Source: Bacilli bacterium
GTDB taxonomy: Bacteria > Bacillota_I > Bacilli_A > RFN20 > CAG-826
Direction: 5' to 3'
DNA length: 49,282 bases
Assembly (NCBI GenBank): GCA_024687185.1
Contig: JAILEX010000072.1
Location: 1 to 49,282, forward strand
Part shown: positions 1 to 49,282 of the stretch, one piece after another
Layout: each line of letters begins with the position of its first letter
Numbering within the stretch: position 1 is the first letter of the stretch
Program-made: the position numbers and the translations under genes
The notes under the pieces: model-generated
What the model was told of the DNA's origin: nothing
What the model saw: only the letters and a program-made list of their open reading frames with translations
Databases searched by the model: none

Positions 1-765
1 AGAAGCGGCAAGACAAAGAAAGTCGACGCCATCATCTCCGACAAACTCGCCTCCGCCCAAAGCAAGGACTACAAGAACAACGAGCTGTTCATCGTCGAGG
101 GCGATTCCGCCGGAGGAAGCGCCAAGACCGGGCGCGACCGCCTCCATCAGGCGATCCTCCCCTTAAGGGGTAAGCCTCTCAATACCGATAGCGTCACCAT
201 GGAGAGGATGCTTTCTAACGTCGAATTCTCGACCATCATCCAGACTATCGGCGCCGGCGTCGGCGCGGATTTCGACGTCGAGGACGCCAAATACGGCAAG
301 ATCATCATCATGACCGACGCCGATACCGACGGCGCCCACATCCAGATCCTTTTGCTTACCTTCTTCTATAACTACATGAAGCCCCTCATCACCCAGGGCA
401 TGGTCTATATCGCCTGCCCGCCTCTATACCGCGTCTATAAGAAAAGCGATCCCACCCGTAAATTCATCTACGCCTGGGACGATGAGCAATTAGAGGAGGC
501 CAAGAAGAAGATCGGCCCCGGCTATGGCATCAACCGCTATAAGGGCCTTGGCGAGATGAACGCCGACCAGCTTGCCGCCACCACGATGGACAAGCGCACC
601 CGCACGCTCCTTCGCGTCCGCATCGAGGACCCGATCGTCGTCGAGAAGCGCATCAGCGTCCTCATGGGCCGCGACGCAAGTCTAAGGAGAAGCTGGATCG
701 AGGAGAACGTGAAGTTCGACGTCGTCGATAACTTCATCAAGGAGGTCGTCGGAAATGGCCAGTAA
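1..765 (+). CDS. parE: DNA topoisomerase IV subunit B (ParE), 3' part
   Basis: The reading frame is open from base 1, so the N-terminal ATPase and transducer domains lie outside the window. What remains is the TOPRIM domain and C-terminus (254 codons). The TOPRIM Glu motif EGDSAGG is at about residues 31-37 of the fragment and DADTDG at about 106-111. ParE rather than GyrB is favoured by the wording around these motifs (SAGGSAKTGRDR, LPLRGK, TIGAGVG, DGAHIQ) and by parC following directly with an 11-base overlap. The enzyme decatenates daughter chromosomes as a ParC2ParE2 heterotetramer. Internal ATG codons (first at 199) are not real starts, because TOPRIM residues are encoded upstream of them. 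Confidence 0.95.
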   Translation, partial: RSGKTKKVDAIISDKLASAQSKDYKNNELFIVEGDSAGGSAKTGRDRLHQAILPLRGKPLNTDSVTMERMLSNVEFSTIIQTIGAGVGADFDVEDAKYGKIIIMTDADTDGAHIQILLLTFFYNYMKPLITQGMVYIACPPLYRVYKKSDPTRKFIYAWDDEQLEEAKKKIGPGYGINRYKGLGEMNADQLAATTMDKRTRTLLRVRIEDPIVVEKRISVLMGRDASLRRSWIEENVKFDVVDNFIKEVVGNGQ

Positions 766-3397
766 GAAGAAAAAGGCCGTCGAGCCAACGATCATAGAGA
801 ACATCGTCCAATCCGCGATGGACGAGCTTATGGGCGATAGGTTTGACATCTACGCCAAAGACGTCATCCAAGACCGCGCCATCCCCGAGGCAAGAGACGG
901 TATGAAACCCGTCCAACGGCGCATCATCTACGCGATGTGGAAGACCAACAACACCATCGACCACCCCACCAAGAAGTGCGCCCATATCGTCGGTGAGGTC
1001 ATGGGCAAATACCATCCCCATGGCGATACCTCGATCTATGACGCCCTCGTTAGGATGAGCCAACCCTGGAACGTCAGGGCCCCGCTTATCGATTTCCAGG
1101 GCAATAACGGTTCGATGGATGGCGATGGCGCCGCGGCCTACCGTTATACCGAGGCTAGGCTTAGCGCGCTTTCCAATGAACTTGTCAGGGATCTAAACGA
1201 AAACACGGTCGACATGGGCCTTACCTTCGATGACGCCGAACTTGAGCCCACTGTCTTGCCCGCGAGGTTCCCCAACCTTTTCGTTAACGGCGCCAAAGGC
1301 ATTGCCGTAGGCATGGCCACGGAAATCCCACCCCATAACCTAACCGAGGTGATCCAGGCGGTTATCTACCGCATCGAGCATCCCTCTTGCCCCATCGAAA
1401 GCCTCATGCGCTTCGTCCAAGGCCCCGATTTCCCAACGGGGGGAATCATCTTGAAGTCGCCTGGATTAGCCGATATCTATCTAACGGGTCGCGGCAGGAT
1501 CGAGATCCAAAGCCGCTATAGCGTGGAGACTAGCGAAGAAGGGGTCACCCAGATCATCATCACCGAAGTCCCCTACCAGACCATAAAAAGCGATTTGGTC
1601 CACGCGATCGACGCCGTTAGGCACGATAAGCTGATCGATGGCATCGACGAAGTCAGGGACGAATCCGATAAGCACGGCGTCAGGATCGCCATCGATTTGA
1701 AAAACGGATTCTCCCCCCAGGCCATCTTGGCCTATTTGATGAACAAGACCGACCTAAGGAAGAGCTATAACGCCAATATGGTGGCCATCGTCGAGGGCAG
1801 GCCACAGACCTTGAACCTGCTTTCCTATTGCGACACCTATATCGCCCACCAAAAAGACGTCATCACCAGGAAGTCCAAATACGAACTCGACAAGGATAAG
1901 TCCAGACTTGAGATCGTCGAGGGCCTAATCCATGCCGCAAGCATCATCAACGAGGTGATTGCCATCATCCGCGCCTCTGAGGACAAAGCCGATTCCAAAC
2001 GCAACCTGCAAGCCGAATACGGCTTCACCGAAGCCCAAAGCGAAGCCATCGTCATGATGCCCCTATACAAACTCTCCCATACCGACATCGTCACCTTGAT
2101 GAAGGAGAAGGAGGCACTAGAGGCCGATATCGCCAGGCTTAGCGATATCCTTTCTAACGAAGCCACCCTCGATAAGGTCATCGTCACCGATCTAAAGGCC
2201 ATCGCCAAAGCCTATGGCACGCCTAGACGCACCTCCATCGAGGAGGAGAACCCCTCGTTGCGCAACGTCAACCGCGGCGATTTGATCGCAAGCGAGGACG
2301 TTATGGTCGTGGCCACAAGGGATGGCTACGTCAAGAGGTCCTCCCTCGCTTCCTATAAGGGCAGTAACGGCCATAATGGCGCTTTGCCCGGACTAAAGGA
2401 AGGCGATACCATCGTCTATTGTGGGCTTGCCCAGACCACCGACTTCATGCTCATGTTCACCACCAAGGGCAATTACCTCTACGTGCCCGTGCACGTACTT
2501 AAGGCCAATAAGTGGAACGATGAGGGAATCCACGTCAACATCTCGGTCAACCTCGACCCGGACGACAAGATCATCCGCGCCTATGCCGTCAGAAACTTCC
2601 GCGACGACCTATATGTCGCGATGGTCTCCAAACTCGGCCAGATCAAGAGGGTGAAGCTAAGCGCCTTCCCCGTCACGAGGTACTCTCGCCCCATTAGGGC
2701 GATGAGGTTGCTTTCTAGCGACGAGGTGGCCGATGTCACCATCACTAGCGGCAACGATAACCTCCTAGTCCTTAGCGCCTCTAGCGGAGGCAAGGACGAG
2801 AATACCCTGGGTGTCTTCTATAACGAGAACGAGATCTCCTCTAGCGGCACCTCTAGCAGCGGCATCAAGGCCGCTAGCTTCAAGGGCAAGGACATCAAGG
2901 CTTTGCTCGCCTTCAATCCCGAGGAGAAGGGCAAGGTCATGATGCTCTCCAACAAAGGCTCCATGCGCGTCTTTAGCATCGGTAACATCGAAGTAAGCGG
3001 ACGTTTGAGCAAGGCAACCGTGATCTTTAAATGCTTCAAGAAGGAAATCCACGATTTGGTATTCGCTGCGAAGACCTTGGATAACGAGGCGCCCTATACC
3101 GTCCATTCCACCTTAAGTGATGGAACTTATCTCGACGTCACCTATCCCGATTTCAACCTCACCCCGATGGACCGCTATGCAAAGGCCGACATCAAATTGC
3201 CTAAAGGCAAGGTAGTGGTCAATGTCTTTGAGAACTATAGTAGGGTCATAGACGACTCCATTCCATCCTTTGCCCCAACGGTAGTGGAAGAACCCGTCGA
3301 GGATGAGGAGGAGCACGTTCGCGTCGAAAGTAGGGAAGATGACCAGCCGGTCGAACGTTTCGAACAGATCTCTATCTTCGATGACGACGACTTCTAA
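755..3397 (+). CDS. parC: DNA topoisomerase IV subunit A (ParC)
   Basis: An 880-residue type IIA topoisomerase A subunit, slightly longer than usual ParC. The winged-helix region carries the quinolone-resistance segment [10 protein letters not shown] (residues 87-96, with Thr92 and Asp96 at the positions of E. coli GyrA Ser83/Asp87). The cleavage tyrosine is Tyr131 in YRYTE. A beta-pinwheel C-terminal domain spans about residues 500-840. The GyrA box expected in gyrase is not obvious, which supports ParC. The tail is strongly acidic, with a run of aspartates before the final Phe. The start overlaps parE by 11 bases and has GGAGG ten bases upstream, so the two subunits are translationally coupled. 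Confidence 0.95.
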
Positions 3398-3424
3398 TAA
3401 GAATCTAGACAATTAGTTTCCTTT

Positions 3425-3450
3425 GGCCCATGGCGTGAAGTCCATGGGCC
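3425..3450 (+). terminator. Probable terminator of parEC
   Basis: A perfect 9-bp inverted repeat, GGCCCATGG / CCATGGGCC, with an 8-base loop starts 28 bases after the parC stop. The following TTATTG tract is weak, so intrinsic termination is likely but not certain. Confidence 0.6.
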
Positions 3451-3776
3451 TTATTGATAGGGAAAATACGCGCGCACATGCGCATTAATCCTACTAATAT
3501 ATGTGATTGAAAACTATATGTATTCTCCGCTAAATTCCACAATTCATCGAATGAAATAGTAGAGGAATCAATAAAATCGGCTTATCTATTAAAAGTTTAT
3601 TTCTAGTATAGAATTAGTAGTTTTATAGTATACATGTTTTAGCAGTCTTCATCGTACTTATTATCCGTTTTTGGCCTACTTTTCTTTCTGGTTTTGGCGA
3701 AAATAATCAATACGTGTATTCAATTTCCTCCCGTAAATTCGGCTATTTCCCTCTTTCGCGCATGCACGTTACTCGC

Positions 3777-3782
3777 TAGAAT
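3777..3782 (+). promoter_or_regulatory. Candidate -10 of yqeG (leaderless)
   Basis: TAGAAT lies exactly 6 bases before the ATG at 3789. No ribosome-binding sequence precedes either ATG (3783 or 3789). The -35 candidate (TTTCGC, 17-base spacing) is poor. The same spacing occurs at three other genes in this window, which raises its credibility. Confidence 0.4.
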
Positions 3783-3788
3783 ATGCGT

Positions 3789-4322
3789 ATGAAGTCGCGC
3801 CTAATGCCCACAGGGTATTACCCAAGTTCTCGAGATATCCCTGCGGAGTTACTGGCCGCCCTTGGCTACAAACTTGTTTTGTTCGATCTCGACAATACGC
3901 TTGATCCCTATGCGGTGAGCGAGCCTACAGAAGAAGCCAAAGCCATGAAGGAACGATTCGAAAGCGCCGGGTTGCGTCTGATGATCGCTTCCAATAACAA
4001 GGGCAAGAGAGTCGGACATTATGCGAATCTTCTAGGCATCGAGTATCGATGCTGGATGCTTAAACCATTCGCGTTTAAGATCAACCGCCTCATCAAGGAG
4101 CTTGGGTATAAGAAGGAGGAGGTCATCCTAATCGGAGACCAAATCCAGACCGACATCAAAGCGGGCGTACGCGCTAAGATCTCCACCATTTTGGTGGAAC
4201 CGCTTGATCCCCTTATCGAGCCTCCTTGGACGAGATGGAATCGACGCTTTGATAGGCCAAAGCGCGAAAAACTTAGGGAAGAAGGACTCTTGCAGCCCTT
4301 GAAGAAGCCGGGGGTAAATTAG
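3789..4322 (+). CDS. yqeG: YqeG-family HAD phosphatase
   Basis: A haloacid-dehalogenase superfamily phosphatase of the YqeG type (about 177 residues, usual size). Counting from the in-frame ATG at 3783, motif I is FDLDNT with the nucleophile Asp35 and Asp37, motif II is the Ser of IASNN (Ser70), motif III is Lys94, and motif IV is IGDQIQTD (Asp119, Asp124). The physiological substrate in Firmicutes is not settled; a phosphatidylglycerophosphate-type activity has been proposed for relatives. It opens the yqeG-yqeH-yhbY-yqeK-rsfS run, and the gap to yqeH is 3 bases. I chose 3789 because it sits at the expected transcription start of a leaderless message; 3783 (two codons longer) is the alternative. 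Confidence 0.88.
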   Translation: MKSRLMPTGYYPSSRDIPAELLAALGYKLVLFDLDNTLDPYAVSEPTEEAKAMKERFESAGLRLMIASNNKGKRVGHYANLLGIEYRCWMLKPFAFKINRLIKELGYKKEEVILIGDQIQTDIKAGVRAKISTILVEPLDPLIEPPWTRWNRRFDRPKREKLREEGLLQPLKKPGVN

Positions 4323-4325
4323 ACT

Positions 4326-5480
4326 ATGGCGACGATTGAAGCAGTAAAAAGGTGTTTCTCCTGCGGGGCGATGCTCCAATGTGAGGATCCAAATGCCGAG
4401 GGGTATATCAACCCCGAGATCTTTAACAATTTCGGCCCGGAAAGCCTTTTGCTTTGCGAGCATTGCTATAGCGAAGCTAGGTATAACCAGACCCCGCGTG
4501 CCTCTAGCGTAAGCGAGGACATGCTCGCCATGGTGCGTGACGCGAAGGCGAAGGATGGACTCATCGTCTATGTCGTGGACCTATTCTCCTTCGAAGCGAG
4601 CTTCCCACCCGAACTCGTCGAGCTTTTGACCGGCATGAGGATGATCGTCTTGGCCAACAAACTCGACTTGTTGCCCGAAAAGATCGATAAGGAAACCCTT
4701 AGGGAATATGTGGCCCACCGCTTTAGGGTCGCCAAACTTTCCGTTACCCATAATGACGTATACTTGGTCCATCTAGACGCCCAGGCGGACGTGGCCGAGA
4801 TCGCCGAGGAAGTCCAAAGCAGGAGACAAGGCAAGGACGTTTTCCTAATTGGAAGCAGCCGCGCTGGCAAAACCGCCTTCCGCGACGCCTTCTTGCGTTG
4901 CTTTAGCAACATCTCCCATCACCCGATCGTCACCTCCAACTATGGCGAGACCGACCTTCCCGTCATGCATATCCCCCTCGATGACCATTCGACCCTTTAT
5001 GATTCCCCGGGCATCGAATTAAATAACGACGTCAGGGGCGTCGTCGCACCTTCCTTAAGAAGGAAGATCGTGCCCAACAAAGCGGTCAAAGCCAGGAAGA
5101 TCATCATGACCAAAGGCATGGTGGTCGCCATCGAAGGCATCGCGGCGTTTTACCTAAAGGAAGGTAAACGCACCCCGATTTACCTCTATTGCAAGGAAGA
5201 GCTCCACGTAAGCACGTTCTCCTATAAGCACCTAGACGACAATTTCTTCGGCAAAATCAAGGGAAAGAAGTTGAAGGTCTATGACCCAAACCACATCGAC
5301 AGCAACGATTTCGACGCCTTCGAACTCACCGTCACGGAAAATGGGGAGAGGGACATCGGCATCGAGGGCCTAGGCTGGTTCTCGTTCGAGGCCGGGTCGC
5401 AGGTCTTCGCCCTGTTGGTCCCCAAGTGCGTCTCCATCTATACCTCGAGGGCCAAAATCGGCAAAAAGCATGGAAAGTAA
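4326..5480 (+). CDS. yqeH: Ribosome-biogenesis GTPase YqeH
   Basis: A circularly permuted GTPase (384 residues) required in Bacilli for 30S subunit assembly. A zinc finger is formed by Cys10/Cys13 and Cys44/Cys47. The G motifs then occur in permuted order: G4 NKLD (111-114), G1 GSSRAGKT (176-183), G3 DSPG (226-229). The usual G1 reads GxxNVGKS; here Arg-Ala replaces Asn-Val, but the Gly-Lys-Thr core is kept. The C-terminal RNA/peptide-binding domain is present. The 3' end overlaps yhbY by 11 bases. The aroE gene that often follows yqeH is absent. Confidence 0.94.
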   Translation: MATIEAVKRCFSCGAMLQCEDPNAEGYINPEIFNNFGPESLLLCEHCYSEARYNQTPRASSVSEDMLAMVRDAKAKDGLIVYVVDLFSFEASFPPELVELLTGMRMIVLANKLDLLPEKIDKETLREYVAHRFRVAKLSVTHNDVYLVHLDAQADVAEIAEEVQSRRQGKDVFLIGSSRAGKTAFRDAFLRCFSNISHHPIVTSNYGETDLPVMHIPLDDHSTLYDSPGIELNNDVRGVVAPSLRRKIVPNKAVKARKIIMTKGMVVAIEGIAAFYLKEGKRTPIYLYCKEELHVSTFSYKHLDDNFFGKIKGKKLKVYDPNHIDSNDFDAFELTVTENGERDIGIEGLGWFSFEAGSQVFALLVPKCVSIYTSRAKIGKKHGK

Positions 5481-5772
5481 TCTAACCGGAAAACAGAAAA
5501 GATACCTTAGAAGCCTCGGCAATACCATCGAGCACCGCCATTTGCTAGGCAAAGGCGAGATCGACGAAGGCTTTTATGAGTCCCTGGATAAGGCGCTCGA
5601 AGCCCACGAACTCATCAAGGTGGGTTTGCTTCAAAGCTGCGAACTCCCCATTGAGGAAGTGGCCGAGAAAATCTGTGACAGACTCCACTGCGAGCTCGCG
5701 CAAACCATTGGCCGTGTGCTCTTGCTCTACCGCGAATCGGAAAAGCATAAGACGATAGAATTGCCCCGATGA
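5470..5772 (+). CDS. yhbY: RNA-binding CRM-domain protein YhbY
   Basis: A 100-residue single-domain protein of the CRM/YhbY family, which associates with pre-50S ribosomal particles. The N-terminal KQKRYLRSLG segment and the LGKGEID loop (the family GxxG-type RNA-binding loop) are visible, and the length is typical. It starts inside the end of yqeH and its stop overlaps the yqeK start (ATGATG/TGA). All three are therefore translated as a coupled unit. Confidence 0.92.
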   Translation: MESNLTGKQKRYLRSLGNTIEHRHLLGKGEIDEGFYESLDKALEAHELIKVGLLQSCELPIEEVAEKICDRLHCELAQTIGRVLLLYRESEKHKTIELPR

Positions 5773-6422
5773 TGCCCAATATCGATCCATTAATCCTAGA
5801 AGCATTGCCCTCTTCCCCCGATAATGGGGCCTTTCTAGTTGCCAGGAAAGAATCCTATCGAAGCGAGAAGGGCAGGAAGGCCTGTTTTGAACTCCTTAGA
5901 AGCCTACTAAAGGAAAAGCGCTACAACCATAGCATTTCCGTCGGCGGGCTTTGCGAAATGGCCGCGAAGAAGCAGGGCAAGGATGCACTCGACGCCAAAT
6001 GGACTGGCATCCTTCACGATTGCGCCAAATACCTTAAGAAAGACGAGGCGAAGGCCTTAATGGAGAAGTACTATCCTTCTTTCGCGAGCGGCCCAGAATG
6101 GACTTATCACCAGTTTTTGGGCGCTTTGCTTGCCAAAGAGGTCTTCGGCGTGGAAAATACCGAGGTCCTGGACGCGATTCGCTTCCATGCGACCGGGAAG
6201 AAGGAGATGTGCTATCTAGGCAAGCTCGTCTATGCCTGCGACAAAATCGATCCCCTTAGGGGATATGATTCCGCGGATATGATAAAATCGGTCGTCGCCG
6301 ACACGGACAAAGGCTTTGTCTATGTCCTAGATGAGAACCGCAAATACTATCAGACCAAGGGCTTTGATCCAGACCCCCTCACCAAAGAATGCTTCCTCTA
6401 TTACCTGAACTATAAAATGTAG
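5769..6422 (+). CDS. yqeK: HD-domain Ap4A hydrolase YqeK
   Basis: An HD-superfamily metal-dependent hydrolase. YqeK proteins split diadenosine tetraphosphate symmetrically. Metal ligands are visible: His54, His83-Asp84, His114, His140 and Asp158 in ACDKIDPLRGY. At 217 residues it is longer than usual because about 45 residues precede the normal start of the domain (RYNHSISV). This extension does not resemble NadD to my eye. In most Firmicutes nadD lies between yhbY and yqeK; here it is missing. No ribosome site is seen, and translation is coupled to yhbY through the 4-base overlap (ATG 5769 or 5772). Confidence 0.9.
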   Translation: MMPNIDPLILEALPSSPDNGAFLVARKESYRSEKGRKACFELLRSLLKEKRYNHSISVGGLCEMAAKKQGKDALDAKWTGILHDCAKYLKKDEAKALMEKYYPSFASGPEWTYHQFLGALLAKEVFGVENTEVLDAIRFHATGKKEMCYLGKLVYACDKIDPLRGYDSADMIKSVVADTDKGFVYVLDENRKYYQTKGFDPDPLTKECFLYYLNYKM

Positions 6423-6457
6423 AAGCAATCGAAACAAAACCCGCCAAGGAGAAAGTA

Positions 6458-6841
6458 ATGAACAAAGAAGAGAAGACCATTGAAGAGACCTTAGAGCTCG
6501 CCAAGAAGGTATTGGATGAGCATAAGGGCGAAAACATCACCGAGATCAACGTCGAGGATTACACGCCCTTTGCGACCTATTACCTATTGGCGACTTGCCT
6601 TAACCCAAGGCAATTATCCGCGATGCGCGATTACCTAGAAGAGGCCTTTGAAAGCAATGGGATAGAGATCACCGGCAAGGATGGCGAGCCCGAATCCGGC
6701 TGGATGATCATCCAAGGCGGCGAAGTTGCTGTCCATTTGTTCCTTGCCGTCAACCGCAAAGAGATAGACCTAGAGGGATTCATGGTCGAAATGGCGCAAA
6801 AAGTCGAAAAGGCAAGACGTCCGTCCAGAGCCAAAAAATAA
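6458..6841 (+). CDS. rsfS: Ribosome silencing factor RsfS
   Basis: A 127-residue RsfS/Iojap protein. It binds ribosomal protein uL14 and blocks joining of the 30S and 50S subunits when nutrients are low. The family core is present: a DYTPFATYYLLATCLN segment and SGWMIIQGGEVAVHLF. The C-terminus is a short basic tail. AAGGAG precedes the ATG by about 7 bases. It is the last gene of the island and is followed by a good terminator. Confidence 0.93.
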   Translation: MNKEEKTIEETLELAKKVLDEHKGENITEINVEDYTPFATYYLLATCLNPRQLSAMRDYLEEAFESNGIEITGKDGEPESGWMIIQGGEVAVHLFLAVNRKEIDLEGFMVEMAQKVEKARRPSRAKK

Positions 6842-6876
6842 CACGGTTTGTAAAACATCGTTTCCATTAAAACCCT

Positions 6877-6922
6877 AACGATTTGGTAAATGTCTCATAA
6901 ACATCATTCCAAATCGTTTTTC
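6877..6922 (+). terminator. Terminator of the yqeG-rsfS operon
   Basis: A 10-bp stem, AACGATTTGG / CCAAATCGTT, with a 22-base loop that can itself pair (ATGT/ACAT), is followed directly by TTTTCTTT. It begins 36 bases after the rsfS stop. Confidence 0.8.
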
Positions 6923-7240
6923 TTTCTATAGTGATTACTTCGTATAATGTCCATTATGTTAACCAAAATTGAATTAAAACGATAAATACTTGTTTTTAAA
7001 TGCTTCAACTTTTCCACTGTTGAAATCTTCTAAATTAATTGTGGAAAACTTTTCTTTTTATAAATATCTACTAATTTTCTACTAGCAATAATTTTTAGAT
7101 TCAATTTGCACTCTTTAAATTTCCTTTACTTTAGTTTCTAAAATTCATGCGAGTTCTACTTTTGCACAAACCTCGCTCTTTTTTTGCTGTAGTTTTGTGT
7201 GACTTCTTCTTGTTCGTTTATCATCAATTTGGTCAATAAA
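6923..7240. other. AT-rich gap between convergent operons
   Basis: About 320 bases far more AT-rich than the rest of the window, between two facing terminators. No open frame or RNA fold is recognised. Two DnaA-box-like 9-mers face each other: TTTTCCACT at 7010-7018 and TTTTCCACA on the minus strand at 7040-7048. Confidence 0.5.
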
Positions 7241-7243
7241 AAA

Positions 7244-7269
7244 AGCCGAGCAATGGGTTTTGCTCGGCT
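7244..7269 (-). terminator. Terminator of deoB
   Basis: Read on the minus strand, a 9-bp stem AGCCGAGCA / TGCTCGGCT with an 8-base loop is followed by seven T residues. It lies 26 bases after the deoB stop. Confidence 0.9.
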
Positions 7270-7295
7270 ATAAATGTGGGTTTTAGGGTTCGAGG

Positions 7296-8510
7296 TTACT
7301 CAAAGAGTTCCTTCAAGGGCTCTCCTAGCATCGACTCCTTCTTCTCTAATCCGAAGTTATAGAGGCAAGTCGCGCCGATGCAGGCGAAGGTCGCGTTCTC
7401 TTCTAGCTTCCTGCCATTATTGAATGCCGGAGAATAGATTAGAAGAGGAACTTTCTCCCTGGTGTGGTCGGTTCCGTGGAACGTTGGATCGTTGCCATGG
7501 TCCGCGGTGACCATAAGAAGGTCTTCTTCACCCATATTCTCGATGAATTCCTTAAGCCTCTTGTCCAAAGCCTCAAGGCAACGGGCATAACCGACGGGAT
7601 TTCTGCGGTGTCCGTATTCGGAATCGAACTCGACGAGGTTAACGAAGCAAATGCCCGTGTACTCCTCCTCCTTTAGCTGGCGGATCGATTCGTCCATGCC
7701 TTCCTCGTTTGTGGCGGTATGGATGGTGCGGGTGACGCCGACCCCATTGAAGATATCGTTGATTTTGCCTACGGCGCTAACCTCATACCCCGCATCCTTT
7801 AGGATGTCCATCGCGGTGATGGCGGTTGGGGAGACGGTATAGTCGTGGCGGTGGGCGCCAACGCGCTTGAAATCGTCTTTGCTAGTGCCAACATATGGCC
7901 TAGCGATGACCCTGCCCACCAAGTACTTGGGTTGCATGCATAGCTCCCTTGCGATTTCGCAGCAACGGTAGAGCTCCTCTAAACCCGTGACTTCCTCGTG
8001 TGCCGCGATCTGAAGGACGCTATCGCTACTTGTGTAGACGATAAGGGAATTCTCCTTCATCTGCTGCTCGCCTAGTTGCTTTAAAATCTCGGTACCGCTT
8101 GCGGCGATGTTGCCGATGATCTTATGGCCGGTCCTTTTCTCAAGCTCATCGATAAGTTCCTTGGGGAAACCGGTGTCGGTGAAGGTCTGGAAGGGCTTTT
8201 TGGTATTGACGCCCATCATCTCCCAGTGGCCTGTCATCGTATCTTTCCCAAGGCTAGTCTCGCGGCAGGCAAGGCAATAGGCCTTAGGATGGTCATTGAC
8301 CTTTTCTACGCCCATGATGTCATCTAGGGTTCCTAGGCCCATCATCTCCATGGTTTTGGCATCGAGCCCGCCGACGCTTTCGGCGGCATGGGCGAAGGTG
8401 TTGCTGCCAACGTCGCCGAAATCGGCGGCATCGGGTTCTTCGCCAATCCCAGCGCTATCGGCCACGATGACGAATATCTTCTTAAACTTCCTATATTTCT
8501 TTTCTTCCAT
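7296..8510 (-). CDS. deoB: Phosphopentomutase DeoB
   Basis: An alkaline-phosphatase superfamily enzyme (404 residues, usual size) that interconverts ribose-1-phosphate and ribose-5-phosphate in nucleoside salvage. Asp18 in VADSAGIG is a metal ligand. Thr91 in KDTMTGHWE is the phosphoryl-accepting threonine. The C-terminal TADHGNDPTFHGTDHTRE supplies the remaining Asp/His ligands. AGGAGG precedes the start by 7 bases. The xerD-like gene ends 113 bases upstream, so deoB may have its own promoter, although I found no convincing one. Confidence 0.95.
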   Translation of the reverse strand: MEEKKYRKFKKIFVIVADSAGIGEEPDAADFGDVGSNTFAHAAESVGGLDAKTMEMMGLGTLDDIMGVEKVNDHPKAYCLACRETSLGKDTMTGHWEMMGVNTKKPFQTFTDTGFPKELIDELEKRTGHKIIGNIAASGTEILKQLGEQQMKENSLIVYTSSDSVLQIAAHEEVTGLEELYRCCEIARELCMQPKYLVGRVIARPYVGTSKDDFKRVGAHRHDYTVSPTAITAMDILKDAGYEVSAVGKINDIFNGVGVTRTIHTATNEEGMDESIRQLKEEEYTGICFVNLVEFDSEYGHRRNPVGYARCLEALDKRLKEFIENMGEEDLLMVTADHGNDPTFHGTDHTREKVPLLIYSPAFNNGRKLEENATFACIGATCLYNFGLEKKESMLGEPLKELFE

Positions 8511-8623
8511 TTGTTTTCCTCCTAGAAGATTCTATTGTGTCGGTTATTTTGGATAAGTTAAGCAGCCTTATTTCCAAAGCGGATTATCTTACATGGCTTT
8601 TTATCCTTTGGATAGTGCCAATT

Positions 8624-9520
8624 TTATCTCTTCTTCCTCCCGTAGTCGTAATAGGCCTCGGTCGCGCTTTGGATGCGTTTGGCGGAAACATGGGTATAGA
8701 TCTCGGTGGTCTCTAGGTGCGAATGTCCCAATAGCTCGCTTACGATGCGAAGGTTCGCCCCGTTTTCTAGTAGATGGGTCGCAAAGCAATGGCGAAGGGT
8801 GTGCGGGGAGATTTGCTTATCGATTCCAGAAAGAAGGGCGTATTTCCTAATCTGGGTGAAGAAATAATTCCTGCTTAGCGGTTTCCCATACCGATTTAGG
8901 AAGAGCGTTTTGGTGTCTCTTCCTATGTTTTGGCTCCGCCACTTCTCGATATAGGTGCCTAGATACCCTAAGGCGAATTCGCTTACCGGCACGCTTCTTT
9001 CCTTCCTTCCCTTACCGGAAGTCACCTTGACTAGCCTCTCCTGGAAGGAAACGTCATAGGTTTGCAAAGCAAGTAATTCCGATACGCGAAGCCCCGAGGC
9101 ATACATTAGCTCTAGCATCGCCTTGTCCCTGGCCCCATATTCGTTATCTAGCGGCGGCGCATCCAGCAAAGCCTCCACCTCCTCGGTCGTTAAGACGGTT
9201 GGAAGGTGCCTTCTGGCCTTGGGACGGTCGACCTTGGGGAATTTACCCTCGATGAGCTTCTCCCTTTCCAAATAGCGGAAAAAGGAATAAAGCGAGGATA
9301 TCCTCCTTGCAATCGTCGAAGGGGAACGGAATTCCTCGCTTTGTCTGGCCGCGAAATCCTCTAGGTCCGTCGGCAAGATATCCTTAAACCCCTTCTTTTC
9401 GGGGAAGGTAGCGAAAAAGAGGTCGATGTCATCGAAATAGTCCTTGATCGTGAGCTCGCTTAACCCCCGTTCGGAACGGAGGTAGTCCTCATAGTCGATT
9501 AACGCGTCCTTTAGTTCCAC
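8624..9520 (-). CDS. XerC/XerD-type tyrosine recombinase
   Basis: A 298-residue tyrosine recombinase with the size and sequence of the chromosome-dimer resolvases. An N-terminal SAM-like core-binding domain (about 1-95) precedes the catalytic domain. Catalytic residues are Arg145 (SGLRVSELL), Lys170, His240 and Arg243 (SPHTLRHCFATH), His266 and the nucleophile Tyr275 (IYTHV). The start codon is GTG at 9520, preceded by a GGGG-rich stretch that overlaps the end of dinB, so it is coupled to dinB. XerC and XerD cannot be told apart with certainty by eye. Its housekeeping neighbours argue against a phage integrase. Confidence 0.9.
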   Translation of the reverse strand: MELKDALIDYEDYLRSERGLSELTIKDYFDDIDLFFATFPEKKGFKDILPTDLEDFAARQSEEFRSPSTIARRISSLYSFFRYLEREKLIEGKFPKVDRPKARRHLPTVLTTEEVEALLDAPPLDNEYGARDKAMLELMYASGLRVSELLALQTYDVSFQERLVKVTSGKGRKERSVPVSEFALGYLGTYIEKWRSQNIGRDTKTLFLNRYGKPLSRNYFFTQIRKYALLSGIDKQISPHTLRHCFATHLLENGANLRIVSELLGHSHLETTEIYTHVSAKRIQSATEAYYDYGRKKR

Positions 9521-9522
9521 CC

Positions 9523-10722
9523 CTATTTCCCCTTTTTCCTATTTTCGGCTTCCGAAGCCCTCTTTAAAAGGGGCTTGTCGAGTTTGCGGTTCAATTTTTC
9601 GATCAGCAAAATCGTCGCGTCGGATTTTTCATATTCCTCATAGTCCCATAAGGTCATCTGCACCGTGGCCTTCTTCGGGTCCTCCAATTTGGATAAGGAC
9701 ACCCCGACAAGGCGTATCTCCATCTTGCCATCGAATTCCTTGAGATAGAGCTCTTTGGCGCATTCATAGATCTCGTTAAAGTCATTGGTCCCCTTATCTA
9801 GGGATTTCGCCCTAGTATGGAGATGGAAGCTCCCGACCGTGTCTTTAACCGTCAAGGTCACCGTATGGCCGACCATCTTGGCCTTTTTCGCCCGATCGCT
9901 AACTTCCTTCGCGACTTCCTCTAGGCTAGGCCTAACCTCACCATACCCATTCATGTCATAGGGCAAGGTCGTGGAGGCCCCAATCGATTTCGGGTCTTCC
10001 CTAACAAGGGTAAGCTCATCGCTTCCCTTGCCCCTGATCCAGTCTTTGACCGTATAGAAGAATTTGCCCAATGTCGCCATCAAGGCGGGGTCTTCCTCCT
10101 TGCAAAGCCTAGCCAAATCGCCAATTGTGCCGATGCCGATCTCCCTAAGCTTCGGGGCGGTCTTCTTGCCTATCCCCCAAAAGGATTCTATGGGCATTGG
10201 ATAAAGGATCTTCGGAATATCCCTAACCGCCAAAAAGGTAAGGCCCATCGGCTTTTTCATGTCGCTTGCCATCTTCGCGAGCCACTTGGTGACGGCTACC
10301 CCGATCGAGGCGGTGAGGCCCGTTTCCCTAAGCAAGGTATTTTGCATCGACTGGAAATAGGATACCGGGTCCTTGACGCCTTTCATCACCTCGGTGAAGT
10401 CCGCGTAGCATTCATCGATCGAGGCCACCTCGATCAAGGGGGTGTACCTCCTTACGATATCGAAGAAGGCCTTGGAAAGCTTTGAATAATAGGGGAAATC
10501 GGGCGGAAGGATGATGACATTGGGGCAAAGGCGCAGGGCTTGGAAGGTCGGCATGCCCGAATGGATGCCATATTCCCTGGCCTTATAGGAACAGGTGGAC
10601 ACGATCCCCGCCCTGCCCTTGCCGCCTATGATAAGGGGCTTTCCCTTTAGGGTTTGGTCACGCAAAACCTCCGCCGAGGCGAAGAACGCGTTCAAATCGA
10701 TGTGGGCGATGATCCTAGACAT
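9523..10722 (-). CDS. dinB: DNA polymerase IV (Y family)
   Basis: A translesion polymerase of 399 residues. The palm begins with HIDLNAFFAS (Asp9 metal ligand, Phe14 at the sugar steric-gate position) and continues with SIDECYADF (Asp103, Glu104). Helix-hairpin-helix and little-finger domains follow. A beta-clamp-binding motif QMTLW is at 355-359, followed by a basic C-terminus. The start has no Shine-Dalgarno sequence and only 14 bases separate the ATG from a -10-like GATAAT. The stop is two bases from the recombinase start. Confidence 0.94.
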   Translation of the reverse strand: MSRIIAHIDLNAFFASAEVLRDQTLKGKPLIIGGKGRAGIVSTCSYKAREYGIHSGMPTFQALRLCPNVIILPPDFPYYSKLSKAFFDIVRRYTPLIEVASIDECYADFTEVMKGVKDPVSYFQSMQNTLLRETGLTASIGVAVTKWLAKMASDMKKPMGLTFLAVRDIPKILYPMPIESFWGIGKKTAPKLREIGIGTIGDLARLCKEEDPALMATLGKFFYTVKDWIRGKGSDELTLVREDPKSIGASTTLPYDMNGYGEVRPSLEEVAKEVSDRAKKAKMVGHTVTLTVKDTVGSFHLHTRAKSLDKGTNDFNEIYECAKELYLKEFDGKMEIRLVGVSLSKLEDPKKATVQMTLWDYEEYEKSDATILLIEKLNRKLDKPLLKRASEAENRKKGK

Positions 10723-10736
10723 AAAAGAACAGAAAA

Positions 10737-10742
10737 ATTATC
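10737..10742 (-). promoter_or_regulatory. Candidate -10 of dinB
   Basis: GATAAT on the minus strand, preceded by GCGC, 14 bases before the dinB ATG. The predicted 5' leader is about 8 bases and lacks a ribosome site. No good -35 is visible. Confidence 0.3.
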
Positions 10743-10779
10743 GCGCAAAAGCGAGGGAAAATGCATTAAGGAAAGGAAA

Positions 10780-12648
10780 TTATTCCTTTGCCATCTTTCT
10801 TGCTAGTTCGGCGACTTGGCTTGGGGCGATGCCATAGGCAAGGCGCTGCTTCTCTATCTTGTCGCTATAGATATAGACGGTGGGGACGCAGCGGTATTTC
10901 ACCTCGCCGCGATACCCTTTTTCCATTAAGGCGGACAATACGGTGTCGACGAAGCCTTCCTTGATGGAATAGGCATCATAAAGGAGGATCCTATCCTTAT
11001 TCAATAAATAGGATAGTAGGCTTTCCCCTAAGGGATTTAGGTAGATCGGGTCGATGATGTCGCAATCTACGTCCTTTAGTAGCTCGGCGATATCGCTAGA
11101 GACCGGGCCGGTGACGACAAGGGCCAGGCGAGAGGTCTCGCTCCTTTTTAGGAACCTATGCTCCATAAACGGCGTTTCGATCGCGCCTTCCTCGGGATTA
11201 TAGGGACGTACTTCCCTAGGGCAACGGATGGCGAATACGCCATGCCCTTTTAGCGATTCCTCATATAGTCCCGCGGCGATCCTAAAGTCGGCGGGCAAGG
11301 TGACGACGACCCCTGGGATCGATTTGAGGTAGGCGACGTCATATAGGCCTTGGTGGGTATCGGCGTTTAAGCCAAGTAGCCCCGCGCGCTCGACGATGAT
11401 CGTCATATTGGAGTTAAACCTAGCACAATCGTGGCTCAATTCGTCATATGCCCTTTGCAAAAAGGACGAATATATCGAAACAATCGGGTGGATATCGCTT
11501 AAGGCGAGCCCTCCTGCTAGGGTTAGGGCGTGCTCTTCCTGAATGCCTACGTCGATGGCCCTATCCTTATAGCGGGTATAGGGTCCTTCTAGTCCCGCTC
11601 CCCTAAGCATCGCCGGGACGATTAGGAAGGTGTTGGGGTTATTCTCCATGATCTTGGCCGTATAGTCGGAGAAGAAATGGGAGAAGGATACGGAGCCCGG
11701 ATGGACGTTTTTCGGGGCCCCGGTCTCTAGGTCGAAGGGGGTGACGCCATGCCAATAGCCGGTGGCGTCCTTTTCCGCGTATTTATAGCCCTTACCTTTG
11801 GTAGTGCTTACGTGCACAACGACGGATTTGGTCGAGTTCTTCGCCTTTTTGAAAGCCTTTTCCATTGCGTGGATGTCGTGTCCGTCGACCACGCCGATAT
11901 AGGTGAATCCGAGGTTATCGAAGATATTCATCTGAAGCAGATGCCTCTTAATCCAGTTCTTGGTGGCCAAAGACCAATTGTAGAGGGTCGTTCCGCCCTT
12001 GGTTTTCCTTAAAAGGCTTACGTAGCCGCGCTTGAACTTGTTATAGGCCTTGCCCGTGGAGAGTTTGCGGAAGACCTTGCTTAGCCCTCCGTTGGCCGCG
12101 GAGATGGCCATGTCGTTGTCGTTGAGGATTATGATGACCTTGGTTTTTCTGCCGATTAGGTCGTTTAATCCTTCGAAGGCCAAGCCGTTAGCTATGCTAG
12201 AATCGCCAATAAGAGCGATTACTTCGTACTTTTCTCCCTTTAGATCCCTTGCAAGGGCATAGCCTTCTGCAATGGAAATGGAGGTTGAGGAATGACCACC
12301 GCTATATTGGTCGTAGGGGCTTTCCTCTGATTCTGGGAAGCCTTTTGGATAATCCGGTTCGTTAAGATGTTCGAGGCTACGTCCGGTAAGCAGCTTATGC
12401 GCATAGCATTGATGGCCGACATCAAAGATGAGTTTGTCCTTTGGCAAGTCGAAACTGCGGTGGATTGCCACCGTTAGCTCCACATCGCCGAGATTGCTGG
12501 AAAGATGGCCGCCGTACGTCGATATTTGTTTAAGGATTTCCTTCCTCAAACCATCGCAAAGGGCCTCCAACTCCTTCTTATTCAAATCTTTAAGAAATGA
12601 GGGGTCTTTGATGGAATTTATGTCGATTTCCCTGATTTTATCGGACAT
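10780..12648 (-). CDS. dxs: 1-deoxy-D-xylulose-5-phosphate synthase
   Basis: A thiamine-diphosphate enzyme (about 622 residues) catalysing the first step of the MEP isoprenoid pathway from pyruvate and glyceraldehyde-3-phosphate. Visible are GGHLSSNLG (the N-terminal catalytic His region), the cofactor/Mg motif LIGDSSIANG...LNDND, the domain II glutamate in DVGIQEEHAL, and a C-terminal transketolase-type domain. Ser replaces the second Gly of the GDG motif. I place the start at the ATG at 12648; a TTG two codons upstream (12654) is also in frame. Neither has a ribosome site. A TAGTAT hexamer ends 5 bases before the ATG. Confidence 0.92.
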   Translation of the reverse strand: MSDKIREIDINSIKDPSFLKDLNKKELEALCDGLRKEILKQISTYGGHLSSNLGDVELTVAIHRSFDLPKDKLIFDVGHQCYAHKLLTGRSLEHLNEPDYPKGFPESEESPYDQYSGGHSSTSISIAEGYALARDLKGEKYEVIALIGDSSIANGLAFEGLNDLIGRKTKVIIILNDNDMAISAANGGLSKVFRKLSTGKAYNKFKRGYVSLLRKTKGGTTLYNWSLATKNWIKRHLLQMNIFDNLGFTYIGVVDGHDIHAMEKAFKKAKNSTKSVVVHVSTTKGKGYKYAEKDATGYWHGVTPFDLETGAPKNVHPGSVSFSHFFSDYTAKIMENNPNTFLIVPAMLRGAGLEGPYTRYKDRAIDVGIQEEHALTLAGGLALSDIHPIVSIYSSFLQRAYDELSHDCARFNSNMTIIVERAGLLGLNADTHQGLYDVAYLKSIPGVVVTLPADFRIAAGLYEESLKGHGVFAIRCPREVRPYNPEEGAIETPFMEHRFLKRSETSRLALVVTGPVSSDIAELLKDVDCDIIDPIYLNPLGESLLSYLLNKDRILLYDAYSIKEGFVDTVLSALMEKGYRGEVKYRCVPTVYIYSDKIEKQRLAYGIAPSQVAELARKMAKE

Positions 12649-12683
12649 ATTCAATACTAGTAAACTACTAATTTTATACTAGA

Positions 12684-12899
12684 TTACTCCTTATCGCTTG
12701 TTTCGCCCGTCAATTCCTCCATTTTGGTTTGCGCGGACTTAAGTTCTTCGGTCAGTTCCTTTTGGATCTTGATGCCTTCTTCGAATAGGGCAAGCGCTTC
12801 TTCTAGGGGCAGGGTGTGGGTCTCGACCTTGGTCACGATTTCGTTTAGCCTCGCTAACCTTTCCTCGAAGCTTTGCTTGTTCTCTTGCTTTTCTTCCAT
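12684..12899 (-). CDS. xseB: Exodeoxyribonuclease VII small subunit
   Basis: A 71-residue helical protein with the XseB pattern SFEERLARLNEIV, then LPLEEALALFEEG and a charged second helix. It assembles with XseA to degrade single-stranded DNA. It begins 17 bases after xseA, with GGAG 8 bases before the ATG. The stop is about 35 bases from dxs. Confidence 0.93.
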   Translation of the reverse strand: MEEKQENKQSFEERLARLNEIVTKVETHTLPLEEALALFEEGIKIQKELTEELKSAQTKMEELTGETSDKE

Positions 12900-12916
12900 G
12901 GTGTCTGCTCCTTTGC

Positions 12917-14128
12917 CTATTCTCTATTCTCTTTCTTGGCCGTGATCTTGGACTCGATTATACCATCTTTAAGATGAGTGATTATCTCCTCGCCTTCTTT
13001 GGCGTCTTTGATCGAGGCGATCACCTTGCCGGATTTATTCTGCGATATGCTATATCCGCGCTTTAACGCGCCTTCGGGCGAAAGGCCCTTGAGGCGATTG
13101 GACAAAGAGTCCAGCTGGTTCTTCTTTGCCATTAGTATCGACTGGTACTCGCCGATAAGGATCCTTTTGGTGTGTTCCAAGGATTCGATCCTTTGCTCAT
13201 AAACGGCCCCAGGACGCAAAAAGAACGGACGGGAGGATAAAGAGGCGACTTTCTCCCTCTTTTGCCTTAAAAGGGCTGAAAATGCCATTAGAAGCCTATC
13301 TCCTGTATCGTCTAAGGCCATGATGACCTCGTTTTGGTCGGGCGTGGCCAAAACCGCGGCGGCGGTTGGGGTCGAAACCCTTCTATCGGCGACTAGGTCG
13401 ATTAGGGTCGTGTCGATTTCGTGTCCCACCGCGCTAATGACGGGGATTTCGCAAGAGGCGACCGCCCTGACCAATGTTTCGTCATTAAAGGCGCCCAGGT
13501 CTTCGCTGCTTCCGCCTCCGCGCCCGATAATCAATACGTCTAAGTTACTATTTTCCGCTAACTTCAATGCGCGGAGCAGGTCTTTCGGGGCTTCCTTGCC
13601 TTGGACGAGGCTAGGCATGCAGACAATGGTCGATAAGGGCCACCTTAGGGAGGCATTATGTAGGATATCCTTCATCCCAGCGCTACTTTTGCCGGCGATG
13701 ACGCCGATGCGGTTGGGGAATGGGGGGATCTTCCTTTTCCGGCTTTCGTCGAATAGCCCCTCTTCCTTTAACTTGGCCGCTAGGGCCCTAAGTTTGGCGA
13801 GTTCTTCCCCTTCGCCTTCTTTTTCCATATAGACGGCGCTAAAGCGATACCCGCCCTGGGGAGGATAGACGGTCAAAGAGCCGATCACGACGACCTTATC
13901 CCCGTTTTGGGGATTGAACTTGAGGTTATAGGCATAGCTTTGCCACATCAAGGAAGGCAAAACGCTTTTATCGTCTTTCAAGGTGAAATAGCAATGCCCT
14001 GAGGGGTAGCGTTTGAAATTGGAAATCTCCCCGCTTACGCGGATGGAATGGAATTCCGGGGCCCCTTCTAGAAATACCTTGATGCGGGTATTGAGCTCGG
14101 TGACGGTAAGGATCTCTTCTTTTGCCAT
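12917..14128 (-). CDS. xseA: Exodeoxyribonuclease VII large subunit
   Basis: The catalytic subunit of ExoVII (403 residues). An N-terminal OB-fold (LTVTELNTRIK, GEISNFKRYPSGHCYFTLKD) is followed by the nuclease domain with IGVIAGKSSAG, the GRGGGSSEDLGAFNDE block and SAVGHEIDTTLIDLVADRRVSTPTAAA. A coiled-coil C-terminal part follows. The order nusB-xseA-xseB-dxs is a common Firmicutes arrangement, and spacings of 17 bases each side indicate one operon. Confidence 0.95.
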   Translation of the reverse strand: MAKEEILTVTELNTRIKVFLEGAPEFHSIRVSGEISNFKRYPSGHCYFTLKDDKSVLPSLMWQSYAYNLKFNPQNGDKVVVIGSLTVYPPQGGYRFSAVYMEKEGEGEELAKLRALAAKLKEEGLFDESRKRKIPPFPNRIGVIAGKSSAGMKDILHNASLRWPLSTIVCMPSLVQGKEAPKDLLRALKLAENSNLDVLIIGRGGGSSEDLGAFNDETLVRAVASCEIPVISAVGHEIDTTLIDLVADRRVSTPTAAAVLATPDQNEVIMALDDTGDRLLMAFSALLRQKREKVASLSSRPFFLRPGAVYEQRIESLEHTKRILIGEYQSILMAKKNQLDSLSNRLKGLSPEGALKRGYSISQNKSGKVIASIKDAKEGEEIITHLKDGIIESKITAKKENRE

Positions 14129-14145
14129 CCCCTACTTCCCCTTGC

Positions 14146-14622
14146 TTAGTTCGTTCCTTCTTCGGAAGGGTTCTCTTTTCGGACCAATATGTTGTCTAGG
14201 ATGGCGTTGACGAACTTATAGTCGTTGGCCTCGCAGTATTTCTTGGCGAGCTTGACGGCGATGTTGATGACGACCCTTTTGTCGACGTCTTCCTCGACAT
14301 AGAAGAAATGGGAGAAGGCGAGCAAAAGGATGGCCCTTTCGATGCGGACGAGCCTATCGAAGGTCCAACTGCGCATATGGGCGTTGAATATATTCACGGC
14401 CAAGCCATAGTGCTTAACCGTCATGATCACGGTGCTTTTGATGAAGGGATCGACGTCCTCATAGGGACAATCGCAAAGCGAGGAAAGGATTCCTTCCACG
14501 TCCACGGATAGTTTCATATCGATGTAGTGGAGGACATCGTAGATGGCGGTCATCGCCACTTCTTGGGTCTCGTTTCTCGAGAGCGTGCTGGCCATTTCCT
14601 GGCTAGAAAGATCAATCGGCAT
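14146..14622 (-). CDS. nusB: Transcription antitermination factor NusB
   Basis: A 158-residue all-helical NusB. It binds boxA RNA with S10 and supports antitermination on rRNA operons. The C-terminal signature VVINIAVKLAKKYCEANDYKFVNAIL is clear. AGGT lies about 10 bases before the ATG. A terminator separates it from the upstream membrane gene, so nusB-xseA-xseB-dxs probably has its own promoter in 14623-14715. I could not identify that promoter convincingly. Confidence 0.9.
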   Translation of the reverse strand: MPIDLSSQEMASTLSRNETQEVAMTAIYDVLHYIDMKLSVDVEGILSSLCDCPYEDVDPFIKSTVIMTVKHYGLAVNIFNAHMRSWTFDRLVRIERAILLLAFSHFFYVEEDVDKRVVINIAVKLAKKYCEANDYKFVNAILDNILVRKENPSEEGTN

Positions 14623-14715
14623 GTGTTTTTACCTGGTGTTTGCGCATTTCTGCGGGGATAGTCTACCACATCCCCCGTTTTTCTTATACAGGCGCTTTCG
14701 TTGCGCGAAAAGAAA

Positions 14716-14737
14716 ATGCGCCTTGGCTTTGGCGCAT
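14716..14737 (-). terminator. Terminator after the 14748 membrane gene
   Basis: On the minus strand, a 7-bp stem ATGCGCC / GGCGCAT with an 8-base loop is followed by TTTTCTTTTC. It lies between the membrane gene and nusB. Confidence 0.7.
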
Positions 14738-14747
14738 CCTTTTTTCC

Positions 14748-15236
14748 TTATTGTCCCTTCTTCTCTTCCCTAAGCGCCTTAGTGGCCTTTGCATAATAGA
14801 TGATCATGAAGGCGAATAGGACGAGGAAGAGGGTATGGACGACGATCGAGAGGATATAGACGGCGACGTCCGCCCCTTCTAGATGGGTGATGAAATAGGC
14901 GATGAGCACGCCCAAATCGGCGGTATATAGCGTCGTGGCGCCGATGACGGCGAATAGCTTTCCTTTCGCGGCCAATACGGTCGCCCCGAAATAGCAAGCG
15001 AGGATCAAAAAGGAGGGAACGAGGGTCAAGGGGACCATGTTCATCCCCGTGAATAGGTCTAGAAAAAACCTTGTCACGCCCAAAGAGAAATATAGGTGGA
15101 AGCTATTGCTGATACATCCGATGACCACGGCGAAAAAGTCGAGGCAAAAGGGGATCAGTATATAGATGCATAGCTTTTGGTAGCTACGGAGATAGCGTTC
15201 GCTTCTTTCCCGAAGCGCGTTCTTGGGGGAGGACAT
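14748..15236 (-). CDS. Four-helix membrane protein of unknown function
   Basis: Not recognised. The 162-residue protein has a basic N-terminus, about four hydrophobic helices (roughly 23-43, 63-90, 93-117 and 124-150) and a basic C-terminal tail, KATKALREEKKGQ. It starts 3 bases after the Asp23-family gene and so is co-transcribed with it. In Firmicutes, Asp23/Gls24 proteins are often held at the membrane by a small partner such as AmaF, so a role as membrane partner of the neighbouring Asp23 protein is plausible but inferred from position only. Confidence 0.75.
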   Translation of the reverse strand: MSSPKNALRERSERYLRSYQKLCIYILIPFCLDFFAVVIGCISNSFHLYFSLGVTRFFLDLFTGMNMVPLTLVPSFLILACYFGATVLAAKGKLFAVIGATTLYTADLGVLIAYFITHLEGADVAVYILSIVVHTLFLVLFAFMIIYYAKATKALREEKKGQ

Positions 15237-15239
15237 TTC

Positions 15240-15575
15240 TTAGCTTACGCCGACGACACGGATCTTGACTTCGACTGGCAATGTATCGAGCATCAGCGTC
15301 ATGGTGTCGGAGATTTCCTTTTGGATTTTCGAGCAGATGTCGGCGATAGGCTGGTCCTTTGGCGCGGTGACGTCGACCGAAATGACGGCCACACCGAGCT
15401 TGGAGAAGCTGACCCTGGCGGGGTTTACGACCTGAAAGCTATTCTGCTTCTTCGCCAAACTGGCGCCGGCGCGGGTCACGCAATAGTCGGTGATGGTGAG
15501 CACGGCCTGACGGGAAATGCCCATTTCGCCGAGTTTGGAATAGTTGTTGATCGGTAGGTATATGGCTGTGTTCAT
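15240..15575 (-). CDS. Asp23/Gls24-family protein
   Basis: A 111-residue protein with the Asp23/Gls24 fold pattern: GEMGISRQAVLTITDYCV near the N-terminus and GVAVISVDVTAPKDQPIADICSKIQ in the second half. Family members are abundant envelope-associated or cytosolic proteins. The homologue YqhY sits next to nusB in Bacillus and has been linked to control of fatty-acid synthesis. AAGGCGG precedes the ATG. The gap to transketolase is 30 bases without a terminator. Confidence 0.85.
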   Translation of the reverse strand: MNTAIYLPINNYSKLGEMGISRQAVLTITDYCVTRAGASLAKKQNSFQVVNPARVSFSKLGVAVISVDVTAPKDQPIADICSKIQKEISDTMTLMLDTLPVEVKIRVVGVS

Positions 15576-15605
15576 GCTGTTACCGCCTTTCTGCCAAGGT
15601 TTATT

Positions 15606-17594
15606 TTACTTCTTAAAGACGTATTCCTCAATCTCCCTAGCGACCTTTTCGGGGGTGAAGCCATAGTCGGCGAGCACTTCCTTGGCCTTGCCGCTTGCGC
15701 CGAAGGTATCGACGCCGATGTTTTTCCTGGCGTAGCGACCCCAGCCGAAGGTGGAACCGCATTCCAGGGATATGCAGTGGCAATGCTTGCAAGAGAGGAC
15801 GCTTTCCTTGTAGGACTCCTCCTGCCTTTCGAATACCTCGAAGCTAAGCATCGAGATGACTTTGATGGAAATGCCCTTTTCCGAAAGTAGCTTAGCGGCA
15901 TCGATGGCGAGTTTGACCTCGCTTCCGCTAGCGAAAAGCTCATAGTCGGCGTCATCTTCGCCATAGACCTTATAGGCGCCTTTTAGGGCGAGGTCTTCGC
16001 TGCTGCTTTCAAGTAGGGGCAAGCCTTGCCTAGACAAGACGATCGCCGTCGGGGTCTTTTTGGAGGAAAGGGCGATCCTATAGGCGGCCTTGACTTCGTT
16101 GGCGTCGGCGGGACGGCAGACGTTGACGTTGGGGGTCGCGCGAAGCATCGCGAGCTGCTCGATCGGCTGATGGGTTGGGCCATCTTCGCCGACGGCGAGG
16201 GAATCGTGGGTGAATAGATAGATCGCGGGAAGCTCCTCTAGCGCGGCCATGCGGATCGCGGGCTTCATGTAGTCGGCGAAGACGAAGAAGCAAGCGCAAT
16301 AGGGCAAAACGCCGCCATGGAGCAACATGCCGTTTACGACGCAGGCCATGGCGAATTCCCTGATGCCGAAGCGGATGTCCCGGCCAGAGGGGTTTTCTTT
16401 GGAAAACGCGGTGATGCCCGGGACGTTGGTGTTGGTGCTTCCGGCCACGTCGGCGCTACCGCCCATCATGAAGGGGATCGCGGGGACAAGGAGCTTGAGC
16501 ATCTCGCCGCTAGTGACCCTGCTGGCCTTGGCGTAATCGGAAGGATATTCGGGAAGAGAAGGCATATAGGGCCCGACGTTGCGGCTAAACGCATCGAGGA
16601 ACCTCTTATATTCCTCCTTGTGCTCCTTCTTATAGGCTTCGACGACCCTTTCGTATTCCTCGTGGGCCTTTTTGCCGCGGGAGGCGAACTTCTCCTTGAA
16701 GTAATCGTAGGCTTCCTGGGGGATCTCAAAGGGCGGATAGGCATAGCCATAGCTTGCCTTGGCATAGGCCCCGTCTTCCTCTCCTAGAGGAGCCCCGTGG
16801 GTTTTGGATAGGCCCTCGTTTTTGCTGCCCTTGCCGATTTTGGTATGGACGATGATGCAGGTGGGATAGACTTTGCTTTCCTTCGCCGAGGCGATGGCCT
16901 GGGAGATGGCTTCGACGTTTTCCCCGTCCTCCACCTCAAGCACGTTCCATTCGGAGGCTAGGAAGCGGAGTTTGACGTTTTCGCTTAGCGAATCCGAGGT
17001 CGGCCCGTCTAGGGTGGACTGGTTCTCGTCATAGAACAATATGAGTTTGTTGAGGCGGTGGTGTCCCGCAAGGGAGATCGCCTCCTGGGAGATGCCTTCC
17101 TCAAGGCAGCCGTCGCCGCAAAGGCAATAGGTATAGTGGTCGATGAGTTTGTCCCCGTCTATGTAATTGGCGGCGACGCTTCTTTCGGCCATGGCTACGC
17201 CAACGGCCTGGGCGATGCCCTGTCCCAAGGGACCGCCAGAGGCATCCACGCCCGCGGTGACCCCGATTTCTGGGTGACCTGGGGTGCGGCTATGGAGCTG
17301 TCTGAATTGCTTTAGGTCGTCCAAGCTGACGTCATAGCCCGCGAAATGGAGATAGGTATAGAGCAAGGCGGATGCGTGGCCGCTAGAATAGACGAGCCTA
17401 TCGCGGTTGACCCAGTTAGGATCGCTGGGATCGGCCTTGAGGTGGTCGCGGTAAAGCGCGAGCATGATGGGCGCGGCGTCTAGCGCCATGCCTGGGTGGC
17501 CTGAGTTGGCTTTGTTGATGATGTCGATGATGGTGGCCCTGATCGCACCAAGAACGAGCTTTTCACGCTCTTTGATTTCCTTTACCTTCTCCAT
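15606..17594 (-). CDS. tkt: Transketolase
   Basis: A full-length (662 residues) thiamine-diphosphate transketolase of the non-oxidative pentose phosphate pathway. Motifs in order are NSGHPGMALDAAP, the cofactor motif GDGCLEEGISQEA, SKTHGAPLG, the catalytic Glu region RFGIREFAMA, and DSLAVGEDGPTHQP. A C-terminal domain follows. AAAGGGGAG precedes the ATG. It may lead a short operon with the Asp23-family and membrane genes, since no terminator is seen after it. Confidence 0.96.
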   Translation of the reverse strand: MEKVKEIKEREKLVLGAIRATIIDIINKANSGHPGMALDAAPIMLALYRDHLKADPSDPNWVNRDRLVYSSGHASALLYTYLHFAGYDVSLDDLKQFRQLHSRTPGHPEIGVTAGVDASGGPLGQGIAQAVGVAMAERSVAANYIDGDKLIDHYTYCLCGDGCLEEGISQEAISLAGHHRLNKLILFYDENQSTLDGPTSDSLSENVKLRFLASEWNVLEVEDGENVEAISQAIASAKESKVYPTCIIVHTKIGKGSKNEGLSKTHGAPLGEEDGAYAKASYGYAYPPFEIPQEAYDYFKEKFASRGKKAHEEYERVVEAYKKEHKEEYKRFLDAFSRNVGPYMPSLPEYPSDYAKASRVTSGEMLKLLVPAIPFMMGGSADVAGSTNTNVPGITAFSKENPSGRDIRFGIREFAMACVVNGMLLHGGVLPYCACFFVFADYMKPAIRMAALEELPAIYLFTHDSLAVGEDGPTHQPIEQLAMLRATPNVNVCRPADANEVKAAYRIALSSKKTPTAIVLSRQGLPLLESSSEDLALKGAYKVYGEDDADYELFASGSEVKLAIDAAKLLSEKGISIKVISMLSFEVFERQEESYKESVLSCKHCHCISLECGSTFGWGRYARKNIGVDTFGASGKAKEVLADYGFTPEKVAREIEEYVFKK

Positions 17595-17677
17595 TCTCTC
17601 CCCTTTCGTTTTTTAGAAAATTTAGTAGATAATTGGTTGTTTTATGGTTTTTGCTATCCTTAAGGATAGGAGTGGAG

Positions 17678-19417
17678 TTACTTCTCCTCTTCCTCCTTGA
17701 CCATGATGGCGAGGTCCTCGAGCTGTTTCGGATCGACGACGCGCGGCGCTTTGCTTAGTGGGTCGGCGGCGTTTAGATTCTTCGGGAAGGCGATGACGTC
17801 GCGGATATTCTCGGTCCCTGTAAGGATCATGCAAAGCCTTTCCAAACCGAAGGCGAGTCCGCCATGTGGGGGCGCGCCATAGGAGAAGGCATCGATGAAC
17901 CAGCCAAATTTCTCGGCCACTTGTTCTTCGCTTAGGCCTAGGAGGCGGAATATCTTCCATTGGATATCGTGGTCATAGATACGGAGGGTTCCGCCGCCGG
18001 CTTCATAGCCGTTGATGACGATATCGTAGGCATAGGCGAGGACCCTTTCGGGATCGCTATCCAAATAGGGTAGGTCTTCGTCTTTTGGACGGGTGAAGGG
18101 ATGGTGTTCCGCGGTATAGCGGTCCTCCCCTTCGACTTTGTCGAACATCGGGAAGTCCACGACCCAGAGCAAGTCATAGGTGTTGGGTTTGATGAGGCCA
18201 AGGCGATTGGCGAAGAATAGACGTAGCGCGCCTAATGCGGTATCGATGTGCCGCCTAGAATCGCTTGCGGCGAATAATAGCAAGTCGCCTTCTTTGAGCG
18301 ATAGGCCGTTAACAAGCCTAGAAGCATGCTCTTCATCGAGGAATTTGGCGAAGCTGCCTCCTAGGCCGTCCTTTTCGACTTTAATCGACAGGACGCCCTT
18401 TAATCCGAATTTACGCATTTCCATCGTAACTTCGTCTAGGACCTTCCTAGAGAAGGAAGGAGCCTCTCCTTCTATTACGATGCCCTTGATGAAGGGATTG
18501 CCTTCGAAGCCGTTGAATTCGACCCCTTCCATATAGGAAGAGAGGTCGCGGAGCAACAAGCCGAACCTGGTGTCTGGCTTATCGCTACCATAATTGTCCA
18601 TGGCATCCCAGAATTTCATCCTGGGAAGCGGGGTGACGATATCGACTCCCGCCACTTCTTTGAAGATCCTCTTGAGGAAGCCTTCCATCAAGGTGAGGAT
18701 CTCCTCTTGGTCGAGGAAGCTCATCTCGAGGTCGAGCTGGGTGAATTCGGGTTGCCTATCGGCGCGTAGGTCCTCGTCGCGGAAGCATCTTGCGACCTGG
18801 TAATACCTTTCGGTGCCGGCGCACATAAGAAGCTGCTTCCATAGCTGCGGGCTTTGGGGCAAGGCGTAGAAGGCGCCATGGCGAAGCCTGGAGGGGACTA
18901 GGTATTCCTTCGCCCCTTCGGGGGATGAAAGGTTAAGAATCGGGGTCTCGATCTCCAAAAAGCCGTTTTCATCGAAATATTCGCGGAAGATCTTGCAGAC
19001 CTTCGCCCTGGCTTTTAGCTTGTTGAGCATGCAGGGACGGCGGAGGTCGAGATAGCGTAAGGCAAGGCGGGTATCCTCTAAGGCATCGGTTTTGTCGGCG
19101 ATGATAAAAGGCGGGTTCTTGGCTTTGTTAAGGACTTCCATTTCCTCCAAAACGATTTCGACTTCGCCCGTAGCCAAAGCGGGGTTTGGCTTATCCTTTA
19201 GCCTGACGGTACCGACGACTTTGACGACATATTCGCTTCTAATGTCGGGGAAATCGTCTGGATGGTCGGTGAAAACCTGGACGATGCCGGTGCTATCGCG
19301 CAAATCGAAGAACAACAAAGAGCCTAGGTTCCTTCTTGTGGCAACCCAGCCCGCGAGGGTGACTTTCTGCCCCGCATGTTCCTTCCTTAATAGTCCATTG
19401 TAGATACTTCTTTTCAT
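17678..19417 (-). CDS. aspS: Aspartyl-tRNA synthetase
   Basis: A class II synthetase (579 residues) of the bacterial type. An N-terminal OB-fold anticodon-binding domain (GWVATRRNLGSLLFFDLRD) is followed by motif 2, FRDEDLRADRQPEFTQLD, a bacterial GAD insertion domain (about 280-410), and motif 3, GLAFGLERLCM. It lies 36 bases downstream of hisS. The hisS-aspS pair is a standard Firmicutes arrangement. AGAAGG precedes the ATG. Confidence 0.96.
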   Translation of the reverse strand: MKRSIYNGLLRKEHAGQKVTLAGWVATRRNLGSLLFFDLRDSTGIVQVFTDHPDDFPDIRSEYVVKVVGTVRLKDKPNPALATGEVEIVLEEMEVLNKAKNPPFIIADKTDALEDTRLALRYLDLRRPCMLNKLKARAKVCKIFREYFDENGFLEIETPILNLSSPEGAKEYLVPSRLRHGAFYALPQSPQLWKQLLMCAGTERYYQVARCFRDEDLRADRQPEFTQLDLEMSFLDQEEILTLMEGFLKRIFKEVAGVDIVTPLPRMKFWDAMDNYGSDKPDTRFGLLLRDLSSYMEGVEFNGFEGNPFIKGIVIEGEAPSFSRKVLDEVTMEMRKFGLKGVLSIKVEKDGLGGSFAKFLDEEHASRLVNGLSLKEGDLLLFAASDSRRHIDTALGALRLFFANRLGLIKPNTYDLLWVVDFPMFDKVEGEDRYTAEHHPFTRPKDEDLPYLDSDPERVLAYAYDIVINGYEAGGGTLRIYDHDIQWKIFRLLGLSEEQVAEKFGWFIDAFSYGAPPHGGLAFGLERLCMILTGTENIRDVIAFPKNLNAADPLSKAPRVVDPKQLEDLAIMVKEEEEK

Positions 19418-19453
19418 GGTCTTATTACCTTCTTTGCTTATTGTTATAGGCGA

Positions 19454-20965
19454 TTAGTCGTCTTTTTTGCCGTCTTTGTGGTGATGGCAGTGATAATCTT
19501 TCTCTTCCTCGTGGTGGTGGCAGCAATGGTGTTCCCCTTCGCCTTCCTCCTCATCATGGTGGTGGCAGCAATGGTGTTCCCCTTCGCCTTCCTCCTCATC
19601 ATGATGGTGGCAGCAATGGTGTTCGCCCTCTTCCCCTTCGTGGTTATGGCAGCAGCAATGGTGCTCCTCCTCTTCCTCATGCTCGTCTAGGATCATGGAG
19701 AGGGTTTCGTCTAGGGTCTCGATATTGGCTTCGACCTGCTCTTCGGTGGCGAGGTTTTTGACCTGGACCACGCCATTATTGATTTCGTCTTCCCCAAAGA
19801 TGATGGCGACCTTGGCCTTTTTGCGGTTGGCTTTCTTGAACATCGAGCCCAATTTGGTCTTGGCGTAAGGCACTTCCACCGTATACCCAAGGCCGCGGAT
19901 CTGCTCGGCCAAAACGAAGGCGTGTTCGATATAATCCTCGGTTAGGGGCATCATATAGATGTCCAGAGTCTCGGCGACGCCCTCCAGGAGGTTATTGTCG
20001 CGCATAAGCGAATATAGCCTCTCCACGCCAAAGGCGAATCCAACGCCGCTATCGCATTCGACCCTGCCGCCGAAGTTGGCGAGTAGGCCATCGTAGTGTC
20101 CGCCACCCATGATCGCGCCATAATCGGCGCCGGTGGGGCTGGAGGCGTGGACCTCGAAGACGATGTGGCCATAGTAGTCGAGTCCCCTGACGAGGGTGTC
20201 GTCTATTTCGTAGTCGACCCCTTCCTGGCTGAGGATCGATAGGGTCTTATAGAACCTTTCCTCGGCCTCTTTGGTGAGGAAGTCCTTCATCCTGGGCGCG
20301 CCTTCGACGAGCTTTTGGTCTTCCTTTACCTTGCAATCCAATATGCGTAGGGGGTTGAGCTCGTAGCGGTTTTTGCAGTCGTCGCACATTTCCTCTAGAT
20401 GCGGCTTGAAGTATTGCTTCAACGCCTCTTTATAGGCATCGCGGCTTGCTTTGTCGCCTAGGGTATTGACCTTGACCTTAACGCCGCGGAAGCCTAGATA
20501 AGAAAGCGTGCGCATCGCTAAGGCGATCGTTTCGGCGTCTAGCCAAGGGGAATCCTGGCCAACGCATTCGACGCCGGCTTGGATGAATTGGCGGTATCTG
20601 CCAAGTTGCGGCCTCTCATAACGGAATACGGGTCCGCTATAGAATAGCTTTAGGGGGACGTCCCCGGTGGCGAGCAACTTCTTCTCGACGATGCATCTAG
20701 CGACGCCCGCGGTCAGCTCCGGACGGAGGGTGATCGACCTTTCGCCCTTATCGAGGAAGGTATACATCTCCTTCCTTACGACGTCGCTGCCTTCGCCGGT
20801 GGAACGCAAAAAGCATTCGGTATGCTCCATGATCGGGGTTTCGATGGGTTGGTAGCCATATAGGCCAGCCACCGCCCTAAAGACGTTTTGGATATAGGTA
20901 TAGGCAGAGGATTCCTCCGCGATCATGTCGTGGGTGCCTTTGACGGCGATGATGTTGTTTGCCAT
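19454..20965 (-). CDS. hisS: Histidyl-tRNA synthetase with His/Cys-rich C-terminal tail
   Basis: A class II synthetase. Residues 1-428 form a normal HisRS: KGTHDM at the start, motif 2 FRYERPQLGRYRQF, the histidine motif RGLDYYG, motif 3 GFAFGVERL, and a C-terminal anticodon-binding domain. The protein then continues for 75 residues (429-503) with no counterpart in the family. By my count this tail has 24 His, 10 Cys and many Glu/Gly. It contains three repeats with the core HHCCHHH and ends in a basic-acidic stub. The tail is in frame with one stop at 19454. His/Cys tails of this kind bind Zn or Ni in proteins such as SlyD; metal binding here is inferred. Only an AGAGG-like ribosome site is seen. 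Confidence 0.95.
   Translation of the reverse strand: MANNIIAVKGTHDMIAEESSAYTYIQNVFRAVAGLYGYQPIETPIMEHTECFLRSTGEGSDVVRKEMYTFLDKGERSITLRPELTAGVARCIVEKKLLATGDVPLKLFYSGPVFRYERPQLGRYRQFIQAGVECVGQDSPWLDAETIALAMRTLSYLGFRGVKVKVNTLGDKASRDAYKEALKQYFKPHLEEMCDDCKNRYELNPLRILDCKVKEDQKLVEGAPRMKDFLTKEAEERFYKTLSILSQEGVDYEIDDTLVRGLDYYGHIVFEVHASSPTGADYGAIMGGGHYDGLLANFGGRVECDSGVGFAFGVERLYSLMRDNNLLEGVAETLDIYMMPLTEDYIEHAFVLAEQIRGLGYTVEVPYAKTKLGSMFKKANRKKAKVAIIFGEDEINNGVVQVKNLATEEQVEANIETLDETLSMILDEHEEEEEHHCCCHNHEGEEGEHHCCHHHDEEEGEGEHHCCHHHDEEEGEGEHHCCHHHEEEKDYHCHHHKDGKKDD
19521..19652 (-). repeat. 45-base tandem repeat in hisS
   Basis: Three consecutive units start at 19521, 19566 and 19611 (45, 45 and 42 bases), each beginning with CAGCAATGGTGTTC on the plus strand. 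Two units are nearly identical and the outer copy is diverged. They encode the HHCCHHH-acidic repeats of the HisRS tail and show that it grew by in-frame duplication. Confidence 0.9.
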
Positions 20966-21028
20966 TTCTTCTTGTTTACCTCTAGATATATTTTCGAGGC
21001 ATTGTCTACTTTCAATGCGCGAAAATTA

Positions 21029-21047
21029 TAGGACCCATAAGGTCCTA
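21029..21047 (-). terminator. Terminator after relA
   Basis: On the minus strand, a 7-bp stem TAGGACC / GGTCCTA with a 5-base loop is followed by TAATTTTC. It starts 48 bases after the relA stop and upstream of hisS. I checked this leader for T-box motifs and found none. Confidence 0.6.
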
Positions 21048-21094
21048 AAGCAATGAGACCACCTTGAAAAGGGACGATATTTACCGAAATTGGG

Positions 21095-23338
21095 TCAATG
21101 CGTGACCCTAGTGACGCTATAGACGCCTTTTAGACCAAGCAAATCGGCGAAGCAATCCTGGAGGATCTTCGCGTCAGTGACTAAGGCCGTCAAGGTGACG
21201 GAGCATTCCTGCGTCTCGTGGTAGCTATGGGCGGAGAGGTCGCTTACGCCTACCCCTTTTGCGGATAGGGTTTGCAGGATTTCCGCGAGTAGGTTCGGCC
21301 TATCGCTAGAATAGATTTCTATGTCGACCGGATAATTGGATAGACCGAGGTCCTCCTTCCAATAAGCGTCGATCAGACGCCTATTTTCGGCGATGATGTT
21401 GGGACAAGTCACCCTATGGACGGTGATGCCTTTGCCCCTGGTGACGTAGCCGACGATGCTATCTCCGGGAATCGGGCAGCAGCATTTGCCGAGGGTGACG
21501 GCCATGCCGCTATCCATGCCGGGTATCCTAACGGGGTATTTGGTGTCGCTGATCGCGCTTTTGGTGCGCTTGACCGCCTTTTCCAAATCGAAGGCGGATT
21601 TCCTTTTTATCTTCAGGAAGTCCAAAACCGCCGAAGGGGTTGGGTTTTTGCCATATACAAGCAAATAGAGGTCATCGATGGAATTGCAGTGGAATTCGCT
21701 TTTCAGGTTGGTGATGTTGTTCTCCAATATCCTAACGGCCTCTTCTTCCAAGATATCGGCGTTACGGAAGGAATCCATCAAGGACGCTTTCCCGCTTTGC
21801 GTCCTCTCTTCCGTTAGCGACTCCTCCTCTTTCCTTTGCAGTGCCTTCTTGATGTGGCTTCTTGCGCTACTGGTCTTGGCGATTTCAAGCCAGGAGGAAT
21901 TGGGGGAGGCGTTTTTCGAGGTGCGGATTTCGCATACGTCGCCTGTTTTCAAAACGGTGTTCAAGGGCACGCCGATGCCATTTACTATCGCCCCCGTTGC
22001 GCTATCGCCAACCCTGGTATGGATTTTATAGGCGAAGTCCAAAGTGGTGGAGCCGGTAGGCAAGTCGATGACTTTGCCAAGCGGGGTGAAGACATAGACG
22101 TTTGCCCCGAAGATATCGTGGGTAAGTCCCTGCATGTATTCCTTCGCGCCGACATCGGATTCGCCGCTCATCGCGACGAAATCGCGGAACCAGTGGAGCT
22201 GGTTTTCGATTTCCTTCTGCTCGGCTTTGGCGGAATAGTTGGAGTTTTCCTTATACTTCCAGTGCGCGGCGACGCCGGTCTCGGCGATCCTGTCCATTTC
22301 CTCGGTGCGGATTTGGACCTCATAGGTTTGCGAGTCGCCGGCGAGGACGCTGGTGTGGATGGATTGGTACATGTTCGGCTTGGGGGTCGCGATATAGTCT
22401 TTGAACCTATCTTGGATCGGGGCGAACATCGAATGGATGATACCTAGGATCTCATAGCAATTGATGACGGTCTCGGTGATGATGCGGATGGCGAGGACGT
22501 CATAGATCTGTTCGAATTCATAGTCTTTGCGGTACATCTTCTTATAGATCGAATATACCGATTTGACGCGGCTTTCTAGCCTAAAGGGGATCTTTTGCTC
22601 ATACAGGGTGTCGGCCACCTTCTTCTTGAATTGCTCAAGGCTTTTCTCGGTGTTGACGCACTTTTGCTCGACGAGCTTTTCGATGCGGTTATATTTGGAG
22701 GGTTCAAGGTATTTTAAGGAGATGTCCTCAAGCTCGCTTTGGATGTTATATAGGCCTAGCCTATGGGCGATGGGGGTGAAGACCTCCAAAGTCTCCTTGG
22801 AAAGCGCCTTTTGCCTTTCTGGGGACAAGGAGGCGAGGGTGCGCATGTTGTGGAGCCTATCGGCGAGTTTGACGATGATGACGCGGACGTCCTTGGCCAT
22901 GCCTAGGAAGATTTTGCGGTGGTCTTCCGCCTCGAAGTCCTCCTCGGTCTTATGGCTAAGCTTCATGCGCTGGATCTTGGTGAGGGAGTCTACGATTCCC
23001 TGGACCTCCTCGCCGAATTTCTGCCCGATTTCCTCGATGGTGACGTCGGTATCCTCGACTACGTCGTGGAGGAGGGCGCTGGCAAGGGTGGCTGGCCCGC
23101 TTTGTAGCTCGGCGCAGATATAGGCCACTTCAAGCGGGTGGACGATATAGGCTTCGCCGCTTTTGCGGAATTGGCCTTCGTGCTTTTCCTTGGCGAGGGT
23201 ATAGGCGTCATGGATGAGCTGCCTGCTTTTTACGTCTTGGATATAGGGGAAAAACAGGGCCTTGAAGTCCTCATAGCTATGGACCACGTTGCCGAAGCTA
23301 TCGGTAGGCGTGGCGTTATCCTTTTTCTCTACTTCCAT
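21095..23338 (-). CDS. relA: Bifunctional (p)ppGpp synthetase/hydrolase Rel
   Basis: A long RelA/SpoT homologue (747 residues). The hydrolase HD domain carries His53, His67 and His91-Asp92 (HDVVEDTDV), so hydrolysis should be active. The synthetase domain has RVKSVYSIYKKM, PKPNMYQSIHTSV and VQIRT. The TGS domain follows (VFTPLGKVIDLPTGST). Zinc-finger-like cysteines (GKCCCPIPGD) and a C-terminal ACT domain come last. Within the synthetase block a conserved His reads Asp (EEMDRIAE instead of EMHxxAE). AAGGGAAA is the likely ribosome site, and recJ ends 44 bases upstream. Confidence 0.95.
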   Translation of the reverse strand: MEVEKKDNATPTDSFGNVVHSYEDFKALFFPYIQDVKSRQLIHDAYTLAKEKHEGQFRKSGEAYIVHPLEVAYICAELQSGPATLASALLHDVVEDTDVTIEEIGQKFGEEVQGIVDSLTKIQRMKLSHKTEEDFEAEDHRKIFLGMAKDVRVIIVKLADRLHNMRTLASLSPERQKALSKETLEVFTPIAHRLGLYNIQSELEDISLKYLEPSKYNRIEKLVEQKCVNTEKSLEQFKKKVADTLYEQKIPFRLESRVKSVYSIYKKMYRKDYEFEQIYDVLAIRIITETVINCYEILGIIHSMFAPIQDRFKDYIATPKPNMYQSIHTSVLAGDSQTYEVQIRTEEMDRIAETGVAAHWKYKENSNYSAKAEQKEIENQLHWFRDFVAMSGESDVGAKEYMQGLTHDIFGANVYVFTPLGKVIDLPTGSTTLDFAYKIHTRVGDSATGAIVNGIGVPLNTVLKTGDVCEIRTSKNASPNSSWLEIAKTSSARSHIKKALQRKEEESLTEERTQSGKASLMDSFRNADILEEEAVRILENNITNLKSEFHCNSIDDLYLLVYGKNPTPSAVLDFLKIKRKSAFDLEKAVKRTKSAISDTKYPVRIPGMDSGMAVTLGKCCCPIPGDSIVGYVTRGKGITVHRVTCPNIIAENRRLIDAYWKEDLGLSNYPVDIEIYSSDRPNLLAEILQTLSAKGVGVSDLSAHSYHETQECSVTLTALVTDAKILQDCFADLLGLKGVYSVTRVTH

Positions 23339-23382
23339 CGTAATTTCCCTTATCTATATTTATATAGTGCGTGTTTTTCCTC

Positions 23383-24939
23383 TTAGTCTTCGTCTTTGGC
23401 GAGTTCGCAGGTGAATTCGAAGGTCCTTCTCTCCCTGAACTCGTTGATCCCAAAGGTGCCTTTGATATCGAAACTCGGAGCCGATATCGCGTCTTTGCCG
23501 AAACGGAACGACTTTAGGCATACCTTGGTGAGGTTGGCCAAAGCCTTAAAGGGCCTTTCTTCCTTTATTATCCTCAATCCCGCTAGGGGCACGTTTCTAA
23601 TAAGGAAGACCGGTTCCCTATGGCCTTCGCCAAAGGGGCCGAATTTGCGGATTTCCTTATAGGTATCCATATTGGCCTCTTCTAGAAGAAGTTCGATCGG
23701 CTGCTCCTTCTTCTTGACGAATGGATGCGCCTTGGCCCATTCCTCCATGATGGAATGGACCTTCATGAAGTCGCCTTCCTTGATGGTGATGCCTCCGGCA
23801 TAGGCATGCCCCCCGCTTTGGACGGGGATATCGCCTAGCGCCTCGATCAACGAGGGCATCTCCGCGCCTTCCTTGCTTCTAAAGCTGCCGACAAGGCAGC
23901 CAGGGTGGGCGCTAGAGGGGGAGAAGACGATCGCGGGGGCGTTCCATTTGTCTAGGACCTTGTTGGCGATAAGCCCATTTAGCCCCTCTGGGTTATCGCT
24001 TTTGATGCAATAGCCGGGGGCCTCGGTAAGGTAGAGCTTTTCAAAGCCCGCCTTGATTAGGGCCTTCCTTTCCTCATTGGTCTTGGCCATCCATTCGGCG
24101 ACCTTAAATTTGTCTTTTGCTTCTAGCGAGGCAAAATAGGGGACGAGGAGATTGACTTCGTTTCCCTCCTTGATGCGGGGGATGCTATTGATCTTGGGGA
24201 TCACGTCTAGGCCAAGGATCTTCTCGTCGATTAGCTTTTGCGAGGTGAGCATCATGATCTCGGGGAATTCGTGTTGGCGGATTTCCCTAAGCATCAATCC
24301 GACGGCGACGCGATTTTGCGCCTTCATCGGCATGATGTCGCTAAGAAGGGACAAAGCCCCTAGCGTAAATAGGTAGGGATCGTTTTTCCCTAGCAGTACG
24401 CGTGAGAACAAATAGCATAGGAAGCCAGCGCTGACCGCCGCTTCCCCATATTTTAATAGTTCGTCATGGATAATCGCGTTTGCCGGGGGCAAGGAGGCTG
24501 GCAAGTCATGGTGATCGATCACGATGACGTTGATGCTTCTTTCCCTTAAATAGGAGACCTGCTCAAAGCAAGAGACGCCGTTATCGACTAGGATCACTAG
24601 GCCAAAGCCCTTCTCGGCGATCCTTTTGGCGTTATCCAAAGTAAGCCCATAGCCATCGTGATAACGGCTTGGGATGAATGTTTTCGCCTCCACGCCCATC
24701 AGGGCGAGGGTGCGTTTCATGATCGAGGTGGCCATGATGCCGTCGGTATCGTAGTCGCCATAGATCAAAATATCGTGTTTGGCCGCGATGGAGGCCATCA
24801 AAACCTTTTTGGCCTCGATGGCGGCGGCTTCGTTTTCGATTGTCGGGATTAAGGAATAGGAGGGCTCTATGACGAAGGAAGGGTAGTCCTCTTCCCTAAG
24901 CCCATAGTGGGTAAGCAATCTGGATTTTAGGCTTTCCAT
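23383..24939 (-). CDS. recJ: Single-stranded-DNA exonuclease RecJ (short form)
   Basis: A DHH-family 5'-3' exonuclease. Motifs are YGDYDTDG, VDNG, IDHHDLP and the DHHA1 motif GGHAYAGGI. An OB-like C-terminal part ends the protein at 518 residues. Bacillus RecJ is close to 790 residues, so the extra C-terminal domain usual in Bacilli is absent here; the size resembles proteobacterial RecJ. AAAGGAG lies 9 bases before the ATG. It sits directly before relA, and secDF ends 23 bases upstream. Confidence 0.92.
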   Translation of the reverse strand: MESLKSRLLTHYGLREEDYPSFVIEPSYSLIPTIENEAAAIEAKKVLMASIAAKHDILIYGDYDTDGIMATSIMKRTLALMGVEAKTFIPSRYHDGYGLTLDNAKRIAEKGFGLVILVDNGVSCFEQVSYLRERSINVIVIDHHDLPASLPPANAIIHDELLKYGEAAVSAGFLCYLFSRVLLGKNDPYLFTLGALSLLSDIMPMKAQNRVAVGLMLREIRQHEFPEIMMLTSQKLIDEKILGLDVIPKINSIPRIKEGNEVNLLVPYFASLEAKDKFKVAEWMAKTNEERKALIKAGFEKLYLTEAPGYCIKSDNPEGLNGLIANKVLDKWNAPAIVFSPSSAHPGCLVGSFRSKEGAEMPSLIEALGDIPVQSGGHAYAGGITIKEGDFMKVHSIMEEWAKAHPFVKKKEQPIELLLEEANMDTYKEIRKFGPFGEGHREPVFLIRNVPLAGLRIIKEERPFKALANLTKVCLKSFRFGKDAISAPSFDIKGTFGINEFRERRTFEFTCELAKDED

Positions 24940-24962
24940 GGGCTTCTCTCCTTTCTAAGCGC

Positions 24963-27827
24963 TTAGTCGTTGATGCCGATGAAGATACTTTCCTCGGGTT
25001 CGGCGCCCTTCTTCTTCATGAGTTGTCCGGCGACCTTCTTCTTCTTTTTCCTTCTGGGCGCGGTGAACTTGATCTTGGAGAATAGCTTCATGAAGAAGTT
25101 GCCGACGCTTGCATAGCCAAATAGGAGGATGAGTCCGCCAAGTAAGACACCTAGGAAGGCGCTTGCATAGGGCATGCTGTAATAGCTAGGTCCGAAGCCG
25201 AAGAAGACGATGAGGATATAGCTTGCTACCGCAAGTAGGTACAAGACGTTGCCACCGTCGATTTGGAAGCTGCGTTCGAAGTTGTCGCGGTGGAATTCGA
25301 AGGTGGACCTTTCCTTTTCCTTGCTCTCCTTCTCTAGTTCCTTGGTGGAATTAAGCAAGAAGATGCCAAGTAGTAAGGTGACGACGGTCGCGGCGATCGC
25401 GCCAAGGGAGACCGTTGGGTTCACGGGGATGCGGGTGAGGGCGAAGATGCCAAAGCTTAGGAATCCGGTCGCGGCGGAGACTAGGCCTAGGGCTAAGCCC
25501 TTTCCAGGACGGAAGCGGATCATCAAGTAGGCGGTGATGGCGGCAATGGCGACGCCAAGAGAGAGGAACATCTGCCAGACATAGGGCTGGGCGGCGTCGG
25601 TTTTGACGGCGTCGAGGGAGACGCGGTAATCGTCGGGTTCGCTGACAAAACGCTCACTGATGACATCGGTTAGCAAATCGGAGACGTTGGTGGCGCTGCT
25701 TTCGGCGTAGTTGAGGTTGCCCTCGGCGTCTTTGGTGCCGTCATAGACCTTGAAGGTATAGACGCCGTCTTCATCGCTAAGTTTGGTATTAAGCGAGATC
25801 GTGTAATAGAACCAATAGTCCTTGGTGCCGTCGCCGCTATCTTCGGTGGTGTAGACGGTTTTGGGGGTCGCGGATAGCTCGATGTCCTTGACGTAGGTGG
25901 AAAGGAGCTTATCGTCGATCTTGATGGTCTCGAGTAGCCTTGGGTTATTGTTGGAGTCATAGCCCTTAAGCTGGGCGACGGAATAGAGCTTTTCGGCGGT
26001 GGTGCCAGCTATTTTGCCTTCTTCCTCACTCCTTATGTCGAGTTGGATCAAGGAGGTGGTGGCGCCTAATGTGGTGTCATTGAACGGGGTGCCGTTAGCG
26101 ACGCCGAAGCCGATGGAGGTGCCGATGCTAGCAAGCAATATGGCGGCGGTCGCAATCAATCCGACTTTGCGGTTTTTCTTGAAATCGGTCTTGTCGAAGG
26201 GGCCGAAATAGCTTTGTTTTTCATCCTTTAGGGGATCGGGGATCGCGTCTTTTTTGACGTTATACCATTTGGGGAATGCGCTTTGCGCGGTATCGTCGTT
26301 CGCAAGTTCCCACATCAAGAACCTGGTGACGATTAAATTGACGAGGATCGAGACGATGCCGCCGATGGCGAGCATGACGCCTGCTTTGCTGGCGACGACG
26401 CCACCGAGGAAATAGACGCAGATGCCGGTGACGGTGGTGATGATGCCGGCGTCTAGGATCGGCCATAAGCTCTTCTTGGCCGCTTCCTGATTGGCCTTTT
26501 TGAGGGTTCTGCCCCTATAGAGTTCGACCTTGACGCGGCTTTGCTGATATAGGTATCCGAATAGGGCGACTAGGGCATTGACGCCTAAGGCGATTAGCGC
26601 GGCGACGTTGAACTGCGAGCCGAAGGCATAGAAGATGGCGAAGGAGATGAAGCCGGTGCCTAAGGAGGCGACGATGCCAGCAAGGCTGGCGACGCGGTCC
26701 ATGAAGACTAGGCCAACGACCAGAAGCACGATGGCGACCAAGGTCGCGATGAGGGTCCTAGTAAGGGCGGGGGACATATACCAGTCGCCGAGCTTGACTA
26801 GTTGCTCCACGCTTGCGGAGGCCTTTTCGCTATAGAGGTAGCTGACGTGGTATCTAGTGGATGCGGTCGAGGAGGTTTGGTAGGAATAGCTGGAGGCGTT
26901 GAACATGTTGAGGTAGAAGTTCGCGGCTTCGTAGGCTTCCGCGCCTTTGTCGCTATTGTATTGGCCATCGCTTCCGATTGCGGCGCTAGGAGGTACTATG
27001 CGGAGGGAGAGGGTCTGTTCGTTCTCCTCCTTCTCGGCGTCGGAGTCGGGGACGTATTTGGCCGTGGCGGCGCTTACGGTGCAAAGGACGCGGCTAGCGA
27101 CATTGGCATCGGTGGCGACGTTGCTATAGAGGTCGGTTTCCTTCCTATTGGCCCAGATGACGAGGTTGCAGGAGGTTGCGGGGCTAGTTTCCTTGCCCTC
27201 TTCGTCGGTCTCAGCTTCCTTGGTGTTGTTCTGGCAATAGGTGACGAGTTCGCGGAAGGCGGTTTGATAGGTCTCGCCCTCCTTTAGGGGGATGACGACG
27301 GTCGGGAGTTCGACGCCGGTGCCCAAGGTGTAGTTTTCGATCCTGGCCTCCACCCCGTCGATGATGTCGCTGAAGGCATCGAGGTCAGGGTAGTTATCGT
27401 GGTCGACTTCGGTCGCGTCTAGATCATAGTCGCCGCCGGAGAAGCAAAGGTAATCCTGGATGTACTTATACTGGGTGTCGGTGTTTCTAGATGTACGGAG
27501 GGTGATGGCGATGGTGTCATGGCCAATGACCTTGAGCGAATATTCGCTGCTGCTCCAATTGTCCATCCTCTTCCTCATGGTATCGGCGATGTCGTCGATG
27601 ATGTAGTTGGAGGAAACGTCCTTGTCCGCTGCGGGGAGGAATTCGCCTTCAACGCCATAGTTCCCGTTGGTGCTCGAGGGGTCTTCCACCGAGGCGCGGA
27701 AATACAGGGTCTTCGCATCGCTATAGGCCATGTCGGTGTTTAGCTGCTCGATGATGGGCACGGAAGAGATTCCAATGCCAAGCAGCATCGCCGCCGATAG
27801 GATGGAATAAGAGATTAGTCTACGCAT
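24963..27827 (-). CDS. secDF: Protein translocase SecDF (fused)
   Basis: A single 954-residue chain combining SecD (about 1-530) and SecF (about 545-954), as in many Bacilli. The membrane protein uses the proton gradient to pull exported proteins across the membrane. Each half has one N-terminal helix, a large extracytoplasmic domain and a five-helix RND-type bundle, with SLGTGFISFAIFYAFG in the first and SAATGFLSFGIFALTRIPVNP in the second. A basic cytoplasmic patch (PRRKKKKK) lies near the end. AAAGGAG precedes the ATG. A structured leader and an operator-like palindrome lie upstream. Confidence 0.93.
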   Translation of the reverse strand: MRRLISYSILSAAMLLGIGISSVPIIEQLNTDMAYSDAKTLYFRASVEDPSSTNGNYGVEGEFLPAADKDVSSNYIIDDIADTMRKRMDNWSSSEYSLKVIGHDTIAITLRTSRNTDTQYKYIQDYLCFSGGDYDLDATEVDHDNYPDLDAFSDIIDGVEARIENYTLGTGVELPTVVIPLKEGETYQTAFRELVTYCQNNTKEAETDEEGKETSPATSCNLVIWANRKETDLYSNVATDANVASRVLCTVSAATAKYVPDSDAEKEENEQTLSLRIVPPSAAIGSDGQYNSDKGAEAYEAANFYLNMFNASSYSYQTSSTASTRYHVSYLYSEKASASVEQLVKLGDWYMSPALTRTLIATLVAIVLLVVGLVFMDRVASLAGIVASLGTGFISFAIFYAFGSQFNVAALIALGVNALVALFGYLYQQSRVKVELYRGRTLKKANQEAAKKSLWPILDAGIITTVTGICVYFLGGVVASKAGVMLAIGGIVSILVNLIVTRFLMWELANDDTAQSAFPKWYNVKKDAIPDPLKDEKQSYFGPFDKTDFKKNRKVGLIATAAILLASIGTSIGFGVANGTPFNDTTLGATTSLIQLDIRSEEEGKIAGTTAEKLYSVAQLKGYDSNNNPRLLETIKIDDKLLSTYVKDIELSATPKTVYTTEDSGDGTKDYWFYYTISLNTKLSDEDGVYTFKVYDGTKDAEGNLNYAESSATNVSDLLTDVISERFVSEPDDYRVSLDAVKTDAAQPYVWQMFLSLGVAIAAITAYLMIRFRPGKGLALGLVSAATGFLSFGIFALTRIPVNPTVSLGAIAATVVTLLLGIFLLNSTKELEKESKEKERSTFEFHRDNFERSFQIDGGNVLYLLAVASYILIVFFGFGPSYYSMPYASAFLGVLLGGLILLFGYASVGNFFMKLFSKIKFTAPRRKKKKKVAGQLMKKKGAEPEESIFIGIND

Positions 27828-27852
27828 ATAGTGACTCTCCTTTACGTAAATG

Positions 27853-27902
27853 TCGGGTGGTCCCGATGATCATGCCGCGCCAATAAAGAAACAGCAGGCG
27901 CG
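27853..27902 (-). promoter_or_regulatory. Two hairpins in the secDF leader
   Basis: Between the predicted secDF transcription start and the ATG there are two stems: CGCGCC / GGCGCG (27876-27881 with 27897-27902, 15-base loop) and TCGGG / CCCGA (27853-27857 with 27862-27866, 4-base loop). No T-tract follows, so these are not terminators. Confidence 0.4.
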
Positions 27903-27914
27903 CTGACGCGATAT

Positions 27915-27943
27915 AGAATACTCTTTAAGAGTATTGGCTTCAA
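27915..27943 (-). promoter_or_regulatory. secDF promoter with overlapping palindrome
   Basis: On the minus strand, TTGAAG (27938-27943), a 17-base spacer and TATTCT (27915-27920). The 19-base inverted repeat AATACTCTTTAAGAGTATT (27917-27935) covers most of the spacer and the -10, as expected for a repressor operator. The predicted leader is about 80 bases. Confidence 0.6.
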
Positions 27944-28034
27944 CCCGTGATTTTACTCTCTTTTTAGAGGGCAAAAACGGCGAAAATCGATACACGTCCC
28001 CCTTGTTTTTGATAAATATAGGGTTAGGGGGCGG

Positions 28035-29039
28035 TTAAAATAAAGTTCCCTGGAATGTCTTATGGAGGTGTTTATAGGCCTTTTCGGTGGCGATTCTGCC
28101 CCTTGGGGTCTTGTCGATCATGCCTATCATGAGCAGGTATGGCTCATAGACGTCCTCGAGGTTCGTCTCCTCTTCCATGATGGCGCTTGCGATGGTTTCT
28201 AACCCCACGGGGCCACCGCGGAAACGGTCGATGATGCAGGATAGATAGCGGATATCGACGTCATCTAGGCCTAGATGGTCTATCTTCAGTTTCTCTAGTG
28301 ATTCAAGGGTAAGATCGGCTTCGATCCTCTCCTTTTCGAAGACGGTCGCGAAGTCGCGCACGCGCTTATATATACGGTTGGCGATACGCGGGGTACCCCT
28401 GCTTCTTTCGGCGATGAGCATCGCGGCGTCCTCGTCTATTGGCATCTTCAAAACCCTGGAGGTCCTCATTACGATTTCCTTTAGTTCGCTTGGGGTATAG
28501 AAATCCAGTTTCAAGGAGATGCCAAACCTAGAGCGAAGGGGTGCGCTAAGTCCGCCCGCCCTAGTGGTCGCGCCGACCAAGGTGAAGGGGGGTAGGGGCA
28601 GGTTGATGGCCCTACTTGTGCCGTTATTGTTGATGACGACGGAGAGGTTGAAGTCCTCCATTGCCCCGTATAGAACCTCTTCGACGACGCGGGGGAGGCG
28701 GTGGATCTCATCGATGAAAAGCACGTCGCCTTCTTGGATTTCGCTTAATATCGCGGCGAGGTCGCCGGTTTTTTCTATGCTTGGCCCATTCACGATTTTG
28801 ATATCGCCGCCGAGTTCGTTTGCAATGACATAGGCCAAGGTGGTCTTGCCTAAGCCGGGGGCGCCATAAAGAAGGACGTGGTCGAGGGCGTCGTTACGCT
28901 TTTTGGCGGCCTTCAAAAAGACGGAGAGGTTCTCCTTCATCTTGGATTGGCCGATATATTCCTTAAGCCTACTTGGGCGTAAGGAAAGGTCCATATCCTT
29001 GTCGTCTTGGTTCTTTTTGGCGTCTAATAGTCTACTCAT
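28035..29039 (-). CDS. ruvB: Holliday junction helicase RuvB
   Basis: An AAA+ motor (334 residues) that drives branch migration with RuvA. Walker A is GAPGLGKTT (59-67), Walker B FIDEIHRL (Asp110-Glu111), sensor 1 GATTRAG, and the arginine finger LRSRFG. A winged-helix C-terminal domain carries [11 protein letters not shown] and TPRGRIAT. Its ATG overlaps the ruvA stop by 4 bases, so translation is coupled. No ruvC is present. Confidence 0.97.
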
Positions 29040-29602
29040 TTACTGTTTTTCCTGATGTTAAGTAGGGCTTTCTTTAGCACTTCGTCGCTACTTAGGCCCG
29101 GTTCGGTGATCGGGGTGAGGGCATCGTCGATCTCCTTGGCCTTGAAGCCGAGTTGCTTTAGGGCGAGGCGCACTTCCTCGTGGCTGACCGGGGCGCCCTT
29201 ATGGTCCATGGGGGCAAGTTTCCCCTTAAGGTCCAAGACGATTTGGGCGGCCGCCTTCGGGCCGATGCCGGGAAGCTTTTTGAGGTAGGAGGTATTCTGG
29301 GCCTCGATGGCCTTGAATAGCTCTTCGGGGCTAGCTTTGCCTAGGGCCTGTAGCGCGGTTTTCGGACCGACTCCCTTTACGGAGATAAGCGCTTCGAAGG
29401 CGCTTTTTTCGAGTTTGGAGGAAAAGCCCACCAGATAATGCTCATCCTGGGTGATGGCCTCATAGGTATATAGGGTGGCCTCTTCCCCTAGGGCATAGTC
29501 CTCGGGATGGGAGACGAGGCATTCGTAGGCGATGTTGCCCAAATCGATCGCGACGCTTTCCTTATCGCGTTCCACTATCTTGCCTTTGAGTGAGTAAATC
29601 AT
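29036..29602 (-). CDS. ruvA: Holliday junction DNA-binding protein RuvA
   Basis: A 188-residue RuvA with an N-terminal OB-fold ([30 protein letters not shown]), tandem helix-hairpin-helix motifs ([15 protein letters not shown] and [19 protein letters not shown]) and a C-terminal RuvB-binding helix domain. AAAGGAAAAGG precedes the ATG. The gene leads the ruvA-ruvB pair. Confidence 0.95.
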
Positions 29603-29629
29603 GGTGCCTTTTCCTTTGTCTTCCTATTT

Positions 29630-29635
29630 ATTATA
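29630..29635 (-). promoter_or_regulatory. Candidate -10 of ruvAB
   Basis: A perfect TATAAT on the minus strand 27 bases before the ruvA ATG, just after the obg terminator. No good -35 is seen at 16-18 bases. Confidence 0.45.
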
Positions 29636-29657
29636 CCCTACTTTTTGAGTAGTAAAA

Positions 29658-29713
29658 CCACCCTCGAATCCGCGTGCAATCGAACTTTTCTCGATTTGCC
29701 GGGTTAAGGGTGG
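29658..29713 (-). terminator. Terminator of the glycosyltransferase-obg operon
   Basis: On the minus strand, an outer 7-bp stem CCACCCT / AGGGTGG encloses an inner stem AATCGA / TCGATT, followed by TTTTAC. The stem begins 7 bases after the obg stop. Confidence 0.6.
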
Positions 29714-29720
29714 CCCTATT

Positions 29721-31001
29721 TTATTCGCTATATTCGAAGTCGAAGTCGAGCAAGGAGACGATGTCGCCTTCCTTCGCCCCCTTCTCCTTCAGCGCCTGCT
29801 CAACGCCCAGTTTGTCCAAATAGGCGATCAGCGCGGTCACCCCGGCGTCCGTGGAGAGGTTAATGAGGCGGTAATAGGATTCGACCTCTTCCCCCGATAT
29901 CACGAAATGGTGTTCGCCAGGACGGGAGATGACAAAGGGCTTTTTGCTGGAATCGCTTCTAGCGTCATAGACCTTATAGGCGGCAGTCTCTTCCTCTTTA
30001 TATAAGGGGAATTCAGGCGTCTTCTGGACGAGTTCGTATACCTTCCTCATAAGAGGGATCACGTTATCCTCGGTCAAGGCGCTTATGCCAATCGATTCAA
30101 AGCCAAGCTTCTTGTCGAATTCCGCCTTTCTTTCCTTGGCCCCATCCATATCCATCATGGAGGCGACCACGATTTGGGGACGCTTCTCCAAATCGGCCTT
30201 ATATAGCTTTAGTTCGTTATTGATGGCCAAATAGGCTTCATAGGGGTCTTTCTCCCCGGACATGGAGACCATATGGACCAAGACGCGGCATCTTTCTATG
30301 TGGCGGAGGAAGGCGATGCCTAGACCCTTTCCCTGGCTTGCCCCTTCGATTAGCCCAGGCATATCGGCCAAAACGAAGGATTCGTCGCCCGTTTTGATAT
30401 CGACCACGCCTAGATTGGGCTCAAGGGTGGTGAAGGGATAGTCGGCCGTCGGTACGCTGGCCTTGGTGACGATATTCAACAAAGTGCTCTTCCCAACGCT
30501 AGGGAACCCGATTAGGGCCGCATCAGCAAGGAGCTTGAGTTCTAGGATTAGGCGTTTCCTTTCCCCGGGATGCCCGTTCTGGGCGATTTTGGGAAGCCTA
30601 TGGCGCGCGGATTTGAAGGAGGCGTTGCCCCTTCCTCCCCTGCCGCCTTTGGCCACGATGGCCTCTTGGCCGTCTTCTTTTAAGTCGGCGATGATTAGTC
30701 CGGTCGCCTCTTCCATCACCAAGGTACCGCAGGGTACGTCGAAATATAGGTCTGGCGCCCCTTTTCCCGCCCTAAGGCATTTATCCCCATCTTCGCCATC
30801 ACTTGCGATCAATGCGCGGCTATGGCGATAGGCAAGGAGAGTATTGACGTTTTTCCTAGCGACCAAGATGATAGATCCACCCTTGCCGCCATTGCCGCCG
30901 TCAGGTCCGCCCTTAGGTACGTTTTTCTCGCGGTGGAAGGAGATGGAACCATCCCCGCCCTTGCCAGAGCGCACTTCTATTATGGCTTTGTCTAGAAGCA
31001 T
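29721..31001 (-). CDS. obg: Obg-family GTPase with altered G4 motif
   Basis: A ribosome-associated GTPase of 426 residues. The glycine-rich Obg fold occupies about 1-158 (SGKGGDGSISFHREK, GGPDGGNGGKGG). The G domain has G1 GFPSVGKS (165-172), G3 DMPG (213-216) and G5 ISAL. A C-terminal OCT domain follows. The G4 guanine-recognition motif, normally NKMD, reads SMMD at 281-284, so both the Asn and the Lys are lost. The frame is otherwise intact. It follows the glycosyltransferase by 6 bases, with AAAGGGG before the ATG. Confidence 0.93.
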   Translation of the reverse strand: MLLDKAIIEVRSGKGGDGSISFHREKNVPKGGPDGGNGGKGGSIILVARKNVNTLLAYRHSRALIASDGEDGDKCLRAGKGAPDLYFDVPCGTLVMEEATGLIIADLKEDGQEAIVAKGGRGGRGNASFKSARHRLPKIAQNGHPGERKRLILELKLLADAALIGFPSVGKSTLLNIVTKASVPTADYPFTTLEPNLGVVDIKTGDESFVLADMPGLIEGASQGKGLGIAFLRHIERCRVLVHMVSMSGEKDPYEAYLAINNELKLYKADLEKRPQIVVASMMDMDGAKERKAEFDKKLGFESIGISALTEDNVIPLMRKVYELVQKTPEFPLYKEEETAAYKVYDARSDSSKKPFVISRPGEHHFVISGEEVESYYRLINLSTDAGVTALIAYLDKLGVEQALKEKGAKEGDIVSLLDFDFEYSE

Positions 31002-31007
31002 TCCCCT

Positions 31008-31757
31008 TTACTCCTTCTTCCCTTTTTTGTTCTCGTCCAAAATATAGCTCTCACGGTGCTTTTTTATGTCCCGGAGATCCCTAGAGAAACTAGCGGAGGC
31101 GCTAAAGAAAGGGATGCTGGTATCCTTGTCGTTTTCCCATTTGACGGGAATCGGTTTGATTTTGTAGTGGTTGAGGGTAAGGAAATAGCTATGCTCTACG
31201 TCATAGGCGATGCCAGAGAGCCTTTGCCTTTCTACCATTAACAAAGCGACGCTATGCCTAAAGCATTTGAATCCGCACTGCGTATCCCTAATTTCCTTTA
31301 GCCCAAAGCGCCTTGCCACCATGTTTTTGCTTATGCGGTGGGCGAGCTTGCGGATGAGGTGGCCATGGTCGGCATCGCTGCCTTCCATGTCCCTATCGGC
31401 GACGAAGGCGTCGAATTTGCCTAGGTCAGGATAGATCAGGTCAAAGGCCTTTAGGTCTGTTGCAAGGTCCGCGTCCATCACTAGGTCATAGTCGCCATTA
31501 GAGGCCAAGATGCCTTCCTTTACCCCTATGCCTTTCCCAGCGGTGGAAGCTAGAGGCAACACGCGTACGACCGGCCCGATTTCAGAGGCGAGTTTCCTTA
31601 ATCGCCCATCCTCCTCCCTCTCACTTCCATTGGGGGAGACGATGATCTCATAGGTCAAGGCGGAAAACCCATCAAAATAGGGGATCACCTTGTTTTTGAT
31701 GTTCTCGATGACTTTGTCCGTCTGGTTTTTTAAGGGGAAGATGATGGATAGTTTCAT
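31008..31757 (-). CDS. Family 2 glycosyltransferase (polyprenyl-phosphate type)
   Basis: A soluble GT-A enzyme of 249 residues. The N-terminal nucleotide-binding strand is SIIFPLKNQ, with PNGS following, the metal-binding motif DAD is at 95-97, and DTQCGFKCF at 158-166 resembles the acceptor motif of dolichol- or polyprenyl-phosphate glucosyltransferases (ALG5-like). No membrane helix is seen. It probably transfers a sugar from a nucleotide donor to a lipid carrier for envelope glycans; the actual substrate cannot be read from the sequence. It forms an operon with obg. No ribosome site is evident before the ATG. Confidence 0.82.
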   Translation of the reverse strand: MKLSIIFPLKNQTDKVIENIKNKVIPYFDGFSALTYEIIVSPNGSEREEDGRLRKLASEIGPVVRVLPLASTAGKGIGVKEGILASNGDYDLVMDADLATDLKAFDLIYPDLGKFDAFVADRDMEGSDADHGHLIRKLAHRISKNMVARRFGLKEIRDTQCGFKCFRHSVALLMVERQRLSGIAYDVEHSYFLTLNHYKIKPIPVKWENDKDTSIPFFSASASFSRDLRDIKKHRESYILDENKKGKKE

Positions 31758-31786
31758 TCGTTTGTCGCGTTTGCTTCCGCCCCGCT

Positions 31787-31792
31787 ATTATA
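31787..31792 (-). promoter_or_regulatory. Candidate -10 of the glycosyltransferase-obg operon
   Basis: TATAAT on the minus strand, immediately preceded by TTGCGCG, 29 bases before the ATG. No clear -35 at normal spacing. Confidence 0.4.
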
Positions 31793-31886
31793 CGCGCAAG
31801 GAAGGAAGAATCATAACTTAGTCGTTTTTTCCTCTCCCTACAAGAGACTTTTTCCTTTTGGGGAGAATAATGCCTTCAAGGGAAAA

Positions 31887-31913
31887 GGCCGCCTAGAGGG
31901 CTTCTAGACGGCC
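31887..31913 (-). terminator. Terminator of the amylase operon
   Basis: On the minus strand, a 10-bp stem GGCCGTCTAG / CTAGGCGGCC (one G-U pair) with a 7-base loop is followed by TTTTCCCTT. It lies 21 bases after the amylase stop. Confidence 0.85.
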
Positions 31914-31934
31914 AATAAGGGCATTTAGGCTAGT

Positions 31935-34619
31935 TTATTTGTAGCTAAATACGGTTGCGGTGCCCTTCTTTAGGGTGAAGGTCGCGTTTTTGAAGTCGAC
32001 GTCGATGGTGTAGGTATTGCCGCCACCCGCGCGGTTAAAGATAAGCTCGGTGTTTTGGCTATTGTTATCGGTGAAGGTACCGGTGATCAAGGCTTTGGGA
32101 TCAGCGTTCTTTAAGGCGATTGCCTCGGCAAGGATAGCGTAGTCGCTAGTTGAGCTAGCGGCTTGGCTAGTCGCGTCTTTTACTAGGCTAGAGGCATTCA
32201 CTTCATCCCAGTAGATCGCGCTTTTAGCGCCATTGATACCATAGCCGGTGGTCATGCTGCCATCTCCCACTTCGCCGCCATGGACCCACTTCATGGGCTG
32301 ACGGTAGGCGAGGTCGGCGTAATCGTCTTCGGCGGTTTCCGCGTTCATTAGGAAGTTGCCGGTCATGCCGAGCTCGTCGCCATAATAGATCCAGGTGACG
32401 CCAGGCATGAAGATTTCGGTTAGTTTCACTAACATCGCGTACTTGTTGTATTTAGCGAAGTTGTCGGAGGTGATTTTGCCTTGGGCTTGCAACCCCGTGG
32501 AGTTACCAGTGCCTGCGATGCGGTTAACGACGCGTGCGATATCGTGGTTGGAGGTAAAGCAACCTGGTAAGGCGTCATCGCCCCTCCAAGTCGAATAGTC
32601 GGCATAGACATCGGGCGCGTTCCAGGTCTTCTTTAGACCGGAGACGTTATATTCTTTGCCAGTCACACCGGTGAACTTGCTACTTCCTCTCATCCAGCCA
32701 GAAGCATAGCCGCCCACGCTAGAGGTGCCGCTACCCATCGCGGCCATCGAGGTGAGGTTAAAGTAGGTATAGAAGTCGAACATCGAGTCGAAGGCTTCGT
32801 AATAGGGCCCGACCTGATAGGCGTTGCCATCGAAGTTCTCGCCGACGAAGAAGACGTTCGGATACTTTTTCTTCACCGCGTAATTGAGTTCTTTATAGAA
32901 GTTGAGGTTCTTGGTGAGGTCGCTAGAATAGTTGACCCCTTCCGCGTTGACGTCGGTGATGACGGTATCTCCGCTTGCGACGTCGCATTCATCGGTCATA
33001 TAGATATGCTTAACGGCGTCTAGACGGAAGCCCTCAACGCCTTTTTCGCACCAGAACAAGCTCATTTCCTCGACGGCGTCACGGGTTGCCTGGTAGGAAT
33101 AGTTCAGTTCGGGCATGCCACTACCGAATTTCGCGTAATAGCTATAGACGTGGTCGCCATAGGGATACCAGCAGTTGGCGATCGTGGCGGTTGGGTCATT
33201 TACGTTATTGGCCCATTGGTAATAGCCGCGGTAATCGGGATCGAGCTGGCCGGATTTGATGAACCACCTATTGGCGGTGGAGGTATGGTTGAGGACGAGG
33301 TCCATCACGATCTTGATGCCCTTCTTCTTGGCCTCCGCGATCAGCTCTTCGTAATCGGCCATCGCGGTGGCGTCGGTGACCACTCCGCCATTGGCTTTGC
33401 CAGATGTGGAAACGGTGGAGCCGAACTTCGGGTCGACCGCGGTATAGTCGGTGATGTCATAGCCATGGTAGCTATCCGATTTCTGGATCGGGGTAAGCCA
33501 TAAGGCGCCCACGCCCAAATCGGCGAGGTAATCGAGCTTCTGCGTGATGCCATAGATGTCGCCGAAGCCATCGCCATCGCTATCGGCGAAGCTCGCGACC
33601 ATGATCTGGTAGCCCGCGCCGATATTCTTCCAGCTTGGGGCGGTCTTCATGATCTCCTTGTCATTCCAATTGGCGTTATCGTATTTATCGTCGCCTTTGG
33701 TGACGTTAGTGCCATCGTCATTGGCGAAGGGATCGGTCTTCTTCGCCAAAGGCTTCACGGTCCAATCCTGGGCGCTATCCTGGACGCAGAAGACGTGGTA
33801 GGCGGTGCCTCCGCCATTGATGGAAACCGCGGCATCGGCTAGAGGAATATAGATATTGCCGCCATCGTTGCTCCAGAATTCGGCTTCTGGGTCTTGGCGC
33901 GTCGCCTTCTTGACGATTTGGATGCCGACCTGGGTGTCGAGTTTGCCTTCCTCATCATAATAGCTGACTTCGCTTCCTCCGACGGTCTTTTTGACGTTAT
34001 CCCAGCCACCATCGTAGGTTTTGGTCATATCGATGTCGCAAACGCCACCGCCAAAGGTATCGACTTCGCTAGAGAAATCGAAGTTATAGCCTTCGGCTTC
34101 GTGTGGCCTATAGGGCCAACTCCAGATGTCCCATTCGGCATAATCGTCGGCGCTATTGGCCCAGCGGTAATAATGGACATAGAGGTGGCCGTCTTTGGAA
34201 GAGCTCTTTAACCCTTCCATATAGGCGTCGATTTCCTCTTCGGTATGCTCTTCGGCCTCATATTGCTTCCAAACCGCGTATAAGACCTTGTTTTTGCCTT
34301 CGATTGTATAGGTTTGGTCTAAGGTATAGTAAGAGGAGGAATCGCCCATTTTGGTCGATTTGTTATAGGTTTCGCTCCAGCCAAGGAGAGAGAAGCCGCT
34401 TCTAGCGAGTTCTTCCATTTCGATCGTCTCGCCCCTATAGCCCCTAGAGTAGCTAAGCTCTGCCCCGGAGTAGCAGGGATTGAAGACGACGGTCCACCAA
34501 GCCTGGTGGCCTTCGGCGATCGCCATTTCGTTATAGGCTCCGCCTAAGGCGGCCGCGCTGGCGATGATGGCGCAAGTGGCGAGTAATCCTAATGCAGGGA
34601 TGAATTTCTGTTTCTTCAT
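31935..34619 (-). CDS. Secreted GH13 alpha-amylase with N-terminal accessory modules
   Basis: An 894-residue extracellular glycoside hydrolase. A signal peptide (about 1-36) is followed by a Listeria-Bacteroides-type repeat (about 42-118, ending LYAVW). Next comes a CBM41-like starch-binding segment (HLYVHYYRWANSADDYAEWDIW region, about 145-300). The GH13 barrel starts near residue 340 with YQIMVASFADSDGDGFGDI. Catalytic residues are the nucleophile Asp534 (GFRLDAVKH), the acid/base Glu594 (FFVGENFD) and Asp693 (SNHD). It should cut internal alpha-1,4 bonds of starch. GGGAGG precedes the ATG, and a starch-binding lipoprotein ends 15 bases upstream. A Cys lies at residue 16, but LATC is not a good lipobox. 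Confidence 0.9.
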   Translation of the reverse strand: MKKQKFIPALGLLATCAIIASAAALGGAYNEMAIAEGHQAWWTVVFNPCYSGAELSYSRGYRGETIEMEELARSGFSLLGWSETYNKSTKMGDSSSYYTLDQTYTIEGKNKVLYAVWKQYEAEEHTEEEIDAYMEGLKSSSKDGHLYVHYYRWANSADDYAEWDIWSWPYRPHEAEGYNFDFSSEVDTFGGGVCDIDMTKTYDGGWDNVKKTVGGSEVSYYDEEGKLDTQVGIQIVKKATRQDPEAEFWSNDGGNIYIPLADAAVSINGGGTAYHVFCVQDSAQDWTVKPLAKKTDPFANDDGTNVTKGDDKYDNANWNDKEIMKTAPSWKNIGAGYQIMVASFADSDGDGFGDIYGITQKLDYLADLGVGALWLTPIQKSDSYHGYDITDYTAVDPKFGSTVSTSGKANGGVVTDATAMADYEELIAEAKKKGIKIVMDLVLNHTSTANRWFIKSGQLDPDYRGYYQWANNVNDPTATIANCWYPYGDHVYSYYAKFGSGMPELNYSYQATRDAVEEMSLFWCEKGVEGFRLDAVKHIYMTDECDVASGDTVITDVNAEGVNYSSDLTKNLNFYKELNYAVKKKYPNVFFVGENFDGNAYQVGPYYEAFDSMFDFYTYFNLTSMAAMGSGTSSVGGYASGWMRGSSKFTGVTGKEYNVSGLKKTWNAPDVYADYSTWRGDDALPGCFTSNHDIARVVNRIAGTGNSTGLQAQGKITSDNFAKYNKYAMLVKLTEIFMPGVTWIYYGDELGMTGNFLMNAETAEDDYADLAYRQPMKWVHGGEVGDGSMTTGYGINGAKSAIYWDEVNASSLVKDATSQAASSTSDYAILAEAIALKNADPKALITGTFTDNNSQNTELIFNRAGGGNTYTIDVDFKNATFTLKKGTATVFSYK

Positions 34620-34633
34620 TTCTCTTTCCTCCC

Positions 34634-35374
34634 TTATTCCTTGGCAAGCCAGACAAGCTTATCTTTATTTAGATAAAGGGTGAAGCTGCCGGTTGTATCG
34701 ATAACGACGTTATTGTTATCGCTAGTATCGGTATGCCAGCCACTTTGTCCGCTAGCGGCGCTAGTATTGCCGCCATACCAATCGCTGATGGTAGAGCCAT
34801 CGCTGCTTTTTACGACTTTGAATTTATCGCCCTTAGTAAGGCTTAAGCCGGTTAAAACGCCTAGATTATTGCCGCTAGGATCTTCTTGGAGGCGGTAATT
34901 CGCATCGGGTTTCCAGGAAGGCGAGGTGAAACTGCCTGCTAGATAATAGTCGACGTAGGTGACGTCACTTTCACTAGAAGAAGCTTCGCTACTACTAGAA
35001 GTCGCGGGGGAACTGCCTTCCTTCCAACCTGCGTAAAGATCTAAGGGGGCGAATACCTTTAAGTTAAAGTCATATGGGGTCACGCAGACCTCATCCCAAT
35101 ACCAATTGAGGAAGGTATAGCCTTCTCTAGTTGGGTCGGTGGGACGAGTTGCTTTGGTGGCGTAATTCAATGTTTGGCTAGCCACTTCGCTCCCACCGTT
35201 ACTATGGAAGGTGACGGTAAGCGTTTCATAGTAGTCTCCGCTAACCTCGGTGCTAGTTGTGGCGCTAGCTGAGGAATCGGCAGCCGAGCTAGTGTCGCTT
35301 TGACTAGGCGAACACGCGCAGGAAGCGAGAAGGGTGGCGATCGTTAGAACCGCCACAAAGTTGAGATTTTTCAT
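34634..35374 (-). CDS. Starch-binding-like lipoprotein with Listeria-Bacteroides repeat
   Basis: A 246-residue lipoprotein: lipobox LLAS-C at 16-20, a Ser/Thr/Ala-rich stalk, one Listeria-Bacteroides repeat (about 50-117, TVTFHSNGG to LDLYAGW), and a second Ser-rich linker. The C-terminal module (about 139-246) begins YVDYYLAGSF and ends FTLYLNKDKLVWLA. This last module matches those in the neighbouring lipoprotein and resembles SusE/SusF- and CBM26-type starch-binding modules. It is probably surface-held and binds alpha-glucan for the co-transcribed amylase. The assignment rests on residue pattern and context, not a search. AAAGGA-type ribosome sites precede the ATG. Confidence 0.78.
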   Translation of the reverse strand: MKNLNFVAVLTIATLLASCACSPSQSDTSSAADSSASATTSTEVSGDYYETLTVTFHSNGGSEVASQTLNYATKATRPTDPTREGYTFLNWYWDEVCVTPYDFNLKVFAPLDLYAGWKEGSSPATSSSSEASSSESDVTYVDYYLAGSFTSPSWKPDANYRLQEDPSGNNLGVLTGLSLTKGDKFKVVKSSDGSTISDWYGGNTSAASGQSGWHTDTSDNNNVVIDTTGSFTLYLNKDKLVWLAKE

Positions 35375-35469
35375 GATCCTTTGTTTCCTTTCTTCTAGTA
35401 AATGTCGAAAAAATCGAATCGTTTAGGGGCTAGGTCATTCTCTTTCGTTACGAATAAAGAATATCCTAA

Positions 35470-35498
35470 CCCCTCCCCGAACCATTTTCGGGGAGGGG
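35470..35498 (-). terminator. Terminator of the pullulanase-lipoprotein unit
   Basis: A 12-bp perfect stem, CCCCTCCCCGAA / TTCGGGGAGGGG, with a 5-base loop. The tail TTAGGATATTCTTT is only partly T-rich. A 15-base palindrome TGAATCAATGATTCA (35501-35515) sits between the stop codon and this stem. Confidence 0.75.
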
Positions 35499-35533
35499 GA
35501 TGAATCAATGATTCAACGGATTGGTTCGCCTAC

Positions 35534-36409
35534 TTATTCAGCGGTGAAAAGGCGGACGAGGTTGGAGGTCGTTAGGCCAACATAGTAGCTGCCCGCGACT
35601 AAAACTTTGACGTTTTTGTCATTATCGTCGGTGACGGTCCAGTTGGATTCGTTCTCGGTTGCCCAATTGGCGTCGCCGCTATACCAGGTATAGCTGCCAC
35701 TTCCTTCGATGCCAAAGATGACTTTGACCATGTTGTTCACTTCAAAGGCGATGGTTTCTTTGGTGACGTAGCTATAGGTTCTGGCTAGGTCGCCGGTGGC
35801 CTCTACCATCTTAACGGCGCCGTCGGTGCCCCAGCTGCAGCTGCCATAGGAGCCGGTGACGAAATAGTTTTCGGTGGGCTTTTGTTCGCCGGAAGATTTG
35901 TCTAGGACTAAGGAAGCAACCTTGGCTTCATCGGTGATGGTGAGATAGACGCTATAGGTGCCCTTGTCGTTCGCGACGAGGTTTGCGCCACTGGCGTCGC
36001 CATACCAGTCATCGTTGCCAATGGTGCTGCCATCGGCGCTATAGACGACCTTTATCGAATCGTTCCAGGATAGGCTTAGGCCATGGAAGACGGCACTATA
36101 GGCGGATTCGTCGTCGGATTCGGGAGCCCACATCTGGTGTCCTTCGGTGATGCCCCAACCAGTGACGCTACCAACAACGTAATAGTCGACGTAGGTATGG
36201 GATTCTTCGCTTGACGCATCATCTGTGACAGAGGCGACTTCATCGCTGGTGTCATCGGCAACGGAAGTGGCTTCGGTTGTGGCGGCTTCTGTTGTGGCGG
36301 CTTCGGTTGTGGCGGCTGCGGAAGAGCTCGCTGCACTGCTGGAACCGCCGCCGCAGGAAGCGAGGAGCATTGCTGCAGATAGCAATGCGACTTTAAGTAG
36401 ATTGTTCAT
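35534..36409 (-). CDS. Lipoprotein with two starch-binding-like modules
   Basis: A 291-residue lipoprotein. Lipobox LLAS-C is at 16-19, followed by a low-complexity Ala/Thr/Glu/Ser stalk (about 20-72) containing three TTEAA repeats. Two related beta modules follow: residues about 73-170 (YVDYYVVGSVTGWG to SVYLTI) and about 181-290 (NYFVTGSYGSCSWG to YYVGLTTSNLVRLF). Each has a small-ligand-binding pattern of aromatic residues with GSxxxW and W-Y-G/S-G/D (DDWYGD, YTWYSGD). Binding of alpha-glucan at the surface is inferred from similarity to the modules of its neighbours. It lies 96 bases after the pullulanase with no terminator between. AAAGGAG precedes the ATG. Confidence 0.78.
   Translation of the reverse strand: MNNLLKVALLSAAMLLASCGGGSSSAASSSAAATTEAATTEAATTEATSVADDTSDEVASVTDDASSEESHTYVDYYVVGSVTGWGITEGHQMWAPESDDESAYSAVFHGLSLSWNDSIKVVYSADGSTIGNDDWYGDASGANLVANDKGTYSVYLTITDEAKVASLVLDKSSGEQKPTENYFVTGSYGSCSWGTDGAVKMVEATGDLARTYSYVTKETIAFEVNNMVKVIFGIEGSGSYTWYSGDANWATENESNWTVTDDNDKNVKVLVAGSYYVGLTTSNLVRLFTAE
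36271..36315 (-). repeat. 15-base tandem repeat in lipoprotein stalk
   Basis: Three head-to-tail 15-base units (36271, 36286, 36301), CTTCGGTTGTGGCGG on the plus strand, differing at one base. They encode repeated ATTEA in the stalk and could vary its length by slippage. Confidence 0.85.
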
Positions 36410-36505
36410 TTTCTTTTCTTTTCTCCTTTTTCTACTTGTTTTATTGTTTATCCCTCTTTACGAGCGGGTAGAACAAACGTTTTTATCCCCCCTTAAAATC
36501 GAATC

Positions 36506-39500
36506 TTATGCCATATAGCAAAGCATAAGCTCGAAGTCGCGTGCGCCCATGGTGGTGGTGCACTCGCATTCTTGGCCGACTTCGTGGTAGTCGTTGCTGG
36601 AATAGGCGATCTTGATGGTGCATTTGCCTACGGCGATGTTGTTGATTGGGATATCGTTATAGGTCTCGGTGCCTTCTCTTCCAGAAAGGACGACGTAGTA
36701 GTTACGGCTTTCCTTGTCGTTTCTATAGTAGGCCGCGATGATTGGGTCGGTCGGGTTTTGCCCGTCGGCGACGGTGCCCCACATGCTGGCTTTGCCGCTA
36801 GTGATCTCGGATTTACTCTTGCCAAATAAGGAACCCATCATGGATTTACGAAGCGACAAGGCTTCCTTAACCTTGCTATAGCCATAGGTATTCTCGGCAA
36901 GAAGAGCATAGTTGAAGCCATTGACCTTATCGCCATATTTATAGGAGTTACGGACTAACCATTGCCCGTTATTTAAGGCAATGCCATCGCCTTCAATCCA
37001 GGTATCGACATGGCCGTCATCATGGGTATAGGAACCTTGCTTATAGGACTCTACCAGTTCTTCAAACATCTCATCGTCTTCGCTCATGATTTTATAGCGG
37101 AAGAATTCGTCTCCGCCTTGGATGAAGCCCATGCCCTGCGAGAGGAAATTGGCCGCCAAAGTAGCAACCGCGCCCATTTTGGCGTGTTTGGCTACTTCAT
37201 CGTCTAGGTTATAGGCATCCTTGCCATCTTGGCGAAGGGTGTAGTTAAGCTGGTCGAATAAGGTGTAGTTATCATGGCAAGAAACGTAGTTGACCGTTTG
37301 GGCGGGATCGTTTTTGCCATAGTCGCTAGAGAAGGGATTCCAGCCCATGAAGGCGGCGTCTGCCTTACGTTTGATATCGGAGTTCATGTAATCGATGCCG
37401 GTATTCATAAAGCCATAGCTTGGGGTGACGTTGGCGTAGGTCGTATCGCCTTTTAAGCCATCGCGTCCGCCGTTATTGAAGGCGCCGACCGCACCTTTGC
37501 CGTTATCCTTTAGTTCGCTATAGACTTCGTTTAGCTTGACTCCGCTTGTGCTCCAAGGCTCGCCATAGACGACGATTTCTGGATCAATTCCATAAAGCGC
37601 GTCCTTGACCATGCGCATCGCCTTATAGTCTAGTGCGCCCATTAGGTCATAGCGGAAGCCCTTGACGCCATATTCCTTGGCCCACCAAGAGACGGTGTCG
37701 ACCATGAAATTGGCCATCATCACGCGGCTACTAGCGGTAGTATTGCCACAACCCGTATGGTCGATAAGGAAACCTTCGTCGTCATATTGGAAATAATATC
37801 CTGGGACGACGTGGTTAAGGGGATTGCTAGTAACGCTGGCGACGTGGTTATAGACGACGTCCATAATGACGCGTAAGCCATTATCCGCGCAGTCCTTTAT
37901 CAGCTGCTTATATTCCTTTACCCTGACTTCTGGGCGATAGGGATCGGTGGAATAGCTTCCTTCTGGGACGGCGTATAGCTGCGGGTTATAACCCCAGTTG
38001 AACGCGGGTTCGAAGTGGGTTTCCACGCCATTGATGGTCTTATCGTAGGTACGTTCGTCGTTATCTTGGTCGAAGACCGGTAAAAGCTGAACCGCTTCCA
38101 CGCCGAAATCAAGGATATGGTCAAAACCGGTTTTGACGCCTTGATAGGTCGTGCCTTTTTCGGTAAACGCACCATAGGTGCCCTTTTGGCTAGTGCCGTT
38201 CCAGGTCTCGTGGCTAGTCAAGTCACGGACATGGACTTCATAGACGCTAAGCTTGTTAGGCGAAGATAAAGTAGGAAGATTTTCAAAGCTTTCTTCGAAG
38301 TTTTCGGGATCTGTGGTATCGAAGTCCAAGATCGCCGCGCGTTTAGAATTGGCGCCGCTAGCATGGGCATAGGGATCAACGACATCGGTATAGCTGCCAT
38401 CTCTATATAGCCTATAGATATAGCCATAACCCGCGAGGTCCTTATCCTTATAGGTACCTCCCCAAACGCCTTGTCCTAAATCTTCTAGATCGATTTTGGC
38501 CACTACTTCGTCATTGGAATAATGGTAGGTATCGCTATAGCGGTTGATGGTACGTGGGGTTGGGGATTTATAGACGACCGCTTGGACCCTAGCGGTAGTG
38601 GGTGCCCAGACCTTGAAGGTCGTGGATTTGTCTTCCCCGTTATATTCGCATCCTAAATCATGTCCGGAATAGGTATATTTCTCGATAAAGCCCTTGGTAT
38701 CGAATAGAGGACGCATATTAAGGAATTTAGTCCTAACCTTACCGATATTGTCGCTAAAGGCGCCGGTGATCATATATGTCTTATGGGGATCGAATTCAGA
38801 TTCGCCTAGTGATTCCAAAGTAAAGGATTGCTCGATCTTAGGATTATCAAGCGTTACCTTAAGGTAATCATGGCGGTGCTTATACCTTTCCTCATCGCTA
38901 TAGTCATAGAAGGTCTTATCGAAGACATAGACGTTAACGAATACGGGGGAGGCAGTCGCGGTATAGCTTAAGGTCTTTAAATCGCTAGAGATCTCTAGAC
39001 TAGAGAACTTATTGCCTAAGGCTTCCTTCATGTCGGTATAGACTTCCACGCTTCCCCCAGGACCTTCGCAGCAATACGCGGTAGCCATCGTCCCTCCTTC
39101 GATAGGAAGGAACTCGAATTCGCTTAAAGTGACCGTGGTATCGGTAGATTGCCCAGTCCAAGTCGCCTTGGGACGGATGATGAAATAGATCGTCTCGTCG
39201 CAATACCCGACAAAGGGGTCTTCGTCGAGTTTGACGTCGATATAGGCGAAGTTCTCGTCTAGGTTGCCATCCCAGTTATAGAGGATGCCGTTTAAGCCAT
39301 CCGCCCAAAGGTAGATTGCCAAATCGCTTTGGGTATTGGCGTCATTATGGTAGGCGATCCTTAGTGTCCTATTGCCGGAGACCGGGGTATCGCCAGAGGA
39401 TTCGCTTTCGCTGCCACTAGAGACCGGGGAGCTAGTGACGACAGGCGCCTCGCTGCTAGTCTCCTCAGGAGAAAGCGAGGTCTGTTCCTCAAGGCTGGTG

Positions 39501-39598
39501 ATGACTTCGTTTGAGGAGCTCGTGGTTTGCTTGCCTCCGCAAGAGGAAAGAAGCATCGCGGCGGATAGAAGCAATAACTTTGTACTGGCTTTCGACAT
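36506..39598 (-). CDS. Type I pullulanase, surface lipoprotein
   Basis: A 1030-residue GH13 pullulanase that cuts alpha-1,6 branches. Lipobox LLSS-C is at 17-20, then a Ser/Thr/Glu stalk to about 75. A CBM41-like module follows (about 76-170, RTLRIAYHND...AIYLWADG), then a linking domain and a CBM48-type N domain (about 310-420, YNGEDKSTTFKVWAPT). The catalytic barrel carries the pullulanase signature NWGYNPQLYAVPEGSYSTDP. Catalytic residues are Asp651 (GFRYDLMG), Glu680 (VYGEPW) and Asp776 (SCHDNYTL). AAAGGAGG precedes the ATG. The promoter region carries two operator-like palindromes. Confidence 0.93.
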   Translation of the reverse strand: MSKASTKLLLLSAAMLLSSCGGKQTTSSSNEVITSLEEQTSLSPEETSSEAPVVTSSPVSSGSESESSGDTPVSGNRTLRIAYHNDANTQSDLAIYLWADGLNGILYNWDGNLDENFAYIDVKLDEDPFVGYCDETIYFIIRPKATWTGQSTDTTVTLSEFEFLPIEGGTMATAYCCEGPGGSVEVYTDMKEALGNKFSSLEISSDLKTLSYTATASPVFVNVYVFDKTFYDYSDEERYKHRHDYLKVTLDNPKIEQSFTLESLGESEFDPHKTYMITGAFSDNIGKVRTKFLNMRPLFDTKGFIEKYTYSGHDLGCEYNGEDKSTTFKVWAPTTARVQAVVYKSPTPRTINRYSDTYHYSNDEVVAKIDLEDLGQGVWGGTYKDKDLAGYGYIYRLYRDGSYTDVVDPYAHASGANSKRAAILDFDTTDPENFEESFENLPTLSSPNKLSVYEVHVRDLTSHETWNGTSQKGTYGAFTEKGTTYQGVKTGFDHILDFGVEAVQLLPVFDQDNDERTYDKTINGVETHFEPAFNWGYNPQLYAVPEGSYSTDPYRPEVRVKEYKQLIKDCADNGLRVIMDVVYNHVASVTSNPLNHVVPGYYFQYDDEGFLIDHTGCGNTTASSRVMMANFMVDTVSWWAKEYGVKGFRYDLMGALDYKAMRMVKDALYGIDPEIVVYGEPWSTSGVKLNEVYSELKDNGKGAVGAFNNGGRDGLKGDTTYANVTPSYGFMNTGIDYMNSDIKRKADAAFMGWNPFSSDYGKNDPAQTVNYVSCHDNYTLFDQLNYTLRQDGKDAYNLDDEVAKHAKMGAVATLAANFLSQGMGFIQGGDEFFRYKIMSEDDEMFEELVESYKQGSYTHDDGHVDTWIEGDGIALNNGQWLVRNSYKYGDKVNGFNYALLAENTYGYSKVKEALSLRKSMMGSLFGKSKSEITSGKASMWGTVADGQNPTDPIIAAYYRNDKESRNYYVVLSGREGTETYNDIPINNIAVGKCTIKIAYSSNDYHEVGQECECTTTMGARDFELMLCYMA

Positions 39599-39682
39599 GG
39601 CAGCCCTCCTTTTTAAATGGAACGTATAGGGATAAACCCTATCTACTATTTCCCAAAAACGGAACCTTCATACACGAAAATA

Positions 39683-39745
39683 CTATGAAAGCCCTTTCAT
39701 AGCGTTAATTATAAACGTCCTCTTTCCTTAATGAAAGGGGTTTCA
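39683..39745 (-). promoter_or_regulatory. Pullulanase promoter flanked by two palindromes
   Basis: TATAAT on the minus strand is at 39708-39713, without a good -35. A 20-base inverted repeat, CTATGAAAGCCCTTTCATAG (39683-39702), starts 5 bases after it, covering the expected start site. A related box, TGAAAGGGGTTTCA (39732-39745), lies just upstream of the -35 position. Both share TGAAAG...TTTCA, like LacI-family (CcpA/MalR-type) operators, but lack the central CG of a cre. Confidence 0.55.
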
Positions 39746-40027
39746 AATGATTGGGTTTTCACGAAATTGATTTTCCTTTTCATTCGATTAAAACGGATGA
39801 GTGCTCTATTTTTGGCAAGAGAAATGCGAGGAAAAAGGAAAAGAAAATGTTTTCGTCAATCTACTTAGAATTACGGTGTGTTACGGATACGTTTTGGCCA
39901 TACGGGTATTCGAAGGAAGTTTTCCTATGATCCGGTCTTGTGACATCTTCTTCCAAAATAGGAAAGCTCGAAAAGGGGACGAATTAGTCAAAACGGTTCA
40001 AAAGAATCTATAAAAACCCAATATAAA
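39746..40027. other. Intergenic region without a recognised gene
   Basis: About 280 bases between the pullulanase control region and the terminator of the 40069 gene. A 70-codon frame (GTG at 39801, plus strand) has no ribosome site, no recognisable motif and no coding-like composition, so I do not call it. Nothing else is recognised. Confidence 0.4.
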
Positions 40028-40047
40028 AGCCCCGAAAAATCGGGGCT
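40028..40047 (-). terminator. Terminator of the 40069 surface protein gene
   Basis: On the minus strand, an 8-bp stem AGCCCCGA / TCGGGGCT with loop TTTT is followed by TTTATATT. It begins 21 bases after the stop. Confidence 0.85.
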
Positions 40048-40068
40048 AGTAGGCTAGTTTATTAAAGC

Positions 40069-41220
40069 TTAGTTCTCTTTCCTTTTCGCAAAGACAAACG
40101 CCGCGCTAATAGCCAAAACCGCAACGATGCCGATTGTTGCGACAATCACAATGTTCGCCGAATGGTTGTCTACGGTGGTGCTGATGTTGTAGCTGGCCTG
40201 CGCGCTTAGGGAAGCGAAGTCTTCCACTCCTCTGGAGTTGACTAAATAGATATACCTATCCTTTGCTTCGGAGATAACGCTTGCGTAGCCTTCGCTATAG
40301 GTGGTGCTAGCTCCTTTGAAGGCCGTTTGTAGGCTTTCTCCCAAGGCGGTATATTCTGACTTTAGGGCGCCCCAGTTGGTGGTATAGCAAACCCCATCGG
40401 AAATCGTGTTGGCCAATAGATGATCGCAGAAATTCTGCAAGGCGGTTTCTTCGGTTCCGATATATCCGCTAACCCAGGTGCCCCAGCCATCGATCGTAAG
40501 ATAGACGGTGACTTCGCCACCGACCTTCAATTTGAAGGCGGAAGTGATGTTATTGGAATATAAAGTGTTGGGATGTAGCGTTCCGGCATTGGCATCTATG
40601 CCATAGGTAACCGAAACGGTATCGCCTTTCGAAGCAGTGAATGTGGCTTTCTTTTCAGCCGCCGTGTGATAGAGCATCAAAGAGGATTGTCCACCCACTG
40701 AAATCGTATAGTAGTCGGTGTATGCAAAGACTTCTCCTCCGCTAGTGCCAGGAGTTGCCGGTAGGTAGATTGCGTTTGTTGTCCGGGTGGCGGTAATGGC
40801 GTCCGTACGGTTCCAACCGTCGGTTGGCAATGCGGGGATATCCCCTCCATAGCGGCAAACCTGAACGGTAGTATAGGTTTCCGTGAAAGTGTCGGGAAGC
40901 GTGTATGCGTAGATACCAGAAACATCGTTGGCAGTACCAACCGCGACTTTGTACTCGTCCAAATTGACTTGTGTGCTCCATTTTGGGGTTACACCTTGGC
41001 CTGCGAAATATATGGCATATTTGGCGCTATCGACATCCCAGGTGTTTTTCGCTTCGAGGAAGATCGTATCGCCGGCGGTATAGCCGGCCTGAGCCCTGAA
41101 GTTATGATCGCCGTCGGCCTTTACTTCTGCGACGTGGTTTCCGCCGAAGGCGAATCCGGCTCCGACGAGTCCGAATAAAGCGATGGCGGGAATACCGAGT
41201 TTAAGTGCTTTGTTCTTCAT
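40069..41220 (-). CDS. Surface protein, C-terminal membrane anchor, carbohydrate-binding-like modules
   Basis: A 383-residue exported protein of no recognised family. A signal peptide (about 1-36) is followed by a Trp/Tyr-rich module (about 40-165: SAKYAIYFAG, GIYAYTLPD, WNRTDAI), a second beta module (about 167-253: DYYTISVGGQ to GWGTWVSGYI), a helical segment (about 256-340: FCDHLL, CYTTNWGALKSEY, EAKDRYIYLVNSRG), and one transmembrane helix (about 350-376) ending KRKEN. The tail resembles a sortase signal but has no LPXTG. The aromatic modules and neighbours suggest binding of alpha-glucan, which is an inference. AAAGGAG precedes the ATG, and a consensus promoter lies 117 bases upstream. 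Confidence 0.75.
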   Translation of the reverse strand: MKNKALKLGIPAIALFGLVGAGFAFGGNHVAEVKADGDHNFRAQAGYTAGDTIFLEAKNTWDVDSAKYAIYFAGQGVTPKWSTQVNLDEYKVAVGTANDVSGIYAYTLPDTFTETYTTVQVCRYGGDIPALPTDGWNRTDAITATRTTNAIYLPATPGTSGGEVFAYTDYYTISVGGQSSLMLYHTAAEKKATFTASKGDTVSVTYGIDANAGTLHPNTLYSNNITSAFKLKVGGEVTVYLTIDGWGTWVSGYIGTEETALQNFCDHLLANTISDGVCYTTNWGALKSEYTALGESLQTAFKGASTTYSEGYASVISEAKDRYIYLVNSRGVEDFASLSAQASYNISTTVDNHSANIVIVATIGIVAVLAISAAFVFAKRKEN

Positions 41221-41336
41221 GAATAATTGCTCCTTTTCTAATTAAAAATCAAAACAACATCCTTAAATTGATATGTGGGCGTTTGGATGTCACTTTTATT
41301 ACAAAGAAAACACCAAAGTCCTTATTATCATCTAAA

Positions 41337-41364
41337 ATTATACATTTCTTTTTGTCGATGTCAA
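41337..41364 (-). promoter_or_regulatory. Consensus promoter of the 40069 gene
   Basis: On the minus strand, TTGACA (41359-41364), a 16-base spacer and TATAAT (41337-41342): both hexamers match consensus fully. The predicted leader is about 110 bases. A 5-bp inverted repeat, GTCGA...TCGAC, brackets the -35. Confidence 0.8.
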
Positions 41365-41439
41365 TTTTTCGACGAATTTCAAAAACAAAGAATTCATCGG
41401 TACTTTTTAGACTGTTATAAACGGAATTTCCAAAATATT

Positions 41440-41453
41440 TGTAAGCGCTTCCA
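41440..41453. promoter_or_regulatory. cre-like box upstream of the 40069 gene
   Basis: TGTAAGCGCTTCCA fits the CcpA consensus TGWAARCGYTWNCW at every position. It is about 75 bases upstream of the -35 of the 40069 promoter, a position compatible with activation or with an unseen second promoter. Confidence 0.55.
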
Positions 41454-41559
41454 ACTTTTTTCATAAATTTTCTTATACGGGATCGCCACAGTGAGAATTC
41501 CAAATAGATTGGAAACAAAAGGGAACCAGGCCATTCCGAATTGGCTTAGACGTAACAAA

Positions 41560-41585
41560 AGCCCCTCCTATCTCTAGAAGGGACT
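41560..41585 (-). terminator. Terminator of the 41644 surface protein gene
   Basis: On the minus strand, a 10-bp stem AGTCCCTTCT / AGGAGGGGCT (two G-U pairs) is followed by TTTTGTTA. Confidence 0.75.
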
Positions 41586-41643
41586 TTGAGGATTATGGGT
41601 CTTATCGCTTCTCTATATTTATACATAAGAAGGATATGGTTGG

Positions 41644-42903
41644 TTATAGGGTTCTTCTACGAAGGAGGAAGAATCCGCCTGCGGCGACTATGGAGGAGAC
41701 AGCTATTACCGATGCCGCGATGGTCATCGTGGTTGTGCTATCTTCGCTCATATTAGTTGTGAGCCTCGCACTGCTTACGCCAGAAAGGCTAGCCATGGTT
41801 TCCCATTTGTCTTTTGCGTTGGTAGTGCCAGATCTAGTTACGGAGTTTCCTGCCATTTTTGAATAGTCTCCACCGTATGTATCATAATCCGTTTTAATAT
41901 AATCGTTAATCTCGACGCTTTCTAAATTAGCAACCTCAGATCTGCTCATCGAATCATAGAAAACAGTTTCCAAAGTGCTATAAGCCCCATATCCATTAAC
42001 ACTGTCACTGGAACACGTATTGATTAGTTCAAGGGCCTTTCCGAATAATGCTGCAGAAACATTGCCTTCCGGAGCAGCCGCCAATAAATCCACGGTCGTT
42101 CCGCCTGTATTGTTGAGGTCATAGACGTGATTAACCGACCCGCCACTTGCGCAATTGCCTGTCTCATTCCACTTTTCCGTGTTGGTGCTATTGTATCTTA
42201 GAAATTTAACGCCTGTGATATCGGATTCGACTTCAATTCTATAATAGGTATATGAACCAACAGTAACTACGTAATCAGCAGTGGCTTCATGATAGTTTTT
42301 GTTGCATCCTCCCCATACGCCTGCTCTTGTTGTTGCGCTATTTCCGGTCCAATTGCTATCGTCTGATACAGCCCAAATATACTGGTGAGGAGTCACGTTA
42401 ACCGCAGCGTTCCATAAATAAGAAACATCGCCATAATTACTAAGACCGGACGCGATTAGAGATAACTTATAAACGCCACCAACAGTAACTGTTCCGTTTC
42501 CTTCGTCTCCGGCTCCAAAATAAGTCGTTCCCAATTTTTCACTATTGTAAGATATCCAATGGACGTTTCCGGTTCCGATTGCTTCAATGGAATAAGCTTT
42601 AAAAGTATCGCCCGTGTATAACTTGATATATAGCTCATATGCATCGGCACTCGCATTATATGTGAACTTTCTGTTTGAGTCGTCGGTATTCCAACAATCT
42701 ATACCATTAAAGTTTCCTTGAAGATAAATGTTATAGGAACCAACATCCGTTGCCTTAACTTCATCCACCGCAACATTGGTCTCATTGGCTAAAGCAATGC
42801 CAACACCGATACCGGCGGCGAGAGACATGGAGATTACGCCTGCTGCTAAGATCTTGTTTAGTTTCATGTTGCTAACCCGGTTATATATAGCCTTATAACC
42901 CAA
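41644..42903 (-). CDS. Surface protein, C-terminal membrane anchor, related to the 40069 product
   Basis: A 419-residue exported protein with the same architecture as the 40069 product, with modules in the other order. The signal peptide region is MKLNKILAAGVISMSLAAG. A starch-binding-like beta module follows (about 56-160: YNIYLQGNFNG to GVYKLSLI), then a Trp-rich module (about 172-265: HQYIWAVSDDSNW, VKFLRYNSTNTEKWNETG), a helical segment (about 285-380) and a membrane helix (about 390-413) ending RRRTL. No LPXTG is present. I use the TTG at 42903 because AAGGAAAGG lies just before it and a promoter just upstream; the ATG at 42867 gives a more typical signal peptide but has no ribosome site. 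Codon use is more AT-rich than its neighbours. Confidence 0.72.
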   Translation of the reverse strand: MGYKAIYNRVSNMKLNKILAAGVISMSLAAGIGVGIALANETNVAVDEVKATDVGSYNIYLQGNFNGIDCWNTDDSNRKFTYNASADAYELYIKLYTGDTFKAYSIEAIGTGNVHWISYNSEKLGTTYFGAGDEGNGTVTVGGVYKLSLIASGLSNYGDVSYLWNAAVNVTPHQYIWAVSDDSNWTGNSATTRAGVWGGCNKNYHEATADYVVTVGSYTYYRIEVESDITGVKFLRYNSTNTEKWNETGNCASGGSVNHVYDLNNTGGTTVDLLAAAPEGNVSAALFGKALELINTCSSDSVNGYGAYSTLETVFYDSMSRSEVANLESVEINDYIKTDYDTYGGDYSKMAGNSVTRSGTTNAKDKWETMASLSGVSSARLTTNMSEDSTTTMTIAASVIAVSSIVAAGGFFLLRRRTL

Positions 42904-42923
42904 TTGTCCTTTCCTTCTTCATT

Positions 42924-42951
42924 TATATAGTTTCGTGGCTATAGGTGTAAA
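42924..42951 (-). promoter_or_regulatory. Promoter of the 41644 gene
   Basis: On the minus strand, TTTACA (42946-42951), a 16-base spacer and TATATA (42924-42929). This predicts a leader of roughly 14 bases to the TTG start with AAGGAAAGG inside it. Confidence 0.6.
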
Positions 42952-43254
42952 AAACATATAGGGATTGGGCCAAAACCCTTTGCTTAGGAATAGGGTATGT
43001 GGCCTATATGCGGTTAACATAAAAATATGTAACGCGCATTCGAAACTATTCATAGTTTATCTCTTGCGCTAGCCATGTCAATTTATTTTTGAAAAATTTA
43101 TGAAAAATCATGAAAGTACAAATCATTGGTTGTTTGAAAGCGCTTCGATTAATGAAATTTTCAATAAAATGAAAAAAATACGGATTATCGGGTTTTTTAT
43201 ACGATTTTGTTAATAGACGATAGCTTAGGCTTTCTCTTCCTACTTCCTTTGCAT
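42952..43254. other. AT-rich intergenic region with a cre-like box
   Basis: About 300 bases between the msmK terminator and the 41644 promoter. A cre-like box, TGAAAGCGCTTCGA, lies at 43135-43148 (one mismatch at position 13). It is about 185 bases from the nearest recognised -35, so its target is unclear. No gene is seen. Confidence 0.45.
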
Positions 43255-43260
43255 CAAAAA

Positions 43261-43285
43261 GGCCCCTTCCGTTTTGGAAAGGGCC
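43261..43285 (-). terminator. Terminator of msmK
   Basis: On the minus strand, a 10-bp stem GGCCCTTTCC / GGAAGGGGCC (one G-U pair) with a 5-base loop is followed by five T residues. Confidence 0.9.
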
Positions 43286-43310
43286 GATTTGGGATAGTAG
43301 GGAATCTATA

Positions 43311-44417
43311 TTAGATGGCCATCTCGGTTTCGGGATCGAAGAACTTGACCTTGTTGAGGGCCATGGCGAGTTTGACCTTATCGCCGATCTTGATCTCGTC
43401 TTCCGCGGGGAATTTGGCGACCAAGTCGATGCCGCCGAATTCGCTATGGAGATAGTATTCGGAGCCAAGAAGCTCTGCGACCTTGATCTCGACTTCCTGG
43501 ACGGAGCCTGGGAATTTCTTCGCGGTTTCCCCCGTTGCGGCGTGGATATCCTCAGGACGGATGCCTAGGACTAGCTTTTCGGGCAACTCCTTGCCGGCGA
43601 TGACTTCCTTCGGGAGTTCGATGGTCTCGCCGCTAGAGAAGGTGACCTTGCCGTCTTTGTAATCGACTTTGAAGAAGTTCATGGCGGGGCTGCCGATGAA
43701 ACCGGCGACGAAAAGGTTCGCGGGGTTGTTATAGATTTCCTTCGGGGAGCCGATCTGCTGGACTTTGCCAGCCTTCATGACGACGATGCGGCTAGCCATC
43801 GTCATAGCTTCGGTCTGGTCGTGGGTGACATAGATCGTGGTGGCGTTAAGTTGCTCATGTAACCTAACGATTTCACTTCTCATCTGGACACGTAACTTGG
43901 CGTCTAGGTTAGAAAGAGGTTCGTCCATTAGGAATACCTTCGCGTAGCGGACGATCGAACGTCCTAAGGCGACACGCTGACGCTGACCACCGGATAGGGC
44001 TTTGGGCTTCCTATCTAGGTATTCTTCGATTTGAAGGATCCTCGCGGCCTCATGGACACGCTTATCGATCTCGGCCTTGGGGAGGTGGCGGATCTTAAGT
44101 CCGAACGCCATGTTGTCATAGACCGACATATGGGGATAAAGGGCGTAGGACTGGAAGACCATGGCGATGTCACGGTCCTTGGGTGGCTTGTCGTTGCAAA
44201 GCTCGCCGTCGATATAGAGTTCGCCACGGGTGATGTCTTCTAGACCCGCGACCATACGTAGGGTGGTGGACTTACCACATCCGGAGGGACCGACGAAGAC
44301 GATGAACTCGTGCTTCTTGATCTCGAGGTTGAAATCGAAGACGGCCTGGACGTTGTTGTCATAGACCTTATCGATGTGACGAAGGGATACGAATCCCCTT
44401 TCTTGTTCTTCTGCCAT
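43311..44417 (-). CDS. msmK: Sugar ABC transporter ATPase, MsmK/UgpC type
   Basis: A 368-residue ATP-binding protein that powers carbohydrate-import ABC transporters and is often shared among several permeases. Walker A is GPSGCGKST (43-51), the Q-loop Gln89, signature LSGGQ (141-145), Walker B LMDEP (Asp165, Glu166), and the switch His199. The C-terminal TOBE/regulatory domain (about 240-368) ends [21 protein letters not shown]. No permease or binding-protein genes lie beside it, which fits a shared ATPase for oligosaccharides released by the starch enzymes. The promoter is overlapped by a cre-like box. Confidence 0.93.
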
Positions 44418-44536
44418 TGCTAATGGTCTCCTTTTAGATTTGATAAACCTTTATGCAACCAAATAATTCCGAATTCCTTGCTCTAAACTCCTGGTAGGCG
44501 GGAAATCGGTAAGTGGCTGCTGGTTTGTATACCTAA

Positions 44537-44564
44537 ATTATAAGCGCTTACATTCGCACTTCAA
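44537..44564 (-). promoter_or_regulatory. msmK promoter with overlapping cre box
   Basis: On the minus strand, TTGAAG (44559-44564), a 16-base spacer and TATAAT (44537-44542). The cre-like TGTAAGCGCTTATA (44539-44552, one mismatch to TGWAARCGYTWNCW) covers the spacer end and most of the -10. CcpA binding there would block RNA polymerase, giving glucose repression. Confidence 0.75.
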
Positions 44565-44609
44565 CCTTATTTTTATTTGTTTTTCTACGCATTGGGAAAG
44601 CAAAGAAAA

Positions 44610-44636
44610 AGACGCCTCCAGGATTAGGAAGCGTCT
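44610..44636 (-). terminator. Terminator of the alcohol dehydrogenase gene
   Basis: On the minus strand, a 10-bp stem AGACGCTTCC / GGAGGCGTCT with a 7-base loop is followed by TTTTTCTTT. Confidence 0.9.
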
Positions 44637-44648
44637 AGATAGGACGGT

Positions 44649-45752
44649 TTATCTCCTAGGGGCCTTATCGATAAGGACCTGCCTACTTTCCTTTATATCC
44701 TCTTCCTTAATAGTAAAGGGAAGCTCATCGAAGCCATGGGCGATTGGTAAAGACAAGATCCAGGAATGGAAGGCTTCCCTTACCTCTTCTAGAGTTGGGT
44801 TATCTATCCCAAAAACCACTTTCCCCATCGCTAGAAGCTTATCCTTATAAACATCCCCGTTAAGGCGGATCTGCTCTTCCATTAGCAAAGCGATGCCCTG
44901 GCCATGGGCTAGGGAAGGATAACGCGCGGAAAGAAGGTGCTCCGCCGCGTGGATTGGCATGGATTTAGTTTTGCCATAGCTAGTGATTCCGTTATGGGCG
45001 AGGCTTCCGCATATCATCATCGCGCGCCTTGCTTCGATGGAATTCGGTTTGCTTAATACTTCCTTAGATACTTTTACGATCGAGGATAAAATGCCTAGGG
45101 CAAGGTCGTCGCAAGGCTCTAAGTCATGGCTTGGGGAAAGTAGCCTTTCGAAGCTATGGGAGAACATATCGGCGAGCCCTATGCCGACTTGGTATGGGGG
45201 CACGGTCAATGTGAGGCGAGGGTCCATAAGCGAGAAATAGGGATAGTTCGTTACCGAATTGAAACCGAGTTTGAAGTCGGTGGACCTATCGCTAATAACG
45301 CAGGAATCGCTCATCTCGCTGCCGCTGGCGGCAAGAGTCAATATGGTTACGACCGGAAGCGCCTTTTCGGGTTTGGCGACATGCTTATTGAAGTCTAGGG
45401 GGTCACCATCATAGTAATAGCCGTGGGCCGCGCATTTGGAGGCATCGAGAACGCTTCCTCCTCCTGCGGCGAGGATGCAATCTGGCTTTTCTTCCTTTAG
45501 CTCTTTTACTATTTTCCTAACGTCAGAGATATCAGGATTGGCCTCGATGCCGCCATATTCCCTATAGGAGACCTCATAACGGAGCAAGGAGGATACGATT
45601 TTATCGTAGGTGCCATTATTTTTTAATGACTTCCCTCCCATGACCAAATAGACGTTGGCAAAGCCATGTTCCCTGAGGAGTTCCCCGATCCTAGATACGC
45701 CATCCTCCTCGAAGTAGATGTGCGTGGGGCAAACGAATTCAAATTTTTCCAT
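44649..45752 (-). CDS. Iron-containing alcohol dehydrogenase
   Basis: A group III metal-dependent dehydrogenase (367 residues) of the butanol dehydrogenase/YqhD type. The NAD(P)-binding loop is GGGS (97-100), and metal ligands are Asp195, His199, His268 and His283. It probably reduces an aldehyde (such as acetaldehyde or butyraldehyde) with NAD(P)H during fermentation; cofactor and substrate cannot be decided here. The ATG lies 6 bases after a -10 hexamer and has no ribosome site, suggesting a leaderless message. It is divergent from the RDD gene. Confidence 0.9.
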   Translation of the reverse strand: MEKFEFVCPTHIYFEEDGVSRIGELLREHGFANVYLVMGGKSLKNNGTYDKIVSSLLRYEVSYREYGGIEANPDISDVRKIVKELKEEKPDCILAAGGGSVLDASKCAAHGYYYDGDPLDFNKHVAKPEKALPVVTILTLAASGSEMSDSCVISDRSTDFKLGFNSVTNYPYFSLMDPRLTLTVPPYQVGIGLADMFSHSFERLLSPSHDLEPCDDLALGILSSIVKVSKEVLSKPNSIEARRAMMICGSLAHNGITSYGKTKSMPIHAAEHLLSARYPSLAHGQGIALLMEEQIRLNGDVYKDKLLAMGKVVFGIDNPTLEEVREAFHSWILSLPIAHGFDELPFTIKEEDIKESRQVLIDKAPRR

Positions 45753-45758
45753 GGCTAT

Positions 45759-45786
45759 AATCTAAACTCGTTTCGCTTAAATTCAA
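45759..45786 (-). promoter_or_regulatory. Alcohol dehydrogenase promoter (leaderless)
   Basis: On the minus strand, TTGAAT (45781-45786), a 16-base spacer and TAGATT (45759-45764), then 6 bases to the ATG at 45752. Confidence 0.5.
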
Positions 45787-45832
45787 GGAAAACGAGGCAG
45801 TTCTACTAGTTTCCCTATAATCCTTCGGCTTA

Positions 45833-45860
45833 TTGAAACGCTTATGCGCGCGCGTATAAT
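45833..45860 (+). promoter_or_regulatory. RDD gene promoter (leaderless)
   Basis: TTGAAA (45833-45838), a 16-base spacer ending in GCGCGCG, and TATAAT (45855-45860), then 6 bases to the ATG at 45867. Transcription should start at or next to the A of the ATG. There is no ribosome site. Confidence 0.7.
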
Positions 45861-45866
45861 AATGAT

Positions 45867-46880
45867 ATGCTCAAAAAGAAGATCGTCCTCGCGGGGATCT
45901 GGCCCCGTATTGCCGCACACGCAATCGATTTGGCTGGGATTTTGACTCTTGCCGTCCCCTTATATTTTGCCGCGGTCTTACCGAATTGCTATTCGTTAGA
46001 GAAGGTAAAGGAAAACAATGAGGTGGTCTTCCAGGCCCAATTAGCAAGCGAATTATATAAGCAATATACCGATGAGCTTTCTGGTACCCTATATTACAAT
46101 AACGCGGTCAATTCGATCTCTACCTTAACCACTTCTACGATCGTCTTAGGCGGTACGGCCACCAAAGTCCATATCCTCGATGCTTTGCATAACTATTATA
46201 CGATCCATCGCGAAACCTATTTCGATGATAAGGTCAATCTAACTACCGAAGTATTCGCCTCTTCTATCCTTGCGGTAGGCTCTTCCACTAGTAACATCGC
46301 TTCCTTTTATATCCCTGAAAACGAAGTCCATTACGCGGTTACGCTTATTGACTCCAATAATGCGACCATAACGCTAGAATACGTGAAAAAGGCATTTGAA
46401 AACGCGGTCGATGAACTTAATAGCTGCGAGTTAATCAAGTCGCGCCAAGACGAGAATAATGCTTCTCAGCTTTTTGCGTTATGGATGCTTGCCCCAACCG
46501 TAGCCGCCGCGGCGTTCCTATTTACTGGCTTAATCCCCTTATTTATGCCTTATGGCAAAACCCTAGGGAAACTAGCGATGCATCTAATCGTATTAAATGG
46601 CTCAGGATATGAGATAAAGAAATGGCAGCTTATCCCTAGAAGTATCGCCTATATCGCTTTGGAGCTAGTTGGAGGCGTTTTATCCTTTGGGGCTACTTTC
46701 CTTATCTCCTATACGATGACGATGTTCATGAAGAAACACCGTTCCTTCCATGACTTCATCGCCTATACGGTGGTCGCGGACGAAAGGCGTAGCTTCTGGT
46801 TTAGGGATAGGTTAGACGAACTCGAATGGAAGGAGGCCCATAAGGATGAAGAAGAAAAATCCTTCCTCGGAGAGGAATAA
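45867..46880 (+). CDS. RDD-family membrane protein with large extracytoplasmic insertion
   Basis: A 337-residue membrane protein. The N-terminal helix carries the RDD pattern WPRIAAHAIDL (Arg14, Asp21; helix about 19-38). A long polar stretch (about 42-200), which should lie outside the cell, separates it from the second helix (about 206-229). The RDD core then resumes: PYGKTLGKLAMHLIVLNGSGYEIKKWQLIPRS, a third hydrophobic segment and the closing HRSFHDFIAYTVVAD. RDD proteins have varied or unknown roles, some in ion or solute transport. The inserted domain of about 160 residues is unusual. The 3' end overlaps the next gene by 35 bases. Confidence 0.78.
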   Translation: MLKKKIVLAGIWPRIAAHAIDLAGILTLAVPLYFAAVLPNCYSLEKVKENNEVVFQAQLASELYKQYTDELSGTLYYNNAVNSISTLTTSTIVLGGTATKVHILDALHNYYTIHRETYFDDKVNLTTEVFASSILAVGSSTSNIASFYIPENEVHYAVTLIDSNNATITLEYVKKAFENAVDELNSCELIKSRQDENNASQLFALWMLAPTVAAAAFLFTGLIPLFMPYGKTLGKLAMHLIVLNGSGYEIKKWQLIPRSIAYIALELVGGVLSFGATFLISYTMTMFMKKHRSFHDFIAYTVVADERRSFWFRDRLDELEWKEAHKDEEEKSFLGEE

Positions 46881-47955
46881 GCTAGAAAAAGACGATAAGA
46901 AAAGGGGTATTGTCCATTCGCAGCCCGATAATCTCCGTAGCTGCATCTCTTTCTTTATCAACTATTCCTTTATCTGGGCTTTGACTCTTCTTTTATTCTA
47001 TGCGGTTGCTTATCCTCTTAGAGAAAATAACGCCGCTTACCGCGCTAATTACGATTTTTATAAAACCACTAGAGATACCTATTCCTTGTGGCTAAAAACC
47101 GAAAATAGCAACGAAGAATTAATCAAGGCGATGCAGGATTATTATTTCGTCCATTTTACCGATACCATCAAGGAAAAATTCAATGAGGCGAATGAGACCG
47201 ACTTTACCATCGAGCATATCTATAATATCCAGATGTATTCTCTTCCTATGAACCCTACCCCTAGCGATTACCAAACCGATTATTTTAGCTACGTCCTAAA
47301 AGAAGATGGATCGGTCAATCCTGATGTCGTGGGCTATGCTAGAGTCGATGATTTAAATAGCCGCGGCTTAACCGCACTTCATGATACGATTTATTCTTCC
47401 TATCAGGTCTTAGAGGTCCGCACCAGGGAATTTATCCCTAAGTATAAGGAAAGTATCGATATTCATTTCCTTTCCTTAGGTCTAAGCCATATCGCCCCGT
47501 TTGCTTTAGCGATGCTAATTAATTACATCGTCTTGCCGCTAATATTTGGCCATGGCGCGGGGTTAGGGGAAAAGATCACCAAGCAAGGTTACGCCAACAA
47601 AGGAAATGGCTATAGCGCTTCTTTCTTTAAGCTTCCTTTAAAAATGTTAATCCTAGCGGCACCCGCAAGTATCGGTGTTTTCTATTTTAACCCCTTCTAC
47701 GTCGTTTTATTCCTCGTCTTCCCCTACTTCCTCGATTTGCTCTACCGCGCCTTTTCTAGCGGCCATTATAGCGTCGCGGATAAATTCGTCTTCTTACGTC
47801 TAGTGGACCTAGATTATGAAAAGCTATATAAAAACGAGGCGGAGCTCCTACAAGACGGGGAGACCGTCCTCATGGGTTATAGCGAGGAGTATACCTCTAC
47901 TTTATCTAACGTTGAGACAATGAGCTTCGAAGACCGCGGGGATGGCGCCCACTAA
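46846..47955 (+). CDS. RDD-like membrane protein, paralogue of the preceding gene
   Basis: A 369-residue membrane protein with the same plan as its neighbour: a polar basic N-terminus, a helix at about 33-57, an extracytoplasmic stretch (about 60-205), then helices at about 208-235 and 265-300. The tail LYRAFSSGHYSVADKFVFLRLVD parallels the RDD ending of the first protein. GGAGG lies 9 bases before the ATG, inside the upstream gene, so the two are translationally coupled and may form a heteromer. The function is unknown. Its stop codon shares two bases with the stop of the convergent small gene. Confidence 0.72.
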   Translation: MKKKNPSSERNKLEKDDKKRGIVHSQPDNLRSCISFFINYSFIWALTLLLFYAVAYPLRENNAAYRANYDFYKTTRDTYSLWLKTENSNEELIKAMQDYYFVHFTDTIKEKFNEANETDFTIEHIYNIQMYSLPMNPTPSDYQTDYFSYVLKEDGSVNPDVVGYARVDDLNSRGLTALHDTIYSSYQVLEVRTREFIPKYKESIDIHFLSLGLSHIAPFALAMLINYIVLPLIFGHGAGLGEKITKQGYANKGNGYSASFFKLPLKMLILAAPASIGVFYFNPFYVVLFLVFPYFLDLLYRAFSSGHYSVADKFVFLRLVDLDYEKLYKNEAELLQDGETVLMGYSEEYTSTLSNVETMSFEDRGDGAH

Positions 47956-48188
47956 AGCCCGAAATAGCCATGTATCCCTAGGTTCATTAGGCAGATGACT
48001 AATAACCCTAGACCAAATACCGCGATTGCGATAATCACATAAAGAACCGACCACTTCGGTTCTTTTTTGATTTTGCCATCACTTGCTTTCCTTGCTTCTT
48101 CTTCCTTTTTTACTTCCTTTTCAAGGCGCTCTATCTCCTTGTCTTGGGAGGTCTTTTTGTATTTGGAAGGATCAGAGATGCGTGGCAT
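47952..48188 (-). CDS. Small tail-anchored membrane protein of unknown function
   Basis: A 78-residue protein: a charged N-terminal half with a probable coiled coil (about 15-35, KEIERLEKEVKKEEEARK), then one transmembrane helix near the C-terminus (about 48-70). Its ATG lies 6 bases after a perfect TATAAT on the minus strand and has no adjacent ribosome site. It converges on the RDD pair, with overlapping stop codons. A terminator upstream isolates it from the second pullulanase. Length and charge recall small SecE-like or divisome-type proteins, but I see no family motif. Confidence 0.65.
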   Translation of the reverse strand: MPRISDPSKYKKTSQDKEIERLEKEVKKEEEARKASDGKIKKEPKWSVLYVIIAIAVFGLGLLVICLMNLGIHGYFGL

Positions 48189-48194
48189 GGCGAT

Positions 48195-48200
48195 ATTATA
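48195..48200 (-). promoter_or_regulatory. -10 of the small membrane protein gene (leaderless)
   Basis: A perfect TATAAT on the minus strand, 6 bases before the ATG at 48188. No good -35 is visible (TTGTAA lies only 11 bases upstream). Confidence 0.45.
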
Positions 48201-48225
48201 ACTCTACTTCCTTACAAATAGAAAA

Positions 48226-48245
48226 GGCTGAGGGTGACCTCAGCC
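48226..48245 (-). terminator. Terminator of the second pullulanase
   Basis: On the minus strand, an 8-bp stem GGCTGAGG / CCTCAGCC with a 4-base loop is followed by TTTTCTATTT. It begins 24 bases after the stop. Confidence 0.9.
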
Positions 48246-48268
48246 CAAATATAGGTTAGAAGGCGATA

Positions 48269-49282
48269 TTAGCTATTGGCGATGACAACGAATTCGTAAG
48301 GTCTTAGGGTGAGCTTGTTGCCACTAGTGGAGGCTTCGCCATAATTGGTGAAGGCAACCCTTCCATTTAGATCGACGGTCGCATCATCGAGATCTAAGCC
48401 ATTACGGGCATAGACGGTATAGTTACCATAGGTGTAGGTGATGACGTTATTGTCGTTAAGTGCTTCCACGCTTAGCGCGGAGGCGCCGGTCTCATCTTGC
48501 TGCAAAGCTCCGTTACCGACTTTATGCGCGATTAGGTTCTTATAGAAGCTATAGACGTCTTGGTTTTCCATTAGAAGAGCATAGTCGAAGGCATTTTCCT
48601 CGTAGCTTGCGTTATAGGAGTTACCATCCTTGGTGCCATCTTCCTTGGTCTTGGTGCGGAGGAATTCCTCGCCGCCTAGCATGAAGCTAGTGCCGCTAGA
48701 AAGAAGGGCTAAGCCATTGGCAAGAGTTGGGCCATAATGGAGCAAATCGCTAGGTGCGGTCGTGGTTTTGCCACCGTCTTTGCTATAACCGACGGTCATC
48801 CTGTCAAAGAGGGTGTAGTTATCATGGCAAGAGGCATATTGGACCGCTTTATTGGGATCTTTGCTCTTGGTGGCGGTGCCGTTACTTGTCCAGCCCTTAA
48901 TGCCATTGACGATCGCCTTGGCATCGGCCGCGGCGACCTTATCGGTGCCACTGACCATTGCCCAGCCATGGGCGCTAGTAGGATTGAGGCCGCCTTTGAT
49001 TAGGGCGTCCCTCATTAGATCGTTAAACGCGCCATAGCCTTCATATTTGGAAATGCTATCTTGGACGGCACCATCGGTAAGCGGAGTAGATCCGCCAGTC
49101 CAAGGCTCGCCATAGATCGTGAAGTTATCAAATGTCGCTTCCTTCACCGCGGCGGTTAGCGTATTCATGGTGGTTAGATCATGTAGACCCATTAAATCGA
49201 AGCGGAAGCCGCCTAGTTTATATTCGGTGGCCCAGAATTTTGCGCTATCGATCATGAATTTGCGGAACATGTAGTTCTCGCT
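48269..49282 (-). CDS. Second pullulanase-type GH13 enzyme, C-terminal part
   Basis: The frame is open to the window edge at 49282, so the N-terminal modules and the first part of the barrel are missing; the ATG at 49270 is internal. The visible 338 residues contain the catalytic Asp in GGFRFDLMG, the acid/base Glu in IYGEPWTGG, the third Asp in ASCHDNYTLFDR, and the late-barrel block GTSFMLGGEEFLRTK. The C-terminal beta domain ends at LRPYEFVVIANS with no anchor. It is related to, but clearly diverged from, the pullulanase at 36506-39598. It may differ in substrate or chain-length preference. Confidence 0.9.
   Translation of the reverse strand, partial: SENYMFRKFMIDSAKFWATEYKLGGFRFDLMGLHDLTTMNTLTAAVKEATFDNFTIYGEPWTGGSTPLTDGAVQDSISKYEGYGAFNDLMRDALIKGGLNPTSAHGWAMVSGTDKVAAADAKAIVNGIKGWTSNGTATKSKDPNKAVQYASCHDNYTLFDRMTVGYSKDGGKTTTAPSDLLHYGPTLANGLALLSSGTSFMLGGEEFLRTKTKEDGTKDGNSYNASYEENAFDYALLMENQDVYSFYKNLIAHKVGNGALQQDETGASALSVEALNDNNVITYTYGNYTVYARNGLDLDDATVDLNGRVAFTNYGEASTSGNKLTLRPYEFVVIANS

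Follow-up and report, generated by a model that had tools for sequence, protein, structure and literature searches.

The histidyl-tRNA synthetase (HisRS) encoded in the window, that is, the whole 49,282-nucleotide stretch of DNA analysed here, ends in a tail dense in histidine, cysteine and acidic residues. We consider this tail likely to be a flexible metal-binding appendage (for Zn, Ni, Co or Cu), serving as a store or buffer on an otherwise ordinary HisRS. Judged by sequence, what is new is where a known kind of element, a His/Cys tail of the metal-binding type, repeatedly sits, namely at the end of a tRNA synthetase and of another enzyme, the phosphotransacylase PduL. Our literature search found no description of such a tail on either protein.

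The hisS gene (19454-20965, minus strand) encodes a protein of 503 residues, in which complete catalytic and anticodon-binding domains are followed by the C-terminal tail. The TIGR00442 equivalog model for hisS matches residues 7-414 with 459.1 bits (cut-off 286.75), spanning both domains and placing the protein among the bacterial HisRS. The Pfam families tRNA-synt_His and HGTP_anticodon also score above their cut-offs, with the last Pfam domain stopping at residue 422. The surroundings are ordinary and away from metal genes, the order on the minus strand being rel-hisS-aspS-tkt, where rel and tkt were named from their sequences. Upstream of hisS lies a rel/spoT-type (p)ppGpp synthetase/hydrolase gene (21095-23338, minus strand; named from its translation alone), a conventional neighbour of hisS, while the downstream gene encodes the aspartyl-tRNA synthetase AspS (17678-19417, minus strand; identified by a family model), which has no His/Cys tail. 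No tRNA genes were found in the window.

The tail comprises residues 429-503 (19457-19681, minus strand), followed by the stop codon at 19454-19456. Its 75 residues include 24 His, 10 Cys, 28 Asp or Glu and 4 Lys or Arg, whereas the 428-residue core contains 7 His and 7 Cys; at the core frequency (14/428), the binomial probability of finding at least 34 His and Cys in 75 residues is ~2e-30. The open reading frame, the TIGR00442 match and these counts bear out the first-pass annotation, which had described a HisRS with such a tail, except that it placed the end of the feature (19454-19682) one base too far. In the AlphaFold model, a helix spans residues 415-433 and the pLDDT falls to ~28-39 from residue 431 onward, and the tail (residues ~430-503) is therefore expected to be disordered. 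No further acidic His-rich frames occur in the window, the runner-up being a frame with 5 His in 20 residues.

The tail is based on a 45-bp tandem repeat (19498-19629, minus strand; 2.9 copies, 93% match), which lies in frame, as had been described. Units 1 and 2 both encode EHHCCHHHDEEEGEG and differ by a single synonymous base in a His codon, while unit 3 departs from them after EHHCCHHH. The near identity of the first two units supports the earlier proposal of recent growth by slippage for this species, unequal exchange being a second possible route. A separate 15-bp tandem repeat in the window (36269-36321, 3.5 copies) encodes an EAATT repeat linker in a predicted lipoprotein-like open reading frame (35534-36409, minus strand).

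To follow the tail among relatives, we collected HisRS C-termini from relatives' genomes, where HisRS was detected in 57 of 61 genomes (own included), and from 80 loci of named genomes, giving 126 distinct HisRS. This comparison of C-terminal extensions, which the first-pass annotation had proposed, revealed His/Cys-rich ends on 46 of the 126 proteins and, counting our own, on 23 of the genus's 27 HisRS (24 of the 28 loci L001-L028 are tailed, L027 belonging to another genus of the family). The statement that no such tail is known in the HisRS family thus does not hold, as the tail is common in the genus and recurs in the order. Tails range from HHHE to about 75 residues: GEEEEHHHE is an example of a short end and LENPEHEHGEGCTCGHCHD of an intermediate one, while the tails of our HisRS and of L002, L003, L032, L036, L042 and L055 are about 50-75 residues long. 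Many tails of the lineage have a run of 3-6 His immediately before the stop codon. Named genomes with a tail are mainly MAGs assigned to uncultured Bacilli, Mollicutes and Erysipelotrichaceae, and the isolate names of several point to rumen or faeces. An assembly or frameshift artefact is ruled out because the tails recur, in frame, in independent genomes, so that the tail is far from being absent in all close relatives.

Outside the lineage most HisRS have no tail, and within it some species have lost the tail or have very short ones. One tree branch (Bacillaceae, Streptococcus and Fructobacillus/Weissella-type) showed a tail in none of its 42 HisRS. On a tree built from the HisRS core only, explaining which proteins are tailed takes 13 changes, and supported branches force no fewer than 10 of them; the sequences therefore point to repeated gain or loss of the tail. 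The HisRS without a His/Cys tail in L016, L021, L025 and L026 form one clade within the genus, and the three PduL C-termini read from this clade (G018, G003 and G004) all bear tails. Composition also varies: His and Cys substitute for each other across HisRS tails, and two tails (L015 and L105) have no His at all, one of them showing CC and CCC clusters only. Across the sequences compared, metal-ligand residues, with His and Cys interchanging, are the feature of the tails that recurs. A composite-tail search of 147 genomes of the order returned only our tail and that of one sister, because low-complexity tails vary too much for a search of this kind.

Searching 60 relatives with an HHHE-stop pattern matched hisS and an unrelated protein, a PduL-type phosphate propanoyltransferase (phosphotransacylase, PF06130). 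PduL tails occur in most species of the genus, examples being ECCCDDECECDDENCECHHHE, EGCDCDCEGEGHDGEGCCCGHHHHHE and VDCDCDCDCCEGEECCCEKE, and are of the same type as on HisRS, with CCC, CxC, HHH and acidic residues, some being without His. The PduL read from genus members were L183, L185, L186, L187, L189, L191 and L257-L276. The PduL proteins read from other parts of the family and order had no tail, and neither did the PduL of our genome (L257) or those of its two closest sisters. In an order-mate, a third carrier was observed, a 172-residue frame without a Pfam match (L205; G046:C19, around 6099-6116) with a long terminal His/Cys/acidic tail beginning EECCHDHENGHCCCHHDHDDEECGCEEHCNCNH. We also considered a rule by which synthetases carry tails of their cognate residue, and rejected it since a Cys tail was found on the cysteinyl-tRNA synthetase (CysRS) in 0 of 30 loci read.

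Within the genus, the tail is carried by HisRS, by PduL or by both, and none of the 25 members compared lacks it on both. Among these 25 members, the count of His and Cys in the HisRS tail is inversely related to that in the PduL tail (Spearman -0.59, p 0.002), but supported branches provide only 3 phylogenetically independent pairs and the trend loses its significance when relatedness is taken into account, so a trade-off between the two carriers is not upheld on independent pairs. The pattern of a long tail on HisRS where PduL has none, and the reverse, lies behind a reading that we put forward tentatively and with considerable doubt, namely that this lineage of gut bacteria may hold some of its exchangeable metal on enzyme tails that are interchangeable, the tail being a functional unit able to sit on various carriers, so that selection for buffering would act on the cell and not on the carrier.

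Similar proteins in our genome were sought in sampled stretches and by pattern scans, the whole-genome patterns being HCCxH and HHxxHH. The sampled DNA amounted to ~395 kb of our genome (window included) and ~390 kb of a sister genome, ~785 kb together. Across our whole genome HCCxH was found in hisS only, and among 30 HHxxHH sites fetched from it, acidic His-rich frames were present only in hisS and in a CobW/COG0523 GTPase (L286:13907-15166, minus strand, contig C107) with a poly-His/Asp linker, HHHHDDDDDDDDEHEHHHEEGHHHHHHHHHH. The same two genes were the only ones to stand out in the ~395-kb sample, the GTPase thus being the only other protein of tail-like composition found by the sampled stretches and pattern scans. 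In order-mates, a near-identical HHCCHHH-acid motif, HHCCHHHDEDEHDEEHHCCHHH, lies inside the linker of CobW-type GTPases. In the ~390-kb sister sample, the strongest match was the His/Cys-rich loop HHLHDCEGEEAVHHGCCGH of an ArsP_2-type membrane protein (L255:2928-3794, plus strand, G028), which is putatively a heavy-metal exporter. By composition, then, the nearest matches of the HisRS tail are proteins predicted to handle metals. Our genome also has two HypA-family genes, which adjoin FeS-flavoprotein-like genes; nickel use is therefore possible, and nickel is a possible metal for the tail.

Several known systems resemble the tail. The His/Cys-rich C-terminal extension of the Helicobacter pylori GroES homologue HspA is a nickel-binding element, and cells from which it is deleted contain less nickel and are more sensitive to this metal (PMC3856676). 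Like HspA, our HisRS is a cytosolic housekeeping protein whose C-terminal extension is densely packed with His and Cys, the 24 His and 10 Cys lying past the last HisRS domain; the carrier of HspA is, however, a co-chaperonin and not a tRNA synthetase, and metal binding has been measured for HspA, whereas we infer it for the HisRS tail. A wider class of His-rich stretches is found in the COG0523/CobW, HypB and UreG GTPases (PMC2770081). The COG0523/CobW proteins share His-rich acidic stretches with the tail, but the members of this class are metallochaperones of the GTPase type, in which the stretch lies internally or at a terminus, while HisRS has no G3E domain (PF02492) or other GTPase domain and the GTPase of our genome is a separate gene. 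The Trichinella protein Ts-PCHTP, a natural poly-Cys and His-tailed metalloprotein found with Fe, Ni and Zn (PMC2954182), likewise combines poly-Cys clusters with a His tail, yet it is a secreted, unrelated nematode protein and not the tail of an enzyme. Finally, the tails recall bacterial metallothioneins through their CxC and CCC clusters, above all in L015, L036, L042 and L165. Metallothioneins are small, stand-alone Cys-rich proteins, unlike the mixed His/Cys tail, in which His outnumbers Cys and which ends a 503-residue enzyme.

Taken by analogy, the best reading is that the HisRS tail would work like the extension of HspA. Its His/Cys clusters (HHCCHHH, CCC and CxC), spaced by Glu, Asp and Gly, would bind several metals per chain, either soft or borderline divalent ions (Zn, Ni, Co) or Cu(I). 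The tail would thereby act as a cytosolic metal store or buffer. Against this reading count the loss or extreme shortness of the tail in some species, its absence from most HisRS outside the lineage, and the gene order around hisS, which offers no clear link to the metal systems of our genome. The identity of the carrier, be it HisRS, PduL or both, would matter little, and tail length would shift through in-frame repeat expansion. A Zn/Ni buffer had already been suggested in the first-pass annotation. That suggestion gains from the recurrence of ligand residues, the similar CobW-type chaperone and the tailed PduL, while the metal binding itself, the buffer role and the choice of metal remain at the level of what these patterns suggest.

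A functionless tail, grown near-neutrally at a C-terminus that tolerates slippage, appears unlikely to us. It would suit the wide variation in tail length and composition, the recent origin of our repeat and the four genus members without a HisRS tail. However, the same His/Cys/acidic set recurs on two unrelated enzymes and is absent from CysRS, and it is hardly present elsewhere in the ~785 kb of sampled DNA. Codon changes in the closest tailed pair (L002 and L003) provide a further argument. The HisRS cores of this pair differ by 46 synonymous and 4 nonsynonymous codon changes and the tails by 7 and 3, respectively, but the His and Cys codons show 4 synonymous and no nonsynonymous changes (under simple expectations, P is at most about 0.012). 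Coming from one pair with few changes, this pattern of ligand codons speaks against pure drift.

We regard it as quite unlikely that the tail instead places HisRS under metal-responsive control, with tail-bound metal or histidine-metal complexes altering charging or the free histidine available for it. Histidine in its free form binds metals strongly, and HisRS is the recurrent carrier across the order whereas CysRS and nearly all sampled proteins are not, both of which would fit such control. The same kind of tail nevertheless sits on PduL, whose substrates are not histidine, and nothing in the predicted disorder of the tail hints that it docks to the core.

The proposal that the tail reports histidine supply, its completion requiring charged His-tRNA so that HisRS output or aspS expression would follow histidine, we hold to be very improbable: 24 His codons do fall within the last 75 of the very enzyme that charges His-tRNA, and many tails end in His directly before the stop codon, but two HisRS tails have no His, PduL bears the same kind of tail, sometimes His-free, which cannot serve HisRS feedback, and CysRS has no Cys tail in any of the 30 loci read. 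Nor do the sequences resemble his-leader-type attenuation, as no coding-strand terminator-like site was found at the tail/hisS-aspS junction by a simple consensus scan, a weak test, and no T-box or other Rfam family matched in the window at gathering scores. Dependence on charged His-tRNA is possible as a side effect, but none of our results gives it preference over a role in metal binding.

His/Cys-rich tails are familiar on chaperones and metal-delivery proteins. The recurrence of this known tail type on a tRNA synthetase and a phosphotransacylase suggests that some bacteria may hang metal buffering on housekeeping enzymes. If the trade-off between HisRS and PduL held in more genomes, this would point to the tail, and not its carrier, as the object of selection. 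Tailed HisRS proteins may also stick to Ni or Zn resins without any tag. The tails of HisRS and PduL would furthermore make it possible to test, in a simple system, how tails of this kind originate, grow by repeat expansion and move between carriers.
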